In this document: positions 1 to 48,703 of the stretch, one piece after another
Position numbering within the stretch: the first letter of the stretch is position 1
Layout of the letters: each line of letters opens with the position of its first letter
NCBI GenBank assembly: GCA_018652335.1
Contig: JABICI010000023.1
Coordinates: 1 to 48,703 of the forward strand
DNA from: Flavobacteriales bacterium
GTDB taxonomy: Bacteria; Bacteroidota; Bacteroidia; Flavobacteriales; BACL11
Direction of reading: 5' to 3'
DNA length: 48,703 nt
The notes under the pieces: generated by a model
Seen by the model: only the letters and a program-made list of their open reading frames with translations
The model's database searches: none
Told to the model about the DNA's origin: nothing
Translations under genes and position numbers: made by a program

Positions 1-637
1 ATTGTAGAGAAAAATCTTTATTATTTAATACACTTGTTTTTGTTAAATCAATAAAAAAAACTCTATTAATATTTTTTTCTTTTCTAATTATTTTTACTTT
101 TTTTCTGTTGCCAAACTGTGTTATATCACCGGATAAACTTAAAGCATATAAGATGTTTACATTAGGGTCAACAATTTTGTATGTACCCGGTTTATTAACT
201 TCACCAAGAATAGTGATTTCAAAATTTATAATATTTAATTTAACAACAGGATTTTCATAAAAAGATTTAGAAATTTCCTTGATAATATTTTCTAACTCAC
301 TTAGAGTGAATCCCACTGCTTTAACAAAACCTAATGATGGAAGTTCTAAATCACCGTTATCATCTACAAGAAAACCGTATAAATAAGGATTTTGAATCAT
401 TAATTGTGCATTATTACTACTTTCCATATTAAAGAAATCATGCTGCTCTTCAGTTGCCGAAGTAATTTGAACAGATAGTAAGTCTCCTCTTTGTAATCTA
501 TAATCTTGTGTATAAACTTCTTTCACTGTTAATTCCTTATTTGATCGCATATACTCTAAATCACGATTTGTAATACAAGAAGATAATATACAAAATGATA
601 TTAAATAAACAAATATAAATTTAGCTCTTGAATTCAT
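1..637 (-). CDS. Polysaccharide export outer-membrane lipoprotein (Wza/BexD-like), 3' end off window
   Basis: Manual translation from ATG at 637: MNSRAKFIFVYLISFCILSSCITNRDLEYMRSNKELTVKEVYTQDYRLQRGDLLSVQI...ITILGEVNKPGTYKIVDPNVNILYALSLSGDITQFGNRKKVKIIR. Lipobox plus Poly_export/SLBB-like 'GEVNKPGTY' pattern. Absent from the ORF track because it is open at the left edge. Confidence 0.85.
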   Translation of the reverse strand, partial: MNSRAKFIFVYLISFCILSSCITNRDLEYMRSNKELTVKEVYTQDYRLQRGDLLSVQITSATEEQHDFFNMESSNNAQLMIQNPYLYGFLVDDNGDLELPSLGFVKAVGFTLSELENIIKEISKSFYENPVVKLNIINFEITILGEVNKPGTYKIVDPNVNILYALSLSGDITQFGNRKKVKIIRKEKNINRVFFIDLTKTSVLNNKDFSLQ

Positions 638-719
638 AGTAAGTTCTATTCAAAATTTAATGTTTTAACTTAAACAAATATCGTATTTTTTTTCAGATAT
701 ACATCTGATTAAAAAAAAA

Positions 720-2696
720 TTAATAATTAAGCAAATCCTTAAGCTGTTTCTCAAATCTAGATTTAGGTAAAAACTGATCTTCAAGATTAATAGAGAAAGG
801 TACAGGTGTATCTAATGATGAAGATCTTTTTACAGGCGCATCTAAAAACTTAAAACATTTATCAGAAACTAAAGAAGCTATATCTGCTCCAAATCCACCT
901 AACATGCAATCTTCATGTAAAACGATAGCTCTTCCTGTTTTCTTTACTGATTCAATAATCGTATTTTCATCAAGAGGAATTAATGTTCTCAAGTCAATTA
1001 AATCAGCTGAAATATCATTATTTCGATTCAACACATCCAAAGCCCAATGAACTCCCATCCCATAAGAAATAATAGTAACATCACATCCAGATCTTATTAG
1101 CTTAGCTTTGCCAAGCTCAATGGTAAAATAATCATCGGATACTAAGCCAGAAACACTTCTGTAAAGAGCCTTGTGTTCAAAAAACATCACAGGGTTTGGA
1201 TCATTAATAGAAGAAATAAGTAAACCCTTAGCATCTTCTGGAAAAGCAGGATAAACAACTTTTAAACCTGGAGTATGAGTAAACCAAGCTTCATTAGATT
1301 GTGAATGAAAAGGTCCTGCTCCTACTCCAGCCCCAGTTGGCATTCTTAAAACAACATCAACATTCTCACCCCATCTATAATGTGTTTTAGCTAAATTATT
1401 TACAACGGGATTAAATCCGGAAGTTACAAAGTCAGCAAATTGCATTTCCATAACAGCTTTGAAATTATTTATAGATAATCCAAGGGATGCGCTTACAATA
1501 GCAGATTCACATATAGGTGTATTTCTAACTCTTTCTTTTCCAAATAAATTAACAAATCCATCAGTAATCTTAAAGACCCCCCCATATTCTGCAATATCCT
1601 GACCCAACAAAACTAAGTTATCATGTTTAAACATTGATTGCTTTAAACCATCTGAAATTGCATCAACTAATCGTTTCTCTGATTTTTTATCTGAAGGCGG
1701 AATTGACAAAGAAGTATAAGAACAAAAGATATCCCTGAGTTCATCATTAACATTTGGCATTATCGAGGGTTCTTTATCAGCTTGTTCCCATGATAAATTA
1801 ATTTCATTCTTGATTTTTTCTTTATAAAAACTTACATCATCTAAGTTAATAATTGACTCATCAATAAGAAAAGATTCAAAGTTATTGATTGGATCTAGTT
1901 TTTGCCATTTTTTCATTAATTTATCAGGAACATATTTAGTTCCGGAAGCCTCTTCATGACCTCTCATTCTAAAAGTCATACATTCAATAATAAATGGCCT
2001 TGCTTTTTTTGAAATTTTATTTTTAATCTTTTTAACAGTATTGTAGACATCTAATATATTATTTCCATCAATCGTATGAGCCTCTATTCCATAACCAATT
2101 CCCTTATCTGCAAAATTTTTACATCTAAACTGTTCAGAACTTGGCGTTGAAAGACCATACCCATTATTTTCTATTATAAAAATAACTGGTAAATCCCAAA
2201 CAGCCGCAACATTTAAAGCTTCATGAAAATCCCCTTCACTTGTCGCACCATCTCCAGTAAAAACAGCTGTAACCTTATTATTTTTTTTTAGTAAATTTCC
2301 TAACGCAATTCCATCAGCAACACCAAGTTGAGGTCCTAAGTGTGATATCATTCCAATGATATGATTTTTTTTTGAACCAAAATGAAATGACCTATCTCTC
2401 CCCTTTGTAAAACCATTTGCTTTTCCTTGAAATTGAGAGAAAAGTCTTCTAAATTCAATATTTTTTGTAGTAAAAACACCGAGATTTCTATGCATCGGCA
2501 AAATAAATTCATCTTCATCTAGTGCAGATGTTACTCCGACTGAAATAGCTTCTTGTCCAATACCTGAAAACCACTTTGATATTTTACCTTGCCTTAAAAG
2601 AATAAGCATTTTTTCCTCAATTAATCTAGGAACAAGAAGTGATTTGTATAAATCAACAAGATTAGTATCTGATAATCCTTTTCTATTAAATTGCAT
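720..2696 (-). CDS. 2-oxoacid (branched-chain/pyruvate-type) dehydrogenase E1, fused alpha and beta subunits
   Basis: N-terminal TPP-binding alpha region (GDGATSEGDFHEALNVAAVWDLPVIFIIENNGYGLSTP) followed by a beta region (QDIAEYGGVFKITDGF...ESAIVSASLG...EMQFADF). Confidence 0.92.
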   Translation of the reverse strand: MQFNRKGLSDTNLVDLYKSLLVPRLIEEKMLILLRQGKISKWFSGIGQEAISVGVTSALDEDEFILPMHRNLGVFTTKNIEFRRLFSQFQGKANGFTKGRDRSFHFGSKKNHIIGMISHLGPQLGVADGIALGNLLKKNNKVTAVFTGDGATSEGDFHEALNVAAVWDLPVIFIIENNGYGLSTPSSEQFRCKNFADKGIGYGIEAHTIDGNNILDVYNTVKKIKNKISKKARPFIIECMTFRMRGHEEASGTKYVPDKLMKKWQKLDPINNFESFLIDESIINLDDVSFYKEKIKNEINLSWEQADKEPSIMPNVNDELRDIFCSYTSLSIPPSDKKSEKRLVDAISDGLKQSMFKHDNLVLLGQDIAEYGGVFKITDGFVNLFGKERVRNTPICESAIVSASLGLSINNFKAVMEMQFADFVTSGFNPVVNNLAKTHYRWGENVDVVLRMPTGAGVGAGPFHSQSNEAWFTHTPGLKVVYPAFPEDAKGLLISSINDPNPVMFFEHKALYRSVSGLVSDDYFTIELGKAKLIRSGCDVTIISYGMGVHWALDVLNRNNDISADLIDLRTLIPLDENTIIESVKKTGRAIVLHEDCMLGGFGADIASLVSDKCFKFLDAPVKRSSSLDTPVPFSINLEDQFLPKSRFEKQLKDLLNY

Positions 2697-2715
2697 GTTT
2701 AAATATATTTGTGGC

Positions 2716-2723
2716 CAAATCTA
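2716..2723 (-). promoter_or_regulatory. Bacteroidetes -7 promoter motif TAGATTTG upstream of E1 dehydrogenase
   Basis: Plus-strand caaatcta = TAGATTTG on minus, 19 nt upstream of the ATG at 2696; matches TAnnTTTG. Confidence 0.45.
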
Positions 2724-2758
2724 GTTAATATTTTCTTTACTTTGTTAAAAATTAATAG

Positions 2759-2869
2759 ATGAACTGGCAAGACTTAGTTGTAAGTATAATTTTGATAATT
2801 GCGATTTATTATCTTTTTAATAGATTATATAAAAAGAAAGATTGTAATGATCATAACTGTTCCTGTTAG
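2759..2869 (+). CDS. Small Cys-rich single-TM protein (FeoB-associated Cys-rich membrane protein-like), 36 aa
   Basis: Manual translation MNWQDLVVSIILIIAIYYLFNRLYKKKDCNDHNCSC*; stop TAG directly abuts the ATG of the next gene at 2870. Below the ORF track length cutoff. Confidence 0.6.
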   Translation: MNWQDLVVSIILIIAIYYLFNRLYKKKDCNDHNCSC

Positions 2870-4702
2870 ATGTTATTCTTACTCAACTACTTACTGAAAT
2901 TAGCAGGTTTACTTGTAATATATACTACAACTAGGATTTATTTCTTTTTGAATAATAGAATAAACTTAGAAAGTTTTTCTTATATTGATTTTGTTGAAGG
3001 AATTCGGTTTGATCTGTCAGCATTAGTTTATATTAATATTCCAATTTTAATTCTACTTTTAGTTCCAACAAAATTAAGACACAATAAGGAATATCTAAAA
3101 TTAACAAATTCTTTATTTTATATTCTAAATTTCATTTTTATTGTTTTTAATAATATTGACATTGAATATTATAGATTTACTCAAAAAAGAAGCACATTTG
3201 ATTTCATTGAGCTAATTTTACTGGGAAAAGATGCAAGAAATATTATACCACAATATTTAAGTGAATACTGGAAAATTACATTATTTACTGCAGTTCAAAT
3301 TTGGTTTCTTTTTAAAATAAATAACAAATATCAATTGTATAATAGCTCTTTAAAAAAGAATATTTTTAAAAGAATTCTGCCACTTTTACTTGGAACTTTA
3401 ATATTTATAATTTTAGCTAGAGGTGGCTTTCAATTAAAACCAATAAAACCAATAAATGCTGGAGAAATAAGCAACTCAAAAAACACATCTTTAATTCTAA
3501 ATACTCCATTTACTATTTTACATTCTTTAGATGAAAACAAATTAATATCTTATAGCTATTTTGATAAATTTGAGCTAGATAGTATTTACAAAACAACTCA
3601 TATTTTCGATAATAAAGATAATAAACCAAATATAATTATCTTAATAATGGAGAGTTACTCAAAGGAATATATTGGCTTTTACAACAAAGGAAATGGAAGT
3701 ACACCTTTTTTAGATAGTTTAATGCATCATAGTCTAGTATTTACAAATGCTTATGCAAATGGCTTGAAATCCATAGAAGCACTACCAGCTATTACAGCAT
3801 CTATCCCATCACTAATGGATGATCCATTTATTACTTCTAATTATGCTCAAAATAGTTTTGAAAGTATTGCATCATTACTTAATAAACAAGATTATAACAC
3901 ATCATTTTATCATGGTGGCTACAAAGGAACTATGGGCTTCTACAGTTTTTGCAAAAAAGCAAGATTTTCTGATTACTTTGGACTTGAAGAATATGATAAC
4001 ATTAATGATTTTGATAAAAGCTGGGGTATATATGACAAACCATTCTTCCAATATTTTGCAGAAAATGTAAACATAAAAGGAGAACCTTTCTTTAGTACTT
4101 TCTTTTCCTTAAGTTCTCATCCACCATACACTTTACCAAATGATTATTTAAAAGAAATTGACGAGGAAAGTAGAATTGGAATTAGAGAAACGATTTTATA
4201 TTCAGATTTTTCGATGAAAAATTTCTTTAATAATGTAAAAAATAAAAAATGGTTTAATAACACAATTTTTATAATAACAGCTGATCATACATCTGCAGAA
4301 AATTTTAATATCAAATACAATAATAAAATTGGTAGATATACAATACCATTAATTATTTATGCTCCTGACAGTTCATTTAAAGGAATAAATAGTAATGTGG
4401 TACAGCAAATTGACATCATGCCTACAGTTTTAGATATAATCGGATATAATAAGCCATTTTTCTCATTTGGAAAGTCAATGTTTTCAGAAAATAATTGGGC
4501 AATCAACTATATTCAGAATGAATATTGTTTAATAAAAGATAATTCAATTATCTTAAGTAAAACTGAAAATTATAGTTCTTATAAAGATTGGAGTTTAACT
4601 GATACAAACATGATTAATGTTAATAACATCAATTTATTAAAAGCAATAAAGCAAGATTACAACTACAGGATGATAAATAATAAAATTAAATATGAAAACT
4701 AG
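2870..4702 (+). CDS. LTA synthase/MdoB-like membrane sulfatase-fold phosphoglycerol/phosphoethanolamine transferase
   Basis: N-terminal TM helices, then a sulfatase-fold domain: NIIILIMESYSKEYIGFYN...TPFLDSL, SLPSLM-like SIPSLMDD, FSTFFSLSSHPPYTLP, FIITADHTS. Confidence 0.9.
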   Translation: MLFLLNYLLKLAGLLVIYTTTRIYFFLNNRINLESFSYIDFVEGIRFDLSALVYINIPILILLLVPTKLRHNKEYLKLTNSLFYILNFIFIVFNNIDIEYYRFTQKRSTFDFIELILLGKDARNIIPQYLSEYWKITLFTAVQIWFLFKINNKYQLYNSSLKKNIFKRILPLLLGTLIFIILARGGFQLKPIKPINAGEISNSKNTSLILNTPFTILHSLDENKLISYSYFDKFELDSIYKTTHIFDNKDNKPNIIILIMESYSKEYIGFYNKGNGSTPFLDSLMHHSLVFTNAYANGLKSIEALPAITASIPSLMDDPFITSNYAQNSFESIASLLNKQDYNTSFYHGGYKGTMGFYSFCKKARFSDYFGLEEYDNINDFDKSWGIYDKPFFQYFAENVNIKGEPFFSTFFSLSSHPPYTLPNDYLKEIDEESRIGIRETILYSDFSMKNFFNNVKNKKWFNNTIFIITADHTSAENFNIKYNNKIGRYTIPLIIYAPDSSFKGINSNVVQQIDIMPTVLDIIGYNKPFFSFGKSMFSENNWAINYIQNEYCLIKDNSIILSKTENYSSYKDWSLTDTNMINVNNINLLKAIKQDYNYRMINNKIKYEN

Positions 4703-5549
4703 ATTTATTATTAATCCAATTTCTGGTACTGGAAAACAAATAGGAATTGAACATTATATTTCAAAAAAATTTGACAATTATGATCTTTATTTCACTGAGC
4801 ATTCAGGTCACGCAAAAATTTTAGCTAAACAAGCAGTGTGTGAGAATATAAATTTATTAGTTATAATCGGTGGAGATGGTACTATTAATGAATGCTTAGA
4901 ACCGCTTGTGAACTCAAACACAATTCTATTCACAATACCATGCGGTTCTGGAAATGGATTTGCTAAACATTTAGCAATTAATACTAATATTAAAAAAGCT
5001 CTAACTAGTATTAAAGATTCATCAATAAAATTAGTTGATGTTGGATATGTTAATAATAAACCATTTATTAATGTTGCAGGAATAGGTTTTGATGCGCATA
5101 TAGCAAAATTATTCTCTAAATCTATTAAAAGAGGACTTTTAAGCTACGTACTTATTATTTTAAAAGAATTTTTTTACAGTGCTAATGAGTATCAAATAGA
5201 GTTTGAAAATATTAGTAAAAAAGTATACGCATATATGATTTCATTTGCTAACTCAAGTCAATTTGGCAACAACGTTAAAATTTCTCCTTTAGCTAAAATA
5301 AACGACGGATTAATTGATTTTGTTATTGTGAAAAAGTTTCCTAAATGGAAAATACTATTTGTATTGTACAAGCTTTTAAATGGATCAATTCATAATTCAA
5401 GTTTTGTAGAAATCATTAGATGTAATAAAATGAAGATTAATTCTAATAATTATTTAGTGCATCTAGATGGAGAACCTCATATATTTAATGAGCAAATCAA
5501 TATAACTATTTTAAAAAAATCAATAAAAGTATTAACTCCAAATGGCTAA
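4692..5549 (+). CDS. Diacylglycerol kinase family lipid kinase (YegS/DagK-like)
   Basis: Motifs NPISGTGK, IGGDGTINE, PCGSGNGFAKHL; overlaps the upstream CDS by 11 nt. Confidence 0.92.
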   Translation: MKTRFIINPISGTGKQIGIEHYISKKFDNYDLYFTEHSGHAKILAKQAVCENINLLVIIGGDGTINECLEPLVNSNTILFTIPCGSGNGFAKHLAINTNIKKALTSIKDSSIKLVDVGYVNNKPFINVAGIGFDAHIAKLFSKSIKRGLLSYVLIILKEFFYSANEYQIEFENISKKVYAYMISFANSSQFGNNVKISPLAKINDGLIDFVIVKKFPKWKILFVLYKLLNGSIHNSSFVEIIRCNKMKINSNNYLVHLDGEPHIFNEQINITILKKSIKVLTPNG

Positions 5550-5877
5550 AAAAAATAAACGAAAAGGAATAATGTATTCAACTAATCCTGATTATGACTA
5601 TGAATATGAAGACAGTGAACAAGAGACGATTTTAAATGATATGCAACTATTACATGTGCATATTGATAAGCATAGAGCTGGTAAAACTGCTGTTATCATA
5701 AAAGGTTTCATTGGCACTAAAAATGATTTAATTTCTCTTAGTAAAATATTAAAAAAGAATTGTGGTGTAGGTGGTAGTGTTAAAAATCAAGAAATAATTA
5801 TTCAAGGTAATTTTAGAGAAAAGATTATGACTATTCTTAACAATGAAGGATATAAAACTAAAAGAATAGGTGGATAA
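5542..5877 (+). CDS. SUI1/YciH-like translation initiation factor
   Basis: C-terminal SUI1 pattern (RAGKTAVIIKGFIGTKNDLISLSKILKKNCGVGGSVKNQEIIIQGNFREKIMTILNNEGYKTKRIGG). Confidence 0.92.
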   Translation: MAKKNKRKGIMYSTNPDYDYEYEDSEQETILNDMQLLHVHIDKHRAGKTAVIIKGFIGTKNDLISLSKILKKNCGVGGSVKNQEIIIQGNFREKIMTILNNEGYKTKRIGG

Positions 5878-5878
5878 G

Positions 5879-5960
5879 TGCCCAGAGCGGGAGTCGAACC
5901 CGCACATCCTAGGATACATGACCCTCAATCATGCCTGTCTACCAATTTCAGCACCTGGGC
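5879..5960 (-). tRNA. tRNA-Leu (anticodon GAG)
   Basis: Minus strand GCCCAGGTGCTGAAATTGGTAGACAGGCATGATTGAGGGTCATG...GGTTCGACTCCCGCTCTGGGCA; acceptor GCCCAG(G)/CTGGGC, anticodon loop TTGAGGG, type II length. Confidence 0.93.
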
Positions 5961-5972
5961 AAAAAAGAAAAA

Positions 5973-5991
5973 AATCTCACTAAGTGAGATT
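5973..5991 (-). terminator. Intrinsic terminator after tRNA-Lys (hairpin AATCTCAC-TTA-GTGAGATT plus T-rich tail)
   Basis: 8-bp perfect stem with 3-nt loop; minus strand continues TTTTTCTTTTTT up to the first base of tRNA-Leu. Confidence 0.75.
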
Positions 5992-6000
5992 CTTTCTATG

Positions 6001-6073
6001 TGACCTGGCTGGGGCTCGAACCCAGGACCCCATCATTAAAAGTGATGTGCTCTACCAACTGAGCTACCAAGTC
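6001..6073 (-). tRNA. tRNA-Lys (anticodon TTT)
   Basis: Minus strand GACTTGGTAGCTCAGTTGGTAGAGCACATCACTTTTAATGATGGGGTCCTGGGTTCGAGCCCCAGCCAGGTCA; anticodon stem CATCA/TGATG with loop CTTTTAA. Confidence 0.95.
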
Positions 6074-6083
6074 AAAACGGCTG

Positions 6084-6091
6084 CAAATATA
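6084..6091 (-). promoter_or_regulatory. -7 promoter motif TATATTTG for tRNA-Lys
   Basis: caaatata on plus; minus TATATTTG 10 nt before tRNA position 1. Confidence 0.55.
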
Positions 6092-6202
6092 TTACTTTTA
6101 ATTAATCAGTATATTTTTTTTAGTTACAATTTTTAAAAATTTTAATACACATTGAGATTAAATTAAAAACTTTTATTTTTACATTAAATTAATCTAGATA
6201 AT

Positions 6203-6709
6203 ATGATTTTTATTATTGGTTTTATGGGCGTAGGAAAATCTACTATTGGTAAACAACTTGCTTTGCAGATGAATGTTAATTTCGTCGACGTTGACAAAGA
6301 AATAGAATTATCTGAAGAAACTTCAATAGCAGAAATTTTTAATGAAAGAGGAGAAGAATATTTTAGAAAAATTGAATCTAGAATAATAAGAAGATTACAA
6401 CCAAATTCAATTATTGCTTGCGGAGGCGGATTACCATGTTACAATGATAATATAAAATATATCAACGATAAGGGAGTTAGCATATATTTGTATGCAGATG
6501 AAAGCAATATTTTAAAAAGAATAAAAAAAAATATTGCAAATCGTCCTTTAATTAATGATATAAAAAAGAAAGATTTAAAATCTTACGTTAAATCAAAAGT
6601 CAGAGAAAGATCGGATATTTATAATAAGGCTAATTTCACTATAAACACAAATAATAAATCAGAGACAGAAATATTAACTCAAATACACTCCTTGCTCAAC
6701 TCCATCTAA
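6203..6709 (+). CDS. aroK: Shikimate kinase
   Basis: Walker A GFMGVGKSTIGKQLA, VDVDKEIE, FRKIESRI, IACGGGLP, RPLI. Confidence 0.93.
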   Translation: MIFIIGFMGVGKSTIGKQLALQMNVNFVDVDKEIELSEETSIAEIFNERGEEYFRKIESRIIRRLQPNSIIACGGGLPCYNDNIKYINDKGVSIYLYADESNILKRIKKNIANRPLINDIKKKDLKSYVKSKVRERSDIYNKANFTINTNNKSETEILTQIHSLLNSI

Positions 6710-7177
6710 AACAACACTAATATATTCTTGAAGAGTTGTTGCTAGAGAAAAACCAATATAATCAGCTTTAACAGGAAAGCGTGTATGTGTTCTATTTACT
6801 AATACTAAATTAGATAATTTTTTAAGTTTAATATTTAAAAAAGATGCATTTGCATACATTAATGTTTTACCTGAGTTAAGCACATCATCAATTAAAATCA
6901 CGATTTTGTTAGTACAATTAATTTTATCAAAATTGGTTGAAATTTTATTAAGAGATGGCTGATCCTTATTTAAAGTAATCACCCCTAAATTAATCTTTAA
7001 TGAAGATATATCATTTAAAATTATTGATAATTCAGAACAGATTATTTCTCCACGCCCTTTAATACCTACTAGAAAAATTTCAGACTCACCTAAATTATTC
7101 TCATATATCTGCCAAGCTAGCCTAACAAGTTTGTTTCTAATCTCTTCTCTACTTAATATTTTATTCTTATTCTTCAT
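6674..7177 (-). CDS. Phosphoribosyltransferase (PyrR-like)
   Basis: PRPP-binding motif VILIDDVLNSGKTL, GIKGRGEI; PRT fold length 167 aa. Confidence 0.85.
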   Translation of the reverse strand: MKNKNKILSREEIRNKLVRLAWQIYENNLGESEIFLVGIKGRGEIICSELSIILNDISSLKINLGVITLNKDQPSLNKISTNFDKINCTNKIVILIDDVLNSGKTLMYANASFLNIKLKKLSNLVLVNRTHTRFPVKADYIGFSLATTLQEYISVVLDGVEQGVYLS

Positions 7178-7182
7178 ATTCG

Positions 7183-7190
7183 CAAATATA
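7183..7190 (-). promoter_or_regulatory. -7 promoter motif TATATTTG, 5 nt from PRTase ATG
   Basis: caaatata on plus at 7183-7190; ATG at 7177 on minus. Confidence 0.5.
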
Positions 7191-7266
7191 AATAATTGGG
7201 AAAGACAATTAACAAAAAGTTAATATTTGATTCTAAGTAAATACAAATACGTAATTATAATTTTAT

Positions 7267-7274
7267 TATATTTG
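7267..7274 (+). promoter_or_regulatory. -7 promoter motif TATATTTG upstream of the CxxCH T9SS protein
   Basis: TATATTTG at 7267-7274, 87 nt upstream of the ATG at 7362. Confidence 0.4.
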
Positions 7275-7361
7275 TTGTAACATGATTTACAAGTGATTCC
7301 ACCCTTTTTGGAAATGTACAAATATTTTTTTCGTAAAATGTCGATTTAAAAAAAAAAAAAA

Positions 7362-8120
7362 ATGAACAAACTACTTACCTCTTTATGTATAACTTTTGCA
7401 TTCTTAATTTCTTTATACCCAACAATATCTATTTCAAACAGTACCGGTTCACCTGGAGGCAAGACAGGATCACCTTCAGATGTAAGTAACTGTATGGGTT
7501 GTCACTCCGACGCCGGACCAGGTGATGGTGCAGATATAACAACAAATATTCCTATCAATGGGTATATACCTGGATCAACATATAGTATTACTGTATCATC
7601 ATCTGGTAACTTATTTGGAACAAATGGGTTTGAATTCACCTGTGAAGATAATATGAACAATAAAGTTGGGAATTTTGCTATAACTAATTCATCTTTAACA
7701 CAATTCGTAAACAATAGCAACGCTGTAACACATACACCTTCAGGAAATTCATCAAGTTCATGGAGTTTTGACTGGATAGCACCTCCACCTGGAACTGGTG
7801 ACATCACATTTTATACAGCGATAATACAGGGTGGCTATCCAATAGGACAAAATAATGGAGATTTTTTCAGCTCTTCATCGCTAACTTTTAATGAAGCTAT
7901 TGTTAACACTGTAAATAATTTAGAAAAAAAGGATGATTTCTTATTCAACTCTAAATTAAAAACAGTTAATCTTTTAAATTGTGATAATATTTCAATCTAT
8001 AACACTAATGGAAAGCTAGTGGTGAGTTCATCTGAAAAAACACTAAATCTAAATACTTTGTATAAAGGAGTCTATATATTAAAATCTAATAATAAGATTC
8101 AAAAAATAAGTATTAATTAA
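7362..8120 (+). CDS. Secreted 'choice-of-anchor V'-like protein with CxxCH motif and T9SS C-terminal domain
   Basis: Signal peptide; STGSPGGKTGSPSDVSNCMGCHSDAGPGDG; C-terminal SIYNTNGKLVVSSSEKTLNLNTLYKGVYILKSNNKIQKISIN resembling a T9SS sorting domain. Confidence 0.75.
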   Translation: MNKLLTSLCITFAFLISLYPTISISNSTGSPGGKTGSPSDVSNCMGCHSDAGPGDGADITTNIPINGYIPGSTYSITVSSSGNLFGTNGFEFTCEDNMNNKVGNFAITNSSLTQFVNNSNAVTHTPSGNSSSSWSFDWIAPPPGTGDITFYTAIIQGGYPIGQNNGDFFSSSSLTFNEAIVNTVNNLEKKDDFLFNSKLKTVNLLNCDNISIYNTNGKLVVSSSEKTLNLNTLYKGVYILKSNNKIQKISIN

Positions 8121-8278
8121 TTTTATAATTTTTAAAAATACCCTAATCAAACAATTTAGATAAACTTTTTAAAAAACTGAAAAACAAGTATTTAAATTAA
8201 AAAAATGACATTTTGTCATACTACTCTAATCATAAATATTGATTAAAATAATACTTTCTATAAATACTTTTTGCCAAA

Positions 8279-8956
8279 ATGAGAATAGACATAATTACAA
8301 TTTTTCCAGATTTTTTTAACAACTTTTTTAATTATTCGATTATTAATCGAGCACAAGAAAAAAATATAGTTGAACTTCATATTCACAATTTAAGAGATTA
8401 TTCAGCTAATAAGCAAAAAAGTGTAGACGACTACCAATATGGAGGTGGAGCAGGCATGGTAATGACAATACAACCAATAGACGAATGCATCAATACACTA
8501 AAGAGTCAAAGAGAATATGATGAAATTATTTACCTATCTCCCGATGGACATACATTAAATCAAAAAATATGTAATAAATTATCTATTAATGAAAATTTAA
8601 TTTTTTTATGTGGCCACTACAAAGGAATTGACCAAAGAGTTAGAGATATACATATAACAAAAGAAATAAGTATTGGAGATTATGTTCTCACTGGAGGAGA
8701 GGCAGCTGCAGCTATATTGGTAGATGCAGTAGTTAGACTTATTCCTGGTGTAATTTCAGATGAAACATCAGCTTTGACAGATTCTTTTCAAGATAATTTA
8801 CTTGCTCCTCCAATTTATACAAGACCATCAAATTTTAACGGACATAAAGTACCTGATATATTACTATCTGGCAATGAACAAAAAATCAATACTTGGAGAG
8901 ATGAAGAATCATTAAGAAAAACTAAAGCATATAGACCAGATTTATTAGAAGAATAA
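8279..8956 (+). CDS. trmD: tRNA (guanine37-N1)-methyltransferase
   Basis: [47 protein letters not shown](A)[16 protein letters not shown]. Confidence 0.97.
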
Positions 8957-9032
8957 AATTATATAAATCTTATACTGTATTAAAAAATATCCTTAATATT
9001 GCAAACCGATTTTGAAACTAACATTTATAAAA

Positions 9033-9380
9033 ATGAACATTACAGATACCATTGCAAATGAATTAGTACCTTCTAGAGATTTTCCATCTTTTAAGGCAGG
9101 TGACAATATAACTGTCTACTACACTATTAAAGAAGGAGATAAACAAAGAACTCAGCTTTTTAAAGGTGATGTTTTACAAACTAAAGGCACAGGTGCAACA
9201 GAAACTTTTACTGTAAGAAAAATTTCTCATTCAGTAGGTGTTGAAAGAATATTCCCATTAAACTCTCCGTTAATAGAAAAAATTGAAGTAAATAAGAAAG
9301 GTAGAGTGAGAAGGGCTAAAATTTACTACTTAAGAGAATTAACTGGTAAAAAAGCTAGAATTAAAGAAGTTAAGTCATAA
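9033..9380 (+). CDS. rplS: 50S ribosomal protein L19 (ORF track opens at 9012; start at 9033 MNITD more likely)
   Basis: [29 protein letters not shown]...[52 protein letters not shown]. Confidence 0.96.
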
Positions 9381-9388
9381 ATAATAAA

Positions 9389-9409
9389 AATCCTGCAGTT
9401 TGCAGGATT
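9389..9409. terminator. Bidirectional intrinsic terminator between convergent rplS and OmpA-family gene
   Basis: AATCCTGCA-GTT-TGCAGGATT perfect 9-bp stem followed by T-rich sequence, preceded by an A-rich stretch. Confidence 0.85.
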
Positions 9410-9411
9410 TT

Positions 9412-11334
9412 TTATTTACTTAATACTCTAAATTCTGTTCTTCTATTCTTACTTCTTCCTTTTTCGGTCATATTATCTGCAATTGGTTTTTTCTCACCGT
9501 ATCCGTTAAATGAAACTCTTGAACGGTCAACACCTTTCGACAATAATATCTCTACTACGGCCTTTGCTCTATTTTTTGATAAAATCTCATTACTTAACAT
9601 ATCACCAACATTATCTGTATATCCATTAATTTCAATAATTAATTTTTTATTTAACTTAAGGAACTCAGAGAACTCTATTAAGACCTCTTTAGTAATATCA
9701 TTAATATGGTATGAATCAGTATCAAAATAAATATTTTCAACTTTAAAAGAACTACCTTCTTCAAGAGATTCTAAATTAAAACTAAATTTTTTTGGAGAGG
9801 TAAAAGTGGTATCTTTACTTGAAATAAATTTAGACTTAAAAGCTATACCCTCTTCTTTAATAGTAAGAATCACATCATCATCATCACCTATTGGTATTGC
9901 GACTACATATGAGCCAGAAGATAGGCTAACTATTGATTTATCTTTTGTATTAATATTTTTAATTTCTAATTCAACATTATCTAGATTAATATTATCTCCT
10001 AAAATATCTCCTTTTAAAAATAAGACTCTTTGTGGTTTTGCAGATTTATGCAAATCGAAAGAATAAATATTCCAACCTCCAGAATCTTCAATATTGTTTG
10101 AGGCGAAATAAGCCTTTTCCCCATCAGTACTTACAAAAAGTGAAATTTCATCAGATACTGTATTAATTGGATAACCAATATTTAATGGTTTATTCCAAAA
10201 CCCTAGACTATCTTTTCTTGAATAAAAGATATCAAAACCACCAATACTTGGAAAATTTGTAGATGAAAAAAATAAAGTTTTACCATCAGTATGAAGATAT
10301 GGAGATTTCTCAGATTGACTGCTGTTAATATTCGGACCTAAATTGACTGGTTTAGACCACTTTCCATTAACTTTATTGATTTCATACAAATCCATCTTTC
10401 CAAAACCACCTTTTCTGTCACTAGAAAAAAATATAGTATTTCCATCTGAAGAAACTGTCGGTTGAGACTCCCATGAATCTTTTTTTGATATATATTGCGG
10501 GAAACTTTGAATCTCAGAGTAAGTCGAGTCATTAAAAAGATATACATAATAAATATCACAATTATTATATCCTTTTTTATTTCTAATACACTTAGTAAAA
10601 TACAATATCTTATTATCTATAGTCAATGAAGCTCCTCCTTCATTATTTGATTGATTAAATGGAAAACCAAGTGGTTTTCCAATTTCGAAATTCTCACCAA
10701 CCCTCTTACTAATAATAAAATTTTCAACTATGCTAGTTGTAATTGAATTTAAGCTTTTTACCTTAGATCTTCTAGTAAAAAATGACAATTCTTGATCAGG
10801 TGAAATTATTGGTAAATATTCATCATTATCTGTAGACAAATGTTTAACAACTTCGGGCTCAAAATCTACAGGGTTATTAATAATTTCTGCTATCTCCTTA
10901 GCTTTATTATAAAGTCTAATTGCATCAGAATAATATGGATCAGATATTTCTAAATCAATAGCCTTTTGAAGATACAAATTAGCTTTAATAAAATTATTTC
11001 TATAAAAGTTTATTTGACCAAGAAAATAAAATGCATTTGGAAAATTATCAGGGCAAACCGTTATACAATCTAGTGCAAATTTCTCAGACTTAAAATAATT
11101 GGCATTAATCCATTCAATTTCTGATCTTAACTCTAAAAATATGGGCTTAACTTCAACTTTACTAAGAGCATCTATTGCATTATAATAAGAATTCTCAGAA
11201 ATTAGCTTATTAATCCTCTTAAGTTGCCTTTTTTCTGTTCTATTTTTAGGAGCACAAACTTGCGCAAAGAGTCCATTGGCAAACAATAAAAAGCAAAAAT
11301 ATATTAATATCCTCATTAAACAATTAACAATCAA
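9412..11334 (-). CDS. OmpA-family protein with TPR and PD40/WD40-like propeller (PorE-like architecture)
   Basis: TPR-like N-terminus, repeated DGNTIFFSSDRKGGFGKMDLY / DGKTLFFSSTNFPSIGGFDIFYS propeller motifs, C-terminal OmpA FKVENIYFDTDSYHI...IEINGYTDNVGDMLSNEILSKNRAKAVVEILLSKGVDRSRVSFNGYGEKKPIADN. Confidence 0.85.
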   Translation of the reverse strand: MIVNCLMRILIYFCFLLFANGLFAQVCAPKNRTEKRQLKRINKLISENSYYNAIDALSKVEVKPIFLELRSEIEWINANYFKSEKFALDCITVCPDNFPNAFYFLGQINFYRNNFIKANLYLQKAIDLEISDPYYSDAIRLYNKAKEIAEIINNPVDFEPEVVKHLSTDNDEYLPIISPDQELSFFTRRSKVKSLNSITTSIVENFIISKRVGENFEIGKPLGFPFNQSNNEGGASLTIDNKILYFTKCIRNKKGYNNCDIYYVYLFNDSTYSEIQSFPQYISKKDSWESQPTVSSDGNTIFFSSDRKGGFGKMDLYEINKVNGKWSKPVNLGPNINSSQSEKSPYLHTDGKTLFFSSTNFPSIGGFDIFYSRKDSLGFWNKPLNIGYPINTVSDEISLFVSTDGEKAYFASNNIEDSGGWNIYSFDLHKSAKPQRVLFLKGDILGDNINLDNVELEIKNINTKDKSIVSLSSGSYVVAIPIGDDDDVILTIKEEGIAFKSKFISSKDTTFTSPKKFSFNLESLEEGSSFKVENIYFDTDSYHINDITKEVLIEFSEFLKLNKKLIIEINGYTDNVGDMLSNEILSKNRAKAVVEILLSKGVDRSRVSFNGYGEKKPIADNMTEKGRSKNRRTEFRVLSK

Positions 11335-12598
11335 TTTCTGTTACCTCATTAAGCTTACCCTCTGAAGAAGCAACCACAGTCGCTACAGTAGCATCTCCAG
11401 TCACATTAACTACTGTTCTTAACATATCTAGTATTCGATCTACTCCAAAAATTAGCGCCAACCCCTCAGCTGGAACATTTATAGCACCTAAAACAATAAC
11501 AAGCATTACCATTCCAGCTCCTGGAACAGCAGCAGCTCCTATTGAGGCTAACGTAGCTGTTAAAACAATTGTTAGTTGCTGATTCAAATCTAGGTCAATA
11601 CCAAAAGCTTGGGCTATAAAAACAGCAGCTACTGCTTGATATAGAGAGGTTCCATCCATATTTATTGTTGCTCCTAGAGGTAAAACAAATGATGATATTT
11701 CCTCAGATACGCCTAAGTGCTCTTCACATCTTTCCATTGTTACTGGAAGTGTTGCTGCACTAGAGCTTGTAGAAAAAGCTAACATCTGTGCTGGTGACAA
11801 TGCCTTAAAAAAATTAAAATAATTAATTTTTGTAAAACTTTTAATTATTGATGGATAAATAACAAGAATCATTATGAGGAGTCCAATTATTACAGTAATA
11901 GAATATTTAGCAAGAGCAATAAACAATGAAGAACTTGCTCCAAAATCAACAACTAATGAAGCTAACAAAGCAAAAACACCATAAGGTGAAATTAGCATGA
12001 TTAAATCAACTATTTTTAATATAATATCATTTATTCCATTGAAAAACCCTTTTACAAATTTTGTATTTTCATCTGGAAGCATTACCATTGAGATACCAAA
12101 TAGAATTGCAAAAAAGATAACTTGCAACATATTACTATTATTAGCTGAAGCATTTATAATATTAGTTGGAACAATATCCACTACAAATTGCAAAGGACCT
12201 TCTCTACTAACTGTTTCAGCATCAATAATTTTTTCAGTAGTGTTTTTATTTGTTAAATCTATAGAACTTTTATCAAAATCAGATCCAGGCTTTATTATAT
12301 TAACTAATACTAATCCTATTGATACAGAAACAACTGTAGACATTAAATAGAAAGCTATTGTCTTTGCTCCAATTCTACTAAGCCTTGAAATATCAGACAA
12401 GGATGCAACACCTTTAACTAATGAGGCAAAAACAAGGGGTACTGCAATTAATTTTAATAAGTTAACGAAAATTACTCCCCAAGGTTTAATCCAATCATTT
12501 GTAAAGTCGGTCCATAATAGTTTTGATGCAATTAACCCATAAACAACACCAAGTAACATACCAATTATTATTTTCCAATGTAATGCAATTTTCTTCAT
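11324..12598 (-). CDS. Dicarboxylate/amino acid:cation symporter (DAACS/GltP-like)
   Basis: AFSTSSSAATLPVTMERCEEHLGVSEEISSFVLPLGATINMDGTSLYQAVAAVFIAQ and DRILDMLRTVVNVTGDATVATVVA. Confidence 0.95.
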   Translation of the reverse strand: MKKIALHWKIIIGMLLGVVYGLIASKLLWTDFTNDWIKPWGVIFVNLLKLIAVPLVFASLVKGVASLSDISRLSRIGAKTIAFYLMSTVVSVSIGLVLVNIIKPGSDFDKSSIDLTNKNTTEKIIDAETVSREGPLQFVVDIVPTNIINASANNSNMLQVIFFAILFGISMVMLPDENTKFVKGFFNGINDIILKIVDLIMLISPYGVFALLASLVVDFGASSSLFIALAKYSITVIIGLLIMILVIYPSIIKSFTKINYFNFFKALSPAQMLAFSTSSSAATLPVTMERCEEHLGVSEEISSFVLPLGATINMDGTSLYQAVAAVFIAQAFGIDLDLNQQLTIVLTATLASIGAAAVPGAGMVMLVIVLGAINVPAEGLALIFGVDRILDMLRTVVNVTGDATVATVVASSEGKLNEVTEIDC

Positions 12599-12624
12599 TT
12601 TTTTAATTAATGTTACAATTTAAG

Positions 12625-14040
12625 TTAATAAATAATTTTTCTTTTTTCTGCACTGCCATCATTAAAGATATATATATGTAATTGATTAGATGGTTTTAAA
12701 GTTTTTCTTCCAAACAAATCTGTTATTTTATAAATACTTTTAGAAGGTAGTTCACTATTATACATACTTGTTGATAGAAGTGTTATACAATCATTCATAT
12801 CAGAACATGTAACAAGAGGGTCATATTCTAAATACAAAATATCTCCACAACCATTTGGCAAATCACATAATCCATTATCAATATTAGCAGTAGAATCATA
12901 ATTACAAGCAATAGAATCTACACAACCAAAAATTGGAGTTTGAGGAGTATAGAAAAACCAATCAAATTTATGAGCTCTATAAAGATTATTTCCATTATTG
13001 TATTCTAGTTGAAAAACAATCTGATTATTGGAATCAACTTCAGTAATAATTGATCCTAGATTTAACATCTGTAAATTACCAAAATTAATTAAGGTATTAC
13101 CGTTAGGAAGTCTTTGTACACCTCCAATTGATGGAGTAAATAATGAGTCAGGGTGAATAAATTCCCAAACCTTGGTAGCTGTCATTAAAACAGTATCGAG
13201 TTCATATTCAACAGCTCTAGAAATATTTACTGTTCCAGTATATTGTGAGCTAAAATTTCCGTTATCAAACAAAAGATAGCGATTACTTCCTAAGCTCTTA
13301 ATAGAATGTTGATGAGTAAATGGATAATCATTAATAAAAGTAAATTCATTTTGAGAACCTCCAAATCTCCAGATAATATCACCAGTAACTCTATTAATTT
13401 TGGTTATCTCATCAAGGCCTCTACTTGATAACAATAAATTATCATCAAAATCAATATCAATTGCATTTGCATGTATAAAAGGCAAATTAGAAGATGTCCA
13501 TGGAGCAAGATAACTATTTTCAGTAACATGAAAATGATCCCAACTCTTCCATTCAAAAACTAAATTATGATAAGTATCCATTTCTTGTATAACTAATCCC
13601 TCAACAATAGCATTTGGATCTCCTCCAACAACAACTGTATCCATAGCATATACCTGCTCATCATAAGCAAAAAGGATATAGTTTCCATTTGAAAGGGCAA
13701 GGAAATCATGATTATCAGCAATATAACCATTTAGACCATAAATTGAATCGACTTCGTTATATAGTGAGTCCATAATAAACCATCCTTTTGATGATCTATC
13801 AAAATAAGAAAGTTTATTATTATAGTTAACTTTAAAATCCCACCCTTTCATTCCCATATTTTGAGAATAAATCTCTACATGGCTAGAATCAAGTATTTTT
13901 ACTGGCCTAGGACTTGATCCGCCTTTTTGAAAAAATAAATTACCACTGTACGCATTTGTATTGCTGTAAGTTATATTATAATCAATTTGAGAAAACAACA
14001 AGGATGGCACTAAAAATATTAAGTAAAAAAATAATTTCAT
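12625..14040 (-). CDS. Arylsulfotransferase-like (ASST/Arylsulfotran_2) secreted protein with GCxDxxACNY repeat and short T9SS-like tail
   Basis: Signal peptide; FIHANAIDIDFDDNLLLSSRGLDEITKINRVTGDIIWRFGG...HQHSIKSLGSNRYLLFDNGN; IFGCVDSIACNYDSTANIDNGLCDLPNGCGD; tail YKITDLFGRKTLKPSNQLHIYIFNDGSAEKRKIIY. Confidence 0.8.
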   Translation of the reverse strand: MKLFFYLIFLVPSLLFSQIDYNITYSNTNAYSGNLFFQKGGSSPRPVKILDSSHVEIYSQNMGMKGWDFKVNYNNKLSYFDRSSKGWFIMDSLYNEVDSIYGLNGYIADNHDFLALSNGNYILFAYDEQVYAMDTVVVGGDPNAIVEGLVIQEMDTYHNLVFEWKSWDHFHVTENSYLAPWTSSNLPFIHANAIDIDFDDNLLLSSRGLDEITKINRVTGDIIWRFGGSQNEFTFINDYPFTHQHSIKSLGSNRYLLFDNGNFSSQYTGTVNISRAVEYELDTVLMTATKVWEFIHPDSLFTPSIGGVQRLPNGNTLINFGNLQMLNLGSIITEVDSNNQIVFQLEYNNGNNLYRAHKFDWFFYTPQTPIFGCVDSIACNYDSTANIDNGLCDLPNGCGDILYLEYDPLVTCSDMNDCITLLSTSMYNSELPSKSIYKITDLFGRKTLKPSNQLHIYIFNDGSAEKRKIIY

Positions 14041-14042
14041 AT

Positions 14043-15116
14043 CTATATTCTATTAGAAAGACTTAAAAAATAGCTGTCTATAAGTGTTAAAGCTAGCATA
14101 CTCGCAACAATTGGCACTGCTCTAGGAACAACACATGAGTCATGCCTTCCCTTGCCACTTATTTGTGAACCTGCCCCTTTACTGTCAATAGAATTTTGTT
14201 TCTGCATAATTGTAGAAACTGGTTTAAATGATATTTCGCAATAGATATCGTTTCCATTACTTATACCGCCTTGGATTCCTCCAGAAAAATTAGTCTTTGT
14301 TTTTCCATTATTATTAATAAATATATCATTAACCTCACTTCCTTTACTTGATGGTATATCAGTATTTTCAAAGCCGTATTTAAAACCGTGAACAGCATTT
14401 ATACTTAGCAAAGATTTACCAATTTCTGCGTGTAATTTATTAAAAACAGGCTCACCCCATCCAATAGGTACACCAATAGCAATTGCAACTATAGAACCTC
14501 CAATTGTATCACCTAAGCTAGAAATTGTATTAATTTCTTCAATCATCTTTTTAGCAAGAACATTATCTGGACATCTGACTATATTACCGTAAATATTAGA
14601 TAAATCTAATTCTTTATAGCATTTATTTAATTTTACATTACCAACTGAACTAACATAAGCAAATATTTTAACTCCTAATCCATCAAGTAGTTGCTGAGCA
14701 ATAGATCCAGCAACCACACGACAAGCCGTTTCTCTTGCAGATGAACGACCACCTCCCCTATAATCTCTAAAACCATACTTCTTCTCATAGGTAAAGTCAG
14801 CATGGGATGGTCTAAATTTATCTTTAATATGCATATAATCATCAGAGTTATGATCTTCATTCTTTATAATGAAACCTATAGGCGTACCAGTAGTCTTGCC
14901 ATTAAAAATTCCAGAAAAGAACTCTACTTTATCACTTTCTCTTCTTTGAGATACAATAGAGCTAATACCAGGCTTACGATTATCTAAATTGCTTTGAATG
15001 CTATTAAAATCAACATTTAAACCGGCAGGACAACCATCAATAACTCCTCCAATAGCTTTACCATGAGATTCACCAAATGTTGTTAATTTAAATATTTTAC
15101 CGAATGTATTTCCCAC
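14043..15116 (-). CDS. aroC: Chorismate synthase (ORF track opens at 15221; likely GTG start at 15116)
   Basis: [99 protein letters not shown]. Confidence 0.95.
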
Positions 15117-15119
15117 ACG

Positions 15120-15127
15120 CAAATATA
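15120..15127 (-). promoter_or_regulatory. -7 promoter motif TATATTTG adjacent to aroC start
   Basis: caaatata on plus, 3 nt upstream of the putative GTG start. Confidence 0.4.
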
Positions 15128-15152
15128 ACACATTTGATATAAGTGAATTTTG

Positions 15153-15160
15153 TACTTTTG
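15153..15160 (+). promoter_or_regulatory. -7 promoter motif TACTTTTG for hutI
   Basis: TACTTTTG 7 nt upstream of the ATG at 15168. Confidence 0.45.
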
Positions 15161-15167
15161 TAATAAT

Positions 15168-16412
15168 ATGAAAACTATAATTAAAAATATATCTGAACTT
15201 ATTCAAACTGAAACATCTCAAGTTAATTTTGTCTCAGCAATGGATATGCAAAATATAAATACAATTAAAGATGCATTTTTAGAAATAACTGATGGCTTAA
15301 TCTCAAGTTTTGGTAGTATGGATGAATGGGCAGGAATTGATGATTGGATAAATACAAATATTATTGATGCTGATGGTGGAATGGTATTTCCAACTTACTG
15401 TGATAGTCACACTCACTTAGTTTTTGCTAAAAGTAGGGAATCAGAATTTATTGATCGTATTAAAGGATTATCATATCAAGAAATTGCTGATAAAGGAGGT
15501 GGAATCTTAAACTCTGTAGAAAAACTAAGAAATACTAGTGAAGAGAAATTATTTATTGATGCAAAAATTAGATTAGATAATATAATAAAACTTGGAACAG
15601 GTGCTGTTGAAATAAAAAGTGGGTATGGCTTATCTATTGAATCTGAACTTAAAATTCTTCGAGTAATAAAAAGATTAAAAAAGTGTTCTGAAATGACAAT
15701 AAAGTCTACATTTCTTGCAGCACATGCTATTCCAAATGAGTTTAAAAATAATAAGGAGGGATATTTAGATTTGATTATCTCAGATATGCTCCCAAAAGTT
15801 GTAAATGAAAATCTTGCTGACTATATAGACATTTTTTGTGAAAAAGGTTACTTCACCAATGATGACACAAATAAACTCTTAACTGCAGCAAATAAATATG
15901 GATTACGTGCAAAGACTCATGTAAATCAATTTAATTCCTTAGGAGGTGTAGAAACATCAGTAAGACACAATGCTTTGTCAGTAGATCATTTAGAAATTAT
16001 GAAAGAAAATGATATAGAAGCATTATTCGAATCTAGTTGCATGCCAACAGTATTACCTTCATGTTCATTTTTTTTAGGAATTCCATATAGTCCAGCTAGA
16101 AAAATGATAGACAAAGGACTTCCAATAGCTCTAGCATCTGACTTTAATCCTGGTTCCTCCCCAAGTGGAAATATGAATTTTGTCTCATCCTTAGGATGTA
16201 TAAAGCTTAAAATGACATCAGAAGAGGTAATTAATGCTACCACTATTAATAGTGCATACGCAATGGGAGTTGAAAAAGAACTTGGAAGTATAGCTTTAGG
16301 AAAAAAAGCTAACTTTTTTATCACAAAACAAATACCTTCCTATTCATATCCTCATTACAGTTTTGGTGAAAATTTAATTGAGAGTGTTTACTTAAATGGA
16401 AAAAAACAATAA
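15168..16412 (+). CDS. hutI: Imidazolonepropionase (ORF track opens at 15150; MKTIIKN at 15168 more likely)
   Basis: [70 protein letters not shown]. Confidence 0.95.
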
Positions 16413-16423
16413 TTAATTTTAAT

Positions 16424-16801
16424 TTATTTTTTAAGTCTCTTCATATAATAAAAATGTAGTAGCGCTCCATTTGAAACTACAACATTAGAGCTTATAAACT
16501 CCCAACCATCTTTAGATACTACATTAACAGCATGCGCTAATGATCTATACTTCATCTCGTTTAATGATTCATTCATATTAGCACCAACAAAATCAAAAGA
16601 TATCTTCGCTCTAGTTTGATTCATACTAGATGTGCCAACTGCATCAAGGTCATTAGAAGAATAACCTTTAATTATCATAAATTCATATTGAGCTGTTGTA
16701 TTTTTATTTGGAAAGACAGACCTATCACTTTTTGATCTCTTTTGAGAGAATGATTGAAAAGAAATCAATCCAACAGCTAATAACAATAATATTTTTTTCA
16801 T
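16424..16801 (-). CDS. Secreted hypothetical protein (weak DUF4177-like 'DGWEF' motif)
   Basis: Signal peptide MKKILLLLAVGLISFQSFSQ; VVSKDGWEFISSNVVVSNG; complete ORF. Confidence 0.65.
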   Translation of the reverse strand: MKKILLLLAVGLISFQSFSQKRSKSDRSVFPNKNTTAQYEFMIIKGYSSNDLDAVGTSSMNQTRAKISFDFVGANMNESLNEMKYRSLAHAVNVVSKDGWEFISSNVVVSNGALLHFYYMKRLKK

Positions 16802-16819
16802 TTAATAAGTTTTAATTCT

Positions 16820-17638
16820 TTATTGACCACCTAAAATAATTGGCAAGTCTCCATCTCCATTACCGATAACAATAACTTTAGAGTTTGGTGATTTCGATAT
16901 CTCTTGAGTAGCTTCAACACCCTTCCATTTTAATAATTGTGGTGTAATAGTTTGATTAACAATCTTTTGAAATTTTGCAATTCCATTAGCCTCAATTTCT
17001 TTTCTTTCAGCTTCCTTTCTAGCTTTATCAATCTTAAACTCATACTCTAATGATTCTTGCTCTTGCTTAAGCTTTTGCTCAATTGCAGTTCTTAAAGTTT
17101 GAGGCAAGGTAACATCTCTAATAAGTATAGCATCTAATAAAAGATATTTTGCTTCAATATTAATTTTTGTTGCAGCAAAAATCTCATCTTCAATAGCTTC
17201 TCTCTTAGTTGAGTACAATTCTTCAGGCAAATAATTCCCAATAACTTCTCTTGTTACAGATCTAATTTCAGGCTTTATAATTCTTTCTAAATAATCTTTT
17301 CCAATATTATCATGTAAATATCCTATTTGATTTGATACTGGTTGGTATCTAAATGACAAATCAATTTTAATAGACAATCCATTTTTTGAAAGAACCTCCA
17401 TCTTTTCAAATGTGTCTTTAAGTTTTACATCATAAATATGCATAGTATTCCATGGTGCAATTATATGAAACCCCTGGTCATATACAGTTTCAATATCTAA
17501 ACCTCCAGCAAATTTTTTAAATAAAACACCTTTTTCGCCTGGCTCAATTGTCACAAACATACTTGAACTAAACATTACAATAAATATTAATCCAACAACT
17601 CCAAGAATTAAAGGTTTAGGTAGACTTTGATTTTCCAT
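16820..17638 (-). CDS. Prohibitin-like SPFH/Band 7 protein
   Basis: TIEPGEKGVLFKKFAGGLDIETVYDQGFHIIAPWNTMHIYDVKLKDTFEKMEVLSKNGLSIKIDLSFRYQP; coiled KARKEAERKEIEANGIAKFQ. Confidence 0.93.
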   Translation of the reverse strand: MENQSLPKPLILGVVGLIFIVMFSSSMFVTIEPGEKGVLFKKFAGGLDIETVYDQGFHIIAPWNTMHIYDVKLKDTFEKMEVLSKNGLSIKIDLSFRYQPVSNQIGYLHDNIGKDYLERIIKPEIRSVTREVIGNYLPEELYSTKREAIEDEIFAATKINIEAKYLLLDAILIRDVTLPQTLRTAIEQKLKQEQESLEYEFKIDKARKEAERKEIEANGIAKFQKIVNQTITPQLLKWKGVEATQEISKSPNSKVIVIGNGDGDLPIILGGQ

Positions 17639-17712
17639 TATTTTTTTTTTAATTATATAAATTATTTTACACTTCTAATATTGTTTTACAAAGATGCAAA
17701 ATTATAATGAAA

Positions 17713-17736
17713 TTAAAATATTAAAATATTAAAATA
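17713..17736. repeat. Short tandem repeat (TTAAAATA)x3
   Basis: Direct reading of ttaaaatattaaaatattaaaata in an intergenic spacer. Confidence 0.8.
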
Positions 17737-17740
17737 TAAA

Positions 17741-19741
17741 TTAAACTAATCCATTATATTTTCTTAAAAAATACTCTAATAAAATTAAAAATATCAGCAA
17801 AATTAATAGATTAGTAATACCTAAAAAACTTACTATATTTTGTTTTGAATGAATAATTTTTTTGTTTAATGCAGATGAATTAATAACAGATTCCAATTCT
17901 TTTAAAGAATTCAAGTAAAAAAACTTTCCCCCACTTTGATTTGAAATATGATTCAATGTTTTGTGATTAACATCATCTGAAAACTGCTCTAATTGTATTT
18001 TTTTAACGTTAAAGAAACCCTTTTTATTTTCATCGCTTCCATCAACTCTTGCTACATAATTATACCTGCCAGGCTTTAATATTCCAAGATCAACAAATAA
18101 AGTATTTGACTTTTTAGAAAATAAATATTCTTTAGTATTTAATGAATTATCAGAAATAGAAAATTTAATCTCCTTGTCATTAACTAATTCATAAGATTCA
18201 TTATAAAGTTCAGCATTAATAACAACGCTTTCATCTTGATCATAATCATTCTTATATTTTATCCTTAATAAACTTTTTTCATCATCAATAATTAAATATT
18301 GTGTAAGCTTTAAGAAGATCTCATCAAAAGCTATATTTGAATTATTTATCTTATAATCAAAAAACTTCCATCTCCAAAATCCTTCAGCTGTAACAAAAGC
18401 AATTTTTTTTTCATCTATATACTTTATCATCATCACAGAACTCTTAGATAAAGATTCCTCTTGTTTATTTTTTAAAATAAAATCAAAATTTCCTTTAAGT
18501 TTTTGATTAATATCTGATGAAAATAAAGGCGGTGCATAATTAACAAGATTATTTAACTCATCAGAAAATGTAAATTTTGAGAATCTATTATTTAAAGAAA
18601 TAGTAATAGGATATTTATTTTTATCATTATAAAATTCTCTATTTTTTTCAAAATTTTCAAAATAATAATCCACAGAATTAAATACGATGAGAGATACTTT
18701 ATTATTAAGTAAATTATCAGGTATAATATTTACACCAAAAAGAACAATAAGCTGGTATTTATCAATATTGTATTCTTCATCTATGTCTTTAATAACTACA
18801 TTATATCTTGGATTTTTGCTTATTGAATTATTAAAAGCTGCTAAATCAGGTGTATTGGTGTTTTTTAAAATTAAAATACTTGATGAGTAGTCTATAACAT
18901 CAATATATTTTGTAAAAGAATTATTTGTTAAATTTTCTTCCCCATTTATAGGAATTATTTTAACATCTAAATTTAGTAAACCAACTTTTTCAGCAACTAA
19001 GTCTAGTTCAAAAATCTTATAATTATTATCTTTCTTAAAAGTAACAATTTCATCATACAACTTGATTTTTCCATCTTTAATAACTAAACGACTTTTAACA
19101 TCATTTTTAATTGAAGATGCAATTGAAACTTCTAGAGGAAAAGAATTGCCTAGGAATGTAACTTCGTTAGTTTCAACTTTATCAATTCTAAGATCTTTTT
19201 TAAATGTAGTATCTCCCAATGCAATACAATATACAGGAAAATTATAAGATAAGTATTGAGGATTAAGACCTGTATTATAACTTCCGTCACTAGCTAATAT
19301 AAGCCCAGCTACGTTACGGCCTTCAAATTTATTATTTAATTCAGCAAATAAATTTGAAAAATTAGACTTTAAGCCAGTATTTTTTATAAATCCATTGTAT
19401 ATCTTATCAGAAAAAGAAAATTCATACGACTTGAAATTAATAAGATTGTTTTTAAGTGAAATTAATTCATCAGTAATATCTTCATTAATTGATGTAGAGT
19501 TATCTTTAGCAAATATTAAGATTGGATCTTCAAAATAATTATTATTTAATTTTATTATTGGATTTAAAAGCAACAATAAAATAACACTTAAATAAAAAAA
19601 TCTAATTACAAATAGAAATAAATTAACATTTTTAGATATGAGTTTTGCCTTATTATTGTAAAGCAGATAGGTAAAAATAAATCCAAAAGAAACACATATT
19701 AGGACATAAAAATAAGATGAATCAATATTTATTTCAAACAT
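17741..19741 (-). CDS. vWA-like membrane protein (BatA/vWA-glutamine-amidotransferase-like)
   Basis: Two N-terminal TM helices, FAKDNSTSI (DxSxS MIDAS-like), VAGLILASDGSYNTGLNP, C-terminal TM; 666 aa. Confidence 0.65.
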   Translation of the reverse strand: MFEINIDSSYFYVLICVSFGFIFTYLLYNNKAKLISKNVNLFLFVIRFFYLSVILLLLLNPIIKLNNNYFEDPILIFAKDNSTSINEDITDELISLKNNLINFKSYEFSFSDKIYNGFIKNTGLKSNFSNLFAELNNKFEGRNVAGLILASDGSYNTGLNPQYLSYNFPVYCIALGDTTFKKDLRIDKVETNEVTFLGNSFPLEVSIASSIKNDVKSRLVIKDGKIKLYDEIVTFKKDNNYKIFELDLVAEKVGLLNLDVKIIPINGEENLTNNSFTKYIDVIDYSSSILILKNTNTPDLAAFNNSISKNPRYNVVIKDIDEEYNIDKYQLIVLFGVNIIPDNLLNNKVSLIVFNSVDYYFENFEKNREFYNDKNKYPITISLNNRFSKFTFSDELNNLVNYAPPLFSSDINQKLKGNFDFILKNKQEESLSKSSVMMIKYIDEKKIAFVTAEGFWRWKFFDYKINNSNIAFDEIFLKLTQYLIIDDEKSLLRIKYKNDYDQDESVVINAELYNESYELVNDKEIKFSISDNSLNTKEYLFSKKSNTLFVDLGILKPGRYNYVARVDGSDENKKGFFNVKKIQLEQFSDDVNHKTLNHISNQSGGKFFYLNSLKELESVINSSALNKKIIHSKQNIVSFLGITNLLILLIFLILLEYFLRKYNGLV

Positions 19742-19745
19742 TCAA

Positions 19746-20489
19746 TCAGGTTAGCATTCCACCACAAACATTAATAACCTGGCCAGTAATATATGATGAG
19801 AGGTCTGAAGCTAAAAACATAGATACATTTGCAATATCTTCAGGATCACCAACTCTTTTAAGAGGTATTTGATTTCGCCAATTATTAATTGCATCATCTT
19901 CAAGCGATTCAGTCATTTCAGTTTCAATAAAACCAGGTGCGATTGCATTGCATCTAATATTTCTTGACCCCAACTCTAGTGCAGTTGATTTTGTAAATCC
20001 AATTATACCAGCTTTGGAAGCAGAATAATTAGTTTGACCAGCGTTTCCTTTAACCCCTACAACAGAACTCATATTAATAATTGAACCTTTTTTAGCTTTC
20101 ATCATAGTTTTAATGACAGCTTTTGTCATATTAAAAACTGAATTCATATTAATTTGCATTACTAAATTGAAATCATTTTCAGTCATTCGCATTAAAAGAC
20201 TATCCTTGGTAATTCCTGCATTATTTACTAAAACATCAATAGATCCAAAATCTTCTATTACAGATTTTGAAAGTTCTTGTGCAGCAATAAAATTAGAAGC
20301 ATCTGATTTATATCCTTTAGCCTTAACTCCAAAACATGCTAGTTCATTCTCCAATGATTTTGCTTTAGTTGCTGAAGAAAGATAAGTAAAGGCAATATTA
20401 GCTCCATTTTTTGCAAAAACTGTTGCAACTCCCCTACCAATACCTCTACTAGCTCCTGTTATTATTACATTTTTACCTTCTAATAGCAT
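19746..20489 (-). CDS. fabG: 3-oxoacyl-ACP reductase
   Basis: VIITGASRGIGRGVA, VNNAGITKDSLLMRMTENDF, SVVGVKGNAGQTNYSASKAGIIGFTKS, NAIAPGFIETEMT, YITGQVINVCGGM. Confidence 0.96.
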   Translation of the reverse strand: MLLEGKNVIITGASRGIGRGVATVFAKNGANIAFTYLSSATKAKSLENELACFGVKAKGYKSDASNFIAAQELSKSVIEDFGSIDVLVNNAGITKDSLLMRMTENDFNLVMQINMNSVFNMTKAVIKTMMKAKKGSIINMSSVVGVKGNAGQTNYSASKAGIIGFTKSTALELGSRNIRCNAIAPGFIETEMTESLEDDAINNWRNQIPLKRVGDPEDIANVSMFLASDLSSYITGQVINVCGGMLT

Positions 20490-20502
20490 CTTATTTTTTT
20501 TT

Positions 20503-20510
20503 CAAAAGTA
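20503..20510 (-). promoter_or_regulatory. -7 promoter motif TACTTTTG for fabG
   Basis: caaaagta on plus, 13 nt upstream of the ATG at 20489. Confidence 0.45.
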
Positions 20511-20565
20511 AAAAATATTATACACTAAATATAAAAAGACAATCTAAATTATGAAGAGAATAAAG

Positions 20566-21186
20566 TTATTTTAAATATATTGATTTTTGAATAGATCCAT
20601 CACTATAAATATAAAAGTATAAACTGTTATAATGAACATCTACAACTTCTCTTCCATAAAAATCAATAATCTTAGTTATTTTTCTTTTGGATTGTAACTC
20701 AACTAAAGAAGAAACTGAACAATTAGTACTAAAAACAGCTGTGTTATCAATTTGCCATGAGTAATTAGCAAGGGAGATATTATCAACTTCAACACAAAGT
20801 AAACTAGGATTATCAACTGCGGTAAAATACCAAAGTCCTGAGGGATTGCCATTTTTAACAGATAGTGATATAAGCTGATTATTACTACAATTAACTTCAA
20901 ATAAGTTACCATTACTACTTAAATCTAAACTTACAATTTGATTATCATAGCAAAAAAGTTCTGTTAAACTACTAAAATTTTCAATTCCTGTAAGATCACT
21001 AATACCCAAATCTGGAATATAAAGATAGACTACAGTATCAATGGCACTTGTAAAAACACTATCATTTAATACGTCATCAATGCCTAAATTTATTAATTCT
21101 TGTTCAAAAGCATCATCTGGAATGAAAGTGTTTTGTGTTGCTCCAACAAAAGGGAAAATTAAAATTATAAAAATTATATTTTTCAT
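20566..21186 (-). CDS. Secreted leucine-rich-repeat protein with short T9SS-like tail
   Basis: FIPDDAFEQELINLGIDDVLND, LRR LTELFCYDNQIVSLDLSSNGNLFEVNCSNNQLISLSV; tail ITKIIDFYGREVVDVHYNSLYFYIYSDGSIQKSIYLK. Confidence 0.85.
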   Translation of the reverse strand: MKNIIFIILIFPFVGATQNTFIPDDAFEQELINLGIDDVLNDSVFTSAIDTVVYLYIPDLGISDLTGIENFSSLTELFCYDNQIVSLDLSSNGNLFEVNCSNNQLISLSVKNGNPSGLWYFTAVDNPSLLCVEVDNISLANYSWQIDNTAVFSTNCSVSSLVELQSKRKITKIIDFYGREVVDVHYNSLYFYIYSDGSIQKSIYLK

Positions 21187-23918
21187 TATTTCTTAATAAT
21201 TTGTTTTACAAGAGATTTTTCTCCTATAGACACATCAATAAAGTACACACCTGATTTAAATCCATTAAGAGAAAGATTAATCTGATTAACACCATTAATT
21301 ACATTAATATTTTTGTCAGCAAACATCTGTCTTCCAAGTTCATCATAAATAGTAATATTACAAGTAGAAACATTTTTTAAATCTAGCAACAAAGAAAAAT
21401 TATCAGCTACAGGATTTGGGAAAATTGTGTAATCATAATTCTTATTATTGATATTTGAGACGCTTAATATCTCCCCTATTGAATTAATATTTGTTTGATA
21501 TACACCATTTCCAAATGTTCCAACAATTAGTAAACCGTCAGACTGTCTGTATTCAATATATTCAACAATTGTAGACCCTATGGTAGAGCTTGCAACCTGC
21601 TCCCATGTAGTATTTATTCCATCAATTTTTGAAGTTGCAAATAAGCCAACTGTAGTACCGACTAAATATAGGGTGTCATCACCCAAAGGGATAATTTGAG
21701 CATCTCGACATGATGGTCCATTTCCAGATCCACTATTATTTTGTTCAAGATTCCCACCTGCTTTTTGCCAATTCTGACCACCGTCTAAACTATGCCATAA
21801 AGAATATACACTGTAATTTGAAAACACTACCATAATTTCATCAGCATTATCTGGATTTATTGCAATATCTGTACAATACGAACCACTTCCAGTTAAAATA
21901 TTTGGTAATTGAATAACATCTGGGTCACCAACACTTGCATTATCAACTCGAAATAAATATTTGTTCTGAGTTCCAACATACATAATATCTGCAGGATTAG
22001 TTGATGTAGACAATACTGATATTTTAATACTTTGTGGAGATAAAGAGTCAGAAAATAATTCCCAACCAAAATCTGATTTATCATGAGAGCCGTTGTATTG
22101 AATATTATTTAGATTATTATTTCTCCAAATTTTATTTGCTTCGGCCCAATAAATAACATTATCATTATTTGCATCCATTTCCATAGGATTCATCCACATA
22201 TAATTATTACTATCACAAGAAGCCGGATCCATTCTTTGAAATCCAAGTCTTTCTGCGTTAGTATCTAATTTCATTTTGTACATAACTCCTCTTTGAATTG
22301 TTAAATAAAAATCTTCTTCATTGTCTGCTATTCCAGCATGAGAACCATCTCCATTAAATGGCATATTCCAATTAGCATTTATATCTGGACTAAAAGTAAT
22401 TCTACTTCCATTATCTTGAAAACCTCCTTGAAGAACATCTGAATTTTCATTTTTACTTATTGCCACTGTATATAATTGAGTTGTATTATATCCATTATTT
22501 AAAGACAGCCAGTCAACAGAATCCTTGTAAATATTATTAGTTTTAAATACACCACCATCATTACCATTAATCATTATACTATCATTAGATGGAAGGTACA
22601 AAATTACATGTTGATCTGGATGATGATTTGGGTAAGAACCCCAGTTGCCATCTCCTTCAGATGACCCTGCTCTGTAACCACCAATTATTGTTGTATTTGA
22701 TGAAGTTGTAAAACCGTCTGTTGATCTCCAGAGGTTAGTACCTCCAATTATAACAAGATTACTATCTGTTGGATGCACATTAACTACAAGGTCATATGAA
22801 CCTTGAGCATTAAAATTATCAAATGAAGTATTCTGGTTAGTTGGTATGCTAGATGAAAGGTCAGTCCATTGCCCACCAGCACCTGTTCCATCTCCAGAAA
22901 TATATTCATACTTCCACAAAGAAGTCCAAGTTTCTCCACCAAAAAAGACATCTGTATGTTGACCATAACCTGTAGTCTCAGCAGCTAAGAAATATATCTG
23001 ATTTTCATTAGAAGGATTAATACCAATAACTACACGACTATACACAGGAGGAAATAGAGAATCTGCAATATTTATCCAATTTTGCCCGTCACTTGATCGC
23101 CAAATCCCATTGTCACTACAGTTACTACTAATTGTGGCATAAACTACACCCTGGCTAGTAACATTAACATCAGTGTATTGATAATAATTTGTATTAGATC
23201 CACCAAGTTGCTTTGTCCAACTTAACCCACCATCAACTGATTTGTAAATATCACCCCTTGTAGCAACATATACTACATCTAATGAATCATTGCTGAAATC
23301 TGTTTTTATACTAAATGTAAAATCAAAATCACCATCTAAAACTGTGGGAGTATTTGAAGTAGTAATTGGTAATGAGTCCCAGCTCAAACCACCGTCTATT
23401 GATTTCCAAATACCATTACCATAAATAGAAACGTCACTCAGATATGAGCCTCTATTTTCTCCAGTACCAAAATACCAGATATTTTCTTTACCATCTCTTC
23501 TATCTTGAGTTAAACATGAAATTCGATGTTCCTGACTGGGTTGAGTTGTCATTGTCCAGCTAGCTCCGGCATCAATAGAACGAAACATACCTCCTGAAGC
23601 TCCTCCTGCAAGTATAATATTCTCGTCTAAAACATCTAATGCCAAGGCTCTTGTTCTTCCGCCTACATTAAAAGGACCTCTATTTATCCAGTTTGATTTA
23701 CTAAAATTCTTAGAAATTGGAATAGTTTTTGCAAATGTCATTTCTTTCTTTCTAATATTTTTTGGGATTTCTCCAGTTGCAGGGTCAATTAATCTCATTT
23801 GTTCCCATACAATTCTTTCTGATGGATTATCAGAGGGGTAAAAAACAGATTTATTTTCTTTCTCACTAATTGAGGAAGCTATTACTAAACTTAAAATAAA
23901 GGGTAGAATTTGAAACAT
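21186..23918 (-). CDS. Secreted BNR/sialidase-like beta-propeller protein with canonical T9SS type A sorting domain
   Basis: Repeated SxDxGxSW Asp-box motifs (SIDAGASWTM, SIDGGLSWDS, SVDGGLSWTK, SLDGGQNWQK); C-terminal IFPNPVADNFSLLLDL...IYDELGRQMF...LNGFKSGVYFIDVSIGEKSLVKQIIKK. Confidence 0.9.
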   Translation of the reverse strand: MFQILPFILSLVIASSISEKENKSVFYPSDNPSERIVWEQMRLIDPATGEIPKNIRKKEMTFAKTIPISKNFSKSNWINRGPFNVGGRTRALALDVLDENIILAGGASGGMFRSIDAGASWTMTTQPSQEHRISCLTQDRRDGKENIWYFGTGENRGSYLSDVSIYGNGIWKSIDGGLSWDSLPITTSNTPTVLDGDFDFTFSIKTDFSNDSLDVVYVATRGDIYKSVDGGLSWTKQLGGSNTNYYQYTDVNVTSQGVVYATISSNCSDNGIWRSSDGQNWINIADSLFPPVYSRVVIGINPSNENQIYFLAAETTGYGQHTDVFFGGETWTSLWKYEYISGDGTGAGGQWTDLSSSIPTNQNTSFDNFNAQGSYDLVVNVHPTDSNLVIIGGTNLWRSTDGFTTSSNTTIIGGYRAGSSEGDGNWGSYPNHHPDQHVILYLPSNDSIMINGNDGGVFKTNNIYKDSVDWLSLNNGYNTTQLYTVAISKNENSDVLQGGFQDNGSRITFSPDINANWNMPFNGDGSHAGIADNEEDFYLTIQRGVMYKMKLDTNAERLGFQRMDPASCDSNNYMWMNPMEMDANNDNVIYWAEANKIWRNNNLNNIQYNGSHDKSDFGWELFSDSLSPQSIKISVLSTSTNPADIMYVGTQNKYLFRVDNASVGDPDVIQLPNILTGSGSYCTDIAINPDNADEIMVVFSNYSVYSLWHSLDGGQNWQKAGGNLEQNNSGSGNGPSCRDAQIIPLGDDTLYLVGTTVGLFATSKIDGINTTWEQVASSTIGSTIVEYIEYRQSDGLLIVGTFGNGVYQTNINSIGEILSVSNINNKNYDYTIFPNPVADNFSLLLDLKNVSTCNITIYDELGRQMFADKNINVINGVNQINLSLNGFKSGVYFIDVSIGEKSLVKQIIKK

Positions 23919-23952
23919 GGCAGTTTTTTTGTAAAAATAACAAAATATATAT

Positions 23953-23960
23953 CAAATATA
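23953..23960 (-). promoter_or_regulatory. -7 promoter motif TATATTTG upstream of BNR protein
   Basis: caaatata on plus, 34 nt upstream of the ATG at 23918. Confidence 0.4.
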
Positions 23961-23995
23961 ATTGACAATAAACTCGCTATACTAAAAAAAATATA

Positions 23996-24379
23996 TCACT
24001 CTTTACTATTAAAAGAGATAAATATATTTATCCAAATTAATCTTGATAAAAAATAAACAACAGGAGAGATAATAATTAGTGAAATTGAAATAATAATAAT
24101 TTCATTTATAACATTTATACTATTAAAAAATAAACTTAAAGCTAGCCAAATTATCAAAAATACAGATACTGAAAGTGCGTAACTAACATACATAGCGCCA
24201 TACCAAAAACCTAATTCTATCTCAAATTTAAGATTACAACTTTTACAGCTACCTAAATCGCCATTATTTTTAACAAAAATATTAGTATATGGATTATTTC
24301 TAGGCCAAAATTTTGAGGATTGGCACCTAGGACAAACATTGTTTAAAATACTATATGCTTTTGTTCCTTTTGTAAACAT
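23996..24379 (-). CDS. DUF983 family membrane protein
   Basis: Two CxxC pairs (CPRCQSSKFW, CKSCNLKFE) followed by TM helices and ELGFWYGAMYVSYAL. Confidence 0.85.
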   Translation of the reverse strand: MFTKGTKAYSILNNVCPRCQSSKFWPRNNPYTNIFVKNNGDLGSCKSCNLKFEIELGFWYGAMYVSYALSVSVFLIIWLALSLFFNSINVINEIIIISISLIIISPVVYFLSRLIWINIFISFNSKE

Positions 24380-24387
24380 AATTTAAT

Positions 24388-25461
24388 TTAAAACTTAATT
24401 TCTTTTTTAACATTATTCCAAAATTTAAAAAAGGATGGAAAATCACCTTTCACACTACACAACCAATCTCTATTATCTTCAATTCCTTTATAGTTAAAGT
24501 TTAGAGGATGTTCCTTAAAAAAAATATTATTAGATTTTTTCGGTATATCTTGAAATTCACCAACGAAAACCTTAATATCTTTAATGTTTTTTGATAATTC
24601 AAGCATGAAATTCATTGAATTATCACTAATAGGATACTTTTTAAAAATACTGGGTTCTATTAAAAGAATTCTATGAGCATCAATATCATTACGCCAAACT
24701 GGGTCAAGATTATAATAATTATATACACATATATCCTTATTATCATTTAAAATTAATTGATCAGATTCTGGAAAATTTGTTTCTCTTATTTCTTTAGAAA
24801 TTTCTGAAAATATTGCAGGTTGTGACATTTCAGATATTACATCATAGCTAGTATCTAAGAATGTATTTTTTTGAATGACTTTTGTGTATTTATTAATATT
24901 ATCTTGATTTGCTATATATTTCTTGTTACTGTTAGCTCCACAAACCCATTGCCAGCTTAATGAATTAGATGCTAAATCTCCATCGAGCAAATAAAAGTAC
25001 ATCCAATTTGCAGGATCATTCCATCTAAATTTTGCAATGTTTGTTGCTAAAAAAGCAATATACATCCTTAAATGATTATGCATGTAGCCAGTCTTATATA
25101 ATTCTTTAATTGAGGAGTCGAGGACATTAATACCAGTCTTTGCATCAGTTATACACTTAGAAATACCATTTTCATTAACATCTGTTTGGATATTTTTAAT
25201 ATCCTTGTTTATATCTTTTAACTGCCAGATTAACTGCCAATAATCTCTCCAAGCTAATTCCTGTACAAATTTTTCAATTTCATTAAAATGATATTCTTTT
25301 TCTTTTAAGTTTTGAAAAACTTGCTTTGTAGATATTACACCTCTAGAAATAAAAGGAGATAGCATAGATACTGATCCATCAATAAAATTTCGAGTTCTAG
25401 CATACTGTACTGGATTGATTAAGTCAATTCTTTTTAAAATATCAGCATATTTAGTAATCAT
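24388..25461 (-). CDS. Cryptochrome/photolyase-like FAD-binding domain protein with C-terminal extra segment
   Basis: FVQELAWRDYWQ, HNHLRMYIAF, WMYFYLLDGDLASNSLSWQWVCGANSNKKYIANQDNINKY; the protein begins near the FAD domain and ends with HRILLIEPSIFKKYPIS...IKVFVGEFQDIP...KEHPLNFNYKG. Confidence 0.88.
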   Translation of the reverse strand: MITKYADILKRIDLINPVQYARTRNFIDGSVSMLSPFISRGVISTKQVFQNLKEKEYHFNEIEKFVQELAWRDYWQLIWQLKDINKDIKNIQTDVNENGISKCITDAKTGINVLDSSIKELYKTGYMHNHLRMYIAFLATNIAKFRWNDPANWMYFYLLDGDLASNSLSWQWVCGANSNKKYIANQDNINKYTKVIQKNTFLDTSYDVISEMSQPAIFSEISKEIRETNFPESDQLILNDNKDICVYNYYNLDPVWRNDIDAHRILLIEPSIFKKYPISDNSMNFMLELSKNIKDIKVFVGEFQDIPKKSNNIFFKEHPLNFNYKGIEDNRDWLCSVKGDFPSFFKFWNNVKKEIKF

Positions 25462-25937
25462 AATATAATTTTATTTTTAACTAAATCTTGAAATGTTAAA
25501 ATATTTGATTCAGAAAATGTTTTGAATTTATCTACATTAAAAAGAAATAACTCATGATCTCCATTAATTGCAAATGAGTTTTTCTTATCAATTTTAATTA
25601 AAGCAATTGTTCCATGTAAAACTTCAAAATCATTCCAGTTAATTAATAACTTTTTATCTCTTAAAAATTTATCCTTATTAAATTTATATCCAGATTTTTT
25701 ACCAAATTTCTTAACAAGTTCAATTTGATTTTTTGATAAAAGTTGTAAAACAAATTGATTAGAATTTTTAACATTTTTGTATGTTAAAGTATTATAATCT
25801 ATTGCAATTGCATAAATTTTAGGTTTCATACTTACTGCAGTGACATAAGTACAAATATTCATATTAATTTTACCTTTTTCATCAACAGTTTGAAGACTAT
25901 AGATTGGAGAATCAATTATATTCCAAGGACGTTTCAT
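25458..25937 (-). CDS. Flavin reductase-like (FMN-binding split barrel) protein
   Basis: IDSPIYSLQTVDEKGKINMNICTYVTAVSMKPKIYAIAIDYNTLTYKNVKNSNQFVLQLL; overlaps the photolyase-like start by 4 nt. Confidence 0.8.
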   Translation of the reverse strand: MKRPWNIIDSPIYSLQTVDEKGKINMNICTYVTAVSMKPKIYAIAIDYNTLTYKNVKNSNQFVLQLLSKNQIELVKKFGKKSGYKFNKDKFLRDKKLLINWNDFEVLHGTIALIKIDKKNSFAINGDHELFLFNVDKFKTFSESNILTFQDLVKNKIIL

Positions 25938-25955
25938 TTTAAGCTTTACTATTAA

Positions 25956-26687
25956 TTATCTTCTTGAACTTAGCTTTGCAAGTAATCGTAGGATTTCAAG
26001 ATATAACCAAATTAATGTTACAAGAAGACCAAATGCCCCATACCACTCCATATATTTAGGTGCGCCTCTTTCAGCACCATTTTCAATAAAGTCAAAGTCC
26101 ATCACTAAATTTAATGAAGCTATAACAACCACAACAAGAGAAAAACCAATGCTTATCATTGAAGAATTATTTGGATTCATTACAGGCAATCCTCCACTTC
26201 CAAATATACTCATAAAAAAGCTAATTAAATATACTATGCCAACACCTGCGGTGGCGGCAAAAAGTCCAAGCTTAAAGTTTTCAGTAGCTTTTATAATTTT
26301 AGTTTTATAAGCAAACAATAATGCAAATAATATACCTAAAGTTAACATAATTGCCTGCGGAACAATTCCAGGAACAAATGCATCTGCATACATCTTGGAA
26401 ATTCCACCTAAAGCTAAACCTTCAAGCAAAGCATAAATAGGAACTGTAGTTGGAGACCATTCTTTTTTAAAAATAGTAATTAAAGCAAGAATTAAACCAC
26501 CAATAGTTCCAACTAATATATAATCCATTATCGCATTACTATATGTATAATATCCAGCAAGTAATAAAATACCCATACTAATTGCTGTTTTATTAACAGC
26601 GCCATCTAGTGTCATAACATCACTTGATGAAGATGATAAATTTTCAAAAGTCTTGTTACTTAAGGCTGGGTTACCTGATCTAATCAT
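25956..26687 (-). CDS. Bax inhibitor-1/YccA-like membrane protein
   Basis: N-terminal SGNPALSNKTFEN..., multiple TM helices, NLVMDFDFIENGAERGAPKYMEWYGAFGLLVTLIWLYLEILRLL. Confidence 0.92.
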   Translation of the reverse strand: MIRSGNPALSNKTFENLSSSSSDVMTLDGAVNKTAISMGILLLAGYYTYSNAIMDYILVGTIGGLILALITIFKKEWSPTTVPIYALLEGLALGGISKMYADAFVPGIVPQAIMLTLGILFALLFAYKTKIIKATENFKLGLFAATAGVGIVYLISFFMSIFGSGGLPVMNPNNSSMISIGFSLVVVVIASLNLVMDFDFIENGAERGAPKYMEWYGAFGLLVTLIWLYLEILRLLAKLSSRR

Positions 26688-26702
26688 AATATTATTTTAT
26701 TA

Positions 26703-26710
26703 CAAATTTA
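26703..26710 (-). promoter_or_regulatory. -7 promoter motif TAAATTTG for BI-1-led gene run
   Basis: caaattta on plus, 15 nt upstream of the ATG at 26687. Confidence 0.45.
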
Positions 26711-26840
26711 GAACAAAATATTTAATAATTTTGAACAAAATACATATTCATATCAAAATGTATAAACACAGAAACTATGCTTTGCATATAATTCAAATTT
26801 AAATATCTTTATTTAGCAAAAATTAACAAAATAGAAAAAA

Positions 26841-27395
26841 ATGAAAAAAAAAATATTAACAATAACATTAGGCATCTTTATTTTAACAGCTAACGCACAG
26901 ATTGAGAAACTAGCAGGACCAAGACTTGGAATAACATTTATTGGTGCAGGACCAGTTGCAGATTTCTTACATGAAGGGTTTGATTTTAATGAAAGTGATA
27001 AATATGGAAGTACTGGATCTGCTATGACAACACAATACGGATGGCAATGGGAATCAAGATTTGCAGATGGAGGTGGCGATGTAGTTGGAATAGTAGAATG
27101 GATGTTTCTAGTATCAGGAATGGAACAAGGAAAATTTTTACCATCAGCAACTTCAATAATAGGAGTTAGAAAAGGAAATGGCTATGAAGTAGGTGTTGGT
27201 CCGAATCTATCATTATCTGGAATTGGAATGGTATTTGCAGTTGGTTATAATTTTAAATCTGGTAATTTAAATTTACCAGTGAATATTGCGTTTATGCCAG
27301 GAAGACAATTAACAGGTGAGGCTGATGGTCAAGAATATAAATACAGCTCTGGTGAAAGAATATCACTTATGATTGGATTTAATATGAGTAAATAA
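26841..27395 (+). CDS. Secreted/outer-membrane hypothetical protein
   Basis: Signal peptide MKKKILTITLGIFILTANAQ; glycine-rich alternating beta-like C-terminus ending in ISLMIGFNMSK. Confidence 0.7.
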   Translation: MKKKILTITLGIFILTANAQIEKLAGPRLGITFIGAGPVADFLHEGFDFNESDKYGSTGSAMTTQYGWQWESRFADGGGDVVGIVEWMFLVSGMEQGKFLPSATSIIGVRKGNGYEVGVGPNLSLSGIGMVFAVGYNFKSGNLNLPVNIAFMPGRQLTGEADGQEYKYSSGERISLMIGFNMSK

Positions 27396-27405
27396 AAAAA
27401 TAATC

Positions 27406-27744
27406 TTAGTAGTCATGATCTCCATGATCTTCACAATGAATTTCATATTGTGAATTAGCACTTCCTGGCCCATATTCACCTGGAAGTAGAGGAATTCCGT
27501 CGCTGGAGTATAGTGTGTCTGTAACAGTGTACACATAACTTGATGATTCTGCATCTCTTAATTCATCTTCACAAAAATCTTCTCCTCCTGATGCATTTAG
27601 AATTTCCCATTGAGTCTCTGATTTATCAGGCAGGGCAATATGACACTCGTGACAAAGCTCAGCATCATCATCTTTAGAGCAAGAAGTCATACTGCTAATT
27701 GCTAAAAATGCAACACCCATTACTAAATAATTTACTTTTTTCAT
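27406..27744 (-). CDS. Small Cys/His-rich lipoprotein (CHECH motif)
   Basis: Lipobox AISSMTSCSKDDD, AELCHECHIALP, C-terminal EIHCEDHGDHDY; complete 112-aa ORF. Confidence 0.7.
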   Translation of the reverse strand: MKKVNYLVMGVAFLAISSMTSCSKDDDAELCHECHIALPDKSETQWEILNASGGEDFCEDELRDAESSSYVYTVTDTLYSSDGIPLLPGEYGPGSANSQYEIHCEDHGDHDY

Positions 27745-27769
27745 TTTTATATATATTTAATTAATACTG

Positions 27770-27785
27770 ACACCTTAAGAGGTGT
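27770..27785. repeat. Hairpin/inverted repeat ACACCT-TAAG-AGGTGT
   Basis: 6-bp perfect stem with 4-nt loop between the TonB receptor stop and the lipoprotein start. Confidence 0.7.
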
Positions 27786-27814
27786 TTCGCTTCTTTAAAG
27801 CTCATCAGAGTATT

Positions 27815-30040
27815 TTAAAATTCATATTTTAAATTAATATTGAAAAATCTTCCAGGATTAGGTACTCCACCAGCAACTCCTCTTACTCTTGATATATGAG
27901 GTGAATATACTTCATTAAATAAGTTGTTTAAACTTAATACACAATGTAATTTATCATTAAATTTTAATCCTAGTTGTAGATTTATAACATTGTATTCTGG
28001 AGTTAAAGATTCATATTCAGCGTAACTATTTTGCTGAAATTTATAAACATGATAAATAGATATATAATCAAATTTATATTTAATAATTTTTTCATATTTA
28101 TTAAAATCAAATAAAACTTTTGTTTTAATACTATTTGCAGGCACTAGAGCCAAACCGTACACATCATCTTTATTTTTAGTATGTAAAAAAGAATAAGATT
28201 GCTCAATATGTAAATTATGTAATTGATGAGGATGATAGTGTAAATTGAATTCAACACCTTTAATTTCAACTTTTTCATATTGTGTGTAATTATACACCTT
28301 GTAACTATCTTGAATTGAGTCTGTTGGAGTTATTGAAATAAAATCAGATATATATTGTGCAAATGGATTTAAAACAATCCCTATATGTTCATTAGACCAT
28401 TGATATTTAAAATCAAACTGATTAGCATATTCAATTTTTAATTGATTATCTCCAATTTCATACCTGTTTGTACCATGATGAACACCATCTGAAAAAAGCT
28501 CAGAAAAATGCGGTGCTCTATACGCTCCAGAATATGTAAATCTTAAAATATGATCAATGAATTTATAATAAAATCCTGTAGATAGACTTGTATTAGAAAA
28601 GACTTGATCATAATTAATATTGAATTTTTCGCTCTGATCATTAACCTTCAAATTTTTATAATCGTAGCGAATACCTGAATTAAATCCAAAATCATTTTTT
28701 TCATAATCAACTATAAAATAAGGACCTACATTAAATGACGAGGCATCTGGAACTAATCTATCTATTTCATTATTCTTATTATTAAGTATTGTAATTTGAG
28801 AACCAAAATTGACAGTAATACTTCCTAAATTATATCTAACACTAGGAGATATCTGCGTATTAGATAAATCAATATCAAACGCTGGTTTAGTCCACTTTTC
28901 CCACTCTTGTAAATTATTTATAAAATGACCAACATATAAGTTAAATTTTAAGTTATTCTGAAGGAAGATAGACTCATAAATAATCAGCTGATTGTTAACT
29001 ACCTGATTAGGTCTAGATGTATCATAGTCAGTTGAGAAATCTAAAGATGATGAAGTAAGATCAATAAGATTAGACTCTTGAGGATCGCCATGAATATGGC
29101 CCGGAATTCCTGGTGCTTCGGTATGCCTATGATATCTAAAAATATTTTGCCAGTTCTTAAGCCTATGTGCTAATGAAAATTTTATAGCATTTTGTTTGAA
29201 TCTTGAATTAAACAAATACCAACTATTGGGTAAGCGATAATCTGAAGAAATTGCATACTGACCATACAAATTAAAATAAAAATTCTTTTCACCCCACTTA
29301 ATTCCAAATTGATTACTACTTAAATAGCTACTATTATTAAATTTCGTAGAAAGGAAACCTTTTATTTTTTTACTATCAACAAAAGGATGATCTTTAAAGT
29401 ATAATACACCTCCAATAGCTTCTGAGCCATACTTCAATGCACTAGAACCCTTGATCAATTCTACTTCATTTAAACCTAAATCTGTAAATCCTATACCATG
29501 ATCATTTGCCCATTGCTGATTATTTATTTGCATACCATTTAAATAAGTAACAACACGCATTCCAGATAATCCCCTAACAACTACTTTTTGTATACCTAAA
29601 CCAGATGAGATCATATCTACTCCATTTAACTGAGAAATACTCTCAACCATAGAGTTAGATTCTAAAAAATTAAGTGATTTCTTTTCAATATTTGTTAACT
29701 TACTATTTCCTAATTTATTATGGGTACTTGATATACCAACTTCATCTAAACTAACATGAAGTTTATTAAGAACAATCTCCAATGTCATATTAGATGTATA
29801 TTTAATTTTTTTGGTTGAATATCCATTCTTGTAAAAATTTATATAACTATTATTGGGAATATCGGATTCAGTGACAAACTCACCATTTCCATCACTATAC
29901 AATAGTATATTTTGATCAGATAGATATATATCAACCTGATTTATTGGTTTGTTATTATCATCTAAGATAATACCTATAGTTTGAGAATAAATTGTAAAAA
30001 CATTCATCACAATTAGTGATGAAAAAAGTAACTTTTTCAT
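27815..30040 (-). CDS. TonB-dependent outer-membrane receptor with N-terminal carboxypeptidase-regulatory-like domain
   Basis: IGIILDDNNKPINQVDIYLSDQN..., plug VVVRGLSGMRVVTYLNGMQINNQQWANDHGIGFTDLGLNEVELIKGSSALKYGSEAIGGVLYF, C-terminal barrel ending FFNINLKYEF. Confidence 0.95.
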   Translation of the reverse strand: MKKLLFSSLIVMNVFTIYSQTIGIILDDNNKPINQVDIYLSDQNILLYSDGNGEFVTESDIPNNSYINFYKNGYSTKKIKYTSNMTLEIVLNKLHVSLDEVGISSTHNKLGNSKLTNIEKKSLNFLESNSMVESISQLNGVDMISSGLGIQKVVVRGLSGMRVVTYLNGMQINNQQWANDHGIGFTDLGLNEVELIKGSSALKYGSEAIGGVLYFKDHPFVDSKKIKGFLSTKFNNSSYLSSNQFGIKWGEKNFYFNLYGQYAISSDYRLPNSWYLFNSRFKQNAIKFSLAHRLKNWQNIFRYHRHTEAPGIPGHIHGDPQESNLIDLTSSSLDFSTDYDTSRPNQVVNNQLIIYESIFLQNNLKFNLYVGHFINNLQEWEKWTKPAFDIDLSNTQISPSVRYNLGSITVNFGSQITILNNKNNEIDRLVPDASSFNVGPYFIVDYEKNDFGFNSGIRYDYKNLKVNDQSEKFNINYDQVFSNTSLSTGFYYKFIDHILRFTYSGAYRAPHFSELFSDGVHHGTNRYEIGDNQLKIEYANQFDFKYQWSNEHIGIVLNPFAQYISDFISITPTDSIQDSYKVYNYTQYEKVEIKGVEFNLHYHPHQLHNLHIEQSYSFLHTKNKDDVYGLALVPANSIKTKVLFDFNKYEKIIKYKFDYISIYHVYKFQQNSYAEYESLTPEYNVINLQLGLKFNDKLHCVLSLNNLFNEVYSPHISRVRGVAGGVPNPGRFFNINLKYEF

Positions 30041-30066
30041 ATAATAATAAATAAAGTAAAAAAACG

Positions 30067-30084
30067 CTTAACTATATAGTTAAG
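30067..30084. repeat. Perfect 18-bp palindrome CTTAACTATATAGTTAAG
   Basis: Direct reading; lies in the 80-bp gap between the TonB receptor start and the small Cys/His-rich protein stop. Confidence 0.85.
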
Positions 30085-30120
30085 AGGTGAAATCATACTT
30101 AGTCATGTAAGACTATTTAT

Positions 30121-30555
30121 CTATATTATGAAGGGGGGAGATTTATTTTGAAAGCTAGTAAAATCAGTTAAGTTTAATGAATCAAATGATTGATGCATTA
30201 CTGATGTTAAAGATTTAAAAACAAGATTTGAATATTTATCTAAAAAAGCAAATTTTACATTAGAAAAATGATCACAAATATTGCATTTTTCTAAAGTATT
30301 TGCAAGATGAGAGTCATGTGAACATTCTTTTTCAAAATTTATTTTTTGAAAAAGAGCCTCACAAAATAAAACATTTATTTCTTCATCATGATGATCACAA
30401 CAATAGTCTTGATCATTTTGATTTATTGAATGACTATGAAAAGAGAACAAAGATAATGAACCAAATAAATAAATTAAAAGTAATGTACCGCTTAAAATTC
30501 TATTATGTAAGATTATACTTTTTTTCATCATGCAAAAATATAATTCTAAATTCAT
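30121..30555 (-). CDS. Small Cys/His-rich membrane/periplasmic protein (HYC_CC_PP-like); start may be 30531 or 30528
   Basis: TM segment, FSFHSHSINQNDQDYCCDHHDEE, ECSHDSHLANTLEKCNICDHFS, C-terminal SPPFII. Confidence 0.7.
   Translation of the reverse strand: MNLELYFCMMKKSIILHNRILSGTLLLIYLFGSLSLFSFHSHSINQNDQDYCCDHHDEEINVLFCEALFQKINFEKECSHDSHLANTLEKCNICDHFSNVKFAFLDKYSNLVFKSLTSVMHQSFDSLNLTDFTSFQNKSPPFII
30533..30540 (-). promoter_or_regulatory. -7 promoter motif TATTTTTG, one base before ATGATG
   Basis: caaaaata on plus at 30533-30540; minus TATTTTTG-C-ATGATGAAAAAAAG. Confidence 0.4.
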
Positions 30556-30647
30556 ATTTTCTTAAAAACTAAACTAAAATTGAAATTTATTTATTTAAAA
30601 AAATTTTCTAGTGCAATTAAGATTGCTTACTTTTAAAAAAAAAAATC

Positions 30648-32102
30648 ATGAAAAGAATTTTAACAATCTGTATTGCATTAGTATTTGCTTTATCCTCTCA
30701 TGCAACTCATTTAATGGGAGGTCAAATAACAACAACTTATATTTCTTCTGATACATCTGGCTCCCATTATTTTTTAGAATTAGATTTATATAGAGATACA
30801 TTAGGCATAAATGTTGATACGATACAAGAAATAGAAATATGGTCATTAGATGTAATGGGCAATTACAATCTATTATCAACCAATACATTAACTTTGGGTA
30901 CTTCAGGCGCACTAGCAACCATGTCATCTGCTTATGGTGTCGAAATTTATCATTTTACTGATTCAATTATATTCCCTGCTAATGGAAATTATATTGTGAA
31001 ATGGAAAAATTGTTGCAGAAATAATGCTATAATAAATATGGCTACTCCAGGATCTGAAACAATGACTCTTCTAGCATATGTTAATGTCAATAATCTATCC
31101 CCAAATTCATCTCCAACATTTCTAGCGCCACCAATTATTTATCTTCCAACTAATAATATTTGGCAATACAATCCATTACCATTTGATATAGATGGTGATT
31201 CGTTAGTATGGAATTTAACAGTTCCATTATCAGCATCAAGTAACCCTCCAATACCAGACTCAGTAACAGGTTACGAATTTCTTTCTGACACTATACTTTA
31301 TTCAAACTCTTCAGCACCTTTTGCAGTAAATAATTTTACAGGAGAAATAACTTGGAGTCCAAAAATGATAGGAAATTTTGTTGCTTCATTAACAATACAA
31401 GAATATAGGAACGGAACTCTTATTGGGGCAATGAATAGAGATATGCAATTCGTTGTTGTTGCTGATTCAACAAACTTCACTCCAATTATTTCTAATATGC
31501 AAAGTTTACCAACAAATAATCTTGGAAATCCCTACGTTAAAATTGCACCTGGACAAAACTATCAACTTCATTTACTTGCATCTGATCAAGACTTAAATGA
31601 TGTAATTAGTATGGATGCATTTGGAGAGCCTTTTAGCTTATCAAATGGGGCAAGCTTCAGTTATTCTTTGACGGGAAATAATAACGAGATAGATGGTGTT
31701 TTCTCTTGGACACCAGATATAAATCATCTTCGCGAAAATCCATATCTTGTTGTATTTAGGACAACTGATAATTTCTTTTATTTTGATGAGACTGTTCAAT
31801 TTGAAGTAACGTACAATACATCTATTAATGAGGATCAAAATAATTTATTTGTTCAAACTATTTATCCTAATCCAGCAAGAAACTCCTTTACACTACCTAT
31901 TCTAATAGAAAAAAACAATAACATTAAAATAGACATTTATAATAATCTTGGGATTAAAGTCTCTAGTAGAAACTTAGAACTAAGTGCGGGTTCACATCTG
32001 ATAGTCAATAACTTTAATCTTAATAATGGACAATATTTTGTAAATATTACAGATGAATTTGGAACTATCAAAACAACAAAGAAATTACTCATATTAAAAT
32101 AA
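30648..32102 (+). CDS. Secreted PKD/cadherin-like protein with T9SS type A sorting domain
   Basis: Signal peptide; HATHLMGGQITTTYIS; C-terminal QTIYPNPARNSFTLPI...IDIYNNLGIKVSSRN...FNLNNGQYFVNITDEFGTIKTTKKLLILK. Confidence 0.9.
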   Translation: MKRILTICIALVFALSSHATHLMGGQITTTYISSDTSGSHYFLELDLYRDTLGINVDTIQEIEIWSLDVMGNYNLLSTNTLTLGTSGALATMSSAYGVEIYHFTDSIIFPANGNYIVKWKNCCRNNAIINMATPGSETMTLLAYVNVNNLSPNSSPTFLAPPIIYLPTNNIWQYNPLPFDIDGDSLVWNLTVPLSASSNPPIPDSVTGYEFLSDTILYSNSSAPFAVNNFTGEITWSPKMIGNFVASLTIQEYRNGTLIGAMNRDMQFVVVADSTNFTPIISNMQSLPTNNLGNPYVKIAPGQNYQLHLLASDQDLNDVISMDAFGEPFSLSNGASFSYSLTGNNNEIDGVFSWTPDINHLRENPYLVVFRTTDNFFYFDETVQFEVTYNTSINEDQNNLFVQTIYPNPARNSFTLPILIEKNNNIKIDIYNNLGIKVSSRNLELSAGSHLIVNNFNLNNGQYFVNITDEFGTIKTTKKLLILK

Positions 32103-32108
32103 CTTAAA

Positions 32109-33251
32109 ATGAAAAAAATAGTATACTTAACATTACTGTCTGTATTTATTGCAAGTTGCAATAGTAATTTAGATAATAAAAAAGTAGAGAACTTTGTTGT
32201 AGAGCATTTTAAAAATCAAACGATTGAGTCAGAAGCAATATCAACCTTTGATGTTAATATTAGCGATTCAGTAATACTTTTTAATTTATCTAACGGATGG
32301 GTAGGGAGACCAAATTGGGTTAATGACAAAAGTAAAATTAAAACAGATTGGTTTTACGAAGACTCTGTTGCAACAGAAGTTTCAGATGTAGAAATTTTTG
32401 GAGAAATTGCTAGCGTATATGGAAATGTAAGTTTCTTTACTAATGGAATTAGCACTTCAAATGCCGGATTCCATTCATTAGTTGGCAATGAAAAAGGAAA
32501 ACTAGTTTTCAAAAGACACTCATGGATGAATTGGAATATGAATAAAGCAGCAAATTCATTTGTGTGGCCATCTTCAGATGTTGAAGGATCTCTTTCTATG
32601 TATAATAAAATGAGATATGCAATGGCTAATCTTAGAAATAACGATGCCTTAGCTTATTCTGACAGTTTAGTTAAATTAGATCCTAATTTAGCTGTAGCAC
32701 ACATTGGAAAACTACACTACTTGTTTATAAACGGAAAAGCTGATGAACTAGTTGCTCTTTTAGATGAGATAAAGCCTAAACTAGAAGATGCTACAATTGC
32801 AGAAAGATACTACATAGAGACAATGACTCCTTCATCTTCAAGAAATGAAATACTTAAAAAGTTTGAAAATGCATTAATCTATGCTGCAAACGACCCACTA
32901 CTAAGAGGTTGGTATTCATACTACCTTCTAGATTTAGATAAAAGAATCGAAAATATAAATATTGGACTTAAACGATTCCCCGAAAGTAGCTTGTTAAATA
33001 ACATGATGGGGTATCTAATGAAAGAAAAAGGAGATTACAAGGCGGCAAAACAATATTTAAATGTATACATAACAATACATCCGGAAGAACCAAATGCATA
33101 TGATTCAATGGGAGATATTCTTTTAGCATCAGGAGATAGAATTCAAGCTAAAGAAATGTTTTTAAAAGCCTATGAGTTAAGTAGAAACTTGAAAACTGGT
33201 CCTGAAGATTTTTTCGAAAGATCTAAGAATAAGGCAGAGGCAATTAATTAA
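32109..33251 (+). CDS. Lipoprotein with C-terminal TPR repeats
   Basis: Lipobox VFIASCNSN; TPR-like SSLLNNMMGYLMKEKGDYKAAKQYLNVYITIHPEEPNAYDSMGDILLASGDRIQAKEMFLKAYELS. Confidence 0.8.
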   Translation: MKKIVYLTLLSVFIASCNSNLDNKKVENFVVEHFKNQTIESEAISTFDVNISDSVILFNLSNGWVGRPNWVNDKSKIKTDWFYEDSVATEVSDVEIFGEIASVYGNVSFFTNGISTSNAGFHSLVGNEKGKLVFKRHSWMNWNMNKAANSFVWPSSDVEGSLSMYNKMRYAMANLRNNDALAYSDSLVKLDPNLAVAHIGKLHYLFINGKADELVALLDEIKPKLEDATIAERYYIETMTPSSSRNEILKKFENALIYAANDPLLRGWYSYYLLDLDKRIENINIGLKRFPESSLLNNMMGYLMKEKGDYKAAKQYLNVYITIHPEEPNAYDSMGDILLASGDRIQAKEMFLKAYELSRNLKTGPEDFFERSKNKAEAIN

Positions 33252-33307
33252 ACTATTCATTATACTACCTACTATCAAATACAGTAGATTAATTTTAAAA
33301 ACTAAAA

Positions 33308-34393
33308 GTGATATATTTAATTGTTAAAGTTCTATTTGCAACATATTTGCTTTGGAAAATTTCATCAACTTTTGATTTAGCAGCAAATTTTCTAACAAGA
33401 AACATTGGAGAGGGTATAAAAGGTCCAACAATTAATGCAATTGCTTCTTCTCTTCCTGAATTATTCATCTCTACAATGTTTCTTTTTTATTATGGAGACA
33501 TAAAAGGTTTTTCGGCGAGCTACGCAACTATAATTGGTAGTTCAGCATTTAATATTGCTGTAATTCCAGTTGTATCATTTCTTGTTGTTTACTTTAAAAA
33601 TAATACTAAAAAGTTTGAAGTTGATAAAGTAATTGTAAAACAAGATGGTATATTTTTAATTGGTGCAATCATATTGTTTTTGTTAGGGTTTTTGTACGGA
33701 ATAAATACATGTTTTACTTATATACTAATTGGTTATTACATAGTCTATGTTTATTCACTATATATAAGTAGAAAAAGTAATAAATCTGATTTTGAGAGTA
33801 ATAATATTGTAGAAACTGAATATAGTAATGGAATATTTTCAGACATTTTAAATTTAAAATTGTTTAGTTTGTTTAATTCAGGAAAAATAACTACTAATTC
33901 CTCATTACTTATAATACTTTTATCAATAGTAGTTATAGGTTTGAGTTGTGACATACTTATAACATCAACAGAACATATTTCAAAATTTATTGGAATTAAT
34001 TTGTTTTTTGTTTCCTTTTTTATCGCCTCAATTGCATCAAGTATTCCAGACACTTTTTTATCCGTTAAAGATGCAACTAATGGTAAATTTAAAGATTCGT
34101 TTTCTAATGCATATGGATCAAATATGTTTGATATTTGTATAGGACTTGGGCTTCCTTTATTTGTTTACACAACAATTAATGGAACAATAAATACTGATTT
34201 TCCAATTACTAGGATAGGGTTTTTAGGAGATTCATTTTTAAATGGAAATGTGTTATTATGGTCAATAATTTTACTTTTAGTTTTCACAATTACAACTACA
34301 TTAATTTATTATTACAACACTTTAAAATTCCAAAATGCAATTATAATAATAGCCTTGTATTTATTATTTATGTTTGGATTAATTATCTTTTAA
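33308..34393 (+). CDS. CaCA-family Na+/Ca2+ exchanger-like membrane protein
   Basis: Two inverted alpha-repeat-like segments: IGEGIKGPTINAIASSLPELFISTMF / IGINLFFVSFFIASIASSIPDTFLSVKDATNGKFKDSFSNAYGSNMFDI. Confidence 0.82.
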   Translation: MIYLIVKVLFATYLLWKISSTFDLAANFLTRNIGEGIKGPTINAIASSLPELFISTMFLFYYGDIKGFSASYATIIGSSAFNIAVIPVVSFLVVYFKNNTKKFEVDKVIVKQDGIFLIGAIILFLLGFLYGINTCFTYILIGYYIVYVYSLYISRKSNKSDFESNNIVETEYSNGIFSDILNLKLFSLFNSGKITTNSSLLIILLSIVVIGLSCDILITSTEHISKFIGINLFFVSFFIASIASSIPDTFLSVKDATNGKFKDSFSNAYGSNMFDICIGLGLPLFVYTTINGTINTDFPITRIGFLGDSFLNGNVLLWSIILLLVFTITTTLIYYYNTLKFQNAIIIIALYLLFMFGLIIF

Positions 34394-34479
34394 ATTATTA
34401 AGCATTCTGTTATTATATTAAGAATAAAACTACTTATATAACAATTTAAAATTAGGTTTTACAAAATTAAAATTGTGAT

Positions 34480-34656
34480 TTAGTATTTGATGATTTTCTC
34501 TGTTATATTATTACTTTCAAGTAAGTAAATATCATTATTAAAATTACTAATCTCAATTAATCTACGACTTCCACTCATCACAACATCAACTAAAATGTTA
34601 AACATCTAAATTCTAAAAGATTGGATAAATAAAATTACTGCGAGAATTCTTTTCAT
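34480..34656 (-). pseudogene. Decayed secreted-protein gene: signal-peptide-like start, in-frame TAG, then T9SS-tail-like ORF
   Basis: Minus, one frame: MKRILAVILFIQSFRI*MFNILVDVVMSGSRRLIEISNFNNDIYLLESNNITEKIIKY*. Confidence 0.5.
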
Positions 34657-34707
34657 TTAACAATCTCTCCTAAATCAAAAAAAAAAAAAAATGAAATATA
34701 TGCAAAT

Positions 34708-34735
34708 AAAAACCCACTCAATTGAGTGGGTTTTT
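34708..34735. terminator. Intrinsic terminator downstream of tRNA-Pro
   Basis: AAAAACCCACTCA/TGAGTGGGTTTTT perfect palindrome (core 34711-34732) followed by T-rich sequence on either strand. Confidence 0.8.
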
Positions 34736-34745
34736 ATTTTAAAAG

Positions 34746-34820
34746 TCGGGGTAGCAAGATTCGAACTTGCGACCTCCTGCTCCCAAAGCAGGCGCGATAA
34801 CCGGGCTACGCTATACCCCG
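34746..34820 (-). tRNA. tRNA-Pro (anticodon TGG)
   Basis: Minus CGGGGTATAGCGTAGCCCGGTTATCGCGCCTGCTTTGGGAGCAGGAGGTCGCAAGTTCGAATCTTGCTACCCCGA. Confidence 0.95.
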
Positions 34821-34830
34821 AAAAGGTTGG

Positions 34831-34838
34831 CAAATTTA
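34831..34838 (-). promoter_or_regulatory. -7 promoter motif TAAATTTG for tRNA-Pro
   Basis: caaattta on plus, 10 nt before tRNA position 1. Confidence 0.5.
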
Positions 34839-34879
34839 TACTTTTTTAATTCTTATGTAAAGAATTTTAAATATAATTG

Positions 34880-34966
34880 CGGAGAGGAAGGGATTCGAAC
34901 CCCCGGTACGCGTAAGCGCACAACTCCTTAGCAGGGAGCCCCGTTCGGCCACTCCGGCACCTCTCC
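34880..34966 (-). tRNA. tRNA-Ser (anticodon GCT)
   Basis: Minus GGAGAGGTGCCGGAGTGGCCGAACGGGGCTCCCTGCTAAGGAGTTGTGCGCTTACGCGTACCGGGGGTTCGAATCCCTTCCTCTCCG; type II with variable arm. Confidence 0.95.
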
Positions 34967-34994
34967 AAATTTTAAAGAACATTTTAAAGGATTG

Positions 34995-35002
34995 CAAATG
35001 TA
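34995..35002 (-). promoter_or_regulatory. -7 promoter motif TACATTTG upstream of tRNA-Ser
   Basis: caaatgta on plus, 28 nt before tRNA position 1. Confidence 0.4.
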
Positions 35003-35091
35003 TACTAATCTTAATATTTGACAAATTATATTTTAACTAAATTTAGAATGAACTTTAGAACTATTTAGAGCTATTAATTTTCACCAAATGT

Positions 35092-35099
35092 TATATTTG
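35092..35099 (+). promoter_or_regulatory. -7 promoter motif TATATTTG for the ABC transporter genes
   Basis: TATATTTG lies inside the ORF-track N-terminal extension and supports a downstream start at 35118. Confidence 0.5.
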
Positions 35100-35117
35100 C
35101 AGACATATACAAATATT

Positions 35118-36881
35118 ATGAACAAAAAAGTACTTTTAATATCATTTATAGCTACAATTCTAATATCATGTGTTAACAATAGAGATTTATCAAAAAACAC
35201 AGTTGTTGCTCATATACTTTCACAGCCAGATGGTCTGCATCCTTTTAATGATAATTCTGTTATGAGAAGCTATGTTTTTAATTATACACAAAAGACATTA
35301 ATTAAACTTGATTTAGAAACCCTTGATTATATTCCATCTTTAGTTAAAAGGATGCCAATTGCATCAGATGACAATTTATCTTTCGAATATGAAATCAAAG
35401 ATGGTGTATTATGGGATGATGGTACAGAAATGAATGCATTAGACGTTGCCTTTTCTGTAAAACTTATGCTTTGTCCCCTAACTAATAACGCACAGATAAG
35501 AAGTAATTATTCAACAGTTATTAAAAGTATTGTGATTGATAAAAATAATCCAAAGAAATTTACAATGAATGCTCAAAACATTCATTGGGATAATAAATTT
35601 ATTTTTTCAGAATTATATATCGTACAAAAAAGCTTTTGGGACCCTAAAGGTATTCTTGACGAATTATCTTTTGAAGAAATACTTTCAGATAAATTCAACG
35701 AAACAGAAGTTCTATCAGATTGGTTTAACTCATATAATGATGCAGACAATTCCTATAAACCAAATTTGTTAGTTGGTCTTGGAGCTTATCAAGTTACAGA
35801 ATGGGAAGCGAGTCAATATATCACAATTGAAAAGAAACAAAATTGGTGGGGTGAGAATGACACATCAATCTACAATAAAGCTTACCCTGAAAAAATTATT
35901 TTTAAAATTATAAAAGAGGACGCTTCTTCTTACTTAGCATTAAAAAATCAAGAAATAGATGTGACAACAAATATTGGCACAATAAAATTGATGAAACTAC
36001 AGGAAAGAGAATACTTTAACAACAATTATGAATCTGATTTTCTTGATCAGTATTCATTTGGTTATTTAGGTATGAATATGAAACCTGATGGAATTAAACA
36101 AAAACCATTTTTTATTGATCAAAAAGTTAGAAGAGCAATGGCATACATGATTCCAGTAGATGAAATCATAGAAGTAATGATGCATGGTAAGGCAAGTAGA
36201 CAAGCTTCTTTAATTTCACCTCTTAAGAAAACATATAATGACACCTTACAACTTATCCCTTTAGATATTGATAAAGCAAAACAACTTTTAGATGAAGCTG
36301 GATGGGTTGATACTGATGGTGACAATATTAGAGACAAAGTCCTTAATGGAGTAAAAACACCATTCTCTTTTAAACTTAGTTACATGAGTTCTCCAACATC
36401 AACAGAGATAGTTTTAATGATGAAAGAAAGTATGTATAAAGCTGGAGTTGTTGCAGAACCAACTCCAATGGACTTTTCACTTTTCTACAAAAATGCAATG
36501 GATCACAACTTTGACGGTATGCTAGGTGGCTGGGGAGGAAGTGCTTCTTATTCCAATCCTATGCAATTATGGCATACATCCTCATGGGTAAATAAAGGAT
36601 CTAATTTTTGTGGTTTTGGTGATGCAGAAAGTGATGCATTAATTGAAGAAGCTAATCTAACATTAGATCCAGAAATACACAATAATGCTCTTCTTAAGTT
36701 ACAAGCAAAAGTCTATACAGATCAACCTTATGTTTTCTTATATGCGACAAAAAGAAAATTTGCAATTCATAAAAGATTTAATAACATCAACATGTACAAT
36801 GAGCGTCCTGGAGTTATGTTACAAAATCTAAATTTAAAAGCAGAGTTTAGTAATAAAAATTTAGCCCCAACAACTAATTAA
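35118..36881 (+). CDS. ABC transporter substrate-binding lipoprotein, oligopeptide/dipeptide family (SBP_bac_5); start corrected from 35088
   Basis: MNKKVLLISFIATILISCVNNRD lipobox; LDLETLDYIPSLVKRMP, YEIKDGVLWDDGTEMNALDVAFSVKLM, KVRRAMAYMIPVDEIIEVM, AKQLLDEAGWVDTDGD. Confidence 0.92.
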   Translation: MNKKVLLISFIATILISCVNNRDLSKNTVVAHILSQPDGLHPFNDNSVMRSYVFNYTQKTLIKLDLETLDYIPSLVKRMPIASDDNLSFEYEIKDGVLWDDGTEMNALDVAFSVKLMLCPLTNNAQIRSNYSTVIKSIVIDKNNPKKFTMNAQNIHWDNKFIFSELYIVQKSFWDPKGILDELSFEEILSDKFNETEVLSDWFNSYNDADNSYKPNLLVGLGAYQVTEWEASQYITIEKKQNWWGENDTSIYNKAYPEKIIFKIIKEDASSYLALKNQEIDVTTNIGTIKLMKLQEREYFNNNYESDFLDQYSFGYLGMNMKPDGIKQKPFFIDQKVRRAMAYMIPVDEIIEVMMHGKASRQASLISPLKKTYNDTLQLIPLDIDKAKQLLDEAGWVDTDGDNIRDKVLNGVKTPFSFKLSYMSSPTSTEIVLMMKESMYKAGVVAEPTPMDFSLFYKNAMDHNFDGMLGGWGGSASYSNPMQLWHTSSWVNKGSNFCGFGDAESDALIEEANLTLDPEIHNNALLKLQAKVYTDQPYVFLYATKRKFAIHKRFNNINMYNERPGVMLQNLNLKAEFSNKNLAPTTN

Positions 36882-36895
36882 ATAACAGCATAAAA

Positions 36896-38374
36896 ATGTT
36901 CAAATACGCAATTAAAAGAATTTTAACTTTTATACCAATGCTAATAGCGATATCTTTACTTTCTTTCGTTATAAGTATTAATGCTCCAGGAGATCCTGTT
37001 GAAAGATTATCTAAGGCAGCAGGAAATGAAGGCTCTGCTGAAAAACAATCAGGTGCATCAAAAAAAATTAAGCAAGAATTAAGAAAAAAATTAGGTTTAG
37101 ATCTTCCTATATTCTATTTCAGCGTTACTGATTTAGCATCATGTGATACACTGTACAGAATACAGGACAAATATCATAAAAAGAATCTTGAAGCGCTTAC
37201 ACACCAAAGCGGTAATTGGCAAGCAGTTTCTGATTATTACAATGCATTACTAAAGCTTCAAAAATCACATCAGAGCATTAACATCAAATCTATCACGGCA
37301 AAAGACAGTTCATTAAACATTAATGAGGTTACTGAAGCAAATAATCAGTTTGGTGTTGAGATTGGAAGTTTATTAGAAACATCTAACAATCTTTTAATTG
37401 CTGGCAAATTTGATAAAATGAACACTCTATTAATGGAAAATATTTTTTTATCTGACATTAAACAAGAATTAAAAGAAGTTCAATATGCTAATAATAATTT
37501 AATATCTGAATCACAAACTTGGAAAACATATATACCAAACATGAACTTTTATGGAGCTAAAAATCAATACCATCTTTGGTTATTTGGTAACGGTAAAGAA
37601 CGTAAAGGTTTAATACGGGGTGACTTTGGAATATCTTACATTGATAGTCAGCCAATACAAGATAAAATTTGGCAAAAGGTAGGAATATCTTTTTCACTTT
37701 CATTAATATCAATATTCTTAGCATATTTAATTAGTATCCCTATTGGAATTTATTCAGCTTATAAAAAAGATTCAGTTGCTGACAAAGGAATGTCACTCAT
37801 ACTTTTTATTCTATACTCAATGCCATCTTTTTTTGTTGGTACATTATTATTACTTCAATTTGCAAACCCTGATAATTTAAGTTGGTTTCCTGTCTCTGGT
37901 ATTCAAGATCCAACATTATTTGATCCAGAATGGAACATGTGGCAAAAAATTAAGCATCGATTACCATTCTTAATATTACCAATCATTACTTATACATATG
38001 GTTCATTTGCATTTTTAAGTAGAATTATGAGAGTTGGTATGATTGATATAGTCACACAAGATTATATTAGAACTGCAAGAGCGAAGGGACTTGGAGAGTC
38101 TAAAGTTATTTTAAAACATGCTTTAAGAAATTCATTATTGCCAGTTATAACTGTTTTTGCTGCAATATTTCCAATGGCAATAGGAGGAAGTATAATTATA
38201 GAGGTAATATTCTCAATACCTGGAATGGGAGTTGAAATTTTTAATTCAATATTAAATTATGACTATCCAATGATTATTACTGTATTTACACTTTCAGGCT
38301 TCCTAACAATGATTGGATATTTAGTATCTGATATTTTATACGCAGTAGTGGACCCTAGAATTTCATACAAATAA
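36896..38374 (+). CDS. ABC transporter permease, DppB/OppB-like, with long periplasmic-loop insertion
   Basis: C-terminal BPD_transp_1: DYIRTARAKGLGESKVILKHALRNSLLPVITVFAAIFPMAIGGSIIIEVIFSIPGMG; N-terminal TM and FGDFGISYIDSQP-like segment separated by about 170 extra residues. Confidence 0.93.
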   Translation: MFKYAIKRILTFIPMLIAISLLSFVISINAPGDPVERLSKAAGNEGSAEKQSGASKKIKQELRKKLGLDLPIFYFSVTDLASCDTLYRIQDKYHKKNLEALTHQSGNWQAVSDYYNALLKLQKSHQSINIKSITAKDSSLNINEVTEANNQFGVEIGSLLETSNNLLIAGKFDKMNTLLMENIFLSDIKQELKEVQYANNNLISESQTWKTYIPNMNFYGAKNQYHLWLFGNGKERKGLIRGDFGISYIDSQPIQDKIWQKVGISFSLSLISIFLAYLISIPIGIYSAYKKDSVADKGMSLILFILYSMPSFFVGTLLLLQFANPDNLSWFPVSGIQDPTLFDPEWNMWQKIKHRLPFLILPIITYTYGSFAFLSRIMRVGMIDIVTQDYIRTARAKGLGESKVILKHALRNSLLPVITVFAAIFPMAIGGSIIIEVIFSIPGMGVEIFNSILNYDYPMIITVFTLSGFLTMIGYLVSDILYAVVDPRISYK

Positions 38375-38378
38375 GATT

Positions 38379-39701
38379 ATGCATAATACTAACAAAGAAT
38401 TTTCGTTTAAAAAATACGCTTGGACACAATTTAAAAAGAATAAAATAGCTTTAGTCTGTTTATATTTACTTTTTACATTAATTATTTTAGCTGTTTTTGC
38501 ACCATATATTGCAAACGACCGCCCACTCTATGCTGTTTACAACGGCAAAACATTATTCCCGGCATTTGCAAGTGAAACGAGATCTGATTCTATTTACAAA
38601 AATGGAGAATTTACTCATGTATTGCAATATGATATAACTGATTGGAGAAGCTTAGACTTAAAATCAGTAGTATGGGCTCCTATCCCATATTCTCCATCTA
38701 GTATGGATAGATACAATAGAGATTATGCATCTCCCTCAGGAAAGCAAAGGTTTAAAAATAAAGAAGGAAATATTGTTGAAATCCCTTCTAAATTCAGACA
38801 TAAATTAGGTACTGATGGTATTGGAAGAGATCTTGCTGCTGGATTAATACATGGTACTAGAATTTCATTAATGGTAGGCCTTGTCTCAATGGGAATTGCA
38901 GCTCTAATCGGTATAATATTAGGTGCACTAGCAGGTTTTTTTGGTGACAATAAATTACAAATGCCAAGAATTAAATATTGGATGACTTTATTTGGTCTAT
39001 TTATGGGAATTTTTTATGGATTTGGTCAAAGAAAATACATTTTATCTGATGCATTTGGAACAAGTATATCAAACGGAATATTACAAACGTTAATAAGTGT
39101 TATAATTATTTTTGGAACAATTTTCTTATTTAGAAAATTAAGTTTACTACTAAAATTTAGATATCTAAAAGATGAAACGAATATACCTATCGACACATTC
39201 GTATCAAGAGGAATAGAGCTATTAAATTCAATTCCAAGATTATTGTTAATTATTACAATAACTGCTGTAGTAGAAAGAAGCATTTGGATTGTAATGATAA
39301 TTATTGGTCTAACTAGTTGGACAGGAATTGCAAGATTCACAAGGGCTGAATTTCTTAGAATTCGTTCTTTAGAATTTGTTCAAGCAGCTGAATCTTTAGG
39401 ATTTTCATCAGTAAGAACAATATTCAAACATGCGTTACCTAATGCGCTTGCACCTGTTTTTGTAAGTATTGCATTTGGAATAGCATCAGCAATCTTAATC
39501 GAAAGTGGATTATCGTTTTTAGGAATAGGTGTCCCAACTGATATTGTAACTTGGGGCTCATTATTAAATCTGGGAAGACAAAACCTAGAAGCATGGTGGT
39601 TAATTATATATCCAGGTATGGCTATATTTATTACAATAACAATATATAATATGATTGCTGAAGCTTCAAGAGATGCATTAGATCCAAAACTAAAAAGTTA
39701 A
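38379..39701 (+). CDS. ABC transporter permease, DppC/OppC-like, with internal membrane insertion
   Basis: LGTDGIGRDLAAGLIHGTRISLMVGLVSMGIAALIGIILGALAGFFG ... EFVQAAESLGFSSVRTIFKHALPNALAPVFVSIAFGIASAILIESGLSFLGIGVPTDIVTWGSLL. Confidence 0.93.
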   Translation: MHNTNKEFSFKKYAWTQFKKNKIALVCLYLLFTLIILAVFAPYIANDRPLYAVYNGKTLFPAFASETRSDSIYKNGEFTHVLQYDITDWRSLDLKSVVWAPIPYSPSSMDRYNRDYASPSGKQRFKNKEGNIVEIPSKFRHKLGTDGIGRDLAAGLIHGTRISLMVGLVSMGIAALIGIILGALAGFFGDNKLQMPRIKYWMTLFGLFMGIFYGFGQRKYILSDAFGTSISNGILQTLISVIIIFGTIFLFRKLSLLLKFRYLKDETNIPIDTFVSRGIELLNSIPRLLLIITITAVVERSIWIVMIIIGLTSWTGIARFTRAEFLRIRSLEFVQAAESLGFSSVRTIFKHALPNALAPVFVSIAFGIASAILIESGLSFLGIGVPTDIVTWGSLLNLGRQNLEAWWLIIYPGMAIFITITIYNMIAEASRDALDPKLKS

Positions 39702-39719
39702 GAAAAAGTTTATTATAAA

Positions 39720-40760
39720 TTACATTTCGTCAAAATCAACAACAACTTTATCAGATGCTGGCCTAGCTTGACAACCTAAGACGTAACCTTCCTTAACTTC
39801 ATCTTCTGAAAGAGAATAATTAGCGTCCATTATAACGGAACCTTGCATGACCTTTGCTCTACAAGTACAACATACAGCCCCTTTACAAGAAAAGGGAACA
39901 TCTGCACCTTTTTCCATTGCTGCATCTAAAATTGTTTGTCCTTTACTTGATAATGTAAATTCAAAATCTTCACCATCAACACAAACAGTAACATTTGAAA
40001 TTATCTCATCATTGTTTAAAGAATTAGTATCATCTTTTTTATCTACTGAAAATCTTTCAAAATGAATATTTGATTGATTAATATTGTTTAATAGAAGTAA
40101 CTCATTTGTATTATCAATAATTTGTCCAGGCCCACAAATAAAGAAATCATTAGCTTGTTTTATTTCACTAAATGTATTTAGTAAATTTTGTAAACTATCT
40201 TTATCTATTCTTCCAAAAAAAGAAGATTGAACTTTTTCTTGAGAATAGAACCAATGAATTTTCAATCTGTTTGGATAATTTTTTTCTAATTCTTCAAGAA
40301 CAATCTTGAACATTACACTTGATGAATTACGATTACTATAAATTAAAGTAACTTTTGAAGTTGTAGAACTATTTAATTCTGATTTAATCATAGATAGAAT
40401 CGGAGTAATACCACTTCCTGCACAAATACCTACAATATGATTATTTTTAGTAGATAAAGTAAAATTACCACTTGGAGGCATAATATCTAATGAGTCTCCA
40501 ACACTAATATCTTTTGTTAGAAATGTAGACATTTTACCACCTTCAACTAATTTAACACCTATTGCTAATCCCTCATCTAATGTTGAGCATATTGAATATG
40601 CTCTTCTCTCCTCAATTCCATTAATAACTGACTTTACAGTAATGTATTGACCAGCAATAAAGTTAAAATCAGATGAATTTTCTGTGTCAAAACTTAATTG
40701 TACAGAATCTTTAGTTAATCTTTTAATAGACTTAATTGGAAGAGAGAAAAATGAGTTCAT
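39720..40760 (-). CDS. paaE: Phenylacetyl-CoA epoxidase reductase subunit (FNR-like plus 2Fe-2S ferredoxin); ATG at 40760 preferred
   Basis: ERRAYSICS, GICAGSGITPILSMI, FICGPGQII; C-terminal 2Fe-2S DVPFSCKGAVCCTCRAKVMQG...GYVLGCQARP. Confidence 0.93.
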   Translation of the reverse strand: MNSFFSLPIKSIKRLTKDSVQLSFDTENSSDFNFIAGQYITVKSVINGIEERRAYSICSTLDEGLAIGVKLVEGGKMSTFLTKDISVGDSLDIMPPSGNFTLSTKNNHIVGICAGSGITPILSMIKSELNSSTTSKVTLIYSNRNSSSVMFKIVLEELEKNYPNRLKIHWFYSQEKVQSSFFGRIDKDSLQNLLNTFSEIKQANDFFICGPGQIIDNTNELLLLNNINQSNIHFERFSVDKKDDTNSLNNDEIISNVTVCVDGEDFEFTLSSKGQTILDAAMEKGADVPFSCKGAVCCTCRAKVMQGSVIMDANYSLSEDEVKEGYVLGCQARPASDKVVVDFDEM

Positions 40761-40772
40761 TATTTTTTTTTG

Positions 40773-40780
40773 CAAAAATA
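40773..40780 (-). promoter_or_regulatory. -7 promoter motif TATTTTTG for paaE
   Basis: caaaaata on plus, 12 nt upstream of the ATG at 40760. Confidence 0.45.
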
Positions 40781-40898
40781 ACCAATTTTTATGTAAATAT
40801 TATACTATGCAATACAACTATGTTTTATTAAAAAATTAAAGTAAGTAACAATAATTCAAATTATAATATCAATCAATAAAGAACTATTATTTATTACT

Positions 40899-40906
40899 TA
40901 AATTTG
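40899..40906 (+). promoter_or_regulatory. -7 promoter motif TAAATTTG for paaA
   Basis: TAAATTTG 16 nt upstream of the ATG at 40923. Confidence 0.5.
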
Positions 40907-40922
40907 CAAAAAAGAAATAACT

Positions 40923-41846
40923 ATGACAGAGGAGAAATTTCAAAAACGTATTGATAGAGAAGAGAAAATCGAACCAAAAGATTGGATGCCTGAAGGATAC
41001 AGAAAGCATTTAATTAGGCAAATATCTCAGCATGCACATTCTGAAATTATTGGTATGCAACCTGAAGGTAATTGGATTTCAAGAGCTCCTTCACTTAGAG
41101 CAAAAATGATTTTACTTGCAAAGGTACAAGATGAAGCAGGTCATGGACTCTATCTATATTCAGCTTGTGAGACATTAGGAGTTAGCCGCCAAGAACTTGT
41201 TTCACAATTACATTCAGGTAAAGCAAAATATTCCTCAATCTTTAATTACCCGACTCTAAGCTGGGCTGATATGGGTGCTATTGGATGGTTAGTTGATGGT
41301 GCTGCGATTGTTAACCAAGTCTCACTACAAAGAACTTCATTTGGCCCTTATTCAAGAGGGATGGTTAAGATTTGTAAAGAAGAAAGTTTTCATCAAAGGC
41401 AAGGATATGAAATAATGGCTCAAATGGCACAAGGAACATCTGAGCAGAAAGCTATGGCGCAAGATGCGCTGAACAGATTCTGGTGGCCATCTATAATGAT
41501 GTTTGGTCCTAATGACTCAGATTCTCCAAGAACAGGTAATGCTATGAAATGGAAAATTAAAAGAAAAACAAATGATGAGTTAAGACAGGAATTTATTGAT
41601 AAAACTGTAAATCAAGCTGAGATAATAGGACTTACTATTCCAGATAAAGACTTAAAATGGAACGATGAAAGACAACATTATGATTTTGGTGAAATGGATT
41701 GGGATGAATTCTGGAGTGTTGTTAATGGTAATGGACCTTGCAATAAACAACGATTAAATCATCATAAAAAAGCACATGATGATGGTCAATGGGTACGTGA
41801 AGCTGCCAAATCATATTCACAAAAAAAAGAACTAATAGCAAACTAA
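40923..41846 (+). CDS. paaA: Phenylacetyl-CoA 1,2-epoxidase subunit A
   Basis: [70 protein letters not shown] diiron ligands. Confidence 0.97.
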
Positions 41847-41856
41847 ATATATTTAT

Positions 41857-42141
41857 ATGTCAGAAAACAGAACTGTCTGGGAAGTATTTATACAGAGTAA
41901 AAATGGACTTGCTCACAAACATGTAGGCAATGTTCATGCTGAAGATAAAATAATGGCATTAGAAAATGCCAGAGAACTCTATACAAGAAGAAATGAAGGT
42001 TCTTGTATTTGGGTTGTAAAATCAAAGGACATCATTTCTTCTGAGTCAGAAGATGGTGAAGCATTCTTTGATCCATCTAACGATAAAATGTATAGACATC
42101 CAACTTTCTACACAATGCCTGAAGGATCAAAATATATTTAA
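41857..42141 (+). CDS. paaB: Phenylacetyl-CoA 1,2-epoxidase subunit B
   Basis: WEVFIQSKNGLAHKHVGNVHAEDKIMALENARELYTRRNEGSCIWVVKS. Confidence 0.96.
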   Translation: MSENRTVWEVFIQSKNGLAHKHVGNVHAEDKIMALENARELYTRRNEGSCIWVVKSKDIISSESEDGEAFFDPSNDKMYRHPTFYTMPEGSKYI

Positions 42142-42142
42142 T

Positions 42143-42892
42143 ATGAATAATGAATTATTAACATACACACTTAGAATAGCAGATAACTCATTAATTTTAG
42201 GCCAAAGAATGAGCGAATGGTGTTCAAAAGGACCTACCTTAGAAGAAGACATAGCATTGTCAAATATCTCACTTGACTTATTTGGTCAAGCAAATGGATT
42301 CTACTCATATGCTTCACAATTAGACGGAAATAAATCTCCTGATGATTTGGCATTTCTTAGAAACGAAAGAGAATTCTTTAATCAGCAAATTGTTGAATTA
42401 GAAAATATAGATTTTGGTAATACTATTGTAAGAAACTTTCTGTATGATAGTTATAATTTTTTGTTTTATTCTTCATTAAAAAATAGTAAAGATGACACTC
42501 TCTCTGCACTAGCTTCAAAATCACTAAAAGAAGTAAAATATCATCTAAGACACTCTAAAAACTGGCTAATTAGACTTGGTGACGGTACAGAGTTTTCAAA
42601 AGAAAAAGTACAAAAATCATTAGAAAGTATTTGGCAATATACACACGATATGTTTAGCATGGATGAAATTGATAATAAAATGTATAGATTAAATATTGGT
42701 GTAAACAATTCTAATTTGAAAGTTGAGTGGGACAGAATTATTAATGAAACATTAATAGAAGCAAAATTAGTTCGTCCTAAAGATGGGTATAATGCAAAAG
42801 GTGGAAAAAATGGAATGCACACTGAGCATTTAGGTTTTCTATTAGCAGAAATGCAATTTTTACAAAGAGCATATCCAAATGCAAAGTGGTAA
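42143..42892 (+). CDS. paaC: Phenylacetyl-CoA 1,2-epoxidase subunit C (ORF track opens at 42053; start at 42143)
   Basis: LRIADNSLILGQRMSEWCSKGPTLEEDIALSNISLDLFGQANGFYSYA; KEVKYHLRHSKNWLIRLGDGTEFS; HTEHLGFLLAEMQFLQRAYPNAKW. Confidence 0.95.
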   Translation: MNNELLTYTLRIADNSLILGQRMSEWCSKGPTLEEDIALSNISLDLFGQANGFYSYASQLDGNKSPDDLAFLRNEREFFNQQIVELENIDFGNTIVRNFLYDSYNFLFYSSLKNSKDDTLSALASKSLKEVKYHLRHSKNWLIRLGDGTEFSKEKVQKSLESIWQYTHDMFSMDEIDNKMYRLNIGVNNSNLKVEWDRIINETLIEAKLVRPKDGYNAKGGKNGMHTEHLGFLLAEMQFLQRAYPNAKW

Positions 42893-43331
42893 AATAAAAG
42901 AGATATGGAAACTATTAGATTCTGTTCCAGATCCTGAAATTCCTGTAATTTCCGTTGTAGAACTTGGCGTAGTTAGAAACATTTCATTTACTAATAATGC
43001 TTACCAAATTTTAATTACACCAACCTATTCAGGATGTCCAGCAGTTAAAACATTCATTGATGACATTAAAAGTTGTTTAAAAACAAACAAAATATTTAAT
43101 TTTGATATAAAAATTATTTATGCTCCAGCTTGGACAACAGATTGGATGTCAGTAGAAACAAAAGAAAAACTTAGAAAATATGGTATATCTCCACCATCTA
43201 ACAAAGTTGTTTGTCCTCAATGCAACTCATCAAATACAGTACTTGTAAGTGAATTTGGAGCAACAGCATGTAAATCTTTTCATAAATGTTCAGAATGCTT
43301 AGAGCCGTTTGAACACTTCAAATGCATCTAG
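42879..43331 (+). CDS. paaD: Phenylacetate epoxidase assembly/maturation protein PaaD (MIP18/SufT-like)
   Basis: LDSVPDPEIPVISVVELGVVRNI, TPTYSGCPA, CPQCNSSNTVLVSEFGATACKSFHKCSECLEPFEHFKCI. Confidence 0.96.
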   Translation: MQSGKIKEIWKLLDSVPDPEIPVISVVELGVVRNISFTNNAYQILITPTYSGCPAVKTFIDDIKSCLKTNKIFNFDIKIIYAPAWTTDWMSVETKEKLRKYGISPPSNKVVCPQCNSSNTVLVSEFGATACKSFHKCSECLEPFEHFKCI

Positions 43332-43414
43332 TTAATTGATTCATTTTAAGGTAATTTTAAAGAGTTTAGAAATCAATTTGAAATTAGTATTTTAGCAATA
43401 AATCTAAAGATATA

Positions 43415-44185
43415 ATGATACAATTTGAAATTATTAATAACGTAGGTAAAATTACATTAAATAGACCTGAAAAATATCATTCATTTGTAAAAGATATGGC
43501 AATACAACTGCAAAATATCTTAGATAAATGCAATGAAAATAAAAGTATAAGAGCTATTATGATTACAGCATCAGGCAAAGCATTTTGTGCAGGTCAAGAC
43601 TTAGCTGAAGCTACTAATAAAAATGGTCCTTCACTAACTGAAATTGTAGAAAATCATTACAATCCTATAATACGAAAAATAAGAAATATTGAGAAACCAG
43701 TTGTTGCTGCAGTTAATGGTGTTGCAGCGGGAGCTGGTGCTAGCCTTGCACTATGTTGCGATATTGTACTTTGCAATGAGAATGCAACATTTATTCAAGC
43801 ATTTAGCAAAATTGGATTAATTCCTGATAGTGCAGCTACCTTTTTTCTTCCTAGATTAATTGGAATGCAAAGAGCAACAGCCTTAATGATGTCGGCAGAA
43901 CCAATTGTTGCTTCAGAAGCATTAAAAATGGGTATGATTTATAAGATTTTTTCTAATGATGATTTTGAAAGTAGTAGCTTAGATTTCGTTTCAAAATTAT
44001 CTCAAATGCCAACAAAAGGACTAGGGCTAACTAAAAGACTTCTAAACAGTTCTTATTCAAATAACTTAGAAGAACAATTAGAAATGGAGAAGCAATGTCA
44101 GGAAATTGCTGGTAAAACAAATGATTTTGATGAAGGTGTTCAGGCATTTTTAGATAAAAGAAAACCAAATTTTAAAGGAAACTAA
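43415..44185 (+). CDS. paaG: Enoyl-CoA hydratase/isomerase family, PaaG-like (1,2-epoxyphenylacetyl-CoA isomerase)
   Basis: GKAFCAGQDLAEA, EIVENHYNPIIRKIRNIEKPVVAAVNGVAAGAGASLALCCDIVLCNENATFIQAFSKIGLIPDSAATFFLPRLIG. Confidence 0.9.
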   Translation: MIQFEIINNVGKITLNRPEKYHSFVKDMAIQLQNILDKCNENKSIRAIMITASGKAFCAGQDLAEATNKNGPSLTEIVENHYNPIIRKIRNIEKPVVAAVNGVAAGAGASLALCCDIVLCNENATFIQAFSKIGLIPDSAATFFLPRLIGMQRATALMMSAEPIVASEALKMGMIYKIFSNDDFESSSLDFVSKLSQMPTKGLGLTKRLLNSSYSNNLEEQLEMEKQCQEIAGKTNDFDEGVQAFLDKRKPNFKGN

Positions 44186-44186
44186 T

Positions 44187-45338
44187 ATGAAAGTAAGTGT
44201 GATTGGTTCTGGAACTATGGGTATGGGAATAGCTCAAATAGCAGCTTCAAATGATTCGAAAGTATGTCTTTACGACTCTTCAGCTAATGCAACAAATATT
44301 GCAAAAGAAAAACTAAACACAATATTAAGTAGACTTACAGAAAAAGAAAAGATTACTAAATCTAGAAAAAAAGAAATTTTATCTAACATTCAATTCTCTC
44401 AAGATCTTAATGACATTAAAGGAAGTAACTTAGTGATCGAGGCTATTATTGAAGATCTAAAAATAAAAAAAGAAGTTTTTTCAGAAATTGAAAAGATAAT
44501 AGATGACAATTGCATTTTAGCAACTAATACTTCCTCACTATCAATTGCTTCAGTTGCATCATCATGTCAAAAAGCAAATAGAGTAATTGGAATACATTTT
44601 TTTAATCCTGCACCAATAATGCCTTTAGTTGAAATTATTCCTGCTGTTCAAACATCTAGCAACACACTTAAAACAGCAAGATCAATTATTGATAAGTGGG
44701 GAAAAGCAACTGTAATTGTTAAAGATACACCTGGATTTATTGTTAATAGGATTGCTCGCCCTTTCTATGGTGAAGCCTTACGAATTTATGAGGAGGGAAT
44801 AGCAAATTTTGAAACAATTGATTGGGCACTTAAAGAAATTGGAGGGTTTAAAATGGGGCCATTTGAACTAATGGACTACATTGGAAATGACATTAACTAT
44901 ACAGTTACTGAGACAGTATTTACAAGCTTTTATTTTGATCAAAGATACAAACCGTCATTTACACAGAAAAGAATGATAGAAGCAGGATATCTTGGTCGTA
45001 AATCTGGGCAAGGATTTTATAATTATTCTTCAGAAAGTAAAAAAAATATAAATGAAAATCGGCAGTTAGGAAAAATTATTCTTTGGAGAATACTAGCAAT
45101 GCTAATAAATGAGGCATCAGACGCCTTATTTTTAAATATTGCAAGTAGAGAAGATATTGATCTTGCTATGACAAAAGGTGTGAACTACCCTAATGGTTTA
45201 CTTAAATGGGCAGATGAACTAGGAATTGAAAATGTTCTTAATCAGCTTAATAAGTTATATGAAGAATATGGTGAAGACAGATACAGACCTTCTCCCCTGT
45301 TAAAAAGAATGGTAAAAAGTCAAACAAAATTTTATTAA
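44187..45338 (+). CDS. paaH: 3-hydroxyacyl-CoA dehydrogenase (PaaH-like)
   Basis: VIGSGTMGMGIAQIAA, NTSSLSIASVASSCQKANRVIGIHFFNPAPIMPLVEIIP, DTPGFIVNRIARPFYGEALRI. Confidence 0.9.
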   Translation: MKVSVIGSGTMGMGIAQIAASNDSKVCLYDSSANATNIAKEKLNTILSRLTEKEKITKSRKKEILSNIQFSQDLNDIKGSNLVIEAIIEDLKIKKEVFSEIEKIIDDNCILATNTSSLSIASVASSCQKANRVIGIHFFNPAPIMPLVEIIPAVQTSSNTLKTARSIIDKWGKATVIVKDTPGFIVNRIARPFYGEALRIYEEGIANFETIDWALKEIGGFKMGPFELMDYIGNDINYTVTETVFTSFYFDQRYKPSFTQKRMIEAGYLGRKSGQGFYNYSSESKKNINENRQLGKIILWRILAMLINEASDALFLNIASREDIDLAMTKGVNYPNGLLKWADELGIENVLNQLNKLYEEYGEDRYRPSPLLKRMVKSQTKFY

Positions 45339-45757
45339 TGGAATTAGCATCAAAAATAGTTAATAAGATGATGAGCAATGACAGCTTTAGTAAATGGCTT
45401 GGTATTGAAATAATTGAATTATCTGAAGGTTTCTGCAAACTACAAATGAAAATTAGAGATGATATGACAAATGGTTTTAAGATTGCACATGGAGGAATAA
45501 CATATTCTCTAGCTGATAGTGCATTAGCTTTTGCATCAAATTCAAATGGATTTCAATCTTTAACAATTGAAAGCTCCATAAATTATTTCAAAAAAGTTAA
45601 CTCGGGAGATATATTATCTGCTATTACAAACGAAATAAATAAAACAGAAAAAATTGCTAAATACAGTATTGTTGTTAGCAATCAAAATAATGAGAAAATT
45701 GCTAGCTTTAATGGAAAAGTACATAGAACACAAAAACAATGGTTTGCAGAAGATTAA
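45338..45757 (+). CDS. paaI: PaaI-family thioesterase
   Basis: Hotdog thioesterase: FKIAHGGITYSLADSALAFASNSNG; overlaps the paaH stop (TAATG). Confidence 0.92.
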   Translation: MELASKIVNKMMSNDSFSKWLGIEIIELSEGFCKLQMKIRDDMTNGFKIAHGGITYSLADSALAFASNSNGFQSLTIESSINYFKKVNSGDILSAITNEINKTEKIAKYSIVVSNQNNEKIASFNGKVHRTQKQWFAED

Positions 45758-45796
45758 ATACTAATAAATTCCTTTAAATAAAAATAGAATAATTTT

Positions 45797-46999
45797 ATGA
45801 ACACTTATATTATTGATGCAATACGAACTCCGATTGGAAATTTTTGCGGAACTTTAAAAAATATTAGAACAGATGATTTAGCGGCAATTTCTATAAAAGA
45901 GCTTGTTAAAAGAAATAAAATTGATCCATCAAAAATTGATGATGTAATATTGGGCTGTGCAAACCAAGCTGGAGAAGACAATAGAAATGTAGCAAGAATG
46001 GCAAGTCTTTTAGCAGGATTACCATTTACAGTACCTGGTGAAACTGTAAATAGATTATGTGCTTCAGGAATGTCAGCTGTAGTTCATGCTCATAGAGCAA
46101 TATCAGCGGGAGATGGTGATTTATTTATTGCTGGTGGTGTAGAGAATATGACTCGAGGCCCGTGGGTAATATCAAAAGTATCAAAACCTTTTGGAAGAGA
46201 TGCAAAAATGCATGATTCATCTTTTGGGTGGAGATTTATAAATCCCAAGATGAAAGATATGTATGGTGTTGATAGTATGGGAAAAACCGCTGAAAATCTA
46301 GCTTCTAGATACAATATATCAAGAGAAGATCAAGATAAATTTGCATATAATTCGCAGATGAAAGCCTCATCCGCCAGAAAAAAAGGAAGATTTATTAATG
46401 AAATTGTATCTGTAGAAATACCTCAAAGAAAAAAAGATTCAATTATTTTTAGCGAAGATGAATTTATCAAAGATAAAACTTCCATTGAAATATTATCTAA
46501 ATTAAGAACTGCATTTAAAAGTGAAAATGGTACTGTAACGGCCGGAAATTCTTCTGGTCTAAACGATGGGTCAGCTGCGATGCTATTAGCTTCAGAACAA
46601 GGTGTAAAGGAGAATAACTTATCCCCTATTGCAAGAATTGTAAGTTCAGCTATAGTTGGTGTAGAACCTTCTATAATGGGAATAGGTCCAGTACTTGCTT
46701 CAAATAAAGCATTAGAAAAAGCAAATCTTAAGATGCATGATATGGATATTATTGAACTTAATGAAGCGTTCTCAGCACAAGCTCTTGCATGTATTAGAGA
46801 ATGGGGATTGGAAGATAATGACCCACGAATTAATCCAAATGGCGGAGCAATTTCCTTAGGACATCCTCTGGGAGTTAGTGGTACAAGAATATTACAAACT
46901 GCAGCAATTGAACTTCAAAATCAAAATAAGAAATATGCACTTGTTACCATGTGTATCGGAGTCGGACAAGGTTATGCAACGATAATTGAAAAAGTATAA
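45797..46999 (+). CDS. paaJ: Acetyl-CoA acyltransferase / 3-oxoadipyl-CoA thiolase
   Basis: AIRTPIGNFCGTLKNIRTDDLAA, VNRLCASGMSAVVHAHRAI, NPNGGAISLGHPLGVSGTRI, TMCIGVGQGYA. Confidence 0.93.
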   Translation: MNTYIIDAIRTPIGNFCGTLKNIRTDDLAAISIKELVKRNKIDPSKIDDVILGCANQAGEDNRNVARMASLLAGLPFTVPGETVNRLCASGMSAVVHAHRAISAGDGDLFIAGGVENMTRGPWVISKVSKPFGRDAKMHDSSFGWRFINPKMKDMYGVDSMGKTAENLASRYNISREDQDKFAYNSQMKASSARKKGRFINEIVSVEIPQRKKDSIIFSEDEFIKDKTSIEILSKLRTAFKSENGTVTAGNSSGLNDGSAAMLLASEQGVKENNLSPIARIVSSAIVGVEPSIMGIGPVLASNKALEKANLKMHDMDIIELNEAFSAQALACIREWGLEDNDPRINPNGGAISLGHPLGVSGTRILQTAAIELQNQNKKYALVTMCIGVGQGYATIIEKV

Positions 47000-47000
47000 T

Positions 47001-47594
47001 ATGATTTACGAATTTAATGGATATAAACCTGTAATTCACTCGAGTGCATATGTGCACAAGGAAGCTACACTAATAGGAAACGTTATCATTGGTAAAAATG
47101 TTTATATCGGTCCTGGAGCAAGCTTAAGAGGTGATTGGGGACAAATTACAATTGAAGATGGTTGTAATGTTCAAGATAATTGCACAATACATATTTTTCC
47201 TGGAAAAGATGTTTTATTAAAGAAAAACGCACATATCGGTCATGGTGCCATTATTCATGGTGCTAATATTGGAAAAAATAGTTTGGTAGGTATGAATGCT
47301 GTAGTAATGGATGATGCAAAAGTTGGTGATGAGTGTATTATCGGGGCTCTTTGCTTTATAAGAGGTGAAATGCAAATTCCAAACAGAAAAATAGTTGTAG
47401 GAAATCCTGCAAAAATAAAAGGTGATGTTACAGATAAGATGTTAGACTGGAAAACTAAAGGAACAGAGCTTTATCAAACATTATCGAAAGAGTGCTCTGA
47501 GTTGATGAAAGAATGCACTCCTTTAGCTGAAATTGAAAAACATAGAAAAGAAAAACAAAAGAATACATTCAATACATGGAAAAAAACATTATAA
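47001..47594 (+). CDS. paaY: PaaY-like gamma-carbonic-anhydrase/hexapeptide-repeat protein (start at 47001 more likely than 46986)
   Basis: MIYEFNGYKPVIHSSAYVHKEATLIGNVIIGKNVYIGPGASLRGDWGQITIEDGCNVQDNCTIHIFPGKDVLLKKNAHIGHGAIIHG. Confidence 0.9.
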   Translation: MIYEFNGYKPVIHSSAYVHKEATLIGNVIIGKNVYIGPGASLRGDWGQITIEDGCNVQDNCTIHIFPGKDVLLKKNAHIGHGAIIHGANIGKNSLVGMNAVVMDDAKVGDECIIGALCFIRGEMQIPNRKIVVGNPAKIKGDVTDKMLDWKTKGTELYQTLSKECSELMKECTPLAEIEKHRKEKQKNTFNTWKKTL

Positions 47595-47693
47595 TATGAA
47601 GAAAATATTTACGATACTTTTTACACTTTCAATTTAGGAATAGAAACTAAAAATGGTATAATTAATAAGAAACTAATATTGCAATAAAATTTA

Positions 47694-48703
47694 ATGAAAA
47701 ATTATAAAAATTATGCATTAGGGAGTTGGGTTAAAGGAGAAGGAGAAGGTACAGCACTTTTCAATTCAATTTCTGGTAATCAAATTGGTACTGCATCTTC
47801 TAAAGGTCTTGATTTTGCAGAAATGATGAATTATGCTAGAAAAACTGGCGGACCTGCACTAAGAAAAATGACCTTTCAAGAAAGAGGTTTAATGCTAAAA
47901 TCCCTAGCATTACATTTACATTCTGTCAAAAATAAATTCTATGCAGTAAGCGCTGAAACTGGAGCTACAAAAATTGACTCATGGATAGACATTGAAGGTG
48001 GAATAGGAAATGTATTTGCTAATGCATCATTAAGAAAAAACTTCCCTGACCTTCCTTATCATATAGATGGAGATATGGCCCCATTGTCAAAAAATGGATC
48101 ATTTATTGGTCATCATATTATGACTCCAAAAGAAGGTGTTGCTATTCATATAAATGCATTTAATTTTCCAATTTGGGGGATGCTAGAAAAAATTGCAGTT
48201 AATTTAATGGCAGGCGTACCAGCAATTGTTAAACCTGCAACACTAACATCATTTCTAACTGAGTATATGGTTCGTGAGATAGTGGATTCTGGGATACTTC
48301 CTGAAGGTTGTCTTCAGCTAATATGTGGTAGTGCAAGAGGAATAATTGACAGTGTAGAAACTGGAGATATTGTAACTTTTACAGGATCTGCAGATACTGG
48401 TAAAATGTTAAAATCACATCCCAGATTGATAGATAAAGCAGTACCGTTTAATATGGAAGCTGACTCTTTAAATTGTTCAGTTCTTGGTACAGATGCAGTA
48501 CCTGGAACAGTTGAATTTGATTTATTCATTAAAGAAGTTCAAAAAGAGATGACAGTTAAAGCAGGCCAGAAATGTACTGCAGTTAGACGAATCATAGTTC
48601 CTGAAAGTTTAGTAGAAGATGTTCAAATTGCACTAGGAAAAAGATTATCTAAAACAACTATTGGTAACCCTTCAGTAGATGGTGTAAGAATGGGTTCTCT
48701 TGC
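47694..48703 (+). CDS. paaZ: Oxepin-CoA hydrolase/3-oxo-5,6-dehydrosuberyl-CoA semialdehyde dehydrogenase, ALDH part; truncated at right edge
   Basis: Manual translation MKNYKNYALGSWVKGEGEGTALFNSISGNQIGTASSKGLDFAEMMNYARKTGGPALRKMTFQERG...PIWGMLEKIAVNLMAGVPAIVKPATLTS...VTFTGSADTGKML...VKAGQKCTAVRRIIVPE. Missing from the ORF track because it is open at the right edge. Confidence 0.92.
   Translation, partial: MKNYKNYALGSWVKGEGEGTALFNSISGNQIGTASSKGLDFAEMMNYARKTGGPALRKMTFQERGLMLKSLALHLHSVKNKFYAVSAETGATKIDSWIDIEGGIGNVFANASLRKNFPDLPYHIDGDMAPLSKNGSFIGHHIMTPKEGVAIHINAFNFPIWGMLEKIAVNLMAGVPAIVKPATLTSFLTEYMVREIVDSGILPEGCLQLICGSARGIIDSVETGDIVTFTGSADTGKMLKSHPRLIDKAVPFNMEADSLNCSVLGTDAVPGTVEFDLFIKEVQKEMTVKAGQKCTAVRRIIVPESLVEDVQIALGKRLSKTTIGNPSVDGVRMGSL

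Follow-up and report, generated by a model that had tools for sequence, protein, structure and literature searches.

The window analysed here, a 48,703-nucleotide stretch of DNA, lies on contig C56 of a draft genome (1.57 Mb, 87.6% complete) from a marine member of the Bacteroidota. Two genes on its minus strand, one for a photolyase and one for a flavin-reductase-like protein that we call RED24, comprise the following features:

24388..25461, minus strand: inverted-topology photolyase (NewPHL/SPL-like), 357 aa, assigned from a PF03441 match, a 47-row alignment, an AlphaFold2 model and trees
24763..25461, minus strand: helical FAD/catalytic domain at the N terminus, approximately residues 1-233, with a Foldseek match to class I photolyases (E=3.5e-7) and conserved Trp-dyad, FAD-site and cyclobutane pyrimidine dimer (CPD)-site residues
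24391..24735, minus strand: alpha/beta domain at the C terminus, approximately residues 243-357, putative counterpart of the 'Z-domain', with five strands in AlphaFold2 models
25458..25937, minus strand: flavin-reductase-like split-barrel protein RED24, 159 aa, assigned from PF01613, PDB 4l82 and co-occurrence with the photolyase
25458..25461, minus strand: ATGA stop/start overlap of 4 nt joining the reductase and photolyase genes, seen in the sequence and identical in relatives

A first-pass annotation of this DNA had proposed that the 357-aa protein starts at a photolyase FAD domain without an N-terminal antenna and overlaps a flavin-reductase-like split-barrel gene by 4 nt. Both points held. 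Profile searches matched residues 65-184 to PF03441 (FAD_binding_7; E=1.3e-20) and found no PF00875 antenna domain at the N terminus, and the partner reached by the ATGA overlap matched PF01613 (E=4e-16; 59.9 bits against a curated cutoff of 27). Directly downstream lies a 127-aa gene (23996-24379, minus strand) with the zinc-ribbon and transmembrane look of a DUF983-type protein, below curated cutoffs.

The photolyase gene belongs to a conserved family. When 84,980 species genomes were scanned once, 108 relatives emerged. Flavobacteriia and further Bacteroidota supplied most of them, and a few came from metagenome-assembled genomes (MAGs) that carry the labels Verrucomicrobia, Gammaproteobacteria or those of other groups; for the best 80 of the 108, the match spanned most or all of the query. 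An alignment with 47 relatives had a mean column identity of 60%, and conservation extended into the C-terminal segment (invariant residues there include Y250, D253, W256, P277, H318, P319 and G326), which argues that the frame and its tail are both real. A chance or mis-called ORF was rejected, since more than 100 relatives match, most of them over the full length. Of the 198 genomes from the order, 28 carried a full-length copy (E<1e-100), as did 18 of the 396 sampled from the phylum. Origins in mobile elements were also rejected: phage matches were ordinary photolyases covering at most 45%, and the sole near relatives on plasmid records came from Persicobacter megaplasmids.

Some copies stood apart. 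Four MAGs labelled Rhodobacteraceae or Gammaproteobacteria (L016, L032, L049 and L069) carry a Bacteroidota-type gene, and these taxon labels are likely binning errors; the neighbours in L016 are the same as those in Flavobacteriaceae L007-L009. Two copies appeared to be decaying, one (G045:C4:169777-170019) reduced to 83 C-terminal residues, in an 82-aa frame, and the other (G070:C1:252968-254035) bearing seven internal stops.

Compared with Anacystis photolyase and class I proteins, the 357-aa protein retains N166, the asparagine at FAD N5, together with E68, W71, N129, M133 and W172, the equivalents of the CPD-contacting positions of known photolyases. Across the 47 relatives, each of these five was either invariant or conserved at 90% or more, and the FAD- and CPD-binding set kept in the family also includes D160 and D162. 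Such conservation speaks against a signalling cryptochrome, whose FAD domain would sense light while the C-terminal domain, together with the reductase-like partner, relayed redox state, with no DNA repair. That reading would accommodate the reduced architecture, the coupled flavin partner and one relative, L078, that lacks the CPD-site Glu and Met, yet the gene sits in DNA-photolyase clusters rather than beside signalling genes, and we regard a purely sensory role as very unlikely. The L078 protein itself (L078:5001-6074) has Gln in place of the CPD-site Glu and Leu in place of the Met, and because of these replacements it is a candidate for altered substrate or lost repair. Of the tryptophans for photoreduction, the dyad W170 and W147 was invariant in the 47-sequence alignment; no Trp stands at the third triad position in the alignment with Anacystis photolyase, as that stretch is missing from the 357-aa protein.

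FAD-domain trees placed the family among photolyases of inverted domain order. The Bacteroidota proteins were monophyletic (100/99) and joined inverted alphaproteobacterial and Deinococcus proteins, with class I split off by a 100/99 branch; a wider FAD-domain tree likewise grouped the family with inverted members. Deinococcus SPL-type proteins formed the nearest branch (support 84/86 and 85/73). NewPHLs were represented in these trees by proxies, namely inverted-order proteins from Ruegeria, Peteryoungia, Asticcacaulis, Novosphingobium and Niveispirillum, with Roseobacter-type relatives standing for the true NewPHLs. With that representation, assignment of the family to the inverted-topology photolyases (NewPHL/SPL), as a distinct Bacteroidota clade, is well supported at the sequence level. 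The proposed photolyase identity and reversed domain order are supported by the PF03441 match without an N-terminal antenna, the conserved sites, the trees and the AlphaFold model. An Fe-S SPL subgroup was rejected: the four-Cys Fe-S set was not conserved among 81 sequences and is present in Deinococcus L086/L087.

The reversed domain order is real and already published for such enzymes. Inverted topology, CPD repair in single-stranded DNA (ssDNA) and the 'Z-domain' all appear in PMC13274461 and PMC9426592. According to the latter, picocyanobacteria carry the reversed topology as Phr4-7, and Phr7, with an N-terminal FAD domain and a C-terminal Z-domain, is of the type that repairs CPDs in ssDNA in Dinoroseobacter and Methylobacterium. 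As NewPHL/SPL and Phr4-7 have been described, the topology found here is not new.

Several differences nonetheless set the Bacteroidota family apart. It shares with NewPHL (Emmerich et al. 2020 NAR, doi 10.1093/nar/gkaa1147, as relayed in PMC9426592, PMC13274461 and PMC8948257) the N-terminal FAD domain, the small C-terminal domain and the Trp dyad, and, like the alphaproteobacterial proxies, it lacks the Fe-S cysteines; however, it forms a separate clade, and its C-terminal domain could not be aligned by profile with that of the proxies. Neighbours differ as well, being PF01613 reductases and 6-4 photolyases in the Bacteroidota family and genes for a UbiB-family kinase or an NAD(P)-binding protein in the alphaproteobacterial relatives examined. 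SPL (Xu et al. 2021 MBE, doi 10.1093/molbev/msab191, as relayed in PMC9649867 and PMC9178010) is similar in having no N-terminal alpha/beta domain and an FAD domain most like those of class I/III CPD photolyases, but the Bacteroidota family is without the four cysteines, and the Deinococcus C-terminal domain matches PF00875 whereas the Bacteroidota one does not. Picocyanobacterial Phr6/Phr4+Phr5 and Phr7 have the reversed domain order and, in Phr7, the short Z-domain; they belong to another phylum, and the available text of PMC9426592 does not mention a reductase pairing for them. The CPD-site and FAD-site residues are common to class I CPD photolyases (for example, PDB 1tez and 1dnp), from which the 357-aa protein departs in having no N-terminal antenna, no third triad Trp and an FAD domain cut short at its end, where PF03441 is matched at positions 1-128 of 203.

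The first-pass annotation had also read the C-terminal segment as a Rossmann-like piece and as an antenna moved to the C terminus. We ran AlphaFold2 with 47 aligned sequences, and the full-length model was confident (pLDDT 95.1, pTM 0.92), as was the fold of the isolated C-terminal 126 residues (pLDDT 90). Residues 243-357 were modelled with strands at 243-248, 262-268, 296-300, 313-316 and 327-329 plus helices, in keeping with the Rossmann-like description apart from one extra strand at the start. In Foldseek searches, the matches listed for the full model were photolyases and cryptochromes only, with the FAD domain aligned over about 210 columns (E=3.5e-7). The isolated C-terminal domain gave a best E of 0.087 against the PDB, with no photolyase among the matches listed.

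The idea of a moved antenna therefore stood only in part: the Rossmann-like five-strand piece matched an antenna profile marginally, though in the expected register, but Foldseek returned no photolyase and shuffled columns could do as well. In hhalign comparisons with a broader antenna profile, residues 265-312 fell on the beta2-alpha2-beta3 register with marginal significance (E=0.0087), a score equalled by 1 of 150 column shuffles; a narrow antenna profile built from neighbouring photolyases gave no match. The Deinococcus counterpart matched the antenna profile at E=1.9e-5 and PF00875 at E=7e-4 (below the curated cutoff). The alphaproteobacterial C-terminal domain resembled the Deinococcus one (E=3e-4), and similarity between the Bacteroidota and alphaproteobacterial domains was not detectable by hhalign (E=0.31). 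With a clear antenna match in the Deinococcus counterpart only, a link from it to the alphaproteobacterial domain and a marginal match here, an antenna origin of the C-terminal domain seems plausible for the inverted group as a whole and weaker for the Bacteroidota family. In the strongest form of the idea, the segment would be a genuine antenna domain, circularly permuted and with a light-harvesting cofactor still bound. Its strand order in the AlphaFold2 model would fit antenna beta1-beta5, the marginal profile match is in the correct register and the Deinococcus equivalent matches antenna domains clearly; against this, helices alpha1, alpha3 and alpha4 are missing, the structural search of the domain listed no photolyase and a shuffled profile could reach the same score, so that we hold a working permuted antenna to be unlikely. 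On a plasmid of Deinococcus sp. QL22 (L091), the FAD domain (1878-2651) and the C-terminal alpha/beta domain (2648-3169) are separate genes with a 4-nt overlap, a split that resembles Phr4/Phr5 of marine Synechococcus.

The pairing with RED24 is the newer part of the finding. RED24 resembles PF01613 flavin reductases of the HpaC, StyB and RutF type in its split-barrel match over most of its length, and its best PDB match was 4l82 (E=1.6e-7); it differs from them as a photolyase-linked family of its own, scoring far under all NCBIfam equivalog cutoffs. The conserved pairing that had been suggested was borne out by a gene-neighbourhood survey. RED24 lay directly upstream with the identical 4-nt overlap at nine loci from several families (the window, L014, L078, L099, L100, L104, L105, L106 and L107), and it is nearly restricted to genomes that carry the photolyase. 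In the order, 15 of the 16 genomes with RED24 (among 198) also had the photolyase (p=4e-14, with genomes treated as independent and shared ancestry ignored); in the phylum sample the figure was 5 of 6 (among 396; p=6e-7, genomes again treated as independent). The two genes co-occur in no fewer than four families of the order, plus two others of the class, and in several genomes they do so while sitting far apart or on different contigs. At 59 of 81 loci, however, no same-strand reductase was present within four genes, and an obligate pairing was rejected as frequent rather than universal. What survives of the proposed coupled, dedicated flavin partner is thus a non-random link to a flavin-reductase-like gene; 'dedicated' is too strong, because nine of the loci read carry the reductase next to the photolyase and at others it is elsewhere or missing.

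The wider neighbourhood is rich in photolyases. A full-length photolyase gene lay within four genes at 54 of 81 loci, of the 6-4 (DPRP) type at 41 and DASH-like at 31. DPRP 6-4 photolyases were found in 17 of the 18 phylum-sample genomes with the inverted gene, compared with 132 in the whole sample of 396 (p=5e-8), and within 12 kb of the inverted gene in 11 of the 18. Two more photolyases are encoded in the window's own genome, one of class I on contig C87 (431-aa frame) and one DASH-like on C137 (504 aa), so the inverted gene is not its sole photolyase gene; a DPRP-type 6-4 photolyase was not found in this 87.6% complete draft.

Other genes recur in these clusters. RED2, a second and different PF01613 family of about 210 aa (PF01613 E=5e-17), was present at 19 loci on the same strand and no more than four genes away. 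Found in 61 of 396 genomes, it shared 52 of them with a DPRP photolyase and sat within 12 kb of it in 17, and its enrichment with the inverted photolyase was weak (p=0.003) and less specific than that of RED24. Across Bacteroidota, RED2 (L005:7536-8168 and relatives) adjoins DPRP 6-4 photolyase genes, about 46 bp apart in G499, G153, G056 and G114, and is perhaps a general photolyase partner. A DUF2805 (PF10985) gene, present at L010:4677-4964 and at 26 further loci, is often the immediate upstream neighbour of the inverted photolyase gene. Bacteroidota photolyase clusters also share a recurring conserved protein (about 140 aa, no Pfam match), which makes up a trio together with the reductase and the inverted photolyase. 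The window locus lacks this protein, which was located as follows:

L055:8328-8753, protein of about 140 aa
L099:4693-5115, protein of about 140 aa
L104:1302-1724, protein of about 140 aa
L105:5583-6011, protein of about 140 aa
L106:5376-5798, protein of about 140 aa
L107:5479-5901, protein of about 140 aa

Two further readings of the pairing bear on these data. Reductase and photolyase might merely hitchhike in a light-stress island whose genes travel together, with no functional coupling, as the rotation of partners in the clusters (DUF2805, RED2, 6-4 photolyase and c8) and the patchy occurrence of the photolyase (28/198 genomes) could suggest. The identical overlap at nine loci in several families and a co-occurrence that persists across contigs or long distances make mere hitchhiking fairly improbable in our judgement. 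Alternatively, the partner might be a flavin carrier or external antenna, an FMN-binding split barrel that hands over FAD or light energy and replaces the lost antenna. The same adjacency and co-occurrence would fit, as would a C-terminal domain too small for a clear antenna pocket, but the PF01613 matches above cutoff are flavin reductase families and RED2, also of PF01613, accompanies photolyases that do have antenna domains; a carrier or antenna function is an improbable one.

Photolyases function only with FADH-, and cellular reduction of their FAD is generally attributed to Trp chains driven by light, along with unspecified cell reductants. We infer that the 357-aa protein repairs CPDs, with a preference for those in ssDNA by analogy with characterised NewPHLs. 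Its N-terminal FAD domain would bind the flipped-out dimer, and under blue light, electron transfer from FADH- would split it; the short C-terminal alpha/beta domain, probably not, or no longer, a full antenna, would pack on the FAD domain and probably close the FAD site. RED24 and the photolyase would be made from the same message through the stop/start overlap (translational coupling), and RED24 would most likely use NAD(P)H to provide reduced flavin, such that the photolyase starts as FADH- despite its two-Trp chain. In the NewPHL of D. shibae, which has just a Trp dyad, about 90% of photoinduced radical pairs are lost within nanoseconds, according to PMC8948257. With a dyad serving that NewPHL poorly for photoreduction, a coupled NAD(P)H-flavin reductase would be a source of the reduced state, in keeping with the gene linkage.

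Taken as a whole, the reading of a Bacteroidota inverted-topology CPD photolyase, probably acting on ssDNA and kept reduced by a coupled partner, is one that we hold with good confidence. The reductase role of RED24 toward the photolyase, taken singly, is a tentative proposal with somewhat less than an even chance of being right. A full two-component photolyase, which would depend on a dedicated NAD(P)H-flavin reductase, translationally coupled to it, to keep FADH- in the face of a weak photoreduction chain and to replace both the third Trp and the antenna, appears doubtful. Photolyase FAD is tightly bound and PF01613 proteins normally act on free flavin, a mismatch that counts against the reductase model, as do the many family members with no reductase nearby.

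The first-pass annotation was right on architecture and pairing and overconfident on the antenna. The kind of enzyme is itself known; what is new is a testable link between an inverted photolyase clade and a small flavin-reductase family. Inverted photolyases have been proposed to lie near the origin of the whole superfamily, and the Bacteroidota family adds to them a clade with a minimal C-terminal domain. A small reductase family whose occurrence follows that of a single photolyase clade, and which is encoded on the same message, offers a direct test for a specific enzymatic electron donor.
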